Shown piece after piece: positions 1 through 41,029 of a stretch of DNA of 41,029 nucleotides (the stretch's first letter is position 1; the number at the start of each line of letters is the position of its first letter). The DNA lies in contig WTGL01000170.1 in NCBI GenBank assembly GCA_011523565.1, positions 1-41,029 on the forward strand, given 5' to 3'. Below the pieces are notes generated by a model, which saw nothing but the letters and a program-made list of their open reading frames with translations, was not told where the DNA came from and ran no database searches. This stretch comes from Acidobacteriota bacterium. GTDB taxonomy: Bacteria; Acidobacteriota; Thermoanaerobaculia; Multivoradales; Multivoraceae. A program made the position numbers and the translations under genes.

Positions 1-1
1 G

Positions 2-295
2 TGCTGGATGGAGCTGGAGGCCGCGTTCCTGATGGCGATGCAGGCGGCATCGCTGTACGACCGCGACGAACCCTGCGGCCACTACGCGAACGCGGCGAAG
101 TACCTCGGCGCCGAAGCCGGCTTCAAGGCCTGCACCCAGGCGGTCATGACGCACGGCGGCATGGGCTACGCGAAGGAGTTCCACGTCGAGCGGCTGATGC
201 GGGAAGTGATGATCCCGCGCCTCGCTCCCGTGAGCCCGCAGCTCATCCTCTGCCACATTGCCGAGAAGGTGCTGGGCCTGCCGAAGAGCTACTAG
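2..295 (+). CDS. Acyl-CoA dehydrogenase, C-terminal fragment
   Basis: This is the last 97 residues of a gene that begins before the window. The segment matches the C-terminal four-helix domain of FAD-dependent acyl-CoA dehydrogenases: an AKYLGAEAGF helix, the conserved THGGMGYAKEFHVER stretch that helps hold FAD and substrate, then APVSPQLILCHIAEKVLGLP at the end. Such enzymes oxidise acyl-CoA thioesters to enoyl-CoA in the cytoplasm. The catalytic base and substrate-determining regions lie outside the window, so chain-length or substrate preference cannot be given. The stop codon TAG at 293-295 overlaps the stop of convergent folK in the palindrome CTAG. Family assignment is firm; the specific substrate is unknown. 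Confidence 0.9.
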   Translation, partial: CWMELEAAFLMAMQAASLYDRDEPCGHYANAAKYLGAEAGFKACTQAVMTHGGMGYAKEFHVERLMREVMIPRLAPVSPQLILCHIAEKVLGLPKSY

Positions 296-837
296 TCGGG
301 CGCGCGGGTCTTCTGACCCCCTGCAGCCGGAGGCGGCCAGGAACCGCGGCGGCCGGAGGCCGGCACGACGAGCTCCGTCAGGAGTTCGGCCGCAGTCTTC
401 CGCAGGCCCGGATGCCACGCGTTCGGGGCGATCTCGCTCAGGGGTTCGAGGACGAATCGGCGTCGGTGCATGCGCGGGTGCGGTAGCACCAGGCCGGGCT
501 TGTTGACGACGGCGTTGCCGAACAGCAGCAGGTCGAGGTCGATCGTTCGCGGGCCGGAGGTGTTCACGGTCCGGTTCCGGCCGAGGCCGGCCTCGATCTC
601 AAGAAGGCCCACGAGTAGCCGGTGCGGGTCGAGATGGGTTTCGAGCGCCGCCACGGCGTTGAGGAAGTCAGGGTCGGTCGCTGCCACACCGCTCTCGGGT
701 ACCGCCCGAGTAGCCTGGAAACTCGAAACGGCAGTCACGACCCCCAGGAACCTCAGGCGGTCGATCGCGGCACGGAGGTTCGCGCATCGACAACCCGCAT
801 TCGATCCGAGGGCGACGAACGCGCGGGTTCGGGTCAC
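292..837 (-). CDS. folK: 2-amino-4-hydroxy-6-hydroxymethyldihydropteridine pyrophosphokinase (HPPK)
   Basis: HPPK transfers pyrophosphate from ATP to 6-hydroxymethyl-dihydropterin, making the substrate of dihydropteroate synthase. Family motifs are all visible: FVALGSN at the N-terminus, the catalytic-loop segment RNRTVNTSGPRTIDLDLLLF with the metal-binding D-x-D, and LPHPRMHRRRFVLEPLSEIAP. From the GTG at 837 the product is 181 residues, normal to slightly long for the family. This start is chosen because it overlaps the upstream fusion gene's TGA as GTGA (837-834), a typical coupled start, and because residues further upstream are arginine-rich and unlike HPPK. The gene is last in the minus-strand folate operon. 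Its stop shares CTAG with the convergent acyl-CoA dehydrogenase. Confidence 0.93.
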   Translation of the reverse strand: MTRTRAFVALGSNAGCRCANLRAAIDRLRFLGVVTAVSSFQATRAVPESGVAATDPDFLNAVAALETHLDPHRLLVGLLEIEAGLGRNRTVNTSGPRTIDLDLLLFGNAVVNKPGLVLPHPRMHRRRFVLEPLSEIAPNAWHPGLRKTAAELLTELVVPASGRRGSWPPPAAGGQKTRAPD

Positions 838-2066
838 GGACGCCAGTCGACTTCGGCGCCGACTTCCGCCGCGCCGAGTTCCTGTGCGGCACCGGGCTTT
901 ACAACCCGCACCCGCAGCGACTCGATCCGGCTCCACGGGGTCGAGCCGCCGGCCGCCTGCGGCGTTTCGCGGCCGACCGTGGCCGCGATCCGCTCGGCCA
1001 GCGTTTCGACGAGTCGATACTCGTCGCGGCCCGCGACCGCCTGGGCGATGGCGGCAAGCTCGGCGTAATCCACCGTTCCGCCCAACTCGTCACGTGTTCC
1101 CGGAGGCTGAGCCGTCAGGGTCACGTCGATGTCGACGAGAAGCTCCTGCGGCTTCGCTCGTTCCGCCGCCGTGACACCGATGCGGCTCCGGCAGGCGATG
1201 CCGCGTGCAAGAACCCTCCGCCGCGGCGCCGGCGCCCGGCGATGGCGGCGCAGGGCGCCGATGCTCTCCGCCAGTTGCCGGTGTGGCCCGACATCGTGGA
1301 CCCGCAGCACGTCGGCCGTGCCCAGGGCCGCCGCCCAGGCGTTGACGGCCAGCGTACCGGTCAGGCGCTCCTCGACCGGCACGCCACCCAGCAGCCGGTC
1401 GAGAAACGACTTGCGCGACGTGCCGAGCACCAGGGGCGCGCCGATCTGCCGCAGTTCGCGGAGGTTGGCCAGCAGGTCGAGGTTGTGCTCGAGCGTCTTG
1501 CCGAAGCCGATCCCCGGGTCCACCAGCACGTCGACTCCGAGGTCGCGTCCGGCCGCCACGCGCTCGGCGAGGTAGTCGCGGATCTCCGACACGACATCGT
1601 CGTACCGGGGTTCCCACTGCATCGTGCGCGGCTCGCCCTGCATGTGCATCGCGATCACCGGCGCTTCGTGCCGCGCTGCGACCTCCAGCATCGCCTCGCC
1701 GGCGCCGGAGATGTCGTTGATCAGGTGAGCGCCGCGGGCAAGCGCCCGGTCGGCGACCTCGGGCTTCGCCGTGTCCACGCTCAGTGGCACGCCGAGATCG
1801 AGCGCGGCGATTCCCTCGATCATCGGCAGCAGGCGGGCAAGCTCGTCCCCGGGCGTCACTGGATCGGCGCCCGGCCGGGTGCTCTCGGCGCCGACGTCGA
1901 TCAGATCGGCCCCTTCGGCCGCCATGCGCCGCGCGTGAAAGGTCGCGGCCTCGACGGCGTTGTGGCGCCCGCCATCGAAGAAGCTGTCCGGCGTCACGTT
2001 GAGAACGCCCATGACCAAGGGGCGATCGCCGAACGTCAGCGTGTGCGGGCCGCAGACCAGTTCCAT
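834..2066 (-). CDS. folP-folB: Dihydropteroate synthase - dihydroneopterin aldolase fusion (FolP-FolB)
   Basis: A 410-residue bifunctional folate enzyme. Residues 1-275 are dihydropteroate synthase: MGVLNVTPDSFFDGG (19-33), DVGAESTRPGA (57-67), SVDTAKPEVA near 96-105, LINDISG (115-121), DPGIGFGKT (183-191), GTSRKSFL (215-222) and RVHDV (255-259). Residues 285-410 are a dihydroneopterin aldolase: RIGVTAAER with Glu302 in the catalytic-Glu position, TVDYAEL (331-337), LVETLAERIA, and VRVVKPGA with Lys390 as the likely catalytic lysine. Fused FolB-FolK and fungal FOL1 enzymes are known; here the aldolase sits behind the synthase, with FolK encoded separately just downstream. The upstream region carries repeat copy A, whose hairpin ends only nine bases before this ATG, and no good Shine-Dalgarno sequence is seen. 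Confidence 0.93.
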   Translation of the reverse strand: MELVCGPHTLTFGDRPLVMGVLNVTPDSFFDGGRHNAVEAATFHARRMAAEGADLIDVGAESTRPGADPVTPGDELARLLPMIEGIAALDLGVPLSVDTAKPEVADRALARGAHLINDISGAGEAMLEVAARHEAPVIAMHMQGEPRTMQWEPRYDDVVSEIRDYLAERVAAGRDLGVDVLVDPGIGFGKTLEHNLDLLANLRELRQIGAPLVLGTSRKSFLDRLLGGVPVEERLTGTLAVNAWAAALGTADVLRVHDVGPHRQLAESIGALRRHRRAPAPRRRVLARGIACRSRIGVTAAERAKPQELLVDIDVTLTAQPPGTRDELGGTVDYAELAAIAQAVAGRDEYRLVETLAERIAATVGRETPQAAGGSTPWSRIESLRVRVVKPGAAQELGAAEVGAEVDWRP

Positions 2067-2072
2067 GGTTCC

Positions 2073-2180
2073 AGTCTAGGAGCTTGCGCCGTAGCCCGCT
2101 ACAGCGTGAGGGGCGAGGCGCAAGCTCCTGGACGAGGACGGGATGGGCCGAAACACCGAGCCTGCGAGGGGTTTCGGGGC
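2073..2180 (-). repeat. Dispersed palindromic repeat, copy A
   Basis: A 108-base intergenic element with a near-identical partner at 38628-38734. Module 1 is an inverted repeat: CTAGGAGCTTGCGCC (2076-2090) pairs with GGCGCAAGCTCCTGG (2117-2131), 14 Watson-Crick pairs plus one G-T. Module 2 (2132-2180) differs from copy B at about three of 49 positions and contains a smaller inverted repeat, CCGAAA with TTTCGG. The loop of module 1 is the least conserved part. The element lies between divergent folP-folB and the first CRTAC1-like gene. It is drawn on the minus strand because both copies precede a minus-strand gene in that orientation. There is no transposase or clear target duplication. Confidence 0.8.
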
Positions 2181-2212
2181 TCTAAGGTGCCTGTAGCTGC
2201 TAGCGTCACCGG

Positions 2213-3958
2213 ATGAGCTTTCGAGGCGGCGCCTGGTTGTCGGCCGCTCTGTTCGCCGCCTCGACTCCTGCCGCCGGCGGGCCTCAGGTCGGCGCCGCCG
2301 GCGAGGATTGCGGTTTCGACTTCGTGGACGTAGCGGCCGAAGCCGGATTGGGCTTCGTCCACGAGTCGGGCGCGAGCGGTGGTCTCCATCTGCCCGAGAC
2401 GATGGGTGCGGGCGCGGCGTGGATCGACTTCGACGGCGATGGCTGGCTCGACGCGTACCTGGTGCAGTCGGGACCGTTCCCGCCCGGGGACGGCGAGTCG
2501 TCGGTGGACCGGTTGTTCCGGAACCTGGGGCCCGACGCCACCGGGACGATCCGTTTCGAAGCGGTCGATGCCGGGACTCTGCCCCGAGGCTACGGGCAGG
2601 GAGTCGTTGCGGCGGACGTCGACGGCGACCGCAACGTTGACCTCCTCGTGTCGCACTACGGTCCCACCGTCCTCCTGCGCAACCGGGGCGATGGGGTGTT
2701 CGCCGAGGCGGAACCGCTGCCGGCGGCTTCGCCGGAGGGAGGGGCGGACGAGTTTCCCTGGGGTTCGTCGATGGCGCTTGCTGACGCGGATGGCGATGGC
2801 GACCTGGACCTTTACGTCTCCCGCTACGTCGACTACGACCCGGAACATGGCCTGGTCTGCCGCCGGGACGGCCCGGATTCCGGTCGCCAGGTCTGCGATC
2901 CTTCGCTCTTCCTGGGCCAGCACGACCGCTACTACGTGAACCGGGGCGATGGCAGCTTCGAGGACAGGGCCGCGGCCACGGGTCTCGGGCGCGCCGACGG
3001 CAAAGGTCTCGGGGTCGTGTTCACCGACCTCGACGGAGACGGTATGGCCGATCTCTACGTCGCCAACGACCTGACCCTGAACCTCCTGTTCCGCAATCGC
3101 GGCGACGGCACGTACGAGGACCAGTCGCTGCTGTCGGGAGCGGCCGTGAACGGACGGGGCAGACCGGAGGCGGGCATGGGGGTGGCGATCGCCGACTTCG
3201 ATCTCGACGGCGACCCGGATCTGGCGGTCACGAACTTCGATGTCGAGACGAACACGCTCTACCGCAACGACGGCACCGCGGCCGGCCTTTTGTTCGCGGA
3301 CACCTCGGCCGTTTCCGGCTTCGGCCTTCCATCCTTCAACCTGCTCGGCTTCGGAATCGTGGCCGAGGATTTCGACCGGGACGGTTCGCTCGACGTCTAC
3401 GTCGCCAACGGTCACATCTTCACGACCCCTAGCCGCGACAATACGAGTTACCGGCAGCGCAACCTGCTGCTGCGCGGCGCCGGGACGGGCAGCTTCGCCG
3501 AAGTGCGCTGCGATTGGACCGAGCGGGACCCGCTGGTCAGCCGCGGGGTCGCGGCCGGAGACTTCGACAACGACGGCGACGGCGACCTCCTCGTGACGGC
3601 CAACGACGGTCCGGTGCGGCTGTGGCGCAACGACGCGGCAGCGCCTCGAGGCGGCTGGTTGGCGGTGGAACTTCGCGGCAGCGCGCGGAACACCCAGGGA
3701 GTGGGAGCCGCCGTGACGCTTGCCGCCGCGGACGGTACCCGACCGGAGCGCCGCTGGGTCCTGCGTGGCGACAGCTACCAGTCCTCGAGCGGGCATCGCC
3801 TGCGCTGGGCGGCGGCTTCGGCCGGCCGAGGCACCACGGCCGGTGGCGCCGGCGCCGGCGGCGTCCGGCGGCTGGACGTACGCTGGCCGTCCGGCGACCG
3901 GACCCGGATCGTCGACCCGCCGCGCGACGTCTACCTGATCGTGGAGGAGGGTCGTTGA
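2213..3958 (+). CDS. CRTAC1-like FG-GAP / ASPIC-UnbV exported protein
   Basis: A 581-residue protein. A short N-terminal hydrophobic segment (residues about 8-22) suggests export. The body has seven Asp-rich calcium-type loops of FG-GAP repeats, for example DFDGDGWLDAYL, DVDGDRNVDLLV, DLDGDGMADLYV and DFDLDGDPDLAV, which fits a seven-bladed beta-propeller. The last 90 residues form an ASPIC/UnbV domain (TQGVGAAVTL, then DVRWPSGDRTRI). Between blades is a two-cysteine insert (GLVCRRDG and QVCDP, followed by DRYYVNRGDG) shared with the two other paralogues in this window. It has no recognisable catalytic motif; family members are thought to bind ligands or partners outside the cytoplasm. Its TGA overlaps the TTG start of the M16 peptidase, implying coupled translation. 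Confidence 0.88.
   Translation: MSFRGGAWLSAALFAASTPAAGGPQVGAAGEDCGFDFVDVAAEAGLGFVHESGASGGLHLPETMGAGAAWIDFDGDGWLDAYLVQSGPFPPGDGESSVDRLFRNLGPDATGTIRFEAVDAGTLPRGYGQGVVAADVDGDRNVDLLVSHYGPTVLLRNRGDGVFAEAEPLPAASPEGGADEFPWGSSMALADADGDGDLDLYVSRYVDYDPEHGLVCRRDGPDSGRQVCDPSLFLGQHDRYYVNRGDGSFEDRAAATGLGRADGKGLGVVFTDLDGDGMADLYVANDLTLNLLFRNRGDGTYEDQSLLSGAAVNGRGRPEAGMGVAIADFDLDGDPDLAVTNFDVETNTLYRNDGTAAGLLFADTSAVSGFGLPSFNLLGFGIVAEDFDRDGSLDVYVANGHIFTTPSRDNTSYRQRNLLLRGAGTGSFAEVRCDWTERDPLVSRGVAAGDFDNDGDGDLLVTANDGPVRLWRNDAAAPRGGWLAVELRGSARNTQGVGAAVTLAAADGTRPERRWVLRGDSYQSSSGHRLRWAAASAGRGTTAGGAGAGGVRRLDVRWPSGDRTRIVDPPRDVYLIVEEGR
3943..3950 (+). promoter_or_regulatory. Ribosome binding site of the M16 peptidase gene
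   Basis: GGAGGAGG ends four bases before a TTG codon at 3955. This strong Shine-Dalgarno match inside the end of the upstream gene supports TTG as the real start and translational coupling of the pair. Confidence 0.75.
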
Positions 3959-5406
3959 GAAGCGCGGCCGTCCTCGCGGTGCTGCTGCTGAGCGGGACGG
4001 CGACGGCCGGGTCCGCGACATCGGAGCCGGATGTCGGGGCGGCGCACTTCGAACTGGACAACGGGATGACCTTCCTGGTCGTCGAGCGTCCCGGACGGCC
4101 TCTGGTTGCCGCGGTCGTGGCCGTCCGCGGCGGGTCGGCGTCGGATCCAGCCGGCCGCCGGGGCCTGACGCACCTGGTGGAACATCTCCTGTTCGCCGGC
4201 AGCCGGACGATCGGCACGACGGACTGGGAGGCGGAGTCGCGCCTGTTGAGCCGGTGGGAGAATCTCTACGAGAGATCGGTTCGGCGTGGCCGAACCGATC
4301 GAGATCTGCTTCGTCTCGAGCAGCGGCTGGAAGCGCTGCAACAGCCGGGCGAGTTCGCGGGCGTCTATGCGTGGGCCGGCGTCGTGGGCGTTGATGCCCT
4401 GACCCGCCATGATCTGACCACGTTCCATGCCCTGGTTCCGAAGGAGAAGATCGAACTCTGGTTCTGGATGGAGTCCGACCGGCTGCATGGTCCCGTGTTC
4501 CGGGGCTTTCGGCGGGAACTCCAGGTGGTCGAGCAGGAGCGGCGGCAGCGGATCGACTCGACGCCGACCGGCACCTGGTTCGAGCTCTTCGATGCGGCCT
4601 ACTGGGGCGCCGGCCATCCCTACGCTCACACGCCGGGCGGCGAGCGGCGCGAGGTCGAACGGCTGCTGCCGTCCGACGCCCGGTCCCACTTCGAGGCCCT
4701 GTACCGGCCGGACCGCCTGATCGCGGTGCTGGTCGGCGACCTTTCCCTGCCCGAGGCTCGGAAACTGGGAGAGCGGTACTTCGGGCGGCTCCAGACCTCG
4801 GAAGGGAACTCACGGATTCCGGAGTCGAAGGAAACGCCGGCTCCCGCGGTCGGGTCCCTGGAGGGACTATGCGCCTGCCGCAGCCAGGTCGAGATCCGCT
4901 ACCCGACGCTGCCGTTCGCAGCGGCCGGGGACACGGTGGTCCTCGACTTCCTGGCCGGTCTGCTCAACAGCCGCTCCGGCCGCCTCTACCGTGAACTCGT
5001 CGCGGGGGAAGATCGGGTTGCCTACGCGGCGTCGGCGGAGCACGCGTCCCGGAGGCTGGGCGGCTACTTCGCCGTGCGGATCGAAGCCGGCGGGGGCGCC
5101 GGTCCTGAAGATCTGACCGCGGCGTGGGACGCACTGCTGGACAGGGTCCGTTCCGGCGGTGTGGACGATGCAGAACTCAGGCGGGTGCGACGTCAGTTGA
5201 CGACGGACTCATGGCGTCAGCTCGAACAGGACGCCGGACTGGCGGGGCGCCTGGCGGCGGCCGAGGCGCTGGGCGGCTGGCGCCAGTTGACCATGTGGCT
5301 CGACGCCGCCGTCTCGGTTGACGGTGACGACCTGCAGCGAGTCGTGGACCGCTACCTCCTCGCCCGCGAACGGGCGGTTCTGTCCCTTACCCGCACCGGG
5401 GGGTGA
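3955..5406 (+). CDS. M16 family zinc metallopeptidase, exported, catalytic
   Basis: A 483-residue protein read from TTG at 3955, which overlaps the previous stop as TTGA and follows a strong ribosome binding site. The N-terminus (RSAAVLAVLLLSGTATAG) is a signal peptide. The inverted zinc motif HxxEH is intact as H73-L-V-E76-H77, and E188 in FRREL is the likely third metal ligand. A helix-rich insert (about 92-140) lengthens the N-terminal domain. The C-terminal half has the second M16 fold (VEIRYPTLPFAAAGD, then LNSRSGRLYRELV). M16 enzymes cut peptides inside a closed chamber made of two homologous halves. Here the second half is probably supplied by the next gene, which lacks the zinc motif. 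The product is likely periplasmic, with unknown peptide substrates. Confidence 0.9.
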   Translation: MRSAAVLAVLLLSGTATAGSATSEPDVGAAHFELDNGMTFLVVERPGRPLVAAVVAVRGGSASDPAGRRGLTHLVEHLLFAGSRTIGTTDWEAESRLLSRWENLYERSVRRGRTDRDLLRLEQRLEALQQPGEFAGVYAWAGVVGVDALTRHDLTTFHALVPKEKIELWFWMESDRLHGPVFRGFRRELQVVEQERRQRIDSTPTGTWFELFDAAYWGAGHPYAHTPGGERREVERLLPSDARSHFEALYRPDRLIAVLVGDLSLPEARKLGERYFGRLQTSEGNSRIPESKETPAPAVGSLEGLCACRSQVEIRYPTLPFAAAGDTVVLDFLAGLLNSRSGRLYRELVAGEDRVAYAASAEHASRRLGGYFAVRIEAGGGAGPEDLTAAWDALLDRVRSGGVDDAELRRVRRQLTTDSWRQLEQDAGLAGRLAAAEALGGWRQLTMWLDAAVSVDGDDLQRVVDRYLLARERAVLSLTRTGG

Positions 5407-5412
5407 CGGGCA

Positions 5413-6936
5413 GTGGGCCGGTTCTTCGTCCTTGCCGTCTGCGTTGCCGCGCCGGCGGTGCTCCCCGCCCAGGCTGTTCCGGCACACCCGGCGGATCTCC
5501 AGTTCGCCCCGTCCCTCTTCGAGCCGCCGGCGGTCTCAGGGATGCGTTTCGAGCTCCGGAACGGTCTGCCCGTCTACGTCGTGCCCGACCGCAGCCTGCC
5601 GCTGGTCGACATCGTGCTGGCGTTGCCCGTGGGGGACCGCAACGAGCTACCGGGCGAAGAGGGCATGGCGTCGATGACCGCGGCCATGGCCCGGCGCGGA
5701 GGTGCGGGTGACATGGGCCCCGAGGAGTTGGACGACACGATCGACGCACTCGGCGCCCGTGTGGACAGCAGCAGTTCCTGGACGCGGACGGTGTTCGTCC
5801 TCGACATCGGCTCGGAGACGCTCGAGCGGGGTCTGGAGATCCTGGCCTCGATCGTGTTCGAGCCGCGGTTCGACGAGGATCGGCTGGCTCAGGCAAGGGA
5901 CAACCTCAGGGTCAGCCTCGCCGCCCGGGAGGACGAAGCGTATGCGGTGCTGGACCGGGAGTGGCAGCGCCTGGTGCATGGACCGGCCTCGCCTCGAAGC
6001 CGGCGGTTGACGGAGGCGTCGGTGGCCGGATTCGAGCGAGACGCGCTGGCCTCGTTCCACCGGCGGCTCTGGCGCCCGGACGGGGCCGTGATCGCCGCTT
6101 CGGGCGATGTCGAGCCCGAGTTGTTGGTCGCCAGGCTCGACGGACTGTTCGGCAGTTGGCAGGGGTTGCCGGCATCCGAGACGGACGCTGATCGGAAGGC
6201 CGGGCCGCCTGGCGGTTCCGCGGCGCCGGAAGCCGTCTTCGAAGCGGCCGCGGCTTCGCCGGGATGGTGGACCGTCGACCGGCCGGGTCCGCAGGCGTCG
6301 ATGGCTCTCGGCCACCGCGGCGCGGTCGTCGACCGCTGGGACGCCGGTGACCGCTGGGCGCTGCTGCTGCTGATGGAGATCCTGGACGGCCCCGGGTCGG
6401 TGTCGCGCCTGCGCTCGCGGCTTCAACTGGCGGAGGGTCTCACGTACCGGGTCGTGACCTGGTTCGACCTCGACGTGGTCGCGGCCGAAGCACGATCGGA
6501 GCGTTCGTTGAATCATGGCCAAGGGGAGTTCCGGATCTTCCTGGAGACGGCTCCGGAGTCGGCTGCCGCGGCCGCCGCCGCGGTACTCGAGGAGTTGGCG
6601 CGCCTGCGGCGGGAGGCCGTGCCCGAGGTCGAGATCGCAACCGCGCGGCGATCGCTGCTGGCCCGCCTGCCCTTGCTCTTCGACCGCGCCGAGACGATCG
6701 CCGGTCGCTTCGCCGAGGACGAGTTGCTGGATCGGCCCCACGAGTACTGGTCGGTCTACCGGGGACGGCTCCAGGCAGTGAGCGCCGCGGACATCCGCCG
6801 CGTGGCGCAACGCTTCATCGATCCGGAGGGAATCGTCCTGGCCGTCGTCGGCGACTCGGAGGCGGTCCGTGCCGGTCGGGCGGCGGAGGAGTTGCGTCGC
6901 GTACTGGGGGCGCCGCGCCTCGTCGGGACTCAGTAG
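5413..6936 (+). CDS. M16 family peptidase-like protein, zinc motif absent (partner subunit)
   Basis: A 507-residue protein starting at GTG 5413, six bases after the catalytic M16 gene. It has a signal peptide (FFVLAVCVAAPAVLPAQA) and both M16 domains: GMRFELRNGLPVYVVPD opens domain one, and LRSRLQLAEGLTYRVV lies in domain two. Where catalytic members have HxxEH, this protein reads EEGMASMTAAM, so it cannot bind zinc in the normal way. Heterodimeric M16 systems with one active and one degenerate subunit are well known, for example mitochondrial processing peptidase and several bacterial pairs. I infer that this is the non-catalytic half. Its 3' end overlaps the end of the convergent DUF3179 gene by seven bases. 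Confidence 0.88.
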   Translation: MGRFFVLAVCVAAPAVLPAQAVPAHPADLQFAPSLFEPPAVSGMRFELRNGLPVYVVPDRSLPLVDIVLALPVGDRNELPGEEGMASMTAAMARRGGAGDMGPEELDDTIDALGARVDSSSSWTRTVFVLDIGSETLERGLEILASIVFEPRFDEDRLAQARDNLRVSLAAREDEAYAVLDREWQRLVHGPASPRSRRLTEASVAGFERDALASFHRRLWRPDGAVIAASGDVEPELLVARLDGLFGSWQGLPASETDADRKAGPPGGSAAPEAVFEAAAASPGWWTVDRPGPQASMALGHRGAVVDRWDAGDRWALLLLMEILDGPGSVSRLRSRLQLAEGLTYRVVTWFDLDVVAAEARSERSLNHGQGEFRIFLETAPESAAAAAAAVLEELARLRREAVPEVEIATARRSLLARLPLLFDRAETIAGRFAEDELLDRPHEYWSVYRGRLQAVSAADIRRVAQRFIDPEGIVLAVVGDSEAVRAGRAAEELRRVLGAPRLVGTQ

Positions 6937-8384
6937 ATCCCGGTGTCCGGGTAGAACGCGTACCAGCCGAACCAGAAGGCGGCGTGGCCAGCCACCCGCG
7001 GCAGCAGGTCGCCGTCGCCGGAATCGGGCACGAGGCCTTCTTCGGCGATCCACCACGCGGTTCCGTCCTCGGCATGGAGCTGGCGCAGAGGGGTTTCCTG
7101 CGGGACCCGGAACCGCCGTCTTCCGCTCTGGTAGGCGCGTACGGCATCGCTCGCCGCGTCGAGCACGAGCACGACCTCCAGCCCCCCGACCGTGTCGTGG
7201 ACCAGGCGCTCGGAGCGGAGCTTGTCCAGCGGATAGGCCTTCGCCTCGTCTCCGATTCGCAGCGCGTAGATGCGCGCGTTCCGCTCCAGCGCGTCGCTCT
7301 GTCGCCATACGGGGAACTCGACGCCGGAGCGGGCCTGGTCGGCGGCGCCCTCGACGTAGCGGAAGCCGGTGCGCCGGGCTGCCTCCGGATCCGGCCGCAT
7401 GATCGTCGTGTCGGGGTAGCGGGTTCGCCAGGCATCCCAGCGCGTCAGGGTCATCGGCAGCATCTCGAGCCGGGCGCCTTCGGCGGCGCGAACGCCGACC
7501 ACGGCCTCGCCGGTCAGGTTGCTCCACAGGCTCAGGGTGGCGCGGTCGAACATCAGCTTGTTCGACCGGTACAGCAGGCCCGAGGTCCCGAACCTCAGAC
7601 GGTCGCCGTTCGCGTCGACAGCCGAGTAGAGGATGCCCGATCCGCAGAGCGTGCAGAACGACAGGGTGATCGGCTGTCCGCCCACGGTGTCGTTCAGCAG
7701 CTCGTGCCAACTGAGCACCTTGACCGGGTAGGCGCGCCGCTCGCCGCCGATGCTGACGCCGAACACGGTGTCGGTGTCGCGCATGAAGCGGGCCATGTCG
7801 GCGGGGACCGCGGCGGGGTCGTCGATCGCGGGAATCTGGTCCAGGCGAACACCGCCCCAGTGCACTTCGCGCAGCCGCAACCGGACCGTCGTGTCCGCAC
7901 CGAGAATGCGGCTGAAGACCGGGTCGATGCGCGAAAACAACTCGCCCTTCCAGGCGACGTAGCCGGGCGGGGGCACGAGATCCTCCCGGCTGCCGACGTA
8001 CTCGAACCAGCCCCGGTAGTGGTTGCCGAGCTGTTCGCCGGAGAGTTCCTCGAGCAGTTGCCGAACGTCCGGCCGGGCCTCGTTGGGCGAGAAGAAGTAC
8101 GCGTCGACCAGGGGAATGAGCGTGGCTGGATCGGTCTTGGCGAGCGCCTTCGCGGCGTTGCGTCTGGCCTTCTTCCGGTCCGACATCAGGCGTCGGAGAC
8201 GGTCGTAGACGGCGCCGGCGGCGCGCGTCCTGCCGGTGCTGCTGTCCAGCGTTGGGTAGGTCGGCCTGACGGCGAGCGGGTCGTCCATCAGACGGTCCTG
8301 GGCGGGGAGCGCGGCCGGACCGGCCAGGGCCAGGCACGAGACCGCGGCGGTCAGGCGAAGGAGCGCGGCTTGAGTCGTCTTCAT
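6930..8384 (-). CDS. DUF3179 domain-containing exported protein
   Basis: A 484-residue protein with a signal peptide (MKTTQAALLRLTAAVSCLALAGPAALPAQ). The DUF3179 core is clear: VFGVSIGGERRAYPVKVLSWHELLNDTVGG, then FCTLCGSGILYS with a C-x-x-C, then LRFGTSGLLYRSNKLMFDR and LWSNLTGEAVVG. This domain is common in exported bacterial and archaeal proteins but its biochemical function is not established. The cysteine pair beside conserved His and Asp residues suggests a metal- or redox-related site, which is an inference. The N-terminal 130 residues are helical and unassigned. The start at 8384 is preferred because it leaves a clean signal peptide; an ATG eight codons upstream (8408) is also open, and neither has an evident Shine-Dalgarno sequence. 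It is divergent from the next gene. Confidence 0.85.
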   Translation of the reverse strand: MKTTQAALLRLTAAVSCLALAGPAALPAQDRLMDDPLAVRPTYPTLDSSTGRTRAAGAVYDRLRRLMSDRKKARRNAAKALAKTDPATLIPLVDAYFFSPNEARPDVRQLLEELSGEQLGNHYRGWFEYVGSREDLVPPPGYVAWKGELFSRIDPVFSRILGADTTVRLRLREVHWGGVRLDQIPAIDDPAAVPADMARFMRDTDTVFGVSIGGERRAYPVKVLSWHELLNDTVGGQPITLSFCTLCGSGILYSAVDANGDRLRFGTSGLLYRSNKLMFDRATLSLWSNLTGEAVVGVRAAEGARLEMLPMTLTRWDAWRTRYPDTTIMRPDPEAARRTGFRYVEGAADQARSGVEFPVWRQSDALERNARIYALRIGDEAKAYPLDKLRSERLVHDTVGGLEVVLVLDAASDAVRAYQSGRRRFRVPQETPLRQLHAEDGTAWWIAEEGLVPDSGDGDLLPRVAGHAAFWFGWYAFYPDTGIY

Positions 8385-8414
8385 GAGGATGCCGTCGGTA
8401 TTATCCATGCCGTG

Positions 8415-8954
8415 ATGAACGGAGGGCTCGGCGCCCGGACTTCCGGCGCCAGAATCAGGTCACGGTTGGTTTCAGCCGGGTCAGCCGTCGTCATCTCGTG
8501 GTCCCTGGTCAGCCTTCCCGCGGTTGGTGTTTGGGCGGAGGAGGCCAAGGTCATCCTCGAGAGTATCGAGATCACGCCCGCGACGCCGGGACCGGAAACC
8601 CTGTGCCGGTTGACCGCGACCGTCAGGAACGCCGGCGACCAGGACGTCTACAGCTTCGGCTTCGACGTCGAGTTGAACGGTCGGGCCTTGCCCGTCTACG
8701 AGAAACAGCTCTTCCTGCAGGTGATCGAAGCGGGCAAGTCGGACGCGGTGGCGCTCTACAACTTCTGGACCTCGGAAACGGGGCGTCCGGTGCCGGCCGA
8801 CGGCAACCTCGAGGTTCTGGTCCGGCTTCGCGAAGCGCGCTGGGTCGAGGTGTCCGAGGTCGAGGAGGACGGTGAGACGGTCGAGGTGTGGACGCCGGCC
8901 GGCGATGTCTCCGGCTTGCCCCAGATGGTCAGTCGAACCCTGAAGCTCAAGTGA
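8415..8954 (+). CDS. Small exported protein with Ig-like/CARDB-type fold
   Basis: A 179-residue protein of unknown function. An N-terminal hydrophobic segment (VSAGSAVVISWSLVSLPAVGVWAEE) looks like a signal peptide or anchor. The rest resembles a single Ig-like/CARDB-type beta domain: ILESIEITPATPGPETLCRLTATVRNAGD is typical of the first strands, followed by FGFDVELNGRAL and a long second sheet. The fold call comes from residue pattern only. A GTG one codon before the ATG could also serve as the start. Its TGA overlaps the start of the sulfatase-like/TPR lipoprotein gene as GTGA (8951-8954), so the two are likely made together and may form a complex outside the cytoplasm. Confidence 0.72.
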   Translation: MNGGLGARTSGARIRSRLVSAGSAVVISWSLVSLPAVGVWAEEAKVILESIEITPATPGPETLCRLTATVRNAGDQDVYSFGFDVELNGRALPVYEKQLFLQVIEAGKSDAVALYNFWTSETGRPVPADGNLEVLVRLREARWVEVSEVEEDGETVEVWTPAGDVSGLPQMVSRTLKLK

Positions 8955-11134
8955 AGGCGGTTCCCATGTTCGTCGCCGTGCTCGCGGGCTCGGCGGCGCT
9001 TTTCGTGCCGGCGTGCTCGCCGGTGCCCGAGCGGACCACGGCGACGGGTGCCGCGTCGCCGCGCCCGCCGGTCATTCTGATCTCGATCGACACGCTGCGC
9101 TCCGACCGGCTTCCCGCGTACGGATACGAAGGGGTCGAGACCCCCGCGATCGACCGCCTCGCGGCCGACGGCGTGCTGTTCGAGCGCGCCTTCACGCACG
9201 TCAACGTTACCCTGCCTTCCCATGCCAGCCTGTTCACGGGGCTTCTGCCGCCGGAGCACGGCGTTCGCGACAACGCCGGCTACCGGCTGAGCGAGGGAAT
9301 CCCGACGCTGGCGGCGGAGCTCGGCCGGCAGGGGTACGCCACCGGCGGGTTCGTGTCCTCCTACGTCCTGCGGTCCTGGACCGGAATCGACCGCGGCTTC
9401 GACGTCTACGACGACGGCGTCCGGTTCGAGACGGGACGCCAACTGGGCGAGCTGCAGCGGCCGGGGCCGGAGACCCTGGCCGTCGCCTCGGACTGGCTGG
9501 AAGGCGTGGCGGACGGTCCCTTCTTCCTGTTCTTGCATCTCTACGAGCCTCACGCGCCCTACCTGCCGCCGCCGGAGTTCGCCGGCCGCTACGAGGACCC
9601 GTACGACGGCGAGGTGGCGGCGGCGGATCACGTGGTCGGCGACCTGCTCGGACGCCTGGAGGAACTTGGCCTCTACGACGACGCCCTCCTCATCCTGCTC
9701 TCCGACCACGGCGAGGGTCTGATGGACCACGGCGAGATGGATCATCTGGTCCTCATCTACCGCGAAGTGCTCCAGGTGCCCCTGATCGTGAAGCTGCCGG
9801 GCGGCGAGCGCGCGGGCGAGAGGGTGGGAGGCAATGTCCAGCTCCTCGACGTCGCGCCGACGGTCTATTCGCTCCTGGATCTCGAGAAACCGGCCGGGCT
9901 GACTGGAGCCGATCTCTTCGATCTGCCGCCGGCCGGAGAGCCGCGGCGGATCTTCTCCGAGAGCGTGTATCCGCGGATTCACTTCGGATGGAGCGATCTG
10001 GCGTCGATCGTGGAAGGCGACCTTCACTTCATCGACTCGCCGGATCCGGAGTTGTTCTGGTTGTCCGAGGACCCTGGCGAACTCAACAACGTCATCCAGG
10101 AGGAGCGGGCGGCGGCGCGAAGGTTGCGCGATGCCCTGGCGGAAGTCGACCGGACCCTGGCCTCGCCGGCCGAGGAGGATCCCGAAACCCGCCGGCGCCT
10201 GGAGTCGCTCGGGTACCTGTCCGGCGGCGCCCGCGCCAGGGAGGGGCCGCTTCCGGACCCCAAGAGCAGGATCGGCGTCGTCGCCGACCTGGATCGCGTC
10301 GCGGAACTGGTCGCCGGCGGTCGCCTGGCGGAGGCCGAGTCGGTGCTTCGGAGCATCCTGGAAGCCGAGCCGCAACTCGTCCAGGCCTGGCAGCAGCTCG
10401 GCGACGTGCTGGACGGGCTCGGCCTGCCGGAGGCGGCGCTGGACGCCTACCGGAGCGCTTTCGAGACCTCCGGGGGCGACGCGGTCGCCGCCGGCGTCAA
10501 GCTGGCGGAACTCCTCCTCCGGACGGGGCGGGTGGAGGAGGCGCGCGAGCACGCGCTCGCAGTCGTGGACCGGTCGCCGCTGGCTCACCTGGTGCTGGCC
10601 GAGGCCGAGCTGGTCGCCGGCGACCTCGTGGCGGCGGGCGAGCACCTGGAGGGGGCGATCGCCGAGCGGGGTCCGCGGTTGACGCCGCTGATCGTGCGTG
10701 CGGGCTGGCTCAACGTGCAGGGGCGGTTCGAGGAGGCCCTCGCGCAGACCGATGAGGTGCTGGCCGGGTTCGGGGACCGGGGCGACCGGACCGTTCTCGC
10801 CCGGCTCTTTCTGCATCGCGGCACGGCGCTCGGCGCCCTCGAACGGATGGGCGAGGCGGAGCGCGCGTACCAGGAGGCGATCGACCTGGACGCCGAACTC
10901 CTCGGCGCGTACTCCTCGCTCGCCTTCCTGTTCGCCCTGCAGGGGCGTGCCGCCGAGGCGGGCCAGGCTCTGCAGGAGATGGTGACCGCGAACCCGGAGC
11001 CGGCCGCCTACGCCGAGGCGGTGCGAACACTGCGGGCGATGAACGACGAAGGGTCCGCGGCGCGGTTGCTGGCGCAGGCGCTGGGGCGCTGGCCGGAGAG
11101 TTCGGAACTCCTCCGGATCCGAACGTCGGGGTAG
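8951..11134 (+). CDS. Sulfatase-like hydrolase/transferase with TPR domain, lipoprotein
   Basis: A 727-residue fusion starting at GTG 8951; ATG 8966 is an alternative. A lipobox-like FVPAC places the lipidated cysteine at residue 22. Residues 40-440 are an alkaline-phosphatase-superfamily sulfatase fold: ISIDTLRSD holds the metal-binding aspartate, YEPHAPY follows, and LSDHGEGLMDHGE supplies the second metal site. The position of the sulfatase formylglycine cysteine (C-x-P-S-R) is instead T87-L-P-S-H. That points to threonine as nucleophile, as in NPP phosphodiesterases and LtaS/EptA-type phosphotransferases, rather than a true sulfatase. After a conserved LESLGYLSGG hinge come about seven TPR-like repeats (480-727). 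It is the middle gene of a tight operon with the small Ig-like protein and a VWFA-related protein. The substrate is unknown. Confidence 0.87.
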   Translation: MKAVPMFVAVLAGSAALFVPACSPVPERTTATGAASPRPPVILISIDTLRSDRLPAYGYEGVETPAIDRLAADGVLFERAFTHVNVTLPSHASLFTGLLPPEHGVRDNAGYRLSEGIPTLAAELGRQGYATGGFVSSYVLRSWTGIDRGFDVYDDGVRFETGRQLGELQRPGPETLAVASDWLEGVADGPFFLFLHLYEPHAPYLPPPEFAGRYEDPYDGEVAAADHVVGDLLGRLEELGLYDDALLILLSDHGEGLMDHGEMDHLVLIYREVLQVPLIVKLPGGERAGERVGGNVQLLDVAPTVYSLLDLEKPAGLTGADLFDLPPAGEPRRIFSESVYPRIHFGWSDLASIVEGDLHFIDSPDPELFWLSEDPGELNNVIQEERAAARRLRDALAEVDRTLASPAEEDPETRRRLESLGYLSGGARAREGPLPDPKSRIGVVADLDRVAELVAGGRLAEAESVLRSILEAEPQLVQAWQQLGDVLDGLGLPEAALDAYRSAFETSGGDAVAAGVKLAELLLRTGRVEEAREHALAVVDRSPLAHLVLAEAELVAGDLVAAGEHLEGAIAERGPRLTPLIVRAGWLNVQGRFEEALAQTDEVLAGFGDRGDRTVLARLFLHRGTALGALERMGEAERAYQEAIDLDAELLGAYSSLAFLFALQGRAAEAGQALQEMVTANPEPAAYAEAVRTLRAMNDEGSAARLLAQALGRWPESSELLRIRTSG

Positions 11135-11143
11135 GCTTTCCGG

Positions 11144-13003
11144 GTGACTGGGGTGAAGCAGCCGGTCGGGCGCCGTTCGCTGGCAGGCATGCGGTGGCGC
11201 ACCGCGGTGGGTCGACTGGCGGTTGGCTTCGTCGTGGGTGGCCTCCAGGCTGCCGTCCCCTTGACTGCGCAGCAGGCCGAAGCCGGGAGCGAGCGAGTGT
11301 CCGGCCCGGTCTTTGTCGAGACGGTCGACGTCGAGGTCATCAACATCGACGTCTACGTCACCGATGGCGACGGTCAGCCCGTGCACGGCCTGACGCTGGA
11401 GGACTTCGAACTGCTGGTTGACGATCGCCGGGTCGCGATCAGCAACTTCTACGCGGTCGAAGAGCGCGGCGACGATCTATGGGTGCGGCGCGGAGAAGCC
11501 GACGCGGAGCGTCTGACCGCGCCGGAACCCGAGGACCCGCTCGCGCCGGGTCTCCCCGAGCGGGCGCGCCCGGCCGTTCCCTCCGAACAGGCGCTCCACG
11601 TCGTGATCTACGTCGACAACCTGAACCTGACGCCGTTCAACCGGAACCGGGTGCTGCGCGAGTTGCGGGCCTTCATCCGCGAGCAGCTTCGCCCCGAGGA
11701 CAGCGTCATGCTGGTGAGCTACAACCGCTCTCTCGACCTGTTGATGCCCTTCACCAGCGATCGCGAGAAGCTGAACCGGGCGCTGCTGGAGCTCGAGGAA
11801 ACGACCGGGAACCGGGTCCATCGCAACAACGAGCGCCGGGACATCGTCGCCCTGATCAACGACGTGAACCTGGACACCGCGGGGCGCCGGGGGAGCGAGC
11901 AATTTCAGCAGGGAGTACGTGAAGGCCGGGTCATCGGCGGTCCGATCGCCCTGGCCCGGAACCAGTTGATCGCCTACGCCGGTTCGGTGCGCAACGACAC
12001 CGACATGTCCATCAACGCGTTGTCCAGCGTCGTGGAGAACCTGTCGGCGGCGCCGGGGCGCAAGGCGGTGGTCTACGTGGCCGACGGTGTGCCGATGATC
12101 GCGGGCGAGGACATGTTCCACTTCATTCGGGATGCCTACGAGGATGCGGTCTCCCTGATCGAGATGGCGAGCTACGACATGTCGAGGCGCTTCCAGCAGC
12201 TCGCGGCGGCCGCGAACGCGAACCGGACGAGCTTCTACACGATCGACGCTCGCGGGCTGACCGTGTACTCGCAGGGAACCGTGGAGCAACAGGCGGCCGG
12301 CCTGCCCGGGCAGGGAATGCTGATCGACCAGATCCGGGTGACCAACCTGCAGAGCCCACTCCGGTTGATGGCGCGTGAGACCGGCGGCCGGTCGATCTTC
12401 AACGCCAACCGGGTGATGCCCGACCTGCTCAAGATAGCCCGGGACTTCCGCAACTACTACTCCCTGGGGTACATGCCGGCCGTCGCCGGCACCGGTCGCC
12501 TGCACACGATCGAGGTGCGTCTCAAGAGCCGTCCTCGCGGCGTCGACGTGAACTACCGGCGTGGTTTCCGGACCAAGTCGATCGAGTCGCGAATGGTCGA
12601 AGGGACGCTCTCGGCCCTCAACCTGAACGTGTACGAGAACCCGCTCGGTGTCCGGGTGCAGAGCCTGCCCGCCAAACGGCGTCCGGACGGCAACTACGAT
12701 CTGCCGCTGGTCGTCGATGTGTCCTGGGAGGATCTGACGCTGATTCCGCGCGAAGGCATCCACCATGGCCGGATCCGTCTTTGGCTGGCCGCCAAGGACG
12801 AGAAGGACCGTTCGACCGAACCCCGGCCCACCGAACTGACGATCGCCGTGCCGGCGGAGCGCCTGAGCGAGATCGAGGGGCGCAGGTGGCGCTACGGACT
12901 GGAGCTGACGATGGAGGGTGGCTACCACGACATCGGGCTCGGGCTCCGGGACGACGTCGGCGGCCGCCAGTCCTTCCTGCGCTACGGCGTCAACGTGCGC
13001 TGA
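11144..13003 (+). CDS. VWFA-related exported protein (TIGR03436 type)
   Basis: A 619-residue protein from GTG 11144, nine bases after the upstream stop; a later ATG at 11189 would also keep the signal segment (VGRLAVGFVVGGLQAAVPLTAQ). The family pattern is clear: DVEVINIDVYVTDGDGQPVHGLTLEDFELLVD opens the N-terminal beta domain, VIYVDNLNLTPFNRNRVL starts the VWA-like fold, RKAVVYVADGVP is its central strand, and NYYSLGYMP with a later RRGF is the C-terminal signature of TIGR03436. The classical MIDAS D-x-S-x-S is not present, so metal-dependent binding is doubtful. Members of this family are abundant in Acidobacteria and their function is unknown. As the last gene of the operon it may act with the TPR lipoprotein as a surface or periplasmic adaptor. 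Confidence 0.85.
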   Translation: MTGVKQPVGRRSLAGMRWRTAVGRLAVGFVVGGLQAAVPLTAQQAEAGSERVSGPVFVETVDVEVINIDVYVTDGDGQPVHGLTLEDFELLVDDRRVAISNFYAVEERGDDLWVRRGEADAERLTAPEPEDPLAPGLPERARPAVPSEQALHVVIYVDNLNLTPFNRNRVLRELRAFIREQLRPEDSVMLVSYNRSLDLLMPFTSDREKLNRALLELEETTGNRVHRNNERRDIVALINDVNLDTAGRRGSEQFQQGVREGRVIGGPIALARNQLIAYAGSVRNDTDMSINALSSVVENLSAAPGRKAVVYVADGVPMIAGEDMFHFIRDAYEDAVSLIEMASYDMSRRFQQLAAAANANRTSFYTIDARGLTVYSQGTVEQQAAGLPGQGMLIDQIRVTNLQSPLRLMARETGGRSIFNANRVMPDLLKIARDFRNYYSLGYMPAVAGTGRLHTIEVRLKSRPRGVDVNYRRGFRTKSIESRMVEGTLSALNLNVYENPLGVRVQSLPAKRRPDGNYDLPLVVDVSWEDLTLIPREGIHHGRIRLWLAAKDEKDRSTEPRPTELTIAVPAERLSEIEGRRWRYGLELTMEGGYHDIGLGLRDDVGGRQSFLRYGVNVR

Positions 13004-13066
13004 CGGCCCGTCTGCCGGGCTTCAACACGGGGCCGCCCCGGAAGGCCGGCGGCTATACTGGCGGAC

Positions 13067-15631
13067 ATGATCGTTTCCTGTTATGGGGCGCGGGCCAATC
13101 GCGCCTTTTCTCGTTCTGACGGCCGGCATTGGCCACTGCTGCCGGCCCTGATTCTCGTCCTGTTCGCGGCGGGTAGCGCCAACGGGCAGCGGTTGCTCGA
13201 TCTCGGTCCCTCCATCGAGGACGCCCCGGCCGCCGAGGAGGGTCTGGAGACGTTCGCCATCGACCTTGACATCGACTTCGTGCGCTCCGCTCCGCAGCGC
13301 GTAGAACTCCCGACGCCGGACGGCAGGGTGCTCGCCGCCGAACTGACCCTCTTCGAGGATCGCGGCGACGGAGACGTGATGTGGGCGGGCGCCTTCCCCG
13401 GCGCGGGGTACGAGAGCGTCGTGCTCACGATCAAGGACGGCTACCTCGCCGGGCGTTTCGGCGAGCCGGGCGGCGCCGCGTATCTGATCAGCGTAGGGCC
13501 GGACGGTCGCGGTCGGATGGAGGACACGTCCACCCGCGAGCCGGAACCTGAGCAGGAACATTGCCCGGGTGGCGTGGTTCCGCCCATGGAGTCTCCCGTT
13601 TCAGTTCCCCTTGCCCAGCAGGCCGGACCTCCAAGGAGCGTGGCGTCCGAGTCGAACCACGATGTGCTCGACATCCTGGCCGTCTACACGGCGCAAGCCG
13701 AGGAGAGGTGGGGCCGCCGCAACCGGACCCCCGGTGTGTCGATTCAGAACGGGGTGGACTACCTGGCGCAGGTGTTCCGGAACGGCCAGTTGGGTGTGAC
13801 GCCGAACCTGGTGCATTTCGAAGAGGCGCCGCCGGTGTTCGGGGCACACGAACCACAGGGAGACGGGGAGCAGAGCGAGTGGTCCTGCGGACACGTTCTG
13901 GGCCACATGCCCGGGGATCCGGACCTGGCGCGACTGCGGGCGGAGCACCAGGCGGACATGGTTCACCTCTTCCTCTGGGACGCCCAGGGGTGCAGCGGCA
14001 TCGCCTACCTGCTGACCAAGAACCGTTCGGCTCGGGCTTTCTCGGGATCGGCCTTCGGCCTGACCCTGGCGCGTGGGGATTTCGAGCCGACGTTCGCCCA
14101 CGAAATCGGCCACAACCTGGGCGCCAACCACGATCCCCCGAACGCGGGCGGTAGCGACCTCGAGGGCTTTCGGCGCGATACGGCGGTTGAGCCGTACGCG
14201 TTCGGCCACACCGACTTCGTGCCGATACCGAACGTCGACACGATCATGAGCTACGGCTCGGGCCGTCCGCAGCCCTACTTTTCGACGGTCAGGATCACGC
14301 CGCGGGGCTGGACGCTCGGCATCGCCGACGAGCGCGAGAACGAGCGGGCCATGCAGCGGACCATCCGCCTCGCAGTGCAGTACAGCGACTTCATTAGCAG
14401 TACGCCGAATCCCGACCCCGAGCCGCCGCCTCCGCCGCCTCCCGGCGAGATCCCCGCGGCGCCGGCGAACCTGACGGCCACGCCGACCGGCCCCACGAGT
14501 GTCCGCCTGACCTGGACGGACGCGTCGGACAACGAGAACGGGTTCGAGGTGCAGGTCCGCCCGGAGGGCGGACGCTGGCAGGCGGCGACGAGGCTGCCGG
14601 CGAACACGACCTCCGCGGACGCGACCGGACTGGAAGCCGGCGGCCGCTACGACTTCCGCGTGCGGGCCTACAACCGCGCCGGCGGCGCCAACAGCGACTA
14701 CGTGACGGTCGTGCTGCCGGCGGCGGAGTACACGGACTGCGCGCCATCGGCGCCGCAGATCGCCTTCGAGCACGGCTACACCGTGAGCATGTGCATCGAG
14801 TACGAGAAGGACGGCGAGACGGTGCAGGCCGATGCGGTCGACTACGGCCTCGGTTCGCGCGAGTCGGGTCTTCTCTACTTCTTCGACAGGGACAACTCCG
14901 AGGTGCTGATCAAGGTGCTCAACGCCTGCGCCGTGAACGGCCACCGGTGGGTGTTCGTGGCGCCGGTGACGACGCTCGCGTTCAATCTGCGCGTCGACGA
15001 GACGGCGACCGGGGAGTACTGGGAACACAAGAACCCGCGCGGCGGCGTGACCGCGACGACGGAAAGCGACCTCACAGCCTTTCCGTGCGGTTCGGCCGCG
15101 TCGGCCCCGGCGGTGGCGGACGGCGACGAGGACCTCGACGGCATCGACGGAGTGGACCTGGTCGACGCGGGTTTCGCGCTCTCGCCGGCTCCATCCACGG
15201 CGTCGACGGCGGTCGGCCCCGTGTCGCCGTCACCGGTCAAGATCTCTCTACCGATCGCCGCCGGTGAAGAAGCTGAGTGCGAGCCGCAGCTGGTGCGGGA
15301 GCTTCGCGGGGGCTACACCGTGAACATGTGCGTCGAGCACCTGAAGGAGGACGAGACGGTCGTCGAGGTAGTGAAGGACTACGAGCTGGACTCGGAGCAG
15401 TCGGCCATCCTGTACTTCTTCGACAGGAACAACGCGGAGGTGCTGATCAAGGTGCTGGACGGCTGCGCCATCAACGGCCACCGCTGGGTGTTCGTGGCGC
15501 CGGTGACGACGCTGGCGTTCAACCTGTCGATCACACCGCCCGACGGCGGTACGCCCTGGACGCACCAGAATCGCCTGAACCAGACCGCCGCGGCGAAGAG
15601 CGACATCACGGCGTTCCCCTGCGCCAACTGA
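13067..15631 (+). CDS. Reprolysin-like secreted metalloprotease with FnIII and duplicated C-terminal domain
   Basis: An 854-residue secreted protein with a signal peptide ending near ALILVLFAAGSANGQ. After a pro-like region (about 40-190), the catalytic domain carries HEIGHNLGANHD, the metzincin zinc motif HExxHxxGxxHD, with the Met-turn in DTIMSYGSG. A Pro-rich linker (PDPEPPPPPPPGE) leads to one fibronectin type III domain (APANLTATPTGPTSVRLTW). Two copies of a Cys-containing domain follow, each opening with GYTVxMC and closing with FPC, joined by an acidic then Ser/Thr/Pro-rich linker. Metzincins of this kind cut proteins outside the cell; the C-terminal domains probably aid binding. A TATACT hexamer eight bases before the ATG could be a -10 box giving a nearly leaderless transcript, but no -35 box is seen. 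Confidence 0.88.
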   Translation: MIVSCYGARANRAFSRSDGRHWPLLPALILVLFAAGSANGQRLLDLGPSIEDAPAAEEGLETFAIDLDIDFVRSAPQRVELPTPDGRVLAAELTLFEDRGDGDVMWAGAFPGAGYESVVLTIKDGYLAGRFGEPGGAAYLISVGPDGRGRMEDTSTREPEPEQEHCPGGVVPPMESPVSVPLAQQAGPPRSVASESNHDVLDILAVYTAQAEERWGRRNRTPGVSIQNGVDYLAQVFRNGQLGVTPNLVHFEEAPPVFGAHEPQGDGEQSEWSCGHVLGHMPGDPDLARLRAEHQADMVHLFLWDAQGCSGIAYLLTKNRSARAFSGSAFGLTLARGDFEPTFAHEIGHNLGANHDPPNAGGSDLEGFRRDTAVEPYAFGHTDFVPIPNVDTIMSYGSGRPQPYFSTVRITPRGWTLGIADERENERAMQRTIRLAVQYSDFISSTPNPDPEPPPPPPPGEIPAAPANLTATPTGPTSVRLTWTDASDNENGFEVQVRPEGGRWQAATRLPANTTSADATGLEAGGRYDFRVRAYNRAGGANSDYVTVVLPAAEYTDCAPSAPQIAFEHGYTVSMCIEYEKDGETVQADAVDYGLGSRESGLLYFFDRDNSEVLIKVLNACAVNGHRWVFVAPVTTLAFNLRVDETATGEYWEHKNPRGGVTATTESDLTAFPCGSAASAPAVADGDEDLDGIDGVDLVDAGFALSPAPSTASTAVGPVSPSPVKISLPIAAGEEAECEPQLVRELRGGYTVNMCVEHLKEDETVVEVVKDYELDSEQSAILYFFDRNNAEVLIKVLDGCAINGHRWVFVAPVTTLAFNLSITPPDGGTPWTHQNRLNQTAAAKSDITAFPCAN
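14774..15088 (+). repeat. Duplicated C-terminal domain, copy 1
   Basis: The first of two tandem copies inside the metalloprotease gene, offset by exactly 537 bases from the second. It encodes GYTVSMC, LLYFFDRDNSEVLIKVLNAC, NGHRWVFVAPVTTLAFNL and a closing FPC. The core (about 14876-14989) differs from copy 2 at only about 11 of 114 bases by eye, including several silent changes, while the flanks are more diverged. Confidence 0.88.
15311..15622 (+). repeat. Duplicated C-terminal domain, copy 2
   Basis: The second copy, encoding GYTVNMC, LYFFDRNNAEVLIKVLDGC, NGHRWVFVAPVTTLAFNL and a closing FPC. Each copy keeps four cysteines in the same order (one just before GYTV, then MC, GC or AC, and FPC), enough for two disulfides. 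I recognise this domain as recurring at the C-terminus of secreted proteins of related bacteria, but I know no established function. Confidence 0.88.
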
Positions 15632-15665
15632 GGCCGGCGCGGGAGGCGCCGCCCGATCAGGGTGG

Positions 15666-15688
15666 GGCGGGGGCCGAGCGCCCCCGCC
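15666..15688. terminator. Hairpin between convergent genes
   Basis: A perfect 9-bp stem, GGCGGGGGC (15666-15674) with GCCCCCGCC (15680-15688), and a CGAGC loop. It lies between the stops of the metalloprotease and the convergent VWFA-related gene. There is no T-tract on either side, so it may be a bidirectional hairpin terminator of the high-GC kind or a 3'-end stabiliser. Confidence 0.5.
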
Positions 15689-15706
15689 GCTCCATCCCGG
15701 AGTCCG

Positions 15707-17866
15707 CTACAGCACCCGAATCGACGTCGAGGACGAGTGCTGCCCGTTCTTCCCGTCGGTCACGGTGACGACCAGGGTGTACTCGCCGCTCGTGAGCTTC
15801 TTGCCGGCCACGAACGTCCCGGATAGCTGCGAGACCCCCGATCCGGCCTGGGCGCCAGCGGCCAGAACGACCTCGCCGCCGTCGGCCACCGGTTGGCCGT
15901 CCGGATGGAACACCTGTGTGCGCACGGACACGGGTCCCGCGCCGAGGTTCGTGCCGGCTAGGCTGATCGGCGTCTGACCGCCGGCGGTGACCACCGGCTG
16001 TGCCGCGGGGATGAACGGATTGCCGTCCATCAGGAACGGGAAGGCGACATCGCGTCGCTGTTCCGACTCCTCCTCGCGGAGCAGCACCCACTTCTGGGGC
16101 GGTTCCGGGAACAGCGGCGGCTGGAGCGCGGGGCCGTCGCCGGGAACGTTGAGCAGGGACGTGGCCAGAGCCCGGCGGCCCGTGGCGTCGTTCCGGATCA
16201 GCACGCGAACGGAGTATTCGCCCGGATCGAGGTCGAAGTGACCCCAGTACTTGAGCCCGCTCTGCAGCAGCGCCGGTCCGGCCTGGGCGGCATTGAGGCC
16301 CATGGCTCGAACGAAGAAGTCACGGACGATGCCGTGCTGGTCCAGGGCGTAGGCGTAGATCTGGAGGGGAACCGTGTCGCCCTGTTGCTCCGCGAGGAGA
16401 TCTTCGCCCCGGACTTCGATCAGAACAGGTGCGTAGGCCTTGCCGGTGTCGGCGGGGAAGGCGGCGGCGAGCACGGACGTCGCGATCTGGCCCGTCTCGA
16501 CGCCGCCCATCACCTGCTGTGCCGAGTCCAGTGCCCGTTCGAAGGGGTTCGTCTGTTCGTAGGGCTTGGGAGCGTAGTAGCCCGGTCGGTGGACGACCCG
16601 GGTCCCTCGGGGCGCGTTCCTGAGCCGCACCCTCAGCTTGTGGAAGCTGCCGTCGTTCTTCAGGTTCCTCGGGTAGAAGGAAAGCAGGTAGGTCACGCTG
16701 GTCTGTTCCAGCATCTCGGACATCGCTTCGCCCAGGTTGCCGAAGTTGGCGAAGACCCCGCCGCCGGTGTCCCTCGCCATCATGTCCAGCGAGGCCCGGT
16801 TACTCTGGCCCTGGGTCTGGATCTTGCCGCTCACGTCCACGGCCTGGATCGAGCAGTTCGCCTCGCGGAAGCGCTCCAGCATCTGGTTCATCGATCGCTG
16901 GGCGGCCGTGCTGCCGAAGAGATCCTCGTTGTCGACCTGCTCGAAGTTCCCGGCGGAGACTCGGAGTTGCCGATCCAGGATCTCCTGCTGTTGCTCGACC
17001 GTCACGCCCTGCTGGCCGACGAGAATGTTGTCGGCGAAGCCCTCGGACAGGAACACGACGTGCTTACGTCCATGAACGGACTGCATCCAGTTGGCGAGTT
17101 CGCTCATGCCGGCCGCCAGCGCGTCGACCTGGGCCGCCGCACGTCCCCGGTCCGCGGCGTCGCGGAGGACCTGCAGCTCCTGCTGGGTCGCTAGAAGCTC
17201 GGCCTGTGAGTCGACCTGGACCCCGCTGGCCGTGCCGCCGAGGTCGGAACTCGTGGGGAGATCCCCGCTCAGATCGCCGATCACGAGACCCAGGGGGTCA
17301 CGAATCGCGCCGGGCTCGTTCCGGCTGAATCCGAGGCTGCGGATCGCCTGCCGGATCTGGCTGCGATCCGAGGTGAAACCGAGCACCAGCCTCGGCCGCG
17401 TGTCGAAGACCGCAAGGGCCACCAGGTCGGTGGGGTGGAGTTCCCGCAGCACGAGGTCGGCGGCGGCCTGCTGGGCTCGGCCGACGGAATCCGGCGGAGT
17501 GAAGAACAGGTCGAAGAACAGCAGGAAGTGTCGTCTCCCGGCGACGGGCACGGGTTCGTCGGTCGCCTTGCCCTCGATCGTCGACAGGTCGACGATGTCG
17601 AAGCCGGCGATCTCCACCGTCTTCCGGTTGTCCTGGAGTTCGAAGTCGGCGGCTGTCAGATCGCGAAGCGGTGCGCCGGCACGGCTCACCTGCACCGGCA
17701 CTTCGACGACGGTGACCGTGGTTGTGTCGCTGAACTCGGCCTGTGCCTGCCGGGCGCGGCGGCGCTGGGCGTCGGCTGATGCCGCCGAGAGCAGCAGCGC
17801 GGCGGCGCACATCAGGCTGACACTCGAGGTCGTAAGGGAACGGCTCAAGAAACGGGGGTCGTTCAT
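15707..17866 (-). CDS. VWFA-related exported protein (TIGR03436 type) with C-terminal extension
   Basis: A 719-residue protein. ATG 17866 is chosen because GGGAGG stands nine bases upstream; a TTG two codons earlier is also possible. The signal peptide is SVSLMCAAALLLSAASADAQ. The family features are VVEVPVQVSRAGAPLRDLTAADFEL, HFLLFFDLFFTPPD in place of a MIDAS, RKHVVFLSEGF, and TYLLSFYPR followed by HRPGYYAPK. After residue 430 it has a long extension with PVLIEVRGEDLL, LKYWGHFDLDPGEYSVRVLIRN and a final beta domain (GEYTLVVTVTDG). The same extension occurs in the adjacent paralogue at 17949-20204 but not in the shorter one at 11144-13003. Its function is unknown; export and a binding role are inferred. 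Confidence 0.85.
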   Translation of the reverse strand: MNDPRFLSRSLTTSSVSLMCAAALLLSAASADAQRRRARQAQAEFSDTTTVTVVEVPVQVSRAGAPLRDLTAADFELQDNRKTVEIAGFDIVDLSTIEGKATDEPVPVAGRRHFLLFFDLFFTPPDSVGRAQQAAADLVLRELHPTDLVALAVFDTRPRLVLGFTSDRSQIRQAIRSLGFSRNEPGAIRDPLGLVIGDLSGDLPTSSDLGGTASGVQVDSQAELLATQQELQVLRDAADRGRAAAQVDALAAGMSELANWMQSVHGRKHVVFLSEGFADNILVGQQGVTVEQQQEILDRQLRVSAGNFEQVDNEDLFGSTAAQRSMNQMLERFREANCSIQAVDVSGKIQTQGQSNRASLDMMARDTGGGVFANFGNLGEAMSEMLEQTSVTYLLSFYPRNLKNDGSFHKLRVRLRNAPRGTRVVHRPGYYAPKPYEQTNPFERALDSAQQVMGGVETGQIATSVLAAAFPADTGKAYAPVLIEVRGEDLLAEQQGDTVPLQIYAYALDQHGIVRDFFVRAMGLNAAQAGPALLQSGLKYWGHFDLDPGEYSVRVLIRNDATGRRALATSLLNVPGDGPALQPPLFPEPPQKWVLLREEESEQRRDVAFPFLMDGNPFIPAAQPVVTAGGQTPISLAGTNLGAGPVSVRTQVFHPDGQPVADGGEVVLAAGAQAGSGVSQLSGTFVAGKKLTSGEYTLVVTVTDGKNGQHSSSTSIRVL

Positions 17867-17919
17867 TTGCAAGGTCCTCCCGAGGATCCTGGGTCCGGAA
17901 ATGAGTTGATGGTTCGGTC

Positions 17920-17939
17920 GGCGCCTCGACTCCGGCGCC
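17920..17939 (-). terminator. Possible hairpin between tandem VWFA-related genes
   Basis: GGCGCC (17920-17925) and GGCGCC (17934-17939) can pair around an 8-base loop just downstream of the stop of the 17949-20204 gene. The stem is only 6 bp and there is no T-tract, so termination is uncertain; it may be a weak attenuator between the two paralogues. Confidence 0.25.
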
Positions 17940-17948
17940 TTCTGTTCT

Positions 17949-20204
17949 TCAGTTCAGCACTTTCAGCGGGATCGAGTTGGCGGATCTCGCCTGCGTCGCC
18001 TGATCGATCACCGCGACACGCAGAGTGTAGTCGCCCGGCTCGAGACCCGTGGGCTGAAAGGCTGCAACCAGCTTGTCGAGCCCCGGGATGCCCGTCACCG
18101 TGCGCTCGCGCAGACTGAGCGCGCCCCCGGCCACCGCCTCGCCTTCCGGATCGGTGAGCGTTGCCTCCAGTGTCAACTCGCCGGTGCCGAGGTTGTAGCC
18201 CACGAGGCAGAGTTCGGCCCCTTGCGAAGCCTCGGTCAGCGGCAGGAGCGGCACGGCCGAAGGGACGTACGGTTCGCCGTTCACCGTGAATGGATAGATC
18301 GTCGTCCTGGCGTACTGGTCGCCGGGCTGCTCGCGGACGAGGAACCAGCTTCCGGGTTCTTCGAGGAAGAAGGGCGGCAGCAGCGCCGGCTCCCCGTCGG
18401 CGAAGGCCGGGACATCGAGCTCGACGGTCGCGGCGCCGGTGCGGCCGGTGATGGCGTTGCGGACCAGGACCCGCACGAGGTACGCGCCGGGGCCGAGGTT
18501 CAGGTGGCCGTAGTACTTGAGGCCGGTGTTGGCGAATGCGTCCTCGCGTCCGGCCAGGTCGAGGGTCACGACCCGGCTGAAGAAGTCGCGCATCTGCGAC
18601 TTCTCGTCGGTGACGTAGGCGTAGATCTCGACCGGCAGATGAAGGGCTTCATGCGCGTCGAGCAACCCGTCGCCCCCGATCTCGATGATCACGGGCACGT
18701 ACGCCTCGTCCTCGGTGGCCCGGAAGGGCGCCGCCAGCACGTCGATCGCGAGACCGTCCGTTTCCGTTGCCGTGGCGATCAGGTCCGAGGCCAGCAGGCG
18801 TTTCTCCATGGGGTGCAGGTCGCCGAAGGGGCGGGGTGTGACGTACCCCATCCGATGTGAAATCTGCGCTCCCCGCGGCGCTCGCGCGCGAACGGCGATG
18901 CGGCGGTGTTCGCCGGGTTCCCCGGGGTCTGAGGGTTCGAAGGCCAGCAGGTAGGTCACGCTGGACCCTGACAGGACTTCGCGAAGTTCGGCGCCGAAGT
19001 CGTTTGCGTCTTCATGGAATCTGCCGCCCGTCTCGTTGGAGATGTAGAAGAGGGCGTCCCGCCCCACGATGCGGGCGCGGCGCTCTTCGGGCATGTCTGC
19101 CCGCAGGCCCGAGATGTCCACCGCGTGGATGACGGCGTTCGCCCGGCTGAACTCGCGCAACATCTGGTCCATCTGGACCTGGAGTTGGGTGTTCCCGTAG
19201 CGGTTGTCCGTGTCGACCTCGGCATAGCGTCCGTCCTGGATGGCCTGGATCTCCCGCTGCATCTCGTCGTCGAAGAAGTCGGGCTGGCGCCCGAACAGCA
19301 GGCGGCCGTCGAAGCCCTCGGAGAACAGGATGACGTGCTTGCGGCCCTCGACGCTGCCCAGGATCCGCGCCATGTCCTGCAGCGTGTCGGCCCAGCTCGA
19401 GATCCTGCCGCGCGCGAAGCTGCGCTCGTATCTCGCCATCTGGTTGCCGATGATCCGCAGGTAGCCGTCGACGCTGCGCTCCATCTCGCTGATGCTCTGG
19501 TCAACGCCGCCGGCATCCAGGGCGGCCGAGATCGCCGGACGGGGACTGTCGATCAGGAAGCCGAGGGGATCCTTGGTGACGAGCTTCAGAAGACGCGGAT
19601 TTCCCAGCGTGGCGATCGCTCGGGCCAGTTGGGCCCGGTCGGGGGTGAAGGTGACCAGGAGCTGCGACCCGGACTCCGCGGTATGGACGGCGACCGCGGC
19701 CAGGTCGGTGGCATGCATTTCGTTGAGGACGAACTCCTGGGCGGCGACCCGGGCTCGCGCGACCGCTGTCGGGGCCGAGAACGTGAGGTCGAACAGGAGC
19801 AGGAAGTGCCGCCTCACGGCCGGGGGGAGATCGTGGCTCGTGTCGATCACGTGCCGGTCGTCCGGTAGCAGGAGGTCCAGATCCACGACCTGGAATCCGG
19901 ATATCTCCTGCACTTCGCCCTCGTCCAGGATCTGGAAGTCCTCGCGGTTCAGGCCGCGGACCGATTCGCCGTTCCTGCTGACGACGTTCACCGGCACCTG
20001 GACTTCGAAGACGAGGGCCCGCTCGTCGAACTCGGGTAGCTCGTCGGGGGCCTGGGCCGTTACGGACGCTGCGCTGAGTAGAGCAAGCGCCAGCGACGTG
20101 AGGCTGGCCACTTCGGTTCGGCGCCAGGTCCGAGCGCCGGTCCGCTCGTTTGACTCAGACGAGGATTCGGGCTTCATGTCCTTGGATGTCCCGTTGCGGG
20201 GCAT
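17949..20204 (-). CDS. VWFA-related exported protein (TIGR03436 type), paralogue of the neighbouring gene
   Basis: A 751-residue protein from ATG 20204; ATG 20177 is an alternative and keeps the signal segment (SLTSLALALLSAASVTAQA). The same plan as its downstream neighbour is visible: VFEVQVPVNVVSRNGESVRGLNREDFQIL, HFLLLFDLTFSAPTAV in the VWA-like fold, RKHVILFSEGF, TYLLAFEPSD and HRMGYVTPRPF. The C-terminal extension has PVIIEIGGDGLL, LKYYGHLNLGPGAYLVRVLVRN and GDYTLRVAVIDQ. The two genes lie head to tail with an 82-base gap, so they look like an old tandem duplication. No catalytic residues are recognisable. Exported, possibly periplasmic or surface-associated. Confidence 0.84.
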   Translation of the reverse strand: MPRNGTSKDMKPESSSESNERTGARTWRRTEVASLTSLALALLSAASVTAQAPDELPEFDERALVFEVQVPVNVVSRNGESVRGLNREDFQILDEGEVQEISGFQVVDLDLLLPDDRHVIDTSHDLPPAVRRHFLLLFDLTFSAPTAVARARVAAQEFVLNEMHATDLAAVAVHTAESGSQLLVTFTPDRAQLARAIATLGNPRLLKLVTKDPLGFLIDSPRPAISAALDAGGVDQSISEMERSVDGYLRIIGNQMARYERSFARGRISSWADTLQDMARILGSVEGRKHVILFSEGFDGRLLFGRQPDFFDDEMQREIQAIQDGRYAEVDTDNRYGNTQLQVQMDQMLREFSRANAVIHAVDISGLRADMPEERRARIVGRDALFYISNETGGRFHEDANDFGAELREVLSGSSVTYLLAFEPSDPGEPGEHRRIAVRARAPRGAQISHRMGYVTPRPFGDLHPMEKRLLASDLIATATETDGLAIDVLAAPFRATEDEAYVPVIIEIGGDGLLDAHEALHLPVEIYAYVTDEKSQMRDFFSRVVTLDLAGREDAFANTGLKYYGHLNLGPGAYLVRVLVRNAITGRTGAATVELDVPAFADGEPALLPPFFLEEPGSWFLVREQPGDQYARTTIYPFTVNGEPYVPSAVPLLPLTEASQGAELCLVGYNLGTGELTLEATLTDPEGEAVAGGALSLRERTVTGIPGLDKLVAAFQPTGLEPGDYTLRVAVIDQATQARSANSIPLKVLN

Positions 20205-20253
20205 CGTTGTTTCAAGGCTACCAGTTGAGATGGCGCTTCCCGTCCGCGCGGGT

Positions 20254-21360
20254 CTAGGGTGCTTGCCGCTCGAGCAGGGCCGCATACTTGCGGGCCTCAT
20301 CGTGGGTCGCGTCGAGGCGCAGGGCGCGCTCCACATGGTGTTTCGCTTCGCGCATCCTGCCGGTCGAGAGATAGACCCTGACGAGGCCGACATGGACCTC
20401 GGGGAGCTCCGAGTCGGCGCGGAGCGCCCGGCGCATGTAGTCGAGGGCAAGGACCGGATCGCCGCCGGCGAGAGCCGCGTCGCCCCGGTAGATGTAGAAG
20501 AACGGACTGGCGAGGTTGAGTTCCTCCAGGGTGTCGAGGAGCGCGCCGGCTCGGTCGTGCTCGCCCAGGAGCTGGTAGGCGCGGACGAGGTTGGTCAGCA
20601 GCGGTACGTTCTCGGGATGCAGGTCAAGACCCTCCTCGTAGGCCCGCGCCGCCTCCTCGACCCGGTCCTGGCGGAGCAGGAGAACGCCCCGGTTGTTGAT
20701 CGCCTTGTCGAAGTCGGGGGCCAGGCGGACGGCGATGTTCAGCCACTTCCCGGCCGCGTCGAGGTCGTTCGCCATCAGGGCCTCGGCGCCCAGGTTGTTG
20801 TAGTAGTGGCCGGTGGCGGCGAGGTCGGTGATCGGCTCGAAGTCCCGGTACGACTTCGGCCGGTAGGGCAGGAAGTCGTAGGTGGCCATCTCCCCGTCGA
20901 CGTACATGCCGCCGACGATGTGCCCCCGGCTGACGACGACGCCTTCCTGGTAGTTCCAGCGCTGGTAGTCCTCGACTTCCACGAAGAACGGATTCAGCCT
21001 GCGCTCCCGGCCCACGGCGACGAACAGGTTGACGAAGGACAGGCAGTTGCCGAGGCGGGCGTCGAACGTCTCGGTTGCGGTCCTTGTGGGTGTTAGGGAG
21101 TACTGGAGGTCGACCCAGCCGAAGATGAAGTCGAGAACGGCGTCGCGTCGGCGGCTCTCGCTGCCGGTGGGGCTGACCCTTTCATCGATGCCGGCACGCA
21201 GGTGGTCCGTGACGGCGAAGGGGACGACCACCTCCTCGCGCCACTCGCTGCCGAGCCGCCGTTCGAACTCGGACGTCAGGACCTGCGTCCCGCTGAAGGG
21301 AACGTAGCCGGTGCAGGCCGCGCTCAGAGCGGCCGCCAGCGTGATTCCGGCTTGCTTCAT
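20254..21360 (-). CDS. Transglutaminase-like / TPR lipoprotein
   Basis: A 368-residue protein. ATG 21360 is chosen because it gives a clean lipoprotein signal (MKQAGITLAAALSAAC) with an LSAAC lipobox. Residues about 60-190 resemble a transglutaminase-like fold: GNCLSFVNLFVAVGRERRL places a Cys at the start of a helix, VVSRGHIVGGMYVDG gives a His on a strand, and ATYDFLP an Asp. This is the Cys-His-Asp order of that superfamily, though the activity is inferred. Residues about 195-368 are TPR repeats (YYNNLGAEALMANDLDAAGKWL onward). It is transcribed divergently from the TonB-dependent receptor gene across a long regulatory region, which suggests related roles in the envelope. Confidence 0.78.
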   Translation of the reverse strand: MKQAGITLAAALSAACTGYVPFSGTQVLTSEFERRLGSEWREEVVVPFAVTDHLRAGIDERVSPTGSESRRRDAVLDFIFGWVDLQYSLTPTRTATETFDARLGNCLSFVNLFVAVGRERRLNPFFVEVEDYQRWNYQEGVVVSRGHIVGGMYVDGEMATYDFLPYRPKSYRDFEPITDLAATGHYYNNLGAEALMANDLDAAGKWLNIAVRLAPDFDKAINNRGVLLLRQDRVEEAARAYEEGLDLHPENVPLLTNLVRAYQLLGEHDRAGALLDTLEELNLASPFFYIYRGDAALAGGDPVLALDYMRRALRADSELPEVHVGLVRVYLSTGRMREAKHHVERALRLDATHDEARKYAALLERQAP

Positions 21361-21811
21361 CCGAAGCGGGACGGTCGGCCCGCCGGGAGCAAATGGGCGG
21401 CTTGCTCGCCCGGAAAGACCGTTTCTGAACAAGGAATGAACGCGCATATGGGGAACGGTGGACAATCCGTGTCGTCTACTGTACGATGCCTGCACTCGAC
21501 AGGTTGATCCGCCGGTACCTGCGTCATGGTTTGGTCGGCTGGCGTTTAGCGTCAGTTACGCCCTGACGGTAACGGTGTGTTGACGCTCCTGATTCCAGGA
21601 AGAGCGCGTCAGATGTCAGTCGGAGGGCGGGCACGTCCCGACCAGCGGGGTAGGAACACCGTGGGCGACCTGGAGAGACGCTTCAAAATTATGGATACCG
21701 TACCTTCTCTTGGATGGGTTGGACGCGAGGGTTTGTGCCATTTTGGCGCGGCTCCGTGTGTGCCTGTTCGAAGGCCCGCGTGGAAGTGGGGTTTCACCCG
21801 CTTGGACAGAA

Positions 21812-21828
21812 CGGCCGGGTCCCGGCCG
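21812..21828. promoter_or_regulatory. Perfect palindrome next to the receptor promoter
   Basis: CGGCCGGGTCCCGGCCG is a perfect inverted repeat around a central T. It ends three bases before the -24 element of the sigma-54-like promoter, where a bound protein could block or assist polymerase. The operator role is inferred. Confidence 0.4.
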
Positions 21829-21831
21829 CTT

Positions 21832-21846
21832 TGGCACAGGCCTTGC
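21832..21846 (+). promoter_or_regulatory. Candidate sigma-54 (-24/-12) promoter of the TonB-dependent receptor
   Basis: TGGCAC-N5-TTGC matches the sigma-54 consensus, with GG and GC separated by exactly ten bases. Transcription would start about twelve bases after TTGC, leaving a leader of roughly 120 bases before ATG 21980. The upstream inverted repeats at 21550-21611 lie at a distance usual for enhancer-binding activator sites. It is supported by sequence pattern only. Confidence 0.5.
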
Positions 21847-21961
21847 GGGGTTTCCATGTTCGTTCAACGGAGCCGATCAGGCTTTTCGTCAACCGCGGGA
21901 GGTTCTCCTGGGTCGCGCCGTCGGCGCGGACCTCGCCACGAACTCTCCCGTACAACACTTC

Positions 21962-21967
21962 GGAGGG
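21962..21967 (+). promoter_or_regulatory. Ribosome binding site of the TonB-dependent receptor gene
   Basis: GGAGGG stands twelve bases before ATG 21980. It fixes that ATG as the start, ahead of which the open frame continues far upstream without family similarity. Confidence 0.65.
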
Positions 21968-21979
21968 AGTATTGAACGC

Positions 21980-24883
21980 ATGAGCAGACGCACCGTTTCG
22001 ACGTTCAGCGTCATCCTTTTGCTGCTCGTCAGCGGCCTCGCTTGGGGCCAACAGACGACGGGCAATCTCTACGGCACCGTGACCGACGAGTCCGGCGCTG
22101 CCCTGCCGGGCGTTACGGTCACTGTGACCGGTATCGGCGCCACGCGGGAGCAGTTCACCGACGCGGGCGGCGCCTTCCGGTTCCTGGCCCTCGATCCGGG
22201 CTCGTACGACGTGGCTGCCGAGCTCGACGGCTTCGGCGGCCTGGAGTATCCGGATGTCAGCATCCGGCTGGGTCGGAACACGGACCTGCCGCTGACTCTG
22301 ACCGCGGCTCTCGAGGAGACGATCACCGTCACGTCCGAGAGTCCGCTCCTCGACGAGCGTCAGATCAGGGCCGGCACCAACGTGACGCAGGTTGAGCTCG
22401 AGAAGATCCCGACCGCGCGCGACCCCTGGGCCATCCTGACCCAGACTCCGGGCGTCCTCGTGGACCGGATCAACGTCGCCGGCAGTGAGTCCGGCCAGCA
22501 GTCCGTTTTCCGCGCACAGGGCGTTTCGAGCCAGCAGAACTCGTTCCAGCTTGACGGCACGGAGATCACCGACATGCGCGCCACCGGCGCGTCGCCGACG
22601 TACTACGACTTCGACCAGTTCGCCGAGATGTCGTTCACGACCGGTGGGTCGGACGTCACGAAAAGCACTTCCGGCGTGGCGGTGAACCTGGTGACGAAGC
22701 GCGGAACCAACGAGTTCCGCGGTTCGGCGCGCTTCTACAACACGCAGGCGACGGGCTATTTCGGCGGCCTGCTCGAGGCGTCGGAGCCGAACATCGAGAG
22801 CGAGCTCTACCAGAGCAACGGCCAGACTTCACTGCCCGGAGCCCGGGTCCGCAAGATCGAGGACTTCGGCTTCGAGGCCGGCGGCGCCGCGATCCAGGAT
22901 CGCCTGTGGCTGTGGGGTAGCTGGGGCCAGCAGGACATCGGTCAGAACAACGCGACCGGTACCGCTGACGACACGTTGCTTGAGAACACGGTGATCAAGA
23001 TCAACGGCCAGGTCTCGAGCGACAACTCGATGGTCGCCTCCTACAACAACGGCGACAAGCTGAAGTTCGGACGCGGCGGCGGCACCACGCGGCCCCCGGC
23101 GACGACGTGGAACCAGCGTGGCCCCTCGGCCCAGTACCGGCTGGAGGACCAGCACATCTTCTCGCCGAACTTCTTCCTCGTCGGTGTCTACTCGCACGGC
23201 GACTTCGGCTTCGCGCTGCTTGCGCGAGGCCACCTGTCGAACCAGAACGGGCTCGATCCCGACGCGCTGGATCCGACCCTTGCCGACGGCGTCTGGTTCG
23301 GGAACTACTTCTCCGGCTCGGCGGCGTCTCCGAACGACCTGTTCCAGGCGGATGCGAGCTACTTCTTCACGAGCGGCGCGACCGTCAACCACGAGCTGAA
23401 GCTCGGTGGCCGCTTCCGCACCTACGAGAACAGCTCCGCCTTCTACGCAGGACCCCGGCAGACGTGGCACTACGGCGCGCGTTCCTGGACCAACTACACG
23501 CGTGAGGACTACGGCGCCCTGTCGGCGGATTACAACTCCCTCTACGCGCAGGACACGATCACCTTCGGGCGCCTGACCCTGAACGTGGGCCTCCGCTGGG
23601 ACGACCAGGGGGGTGAGAACGGCCAGTACGAGCTTCCGGCTCATCCGACGCGGCCGGACCTCCTGCCGGCGATCACCTTCGAGGGTTCCGAGGCAGGGTT
23701 CGGCTGGACGTCGATCGTGCCGCGTCTCGGCGCGACCTACGCGCTGGGCGAGGGCCGCACGACGCTGCTTCGGGCCAGCCTGTCCCAGTTCGCCAACCAG
23801 TTGCCGACGAACACGGTGACGCGGAACTCGCCGCTGGGCTACAACCGGGTCATCGTGATCTGCGACGATCTGAGCATCGCGGACCAGGTCTGCTACTCGC
23901 CGGGCGCGGTCTTCTACGCCAACGTGGATCTCGACAACCCCTTCAACATCCTCGACACGACGGATCCGGGTCTCGACCCGCCGATCACGACCGAGCTCAT
24001 CCTCGGCGTCGAGCACGAGTTCCTGCCGGAACTCGTCGCCGGCTTCGGCATCACGTCGCGGAACGTCGACGACTTGACCGTCGGCATCCCGTACATCGAG
24101 GATGCGAGCGGCAACCAGCGTCTGCAGCGGGGCTCGGACTTCATGCCCTCCCATGTCGCGACCGGCACCGTGCCGCGCGGCGGCGGGAGCTACCGGGTTC
24201 AGTTGTACGACTTCGTTGACGGGATCGACCTCGTCGGCGGCAGTCACTGGCAGCAGGGCTTCCGCTCCCGCGACTTCCTCGGCTACAACGTCAGCCTGAC
24301 GAAGCGACTGTCGAACCGCTGGATGGCTCGCGGGTTCTTCCAGTACGGCGATGCCGAGTGGAACGTGCCCAACGAGTTCTACAACCACTTCAGCCGGAAT
24401 CCCGGCCGCGGTGGCGGTGACGTCGACGGGCAGATCTACATGCAGCGTTCGAGTGGTTCCGGCAAGGGCCAGCGCTACCTGCAGTCGACCTGGTCGTACA
24501 ACCTGAACGGCATGTACCAGGTCGCTCCGGACAAGGGCTGGGGCTTCAACGTCTCCGCCAACCTGACGGGTCGTGAGGGTTCGCCGGCTGCTTTCTACAC
24601 GGTCGAGCCCCTCTCGAACGCGGACAGCGCCAGCGTCAACCTCGTCGAGGATCTCGGCGCGGTCCGGCTGCCGGACATCCACACGGCGGACGTCCGGCTC
24701 GAGAAGGAGTTCGCCGTCTCGGGTCCGATGAACCTGACGTTCGGCATCGACATCTTCAACGTGACGAACCGTGGCACGGCGTTGTCATGGGTCGACAGAG
24801 GTGGTCGCTCGAACTCCGGCAACCTGGACGATCACATCGCTCCGCGCGTGTATCGCCTGGGTGTCCGTCTGAGCTGGCGGTAG
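21980..24883 (+). CDS. TonB-dependent receptor with carboxypeptidase-regulatory-like domain (Oar-like)
   Basis: A 967-residue outer-membrane protein. The signal peptide is SVILLLLVSGLAWGQQ. Residues 28-105 are a carboxypeptidase-regulatory-like beta sandwich (GNLYGTVTDESGAALPGVTV, then FRFLALDPGSYDV). A plug domain follows (TVTSESPLLDERQ, then GVSSQQNSFQLDGTEITD, about 108-240). The remainder is beta-barrel with many alternating aromatic strands, ending in YRLGVRLSWR as expected for an outer-membrane C-terminus. TonB-dependent receptors import large or scarce ligands using the proton-motive force; Oar-type members are also linked to protein or polymer handling. The ligand is unknown. The start at 21980 is supported by a ribosome binding site and by the signal peptide. 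A long leader with a sigma-54-like promoter precedes it and an intrinsic terminator follows. Confidence 0.93.
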   Translation: MSRRTVSTFSVILLLLVSGLAWGQQTTGNLYGTVTDESGAALPGVTVTVTGIGATREQFTDAGGAFRFLALDPGSYDVAAELDGFGGLEYPDVSIRLGRNTDLPLTLTAALEETITVTSESPLLDERQIRAGTNVTQVELEKIPTARDPWAILTQTPGVLVDRINVAGSESGQQSVFRAQGVSSQQNSFQLDGTEITDMRATGASPTYYDFDQFAEMSFTTGGSDVTKSTSGVAVNLVTKRGTNEFRGSARFYNTQATGYFGGLLEASEPNIESELYQSNGQTSLPGARVRKIEDFGFEAGGAAIQDRLWLWGSWGQQDIGQNNATGTADDTLLENTVIKINGQVSSDNSMVASYNNGDKLKFGRGGGTTRPPATTWNQRGPSAQYRLEDQHIFSPNFFLVGVYSHGDFGFALLARGHLSNQNGLDPDALDPTLADGVWFGNYFSGSAASPNDLFQADASYFFTSGATVNHELKLGGRFRTYENSSAFYAGPRQTWHYGARSWTNYTREDYGALSADYNSLYAQDTITFGRLTLNVGLRWDDQGGENGQYELPAHPTRPDLLPAITFEGSEAGFGWTSIVPRLGATYALGEGRTTLLRASLSQFANQLPTNTVTRNSPLGYNRVIVICDDLSIADQVCYSPGAVFYANVDLDNPFNILDTTDPGLDPPITTELILGVEHEFLPELVAGFGITSRNVDDLTVGIPYIEDASGNQRLQRGSDFMPSHVATGTVPRGGGSYRVQLYDFVDGIDLVGGSHWQQGFRSRDFLGYNVSLTKRLSNRWMARGFFQYGDAEWNVPNEFYNHFSRNPGRGGGDVDGQIYMQRSSGSGKGQRYLQSTWSYNLNGMYQVAPDKGWGFNVSANLTGREGSPAAFYTVEPLSNADSASVNLVEDLGAVRLPDIHTADVRLEKEFAVSGPMNLTFGIDIFNVTNRGTALSWVDRGGRSNSGNLDDHIAPRVYRLGVRLSWR

Positions 24884-24897
24884 GCAGCATCCGCTAA

Positions 24898-24925
24898 GGG
24901 TTGGAGCCCGGAAGGGCTCCAACCC
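24898..24925 (+). other. Strong hairpin with GGAA loop after the receptor gene
   Basis: A perfect 12-bp stem, GGGTTGGAGCCC (24898-24909) and GGGCTCCAACCC (24914-24925), closed by the GNRA-type tetraloop GGAA. It begins 14 bases after the receptor stop. There is no T-tract, so it is more likely a 3'-end stabilising or processing element than a terminator on its own. Confidence 0.6.
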
Positions 24926-24975
24926 ATTGCTCGCTTCGCGACGAGGGGGGTCGGCCTGTCGTCGCGGACACAGGG

Positions 24976-25007
24976 AAAGCCCCGATCCGATTCGGATCGG
25001 GGCTTTT
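24976..25007 (+). terminator. Intrinsic terminator of the TonB-dependent receptor gene
   Basis: AAAGCCCCGATCC (24976-24988) pairs with GGATCGGGGCTTT (24994-25006) around a GATTC loop and runs into TTTT-GTCTGT. This is a textbook rho-independent terminator, the clearest in the window. It separates the receptor from the following plus-strand gene pair. Confidence 0.88.
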
Positions 25008-25077
25008 GTCTGTCCGGAGCTGCCGGCTCGGGCCTCCGAGGTAGTAGCATGCACTTCTGAATCGGCGCCCAGGAGAA

Positions 25078-25085
25078 GGGGAGGA
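25078..25085 (+). promoter_or_regulatory. Ribosome binding site of the regulatory-like/TPR gene
   Basis: GGGGAGGA ends three bases before ATG 25089 and decides that start, since the frame is open well upstream through the terminator. Confidence 0.7.
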
Positions 25086-25088
25086 CTC

Positions 25089-26066
25089 ATGACCTATCGA
25101 ACCCGTATTGCCGTGGCGGTGCTGGCCGGCATTCTTCTGGCCTCCGCGGTCTCGGCCCAATCGTGGGTGGGTCGGGGCCGACTCAGCGGCGGCGTCGAGG
25201 ATCTGGAGGGCAATCCGGTCGAGGGAGCGAGCGTCAAGCTGACCCTGGACGGGATCGGACCCGAAGAGGAGGTCCTGACGAACAGGAGAGGCCGTTGGGC
25301 GCGGGCTGGCCTGGCCGGCGGAAGCTGGGAGGTTCTCGTCTCGAAGCCCGGCTACATCCCGAGCCAGCACACGGTGCGCCTCAACGAGTACGCGCCTGCC
25401 TCGGAGAGGCCGTTCGTCAAGACGGCCCTGGAGCCCGGGGGCCAGACGGCGACCGACGGGTCGGCCGCGGCCCTGGACGAAGGCGAGTCGGGGCAGGCCG
25501 CGCGGGAGTCGCTGGAGCGAGGCAACGACCTCATCAGGGAGGGCGACTTCGAGGGCGCGATCGCCCTGTTCAACGAGGCGCTGCCGTCCTTGGGCGACGG
25601 TGGCAAGGCGGCCGTTCTGGTCGCGATCGCTCAGGCCCAGGTGCAACTGGACCAGGACGAAGAAGCGCTTGCCAGTCTGGAGAGGGCGCTCGGCTATGCC
25701 CCGACCAGCATCGAAGCCCTTCAGTTCATGAGCCGACGGCTCACTGCTTTGGGGCGCGGCGACGAGGCCCAGGAGTACCTGCAGCGGTTGCCTGAGGACC
25801 TGCGCGCGGATCCCGAGATCCTGCTGCGTGAGGGTGTTGAGCTGTACAACCAGAACGACATCGCGGGGGCCCGGGCCAAGTTCGACGTGGTGATCGAGAT
25901 CGAGCCGGAGTGGGCGGACGCCTACTACTTCCGCGGTCTCGCACTGATGGCTTCGGGCGAGAACGAGGCCGCGCTCGCCGACTTCCACCGGCTGCTCGAA
26001 CTCGAGCCCGAGGGCGAGAGAGCCGAGGAGGCGAAGCAGTTCGCCGAGTACCTGGAATCGCTCTGA
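25089..26066 (+). CDS. Exported carboxypeptidase-regulatory-like / TPR protein
   Basis: A 325-residue protein with a clear signal peptide (IAVAVLAGILLASAVSAQ). Residues 30-105 are a carboxypeptidase-regulatory-like beta domain (GGVEDLEGNPVEGASVKLTL, then WEVLVSKPGYIP), the same fold as the N-terminus of the TonB-dependent receptor just upstream. After a linker, residues about 130-325 form TPR repeats (ESLERGNDLIREGDFEGAIALF, then ILLREGVELYNQNDIAGARAKF and DAYYFRGLALMASGENEAAL). It has no catalytic motif, so a scaffold or adaptor role in the periplasm is likely. It is first in a two-gene unit with the sulfatase-like/TPR lipoprotein that begins within about 30 bases of its stop. Confidence 0.86.
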   Translation: MTYRTRIAVAVLAGILLASAVSAQSWVGRGRLSGGVEDLEGNPVEGASVKLTLDGIGPEEEVLTNRRGRWARAGLAGGSWEVLVSKPGYIPSQHTVRLNEYAPASERPFVKTALEPGGQTATDGSAAALDEGESGQAARESLERGNDLIREGDFEGAIALFNEALPSLGDGGKAAVLVAIAQAQVQLDQDEEALASLERALGYAPTSIEALQFMSRRLTALGRGDEAQEYLQRLPEDLRADPEILLREGVELYNQNDIAGARAKFDVVIEIEPEWADAYYFRGLALMASGENEAALADFHRLLELEPEGERAEEAKQFAEYLESL

Positions 26067-26098
26067 GCAGGGGCGCCGGCGAACGCGTCGCCGGCTCC

Positions 26099-28321
26099 GT
26101 GGCGGCGGGCGCTCTGCTCCTGGCCGCGGTCGGTGTGCCGGCGTGCCAGCCGAGGCCCGACGAAGCAACCACGGCCGCGGAGCTTCAGTACGCGGCCTGG
26201 CCCGAGGGCCCGGAGCCGGGCTTCGCTCGGGACGTGGTGCTGATCACCATCGACACGCTGCGCGCCGACGCGCTCGGTTTTGCCGGCAACGCCCACGCGG
26301 ACACGCCGCGGCTCGACGAGCTTGCGGCGTCCGGCTGGGTGTTCGACCGCGCCTACGGGCACAGCGTGATGACTCTGCCGTCGCACGCGAACCTGTTGAC
26401 TGGCCAACTGCCGTACCAGCACGGCGTGCGGGACAACGCCGGATTCGTGTTGCCGGAGACCGTTCCCACGGCAGTGGAGGCGTTCGCGGCGGCCGGATTT
26501 CGGACGGCCGCCTTTGTGGCGGCGTTTCCGCTGGACGCGCGGTACGGGCTCGACCGGGGGTTCGAGGTCTATGACGACTCCTATCCTGAGGGCTCGACCC
26601 GCGGCTTCGCCGTCGCCGAGCGAAGCGGTGCCGAGGTGGTTGGCGCGGCATCGGATTGGTGGCGGCGGCATGAAGGGGAACGCCGCTTCCTGTGGGTCCA
26701 TTTCTACGAGCCCCATGCGCCCTACGAACCGCCTCCACCTCTGGCGGATCGCTTCGCCGAGAACCCCTATCTGGGCGAGGTCGCGGCCGTCGACCTCTAC
26801 GTGGGCCGGCTGCTGGATGTCGTCGCCCCGGAGGGCGCCGTCTCCGAAGCCCTGATCGTCGTCACTTCCGATCACGGCGAGGCGCTGGGTGAACACGGGG
26901 AGAAGACTCATGGCCTGTTCGCGTATGAGGAGACGCTCGCAGTCCCCCTTGTGGTCTGGGCCGAACGCCTTAGCCCGGCTCGGATCGGCGCGCCCGTTCG
27001 CCACGTCGACGTCGTGCCGACGATGCTCGAAGCGGCGGGTATCGCAACGGACGCCATGCCGGACCTGGCGGGTCGCAGCCTGTGGCGAACGCCGGCGGGC
27101 GTCGCGGGAATCCATGGCGCGCACCCCGGTACCGAGCCCGTCTATTTCGAGGCGCTGCACACCAACCTGCAGCGCGGCTGGGCGCCCCTTCGCGGTGTGA
27201 TCGCTCCCTATCCGCTGGAAGGGCCCGATGCAGCCCAACCGCCGGACGGGGACGAAGCCAGGGCGGCGGGAAGCGGCACCCGGCTCCTGAAGTACATCGC
27301 GCTGCCGATTCCGGAGCGATACGACCTGCTGGCGGACCCGGCCGAGGCCCGGAATCTCCATGCCGAGGACGGCGTCGCGGCCGAACTCGCGTCGTTGCTG
27401 CCCGCCGAGTCCGAATGGCCGCCCTCCGCCGGCTCCGTCACGGAAGAGGAGCGGCAGGCGCTCCAGAGTCTCGGCTATCTGAGTACGGCGGGCGGCGCTC
27501 CGACACAGGGCGACTACGACCGGGACGACGATCCGAAGGTGCTGGTGGAACTCGATTCGTTGATCCAGGAGTTCTCGGAGGCCTACCAGGATGGCCGCCT
27601 GGAAGCCGCCGAGCGGCTGGCCCGGGATGTCGTGTCGCGCCGCCCGCAGATGGCGATCGGTTCCTCGAACCTGGCCCAGGTCCTGCTCGATCGGGGAAAG
27701 GTGGACGAGGCCCTGGAGCTGATGATCCGGGCCGAACGGGAACTCGTCGCGCCGGTGTCCCTGCAGAGGCAGTTGGCGTTGACGCTGGCCGAGGTCGGTC
27801 GTGCAGCCGAAGCCGTGAGGTTGATGGAGCGGCACGCCGATTCGCGGGATCCGGACACCCTGAACGTGCTGGGACTCGTGTTGGCCGAAGCAGGAGCGCC
27901 GGCGCGTGCGCGGGAAGTGTTGTTGCGGTCCGTCGAGGTCGACGAGCGCAATCCACTGGCTCGTCAGAACCTGGCCCTGGCTGCCTACTACGCTGGCGAT
28001 TGGCGGCTGTGCGAGGAAGAGTCGCGTCTGGCGCTGGCACTGAACCCGGAACTGCCGCTGTCGTGGAACTACCTGGGAATCGCCCTGTTCAACCAGCGCC
28101 GGACAGGCGAAGCGATCGACGCATGGCGCCGTGCGGTGGAACTCGATCCGGCAGATCTCGACCTGCTCTACAACCTGGGCAGCGTCGCCGCTCGTTCGGA
28201 CCGTCCGGTACTTGCCCGCGAGGCGCTGGAGCGCTTCGTGCGGGAGGCGTCCTCCCCGGGCCTCCGCGGCCGGTACGCGGCCGATGTGGCGACGGCGAGG
28301 TCCCTGTTGAGCGGGCTGTAG
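26099..28321 (+). CDS. Sulfatase-like hydrolase/transferase with TPR domain, lipoprotein (second paralogue)
   Basis: A 740-residue protein if read from GTG 26099. The frame is open further upstream, and a CTG at 26063 touching the previous stop would add an arginine-containing leader, so the start is uncertain. A lipobox (GVPAC, Cys16) follows LLLAAV. The sulfatase-fold domain shows ITIDTLRADALGF, YEPHAPYEPPPPL and TSDHGEALGEHGE. At the nucleophile position it reads T92-L-P-S-H-A-N-L-L-T-G, so threonine replaces the formylglycine-forming cysteine, exactly as in the paralogue at 8951-11134. A LQSLGYLST hinge leads to about six TPR repeats (LNVLGLVLAEAGAPARAREVL, SWNYLGIALFNQRRTGEAI). It is probably a phosphodiesterase or phosphotransferase anchored in a membrane and assembled through its TPRs. 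Confidence 0.82.
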   Translation: MAAGALLLAAVGVPACQPRPDEATTAAELQYAAWPEGPEPGFARDVVLITIDTLRADALGFAGNAHADTPRLDELAASGWVFDRAYGHSVMTLPSHANLLTGQLPYQHGVRDNAGFVLPETVPTAVEAFAAAGFRTAAFVAAFPLDARYGLDRGFEVYDDSYPEGSTRGFAVAERSGAEVVGAASDWWRRHEGERRFLWVHFYEPHAPYEPPPPLADRFAENPYLGEVAAVDLYVGRLLDVVAPEGAVSEALIVVTSDHGEALGEHGEKTHGLFAYEETLAVPLVVWAERLSPARIGAPVRHVDVVPTMLEAAGIATDAMPDLAGRSLWRTPAGVAGIHGAHPGTEPVYFEALHTNLQRGWAPLRGVIAPYPLEGPDAAQPPDGDEARAAGSGTRLLKYIALPIPERYDLLADPAEARNLHAEDGVAAELASLLPAESEWPPSAGSVTEEERQALQSLGYLSTAGGAPTQGDYDRDDDPKVLVELDSLIQEFSEAYQDGRLEAAERLARDVVSRRPQMAIGSSNLAQVLLDRGKVDEALELMIRAERELVAPVSLQRQLALTLAEVGRAAEAVRLMERHADSRDPDTLNVLGLVLAEAGAPARAREVLLRSVEVDERNPLARQNLALAAYYAGDWRLCEEESRLALALNPELPLSWNYLGIALFNQRRTGEAIDAWRRAVELDPADLDLLYNLGSVAARSDRPVLAREALERFVREASSPGLRGRYAADVATARSLLSGL

Positions 28322-28341
28322 ACGGTTCCCTCGCAGCCGGC

Positions 28342-30531
28342 CTACGGGTGGCCGTCGGGTGCGGCCGATTCCAGTCCTTGTTCGCGGGTGTCCTGCTGAT
28401 CCTGCTGGTAGAGAATGCGGTAGCGCTCCATCTGGACCGTTGCTTCCTCGGTGCGACCGAGTTTGCGTAGCACCTGGGCGAGGCCGTATGCGGCTTCCGG
28501 GTGCTCGGGGGCCCTCTCCGTAGCCCTGCGATACGCGGTTTCGGCTCGCTTCAGGCGAGATTCTCCTTCGGCGGAGTCGTCGGTCTCCCCGGCGGCGCCC
28601 TCCCAGGCGCGGGCCAGTTCAAGGTGCAGAGCGGCATCTTCGCTGCCGCTGCCGATCGCCTGCTCGAGAGATGCCGCCGCCTCCAGGTAGTCGCCGCGCC
28701 AGAGGAGAAGAGCTCCCAGCAACCGGTGGCCGGCCGGAGCGTCGGGCATCAGCGCCGTGGCTTCGCGGGCGTGCCGTTCCGCCTCGTCCGGCCGGTTCTC
28801 CTCCCAGAGGGCCGAAGCGAGGTCGAGAAGGACCGCGGCGTTCCGTGGGTCGAGACTCGCGGCCCGGCGCAGCGGCTGTTCGGCTTCGCTGAACCTCCGG
28901 GCATCCAGCAGGGAACGGCCCAGCATGGCGAGAACCCGGGCGTCGTCCGGCCTCTGTTCGACCAGCCGGGTGAGCAGGTCGACGGCTTCGGCGCTTCGCG
29001 CGGTACTCATCAGCAGTGCCGCGTAGTCGGAGAGCGCGGCGGGATGCTGCGGCGCGACGTCGAGAGCCCTTCGGAACATGTCCTCGGCTTCCGGGAGCCG
29101 CTGCAGCGCCATCAGGACGACACCTCGCTGGTACATGCCGTCGGCGCGCCCGGGGGCGATCTCGAGGGCCCGGTCGGCGGCTGCGAGCGCTTCCTCGGCG
29201 CGACCGTTCTGCAGCAGGATCGACGATCTGACGTACGCAGCGCGGGGGTCGCCGGGCACCTGGGCGAGCTGCCGGTCAAGCCGCTCGAGAGCGCCGTCGG
29301 CGTCGCCCGTAAACGCCATCTCCAGTGCTTCGCGGATTCCCTGGCCGAGCCGATCGTCCGCATTCGCGGCGACGTCGAACCGGGTGCGGCCCGGTAGCGG
29401 CGTCGCGGTCAGGGTTTCGTAGCGCGCGCGGGCCGCCGCGGCCTCTTCCGGCCGGCCGCTGGCCTCGAGTCCGTCGGCCAGTGCCTCGAATGCCCCGGCG
29501 AAGTCCGGCCCGATGTCAGCGGCAAGTTGCAGGAACGACAGAGCCTTCCGGGCATCGCCGGCGGACAGCAGGTAGCGGCCGTAGTCGACGAGCACGTTCA
29601 GCGCCAGCGTCCCGGGATCCTCCGGTGGTTCGCTACCGACCAGGGGTTCGGCCAGCGGTGCGAGGGTCTCGATCGCATCCTGGAGCCGGCCTGCCTGCGA
29701 GTAGGCATTCGCCAGTTGGACGGTGTCGGCAGGGTCGCCCGGCGGAATCAACTGCATCTGCTCGATCGCCGCCTCGGGATCGCCGACCTGGAGCCAGGTG
29801 TCGGCGAGGCTGCGCCTGACGTCGACTTCGAGAGCCGGTGGAGGCTGTTCCGCTAGGGGTTGGAGTTGACCCAGGGCGCCCCATGGGTCGTCGCGTAGCA
29901 GCAGGATCCTCCCACGTAGCAGCCTGATCGCGGGAGCGTCGGACGGCAGGCCCTCGATCAGCGACTCGGCGTCATTCGCCAGCCCGAGGTCCACGGCGCT
30001 CGCTGCCGCCGCGATCCTGGCCGAGTGATCGTTCGTATTCGCTTCGAGCCAGGTCTGGAGGAGTTCGTACGATTCCCCGGAACGCCCGAGGCGGCCGAGC
30101 AGCATTCCGAGTGCGCGCACAGCCGGCGAGAAGCCGTCCAGTGCGACGGAGCGCCGATAGAAGGCGACAGCATCCGTGAAGCGTGCGAGCGCCTCGGCCG
30201 CTCTTCCGGTGTTGAAGAAGACGGCCGGGTCGGGTTGTGACCGCCGGGAGTGGGGAAGGAGCACCTCCAGTGCCTTCTCCGGGTTTCCGGCCTCGAGATG
30301 AAGGGCGCCGAGAGCAGCGAAGGCGGCGTCCGGCGCGTGGCCTCCGGCGCAGAAGGCCTCCAGGATCTCGATGGCGCCGGGGAGGTCGCCGCCCTGGGCC
30401 CGGCCCATCGCAGCCTCCAGTGGTGCGGGGAGTTCCTGGGTTCCGGCAGTTGCCGGCGCCGTCAGGAACGCCAGGAGAACGGCAAGGACGAGCGCCCGGC
30501 GCCGTGCGCCGATTAGCGTACGGTGGTCCAT
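28342..30531 (-). CDS. Exported multi-TPR protein
   Basis: A 729-residue protein from ATG 30531, giving a signal peptide (RRRALVLAVLLAFLTAPATAG). Nearly the whole mature chain is TPR repeats, roughly fifteen by eye, for example AAFAALGALHLEAGNPEKALEV, DGMYQRGVVLMALQRLPEAE and GHRLLGALLLWRGDYLEAA. A long Ala/Asp-rich stretch in the middle (about 285-380) is less regular. The C-terminus is Gln-rich and charged (YQQDQQDTREQG). Last in the minus-strand operon after arginine decarboxylase, CRTAC1-like and another TPR gene, it starts 47 bases after the previous stop. Probably a periplasmic scaffold; the partners are unknown. Confidence 0.84.
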   Translation of the reverse strand: MDHRTLIGARRRALVLAVLLAFLTAPATAGTQELPAPLEAAMGRAQGGDLPGAIEILEAFCAGGHAPDAAFAALGALHLEAGNPEKALEVLLPHSRRSQPDPAVFFNTGRAAEALARFTDAVAFYRRSVALDGFSPAVRALGMLLGRLGRSGESYELLQTWLEANTNDHSARIAAAASAVDLGLANDAESLIEGLPSDAPAIRLLRGRILLLRDDPWGALGQLQPLAEQPPPALEVDVRRSLADTWLQVGDPEAAIEQMQLIPPGDPADTVQLANAYSQAGRLQDAIETLAPLAEPLVGSEPPEDPGTLALNVLVDYGRYLLSAGDARKALSFLQLAADIGPDFAGAFEALADGLEASGRPEEAAAARARYETLTATPLPGRTRFDVAANADDRLGQGIREALEMAFTGDADGALERLDRQLAQVPGDPRAAYVRSSILLQNGRAEEALAAADRALEIAPGRADGMYQRGVVLMALQRLPEAEDMFRRALDVAPQHPAALSDYAALLMSTARSAEAVDLLTRLVEQRPDDARVLAMLGRSLLDARRFSEAEQPLRRAASLDPRNAAVLLDLASALWEENRPDEAERHAREATALMPDAPAGHRLLGALLLWRGDYLEAAASLEQAIGSGSEDAALHLELARAWEGAAGETDDSAEGESRLKRAETAYRRATERAPEHPEAAYGLAQVLRKLGRTEEATVQMERYRILYQQDQQDTREQGLESAAPDGHP

Positions 30532-30578
30532 CGCGGCCAGGATGTTAGCCCGGCCTCCCGGCACGGGCGACACGGTGC

Positions 30579-32546
30579 TCAGGGATTGAACCAGGGTTCC
30601 CGGGCGGGCACGCCGTCGACGTAGTTCCGCAGCCTTTGCCGCTGACCGGCCGAGGGTTCTGCGCCTCGGCGCTCCGCCTCGGCCAGCACCTGCTGCTGAA
30701 TGTCGGCGGCCTGCTCGAAGCTGCCCATCTCCGCCAGCGCCATGGCCATGGTTTCCGCGTGTTCGAGGGAGGGGCGGTCGGCCATCAGTCGCTGGGCGAT
30801 TCCCAGAGCCCGCCGTCCGTCGCGGATCTGGGGATCGGGGCAGGTGGACAGCAGTCGTGAGAGCAGGATGCGCAGATGATCGACCGCCGCCTCCGAGGAT
30901 TCGGGGTTTGCGCGCTCCAGGGCACCGAGTCCGCTCGTCAGCGCTCCGCGCGCCGCGGCGTAGCGGCGGCCGAGAATCAGGGCCATGGCCCGGTCGCGAT
31001 GCCAGCCGGCGTTGGCCGGGTTCCGGGAGATGGCCCGCGCGAAGTGACTGGCGGCCTCTGGATACTGGCCCTGTTGCGCGAGCAGACGACCATGGAATGC
31101 GTGGGCCTCGGGGAGGCCGGGGTCGAGTTCCAGGGCGTTGCGGAGGTGGTTCAGCACATCCTCGGCGGTGCTGGCGTCTTCTCGTCCGGGTGCCACGTTG
31201 GCGGCCAGTGCCGGGTTCTCGTTCGCGATGACAGCGAGGCGATAGTGGGCTTCAGCCCGTTCTCGGGGTGCGCCGGGTGCGGCCGCCAGCACTTCCTGCA
31301 GTTTCCCCCAGGCCTGCTCCGGTCTGCCGGCAGCCTGGTACGCCGCGCCCAGCGTGAGCAGAGCGACCGGCATGGCCGGCTCTGACTCCAGCACCAGGTT
31401 CAACACTTCGACCGCTTCTTCGATGCGCCCGAGTCGTGTCAGTGCGTCGGCGCGACGGGCTGACGCCTCGAAATCGGCCGGGTCGATCTCCGCGGCCCTC
31501 CCGAAGTGATGTTCCGCCGCTTCGTAGTCCCCTCGTTCCGCCAGGATCAGGGCCAGGTTGAAGTTTGGTTCACGGTAGTTCGCGTCGAGGGCGATCGCCT
31601 GTCGCATGCGCGCCTCCGCTGCCTGCTTGTTGCCGAGTTCGATCAGAGCCAGGCCGGTACTGAACACGTTTCGGGCGCTGTCGGGCTTTGCTTCCAGGGC
31701 GAGCAGGAAGGCATCCAGCGCGCCCCGCGCGTCGCCTCGGCGAAGCGCGGAGGTGCCCCGAAAGTAGTGGGCTTCGGAACTGACGTTGAGCTGATCTACC
31801 CGGTCCTTCATTGGATCGGCGAAGACGACGATCCGATGCTCGTTCTGCTCGAAGTGAGCCGCCGCCTCCTCGCGCCGGCCGAGTCGCCGCAACGCGAGGC
31901 CGATGTGGTGGTGGATCGCGGACCCTTCCGGTTGGTCCTGGATCGCCTCCCGGAAATGCTCGATTGCCTGCTCGAAGTCGCCTCGCTCGTAGCTGATTCG
32001 ACCGAGCCCGAGGCGCGCCGCCGGCTGACGTGGATCGCGGTCCAGGGCCCCGGAGTAGTCTCTCTCCGCGTCATCCAGGCGACCCAGCTCGAGAAGGGCG
32101 TTGCCACGGCGGATTTGGGCAGCGACGTTGCCGGGGTCGATCGACAACACGCGGTCCAGAGCGGCGGCGGCCGTCTCCTGATCTCCTTCCCTGGCGGTGA
32201 GGTCCGCGAGGTAGTAGGGCCAGCGCGGATCCTGGGCATCGAGCGCCTCGGCGTTGCGCAAGGCCGCCCCCGCAGGTTCGGGGTAGTCGTAGAGGAGGTA
32301 GAGCTGTCCGAGCAGGCCGAACGCGGCGGCCAGGTCGGAGGGCGTCGCCTCCGGATCGTTCTGGAGTCGGTCCAGTTCGTCGTGTGCGGACGCCATTTGA
32401 TCCCGCACGACCTGTTCGTACTGGTCGGTCCGGGGTCGTGAGACCTGTTCCAGGTCCTGCGCGACGGCGGGATGGTTGGCAAGCGGCAGCCAAGCGGCGG
32501 CGGCAGCCGCCACAAGGGCCGCGCGCGGGAAAGAGGAGCGCGCCAT
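30579..32546 (-). CDS. Exported multi-TPR protein, next to CRTAC1-like gene
   Basis: A 655-residue protein from ATG 32546, eight bases after the stop of the CRTAC1-like gene, with a signal peptide (RAALVAAAAAAWLPLANHPAVAQ). The mature part is TPR repeats almost throughout: LGLLGQLYLLYDYPEPAGAAL, AQIRRGNALLELGRLDDAER, HHHIGLALRRLGRREEAAAH, and others to about residue 560. The C-terminal 90 residues (PDPQIRDGRRALGIAQRLM) resemble the cap seen in TPR proteins that accompany ASPIC/UnbV propellers in other bacteria, which I state from memory of the pattern. The tight spacing suggests that the two proteins act together. Confidence 0.85.
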   Translation of the reverse strand: MARSSFPRAALVAAAAAAWLPLANHPAVAQDLEQVSRPRTDQYEQVVRDQMASAHDELDRLQNDPEATPSDLAAAFGLLGQLYLLYDYPEPAGAALRNAEALDAQDPRWPYYLADLTAREGDQETAAAALDRVLSIDPGNVAAQIRRGNALLELGRLDDAERDYSGALDRDPRQPAARLGLGRISYERGDFEQAIEHFREAIQDQPEGSAIHHHIGLALRRLGRREEAAAHFEQNEHRIVVFADPMKDRVDQLNVSSEAHYFRGTSALRRGDARGALDAFLLALEAKPDSARNVFSTGLALIELGNKQAAEARMRQAIALDANYREPNFNLALILAERGDYEAAEHHFGRAAEIDPADFEASARRADALTRLGRIEEAVEVLNLVLESEPAMPVALLTLGAAYQAAGRPEQAWGKLQEVLAAAPGAPRERAEAHYRLAVIANENPALAANVAPGREDASTAEDVLNHLRNALELDPGLPEAHAFHGRLLAQQGQYPEAASHFARAISRNPANAGWHRDRAMALILGRRYAAARGALTSGLGALERANPESSEAAVDHLRILLSRLLSTCPDPQIRDGRRALGIAQRLMADRPSLEHAETMAMALAEMGSFEQAADIQQQVLAEAERRGAEPSAGQRQRLRNYVDGVPAREPWFNP

Positions 32547-32554
32547 CCCCGTTC

Positions 32555-34390
32555 TCAAGGTCCGGACGTCAGGCCGGCCCCGATGGCCTCTCCGCTGCCT
32601 CGGATCAGTGTCTCGTAGCGGCCAGGTCGGTCGAGAAGGAAGGACTCCGATTCGCCGTCGGGCCAGGAAACGACGACGGACAGCGGCGCGGCGCCAACCG
32701 CAGCGAACAGAATCCTTGGATCGTTGCCGACGGCGTAGGAACCGTCGGTGTGGAACCGCCGCCAGGTTCGATTGGTCGCCTGGTCGCCGTTCTGGAGGCC
32801 TACCCAGGCGCCGAGCGGCCGCCGGCCGAAGCGGTTCTCCGCGTTGTTCTGAACGCCATCTCCCTCCACGTCGCGTCGAGGCAGCCGCAGGTCGATGCCG
32901 ACCCATTCGCTGGGGGAGGGTTCCGTCTCATTCATCAGCAACCAGGCTGGTCCCAGGTTGTTCGCGACGACCAGATCCGGGTCGCCGTCGTTGTCCAGAT
33001 CGCCCCGGGCCACGCCGCGGCCGACCTCCGCCGTACCGGGGTGCTCGAAGTCGGCGATGTCCTCGAAACGACCCCCGCCCAGTCCCCGAAAGAGCTGATT
33101 CGGCTGACGCAGGGGATACGGATCGCCGGCCCGGATCTGCTCTTCGATCCGCGTCACGGCGCCATTGGCGATGTAGAGATCCAGCACGCCGTCCAGGTCG
33201 TAGTCCATCGCGGCGACACCGAAACCGGTGTAAGGGAAGCTGGGCGGCCCCAGCCCGCTGCCGCGGGTCGCGTCCTCCCACATGCCGTCGCCCAGATTGA
33301 GGTACAGCGTGTTCGTTTCGCGGTAGACGTGGGTCATGAACAGGTCGACCAGGCCGTCGTCGTTGAAGTCCTGGGCGACGACTCCCATGCTGGCCTCTGG
33401 CTGGCCGGCAGCGTTGACCGCGGCTCCGGCCATCACCGCATCGTTGACGAGGGCGGCGCCTTCGTCGTTCAGGAGGAGTGAGTTGGGCTTCTGGTCGTTC
33501 GCGACGTAGATGTCGGTCCAGCCGTCGCCGTTGAAGTCCGTGGCCACCGTTCCCAGGGTTCCGGCCACCAGGTCGGCGATGCCGAGTCGGGAGGTCCAGT
33601 CCTCGAACTTGCCGCCGCCCTGGTTGCGGAGTACGCGGTTCGCCTCGCCGCGAAAGGCCTTGGGTCCGCAGTACTCGACGATTCCCTGGGCGGAGGAACA
33701 CGGCTTGTGGGTTGCGATCCGAAACTCGACGTAGTTGCCGACGAAGAGGTCGAGCAGTCCGTCACGGTCGAGATCGAAGAAGCTCGCGGCCGCGCTCCAG
33801 CGGGGGTCGGCGGTGTGGCTTCCCTCGGTGATGTTCGTGAAGCGGGGAGCGCCCGGCTGCGAGTCGTTGCGCCAGAGTTCGTTCGGTCCAAAGTTGAGGA
33901 TGTAGAGGTCGGGATCGCCGTCGTTGTCGATGTCCCCGACGGTGGCCCCCATGGCGTAGCCGTAAGCGGCGAGACCGCTCTCCTCGGTCACGTCCGTGAA
34001 GTGCAGCGCGCCACGTTCCAGATCGTTGCGAAACAGACGGTCCATTCTGGGCGGCTCCCCGGTGTCTCCGCTGGCTGGCGGAGAGCCGGATTCGCCCGGA
34101 GGAGGCAGCAGGTGACCCTGGCCCAGGTAGAGGTCGAGGTCGCCGTCGTTGTCGTAGTCGAAGAGGGCGACGGCGCCGCTCATGTGTTCAGCAGTGTACA
34201 GATGCCCGATCATGCCGTTGTAGTGGACGAAGTCGACGCCGAGTTCCGCTGCGCGGTCGACGAGTACGGGCTGCGGATCCCCCGCCGCCAGATGTGCCGG
34301 GGACACGGCGGCGATTCCGATGACCGCGAGACGTACCGACATCGGAACGCGGCGCCCGACTCGAGCAAGCGATGAGCAGGTTCCTGACAC
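32555..34390 (-). CDS. CRTAC1-like FG-GAP / ASPIC-UnbV exported protein (second paralogue)
   Basis: A 611-residue protein. GTG 34390 is preferred because GAGG overlapping the upstream stop codon stands five bases before it; ATG 34342 would give a shorter signal peptide (MSVRLAVIGIAAVSPAHLAAG). Seven Asp-rich FG-GAP loops are visible (DYDNDGDLDLYL, DIDNDGDPDLYI, DLDRDGLLDLFV, DFNGDGWTDIYV, DFNDDGLVDLFM, DYDLDGVLDLYI, DLDNDGDPDLVV), fitting a seven-bladed propeller. The two-Cys insert reads HKPCSSAQGIVEYCGPK. The C-terminal ASPIC/UnbV-like region ends with VVSWPDGESESFLLDRPG. It lies between arginine decarboxylase and two TPR genes in one operon. No enzymatic residues are recognised. Confidence 0.88.
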   Translation of the reverse strand: MSGTCSSLARVGRRVPMSVRLAVIGIAAVSPAHLAAGDPQPVLVDRAAELGVDFVHYNGMIGHLYTAEHMSGAVALFDYDNDGDLDLYLGQGHLLPPPGESGSPPASGDTGEPPRMDRLFRNDLERGALHFTDVTEESGLAAYGYAMGATVGDIDNDGDPDLYILNFGPNELWRNDSQPGAPRFTNITEGSHTADPRWSAAASFFDLDRDGLLDLFVGNYVEFRIATHKPCSSAQGIVEYCGPKAFRGEANRVLRNQGGGKFEDWTSRLGIADLVAGTLGTVATDFNGDGWTDIYVANDQKPNSLLLNDEGAALVNDAVMAGAAVNAAGQPEASMGVVAQDFNDDGLVDLFMTHVYRETNTLYLNLGDGMWEDATRGSGLGPPSFPYTGFGVAAMDYDLDGVLDLYIANGAVTRIEEQIRAGDPYPLRQPNQLFRGLGGGRFEDIADFEHPGTAEVGRGVARGDLDNDGDPDLVVANNLGPAWLLMNETEPSPSEWVGIDLRLPRRDVEGDGVQNNAENRFGRRPLGAWVGLQNGDQATNRTWRRFHTDGSYAVGNDPRILFAAVGAAPLSVVVSWPDGESESFLLDRPGRYETLIRGSGEAIGAGLTSGP

Positions 34391-34397
34391 GGGAGCC

Positions 34398-35924
34398 TCA
34401 GCCGACCCGAACCGGCGCCGCGCTTCGTGGCGGGCCGGTGGGAGCGGTCCGTCCGTAACCCAGGTTGTGAAGCACGTCCTCGGTCGTGTGGCCCGGGAGG
34501 ATATCGCAGACGAAGTCGCCGTCGCCGTTCCGGTCGATCAGGATCTCGGTGGCCTCCGGAAGGACGCAGTGCTTGCTCCCGCGCACGCCGCCGAGCATCT
34601 CCTGGTAGGCGCCGACCGAGAAGAAGCCGACGTGAAGGGGGTTGTCGCGCAGTTCGGCTGTGTCCAGGTCCGGGAGGAAGAGAGGCACGGAGCTGCCGCG
34701 GGGAGGGTACACGTCGTCCCGGTCGCAGGTGATGCCCCCAAGGCGCACGCGCCGGAAGGGGCGGTCGAGGTGATTGAGCGGCAGGCAGATGAAGTGCTCG
34801 CCGAGCGCCCACGCGTCCGGAAAGGAGGTCATGATCGAGCCGTTGACGAGGTACCAGGGGAGCGTGGAACCGTTCTCCTTGACCGTGATGACCCGGAACA
34901 GGTGAGCCGCGTGCTCCGAGACCGTGTAGCGGCCGAACTCGCCGATCAGTTCCGGCGGCCTGGTGCCGTGCGCCGCGCAGCGCTCGATTGCCATCTCAAG
35001 CAGTCGCCGGGCGAAGCGGTCGTAGTCGAAGCCGTCGTCCAGAGTCGTGCGTCCCGGTACGCCGCCACCGAAGTCGAAGAAGCGCAGGTGCCGGTGGCGG
35101 CGGCCGAGCCGTGCGTAGAGATCGAGGGCGGGCTCGAGGGCCGCGACGAACTCCTCCGGTGTGTCCGTGGCCGAACCGAACATAGCGTGCAGGAGAACGA
35201 AGCGTGCTTCCGACGCCTCGTCGATATCGGCCGCCAGACGTTCCGCTGCGCCGGCGTCGACGCCGAACCGCGAGTCCCGGTCGCCGGCCCCCATCGCCTC
35301 CTGCGGCTTCCTGATCCGGATACCGAACTCGAACTCCACGCCGGAGTCGGCGAAGCCTCTGAGTTCCGAGGCGTCCTCGAGAATCGGTATCACCCGTGGA
35401 TGTTCGCGCCCGAGCTCCAGGAGGTTCCGGGCGTAGGCACTCCCCGGCCCCTTGAATCCGTTCGCGAGCACCAGCCGGTCCTCGGGGAGCAGCCCTGCCT
35501 GGATCATGCGGCGCGCGATCTCGACATCGATGTCGGACGACATCTCGTGGTGAGCGCCGGCGGTCAGCGTCGAGCGGACGATCTCCTCCGCCGTGTTCGC
35601 CTTCGAGGCGAAGGCGAAGTGGAACGGCGCGGGGTAGCCGAGTTCGTCGATGGCGCGCCGGAAGCAGCGGTTCATCGCCGCCACCTGGGCACGGATGTCC
35701 GGTAGAAACGCGATCTCCAGAGGACTCGGCATTGCCTCCGCCGGCAGGCCGGGTGCGGGACGGCGATCCGGCTCGAAGAAGGCGGCGAAGTCGAGGCCGT
35801 GAGCCCGGAGACGACCGCCGGCGGTCCCCAGAAAGCGATTGAAGCTGTGGCCGTCCGGAACTGGCCTCGGGGACTGCCAGCCAATCCTGCGGGCGGCGGA
35901 AGGCGGCGCTTGAGTGAAGTCCAT
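34398..35924 (-). CDS. PLP-dependent arginine decarboxylase (alanine-racemase-fold type)
   Basis: A 508-residue cytoplasmic enzyme of the fold-III decarboxylase family. FHFAFASKANTAEE contains the PLP lysine, FFDFGGGVPG is the glycine-rich phosphate-binding loop, GEFGRYTV matches the E-P-G-R-like segment, and GGITCDRDDVYPP carries the catalytic Cys-Asp motif. NGSIMTSFPDAWAL, VGAYQEMLGG and SKHCVLPEATEILIDR resemble the shorter arginine decarboxylases found in Bacteroidetes more closely than diaminopimelate decarboxylase. The reaction would be arginine to agmatine plus CO2, the first step toward polyamines. Arginine as substrate is inferred from this resemblance. It is the first gene of a minus-strand operon with a CRTAC1-like and two TPR genes, an unexpected partnership for a cytoplasmic enzyme. 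Confidence 0.82.
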   Translation of the reverse strand: MDFTQAPPSAARRIGWQSPRPVPDGHSFNRFLGTAGGRLRAHGLDFAAFFEPDRRPAPGLPAEAMPSPLEIAFLPDIRAQVAAMNRCFRRAIDELGYPAPFHFAFASKANTAEEIVRSTLTAGAHHEMSSDIDVEIARRMIQAGLLPEDRLVLANGFKGPGSAYARNLLELGREHPRVIPILEDASELRGFADSGVEFEFGIRIRKPQEAMGAGDRDSRFGVDAGAAERLAADIDEASEARFVLLHAMFGSATDTPEEFVAALEPALDLYARLGRRHRHLRFFDFGGGVPGRTTLDDGFDYDRFARRLLEMAIERCAAHGTRPPELIGEFGRYTVSEHAAHLFRVITVKENGSTLPWYLVNGSIMTSFPDAWALGEHFICLPLNHLDRPFRRVRLGGITCDRDDVYPPRGSSVPLFLPDLDTAELRDNPLHVGFFSVGAYQEMLGGVRGSKHCVLPEATEILIDRNGDGDFVCDILPGHTTEDVLHNLGYGRTAPTGPPRSAAPVRVG

Positions 35925-35935
35925 GGCGTCCCCGG

Positions 35936-35959
35936 CTGGGCGGCCATTCTAGCCGCCAG
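35936..35959. promoter_or_regulatory. Inverted repeat in a divergent promoter region
   Basis: GGCGGC (35939-35944) pairs with GCCGCC (35952-35957) around CATTCTA, with flanking CTG/CAG in near-register. It sits in the 63 bases between the divergent arginine decarboxylase and glycerate 2-kinase genes and could be an operator. Support is weak. Confidence 0.25.
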
Positions 35960-35987
35960 CCGTCTCCGGACCTCGTATCCTTGGCGT

Positions 35988-37274
35988 GTGACGGAGGCTC
36001 TCAGACGGCGGGCCGAGGAGGTCTTCCTCGCGGGTGTGGCGGCCGCGGACCCGGTTGCCTCGACCTCCCTGGCGCTCGAAGATCAGGAGTTGCCCGCCGT
36101 GGTCGGAGGCCGTGTCGCGGTGCTGGCCGTGGGGAAGGCCGCGTTCGGGATGACCGAAGCCGCGGTCGACTGGCTGGGTACCCGGGTTCGGGATCCGGAC
36201 GTACTGCTCGTGACGCACGACGAAGCGATGGCGTCAGGCGAGTTCCGGGCGCTGCGCTCAGGACACCCCTTGCCGGACGACCGGGGCCTCGCCGCGGCGC
36301 GCGATATCGAGCGGCGCGCGGGAGCGCTCGGAGCGAGTGATCTCGCGCTGTTCCTCATCTCGGGCGGCGCGTCGGCCCTGCTGCCGGCACCTTCTGCCGG
36401 AATCGCGCTGGCGGACAAGCTGGAGGTGACCCGCCAACTGCTCCGCGGTGCGGCCACGATCCACGAGCTGAACGCGGTGCGCAAGCACCTGTCGACGATC
36501 AAGGGTGGAGGGCTGCTGCGCCAGTTGCGCCCCGCCGCGGTGGTGACACTCGCGTTGTCCGACGTGATCGACGACGATCCTTCCGTGATCGGCAGTGGTC
36601 CGACGGCGCCCGACCCTTCGACGTTTGCGGAAGCCCGCGCGGTTCTGGAGCGGTGCGGTGCGCTGGAGACGTGCCCGGCGCCCGTGCGGGACCGGTTCGA
36701 GGCCGGCGTCCGCGGCGAGTTGGAAGAGACACCGAAACCGGGCGATCCGATCTTCGACGAGGCGATCTACCGGATCGTCGGCGGCAACCGGACGAGCGTC
36801 GGGGCGATGGCCGCGGCCTGCGGCACGGGCGTCGAGGTCGAACCGGAGCCGCTTGAGGGCGAGGCGCGCGAAGTCGGCGCGACGCTCGCGGTTCGCTTCG
36901 CTGCCACGCCGTTCCACGCCTGGGTTGCCGGCGGCGAGACGACGGTCACGGTCCGCGGCGGCGGCACGGGCGGCCGGAACCAGGAGTTGGCCCTCGCCTT
37001 CGCGCTCGAAGCGGCGGAGAGTTCGCTCGCCGACCGCCACGACTGGGTGTTCCTCGCCGCCGGCACGGACGGCCGTGACGGACCCACCGACGCCGCGGGT
37101 GGCATGGTCGACGCCTCGACGATCGCCAGCATCCGAGGCGCAGGTGTCGATCCGGTCGCCGCGCTCGAGGACAACGACTCCTACCGCGCGCTGGATGCCG
37201 GCGGCGCGTTGCTGCGGACCGGAGCGACGGGAACGAACGTGGCGGATGTCGCGGTTTTCCTGTGCGGCGACTGA
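35988..37274 (+). CDS. Glycerate 2-kinase (MOFRL family)
   Basis: A 428-residue cytoplasmic kinase from GTG 35988, close to the usual family length. It phosphorylates D-glycerate with ATP to 2-phosphoglycerate. Family signatures are VGKAAFGMTEAA near the N-terminus, HPLPDDRGLAAA, LFLISGGASALLPAP, HELNAVRKHLSTIKGGGL with the conserved lysines, and LALSDVIDDDPSVIGSGPTAPDP. The C-terminal MOFRL domain shows GGETTVTVRGGGTGGRNQE and AAGTDGRDGPTDAAGG. Its product is the direct substrate of enolase, encoded convergently only 14 bases away. Upstream it is divergent from arginine decarboxylase. Confidence 0.92.
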   Translation: MTEALRRRAEEVFLAGVAAADPVASTSLALEDQELPAVVGGRVAVLAVGKAAFGMTEAAVDWLGTRVRDPDVLLVTHDEAMASGEFRALRSGHPLPDDRGLAAARDIERRAGALGASDLALFLISGGASALLPAPSAGIALADKLEVTRQLLRGAATIHELNAVRKHLSTIKGGGLLRQLRPAAVVTLALSDVIDDDPSVIGSGPTAPDPSTFAEARAVLERCGALETCPAPVRDRFEAGVRGELEETPKPGDPIFDEAIYRIVGGNRTSVGAMAAACGTGVEVEPEPLEGEAREVGATLAVRFAATPFHAWVAGGETTVTVRGGGTGGRNQELALAFALEAAESSLADRHDWVFLAAGTDGRDGPTDAAGGMVDASTIASIRGAGVDPVAALEDNDSYRALDAGGALLRTGATGTNVADVAVFLCGD

Positions 37275-37288
37275 GATCCCGAGACAGG

Positions 37289-38734
<1,446 letters not shown>

Positions 38735-38741
38735 GCTAGAG

Positions 38742-40439
38742 TCAGCGGACGATCCGGAAGCGCCGTCCGACCGGCAGGCCCGGCAACTGCAGGTTGCCCT
38801 CCCTCGGCCATCGCACGCGCAGTTCTACGTCCGCCGGCCGGCTCCGATCGCGGGCTTCGGTCCCGGACCTGTCCGTGGGCACGCCGAAGGTCCTGGTCAG
38901 CGAGTTCTGGGACAGGTAGGACGATCCGGCCCGCACTTCGCGGCGGTACACGCTCGTGCCGGATCGCAACTCAACGACCGCGCCGATCGCCCTCCGGTTC
39001 GGAGTTTCGCGGTCGACGAGATCTACCTGGACAACCTCGCCCTGGCGGCGGCTCTCGTTTCGGTAGACCTCGACCTCGTCGTTGCAGTTCGAAATGACCA
39101 CATCGGGATCGCCGTCGAGATCGAAGTCGGCGACGGCGAGCCCGCGGCTGACCCTGACCGCGGAGAGACCGCTGGCGCTCCGTTCCACGAAGCGGCCATC
39201 GCGATACTCGAGCAGTTGGTTCGGCTGCGAGTAGGCCGCTCCGTCGTAGGTTTCCTGCTCGGCGATGTTGTGGATGACGTGGCCGTTGGCGACGACCAGG
39301 TCGAGGTCGCCGTCGAGATCGAAGTCGGCGAGACCGACACCGAAGCCGACCCAGGGCATCGACGGTTCGGCGATCCCGGCGGCGAACCGTTGCTCGAGGA
39401 AGAGGCCGTCGCCGCGGTTCGAATAGAGGGCGTTCGTCTGCCGGTCCAGGTGGGTGACGACCAGGTCCTCGAAGCCGTTGCCGTCGATGTCGCCGACCGC
39501 GATTCCCATGCCGGCCTCCGGTTCACCGCGGTCCGACAGGGCGGTGCCGGCGATCAGCGCGGCCTCCTCGAAGCGCGGCCCTTCACTCGTCTTCCGGTTG
39601 AGGAAGTGGAGGTTCGGGTCCATGTCGTTCGCGACGTAGATGTCCGGCCGCCGATCGCCGTCGAGGTCCAGGATGACCACTCCCAGTCCCGCGCCGTCGG
39701 CGTCGCCCAGGCCGAGTGTTCGCGTCGCGTCGACGAAGGTGGGCAGGCCGCCGTCCGTTTGGTCGTTGCGGTACAGGCGATCCGGTAGGCCGTCGTAGAC
39801 GTCCGGGTGGCAGTAGGAGCGCAGCCCGCGTTCCGGCTGTCCGCAGAGGTGGTTGTTGTCGTAGCCGAAGTCGACGTAGTTCGTCACGTAGAGGTCGAGG
39901 TCTCCGTCGAGATCGATGTCGCCGAACGCGGCCGAGGCGCTCCACGAGGCATCTGCGGCGCCGCTCCCGGGTGCCGCGGCGCTGAACGTGCCGTCACCTT
40001 CGTTCAGGAGCAGCCGGTTCGGGCCGAACGCGGTCAGGTAGAGATCCGCGTCGCCGTCCCCATCGACATCGCCGGACACTCCTCCCATGCCGTAGCTGTC
40101 GAGGTGGATGCCCGAGGTGTCCGTCACGTCGACGAACCGGCTGCTGTCGTTCCGGAGCAGGGTGGTGCGGCCCGGTCGGCCTCCATGGGGCGCCGGCTCG
40201 CCGCTGTCGACGAAGAGAAGGTCGTCGTCGCCGTCGCCGTCGTAGTCGAACGCGATGACGCCGCTGCCCATCGTCTCGATCATGTAGAACTCGCCCTGAC
40301 CGCCGTGGCGGTGGCGGAAATCGATCCCCCAGGCATCGGCCGTGTCCACGAATCGAATGCCATCGCCCGCGGAGGTCGTCTGGGCTGGGATCGCGGTGGC
40401 CAGCGTTGCCGCGAGAACTGAGGTCAGGGCGGGAAGCAT
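38742..40439 (-). CDS. CRTAC1-like FG-GAP / ASPIC-UnbV exported protein (third paralogue)
   Basis: A 565-residue protein. ATG 40439 gives a short signal peptide (MLPALTSVLAATLATAIPAQ); the frame stays open upstream but that part has no family similarity and runs into the divergent gene. Seven FG-GAP loops are visible (DYDGDGDDDLLF, DVDGDGDADLYL, DIDLDGDLDLYV, DLDGDRRPDIYV, DIDGNGFEDLVV, DFDLDGDLDLVV, DFDLDGDPDVVI). The paired-Cys insert (NHLCGQPERGLRSYCHPDVY, then DRLYRND) is closest to the family norm of the three. The ASPIC/UnbV end is NRRAIGAVVELRSG, then ELRVRWPREGN. It is probably a calcium-binding seven-bladed propeller outside the cytoplasm. It is divergent from a PQQ-dependent dehydrogenase. 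Confidence 0.89.
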   Translation of the reverse strand: MLPALTSVLAATLATAIPAQTTSAGDGIRFVDTADAWGIDFRHRHGGQGEFYMIETMGSGVIAFDYDGDGDDDLLFVDSGEPAPHGGRPGRTTLLRNDSSRFVDVTDTSGIHLDSYGMGGVSGDVDGDGDADLYLTAFGPNRLLLNEGDGTFSAAAPGSGAADASWSASAAFGDIDLDGDLDLYVTNYVDFGYDNNHLCGQPERGLRSYCHPDVYDGLPDRLYRNDQTDGGLPTFVDATRTLGLGDADGAGLGVVILDLDGDRRPDIYVANDMDPNLHFLNRKTSEGPRFEEAALIAGTALSDRGEPEAGMGIAVGDIDGNGFEDLVVTHLDRQTNALYSNRGDGLFLEQRFAAGIAEPSMPWVGFGVGLADFDLDGDLDLVVANGHVIHNIAEQETYDGAAYSQPNQLLEYRDGRFVERSASGLSAVRVSRGLAVADFDLDGDPDVVISNCNDEVEVYRNESRRQGEVVQVDLVDRETPNRRAIGAVVELRSGTSVYRREVRAGSSYLSQNSLTRTFGVPTDRSGTEARDRSRPADVELRVRWPREGNLQLPGLPVGRRFRIVR

Positions 40440-40508
40440 GGCGGGAGTTGACGGTAGCAGCGATGACGCCAAAGTAAGATGCGCCGGTTCCAACGAAGGG
40501 GATTCCGG
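40440..40508. promoter_or_regulatory. Divergent promoter region of CRTAC1-like and PQQ-dehydrogenase genes
   Basis: This 69-base gap must contain starts for both directions. On the plus strand TTGACG (40448-40453) resembles a -35 box, but the best -10-like hexamer, TAAGAT (40475-40480), is 21 bases away, so the match is poor. GAAGGGGA (40495-40502) is a ribosome binding site for ATG 40509. Confidence 0.4.
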
Positions 40509-41029
40509 ATGTCGAGAGTCGGTCGGCTGGCGGTGCCAGGTCTTGCGTGGTCCTTGGTTCTGGGGGTTGCCGCCGTTCCAGCCGGGGCTCAGCACGGAGC
40601 GCAAGGCGGCGAGTGGCGGCACTTCGGCGGCGACAGCGGCTCGACCCGGTACTCGTCCCTAGACCAGATCGACCGGGATAACTTCGCCCGGTTGGAGGTT
40701 GCCTGGCGCTGGGAGTCGGCCGACGTGCTGCTCAAGGACCTGACCGACCTCGTGCCAGGTTCCTTCCGGGGAATGCCGCTGATGATCGACGGCGTCGTGT
40801 ACATTCCGACGGGCCTCGGCCAGGTCGCCGCCCTGGATCCGGCGACCGGCGAGACACTCTGGCGGCACGACCCGAGGGACTGGGAGATCGAACAGCGGCG
40901 CGGGATGGCGCAGATTCGCGGTCTCGAGTACTGGACCGACGGAACGGCGGAGCGTGTCCTCATCGCGACGCGGGCCGGACGGCTGGTGTCGATCGACACG
41001 AAGACCGGCAGGCCGGATCCGGAGTTCGG
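40509..41029 (+). CDS. PQQ-dependent dehydrogenase (quinoprotein), N-terminal fragment
   Basis: The first 173 residues of a gene that runs off the window. The signal peptide is LAVPGLAWSLVLGVAAVPAGAQ. The mature start is typical of PQQ-dependent alcohol/glucose-type dehydrogenases: GGEWRHFGGDSGSTRYSSLDQI, then NFARLEVAWRW and propeller strands MIDGVVYIPTGLGQVAALDPATGETLWRH with the tryptophan-docking W motif. Such enzymes oxidise alcohols or sugars in the periplasm and pass electrons to quinone or cytochrome. The substrate and any cytochrome domain cannot be judged because the PQQ-binding and C-terminal parts are missing. A GAAGGGGA ribosome binding site stands six bases before the ATG. Confidence 0.88.
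   Translation, partial: MSRVGRLAVPGLAWSLVLGVAAVPAGAQHGAQGGEWRHFGGDSGSTRYSSLDQIDRDNFARLEVAWRWESADVLLKDLTDLVPGSFRGMPLMIDGVVYIPTGLGQVAALDPATGETLWRHDPRDWEIEQRRGMAQIRGLEYWTDGTAERVLIATRAGRLVSIDTKTGRPDPEF

What the first reader, a model, noticed from the sequence alone, without database searches (positions are those of the whole stretch)
2073..2180. Two-module palindromic repeat with a near-identical copy 36 kb away, each in front of a housekeeping gene
Copies at 2073-2180 and 38628-38734 share a 15-bp inverted repeat and a 49-base conserved tail with about three differences, in the same orientation. Both lie just upstream of a minus-strand housekeeping gene (folP-folB and eno) and beside a CRTAC1-like gene. 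The stem is conserved while the loop has drifted, which is what selection on structure would leave. It could be a non-autonomous mobile element, a REP-like sequence or a leader RNA.
Basis: partly seen in the sequence, partly recalled or inferred. Interest (0 to 1): 0.7.

Follow-up and report, generated by a model that had tools for sequence, protein, structure and literature searches.

The report
Hairpin mobile element inserting at CTAG
The repeat is one of about 20-60 copies per genome of a 105-base mobile DNA element found only in one genus of sponge-symbiont acidobacteria; it folds into two hairpins and inserts precisely next to the rare word CTAG, apparently helped by base pairing between one hairpin arm and the target, and the enzyme that moves it is not known.

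Summary
Window 2076-2181 and 38631-38735 are two copies of a dispersed element. The host genome has 21 strong matches, all 21 genomes of its genus carry it, and none of 128 other genomes in the class does. It is a mobile element: orthologous sites in relatives are precisely empty. At sites whose two ends differ, the tetranucleotide after the element equals the empty-site target, while the CTAG before it belongs to the element. So there is no target duplication. Two hairpins are supported by strong covariation: 25 of 33 pairs change on both sides, and 90.5% of cells are paired versus 37-43% when slid. The base before the target pairs with the base after HP1's inner arm in 74 of 97 insertions (45.7 expected) and in 17 of 22 empty sites (10.1 expected), suggesting guide-assisted targeting. 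The layout works like an IS200/IS605 (HUH) element read on the minus strand. Membership is unproven: no Y1 transposase was found in 9 of 21 genomes and no orientation bias was seen. A leader RNA for folP or eno is not supported.

The parts
2076..2181 (+). Element copy 1 (106 bases, subtype A) between folP-folB and a CRTAC1-like gene
2076..2131 (+). Copy 1 hairpin HP1: left arm 2076-2090 (starts with element-borne CTAG), right arm 2117-2131
   Evidence: Fold; covariation
2128..2133 (+). Copy 1 inner arm CTGG plus g1,g2 = A,C; complementary (one G-T wobble) to left flank GT + CTAG; proposed target guide
   Evidence: Sequence; statistics
2148..2177 (+). Copy 1 hairpin HP2: CCGAAAC/GTTTCGG stem with conserved loop GAGCCTGCGA (2158-2167)
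2182..2185 (+). Target tetranucleotide of copy 1 (CTAA; the last element base, K, is T at 2181)
   Evidence: rule
38631..38735 (+). Element copy 2 (105 bases, subtype A) between eno and a CRTAC1-like gene; site precisely empty in G013 and essentially empty in G007
38631..38685 (+). Copy 2 hairpin HP1: left arm 38631-38645, right arm 38671-38685
38682..38687 (+). Copy 2 inner arm CTAG plus g1,g2 = G,C; complementary (one G-T wobble) to the left flank GT + CTAG
38702..38731 (+). Copy 2 hairpin HP2 with conserved loop GAGTCTGCGA (38712-38721)
38736..38739 (+). Target tetranucleotide CTAG of copy 2; G013 reads AGT-CTAG-AGTC (empty) here

Best explanation
A small non-autonomous mobile DNA element of about 105 bases. 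Shown: it is dispersed, polymorphic between close relatives, and inserted precisely and without target duplication immediately 5' of a tetranucleotide that is usually CTAG (also CTAC, CTAA, CTAT, CTGA, CTTG, TTAG). It carries its own CTAG at its left end and folds into two covarying hairpins, HP1 and HP2. Inferred: it moves as folded single-stranded DNA, cut and rejoined by an enzyme acting in trans that works like an IS200/IS605 (HUH) transposase. On the minus strand the order is target NTAG, then HP2, linker, guide arm, HP1, and CTAG at the end. This matches the IS200/IS605 layout of a target tetranucleotide 5' of the left end and a guide tetranucleotide 5' of the right-end hairpin that pairs with the terminal cleavage site. 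The HP1 inner arm (CTAG plus 1-2 bases) would be that guide, and it also biases which target is used. The enzyme itself has not been identified.
For: Copies: 21 strong matches in the own genome, 21/21 genus genomes, 0/128 others in the class. Precise empty sites at eno and others. At eight sites with left CTAG but right CTAC/CTAA/CTAT/CTGA/TTAG, relatives carry the right tetranucleotide (a ninth, L063, is ambiguous), so the target is on the right, the left CTAG is the element's own, and nothing is duplicated. Covariation: 345 cells with two-sided changes against 128.8 shuffled, 90.5% paired against 37-43% slid. Guide: flank base N pairs with g1 in 74/97 (shuffled 45.7), and already in 17/22 empty sites (shuffled 10.1, p=0.002). 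Several copies with altered left tetranucleotides sit at the matching altered target (CTAC L076, CTAT L191 and probably L214, CTTG L043). Layout compared with IS200/IS605 as described in PMC8266576 and PMC6006769.
Against: The only Y1 (HUH) proteins found in the genus are at most two per genome, RAYT-like, bordered in the loci read by different repeats, not next to this element, and missing from 9 of 21 genomes, including G013 and G019 with most matches. No orientation bias relative to the G-rich strand (22/53), although IS200/IS605 elements are known to favour the lagging-strand template. No clear left-end guide was identified. In the cases with matching off-consensus ends, a 4-base duplication would look the same. 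The association of the last element base K with N (K=T when N=G, else G) is not explained by this model.
Confidence: 0.5

Rival explanations
1. RNA-guided recombination of the IS110/IS1111 (bridge RNA) kind: a DEDD recombinase in trans joins a CT core shared by element end and target, and the HP1 arm is the target guide of a transcribed RNA.
For: Nearly all targets keep CT or YT while the following two bases vary, as expected for a two-base core carried at both ends. Arm-target pairing includes G-T wobbles, and the structure covaries. No target duplication.
Confidence: 0.15
2. A REP/REPIN-type element moved by the genus' RAYT (TnpA-REP) protein.
For: Small, dispersed and hairpin-forming; a RAYT-like Y1 gene exists in 12 of 21 genomes; the minus-strand target NTAG resembles the GTAG tag of REPs.
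Against: RAYT loci carry other repeats and no copy of this element. Nine genomes with copies have no Y1 match. REPs are tagged GTAG 5' of the hairpin, and here it is mostly CTAG with a second, different hairpin.
Confidence: 0.12
3. A classical MITE moved by a DDE transposase that duplicates CTAG.
For: CTAG stands at both ends of many copies. A separate ~93-bp family with about 19-bp inverted repeats and CTAG at both ends exists in the same genomes.
Against: The ends of this element are not inverted repeats, and sites with target CTAC, CTAA, CTAT, CTGA or TTAG still carry CTAG on the left, so nothing is duplicated.
Confidence: 0.06
4. A cis-acting leader RNA or attenuator of folP and eno.
For: Position upstream of both genes; conserved RNA-like structure.
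Against: Among the 21 genus genomes the eno copy was found only in this one; copies sit at unrelated genes elsewhere; no terminator-like site in the region around copy 1; no Rfam match.
Confidence: 0.02
5. RNA-mediated insertion by a reverse transcriptase (SINE-like).
For: Structured element with a conserved hairpin loop near its 3' end.
Against: RVT_1 is absent from 15 of 21 genomes, including the host and G019 with its many copies; precise insertion without duplication.
Confidence: 0.03

Closest known systems
IS200/IS605-family elements and their non-autonomous derivatives
   Same: Insertion next to a fixed tetranucleotide without duplication; hairpin near each end; guide tetranucleotide 5' of one hairpin complementary to the terminal tetranucleotide (minus-strand reading).
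   Different: No transposase found in many carrier genomes; guide and terminal site lie directly at the hairpin foot and extend the stem into flanking DNA; no orientation bias; no clear second guide.
REP / REPIN sequences mobilised by RAYT (TnpA-REP)
   Same: Short dispersed hairpin DNA, lineage-specific, many copies, often at gene ends, tetranucleotide at the hairpin foot.
   Different: CTAG instead of GTAG, two different hairpins rather than an inverted pair, RAYT not linked and often absent.
MITEs of DDE transposons with CTAG ends (such as the ~93-bp family seen in the same genomes)
   Same: Small, non-coding, CTAG at both ends.
   Different: No terminal inverted repeats and no target duplication.
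IS110/IS1111 elements with bridge RNA
   Same: Possible two-base core and base-paired target choice.
   Different: Far smaller, recombinase unknown, RNA not shown.

Membership tests
IS200/IS605 (HUH Y1) element | Insertion 3' of a specific tetranucleotide without target duplication | tested here: met
   Minus-strand reading; empty sites
IS200/IS605 (HUH Y1) element | Subterminal hairpins at both ends | tested here: met
IS200/IS605 (HUH Y1) element | Guide tetranucleotide 5' of the right-end hairpin pairing with the terminal cleavage site | tested here: met
   HP1 inner arm against left CTAG: columns 4-7 with 66-69 of A5, mostly with two-sided changes
IS200/IS605 (HUH Y1) element | Equivalent guide at the left end | tested here: inconclusive
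   Only GGC plus the variable base K lies between HP2 and the target; no clear complementarity
IS200/IS605 (HUH Y1) element | Cognate TnpA Y1 transposase in the genome | tested here: not met
   PF01797 absent from 9 of 21 genomes, including the host (88.7% complete), G013 and the single-contig G020
IS200/IS605 (HUH Y1) element | Orientation bias with replication | tested here: not met
   22 of 53 co-oriented with the G-rich strand, judged from local skew
REP/REPIN with RAYT | GTAG or GTGG tag 5' of the hairpin | tested here: not met
   CTAG in 67 of 97 and CCAG in 10 of 97 left ends
REP/REPIN with RAYT | Copies flanking the RAYT gene | tested here: not met
   No significant copy in 13 RAYT loci
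MITE of a DDE transposon | Terminal inverted repeats | tested here: not met
   GAGCTTGCGCC against CGCCGCCAAACC; sequences
MITE of a DDE transposon | Target-site duplication | tested here: not met
IS110 bridge-RNA element | DEDD recombinase in the genome | not tested
Rfam families | Match to a curated RNA family | tested here: not met

The most novel reading that the evidence does not exclude
A naturally re-programmable insertion element: the 3' arm of HP1 plus one or two following bases acts as a guide that pairs both with the element's own end and with the target, so that changes in the arm redirect the element (CTAT, CTAC and CTTG variants), while the last element base K is a second specificity determinant tied to the base before the target. 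It is moved by an unidentified enzyme in a genus where no cognate transposase is detected.
Probability: 0.3. Interest if true: 0.8.

Novelty: new variant of a known kind. Interest (0 to 1): 0.58.

Why it matters
It is an uncurated family of mobile hairpin DNA, confined to one genus of sponge symbionts, with many insertions polymorphic between close relatives, so its insertion rules can be read from empty and filled sites. Those rules point to base-paired target choice, which is known for IS200/IS605 and for bridge-RNA elements and is of interest for programmable DNA insertion. The missing enzyme is a concrete, testable question. The choice of CTAG, about tenfold depleted in these genomes and often the end of a gene, may also explain how a mobile element reaches tens of copies without breaking genes.

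Tried and rejected
Target-site duplication of CTAG was my working model after the first empty sites and the matching off-consensus ends. It was rejected when sites with right CTAC/CTAA/CTAT/CTGA/TTAG and left CTAG proved to have the right word in the empty relatives. RAYT as mobiliser: its loci have their own repeats and no copy of the element. Reverse transcriptase: absent from most genomes. Replication-strand bias: none found. Enrichment at stop codons beyond that of genomic CTAG sites: weak or absent. Integron attC site: considered and set aside, R boxes do not fit. Rfam: no match. Viral contigs: no match. An autonomous copy was sought through HP1/HP2 split matches: only ~190-base long variants with an extra structured module were found. 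K as an effect of the base after the target: rejected, it follows N.

Full report
Observation. Window 2073-2188 and 38628-38738 are 87% identical in the same orientation. The neighbouring genes are a folP-folB fusion, enolase and two FG-GAP/UnbV_ASPIC proteins. No Rfam family matches.

Family. A BLAST search of the host genome (G000, a 3.72 Mb MAG, 88.7% complete) found many further copies. Eleven full copies gave an alignment with two hairpins, from which covariance model R1 was built. R1 finds 21 matches above 90 bits in the host plus partial copies. The listed counts include antisense matches of the long hairpin, so the 6-60 matches per genome overstate copy number somewhat. All 21 genomes of the genus match and none of 128 other genomes of the class does. 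A pattern for HP2 hits only Acidobacteriota MAGs with various labels, including Candidatus Multivorans thiocomprendens (Thermoanaerobaculia), and no viral contig. That these are sponge symbionts is my reading of the record titles and general knowledge.

Structure. On 99 distinct copies 90.5% of cells form standard pairs (37-43% when the partner is slid), 25 of 33 pairs have a two-sided change, and 345 cells carry one (128.8 in shuffles). The alignment was fitted to the model, which favours pairing. However, the pattern that fetched many of the copies left the covarying HP2 positions free (S or N), so their complementarity was not imposed. HP1 is about 15 bp plus an inner helix. HP2 has a 7-bp stem in two versions (CCGAAAC/GTTTCGG and GCCAAAC/GTTTGGC), two further pairs, and a conserved loop GAGYCYGCGA.

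Mobility and insertion rule. At eno, G013 (flanks about 96-99% identical) reads AGT-CTAG-AGTC where the host reads AGT-CTAG-[element]-CTAG-AGTC; G007 is also empty but reads TT instead of the A after CTAG. Further sites with a readable junction were found empty in relatives, plus several less clean ones. Where the words at the two ends differ, the empty site equals the right-hand word: CTAC (L224, L165, L067), CTAA (L080, some relatives CTAG; L063 mixed), CTAT (L066), CTGA (L183, L170), TTAG (L195), all with CTAG on the left, and CTAG for L065, L186 and L212, whose left words are CCAG, TCAG and CTGG. Hence the right word is the target, the left word belongs to the element, and there is no duplication. 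In L076 (CTAC), L191 (CTAT) and L043 (CTTG) both words equal the off-consensus target; L214 is similar (relatives read TTAT). These can mean guide-coupled retargeting, or duplication in a minority of cases.

Guide. The inner arm of HP1 is complementary to the left word and covaries with it. The pairing extends into flanking DNA: base N before the element pairs with the base g1 after the arm in 74 of 97 independent insertions (shuffled mean 45.7, maximum 62 in 5000 shuffles). In 22 empty sites, where N is the pre-insertion base, 17 pair with g1 (shuffled mean 10.1, p=0.002) (entries read by hand). Post-insertion hairpin correction cannot explain those. It may explain a few others (L195 and L076, where N differs from the empty relatives and now pairs). 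Shuffles ignore subfamily structure, so these p-values are optimistic.

Unexplained rule. The last element base K is T when N is G and G otherwise: 22:12 against 4:59 (Fisher p=1.2e-9); excluding the g1=A subfamily 22:5 against 2:46. Among near-identical copies K changes together with N, sometimes while g1 stays the same. I have no mechanism for this.

Mobiliser. Y1_Tnp (PF01797) occurs in 12 of 21 genomes, at most twice, as a RAYT-like protein bordered in the loci read by other palindromes and without this element nearby. It is missing from the host, G013, G019 and the single-contig genome G020. RVT_1 is missing from 15 of 21. Orientation relative to local GC skew shows no bias (22/53), although the genomes have clear skew. 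The IS200/IS605-like reading therefore rests on layout (compare PMC8266576 and PMC6006769), not on an enzyme. IS110-like recombination is a live rival and was not tested.

Why next to housekeeping genes. CTAG occurs 0.31 times per kb against 2.92 expected from base composition. Remaining CTAG words often end genes: among control CTAG sites 28-29% terminate a long ORF on each strand, and insertions 36% (top strand, p=0.21) and 42% (bottom strand, p=0.04). Placement thus mostly follows available targets. The eno copy was found only in the host genome, and the folP copy only in the host, G001, G007 and G017, with a remnant in G013, so a leader-RNA role for these genes is not supported.

Variants. 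Long forms of about 190 bases carry an extra structured module in the HP2 loop (L045, L048, L285, L306). Head-to-tail pairs occur (for example L161; L196). HP1 coincides with contig ends or gaps in some assemblies (L052, L054).

Noticed in passing
L176:7502-7596, L279:1588-1680, L164:3601-3662: A different ~93-bp element with about 19-bp inverted repeats CCCGCAAATTKCACCGAKG and CTAG at both ends; in L176 it is nested in the HP1 arm of a copy of the main element. Its transposase is unknown.
   Followed up: partly
L137-L149: RAYT-like Y1 transposase genes in 12 of 21 genus genomes, bordered in the loci read by arrays of other palindromes such as GGGTGCGCCGGCCTTCTGGCCGGC.
   Followed up: partly
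L045:1499-1710, L048, L285, L306: Long variants of the element with an ~80-base extra module in the HP2 loop containing a GCCCC(A/T)GGGGCGCAGTG-like motif; possibly an ancestral or composite form.
   Followed up: partly
L182:5054-5150 (minus strand) and L182:1035-1095: Short relatives that share the HP1 start (GAGTCTGCGCCGTAGA) but have a different 3' part ending TTGTCGGG-CTAG or TTGTCGGG-CTAC.
   Followed up: no
sampled regions of G010, G015 and G020 (L408-L467): CTAG is about tenfold depleted (0.31 per kb against 2.92 expected).
   Followed up: yes
97 independent insertions (for example L072 against L189): The last element base K (T or G) follows the base N before the target: T when N is G, otherwise G. 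No explanation.
   Followed up: partly
window 2213-3958, 32928-34390, 38742-40622: Several FG-GAP/ASPIC (CRTAC1-like) genes or repeats in one 41-kb window.
   Followed up: no
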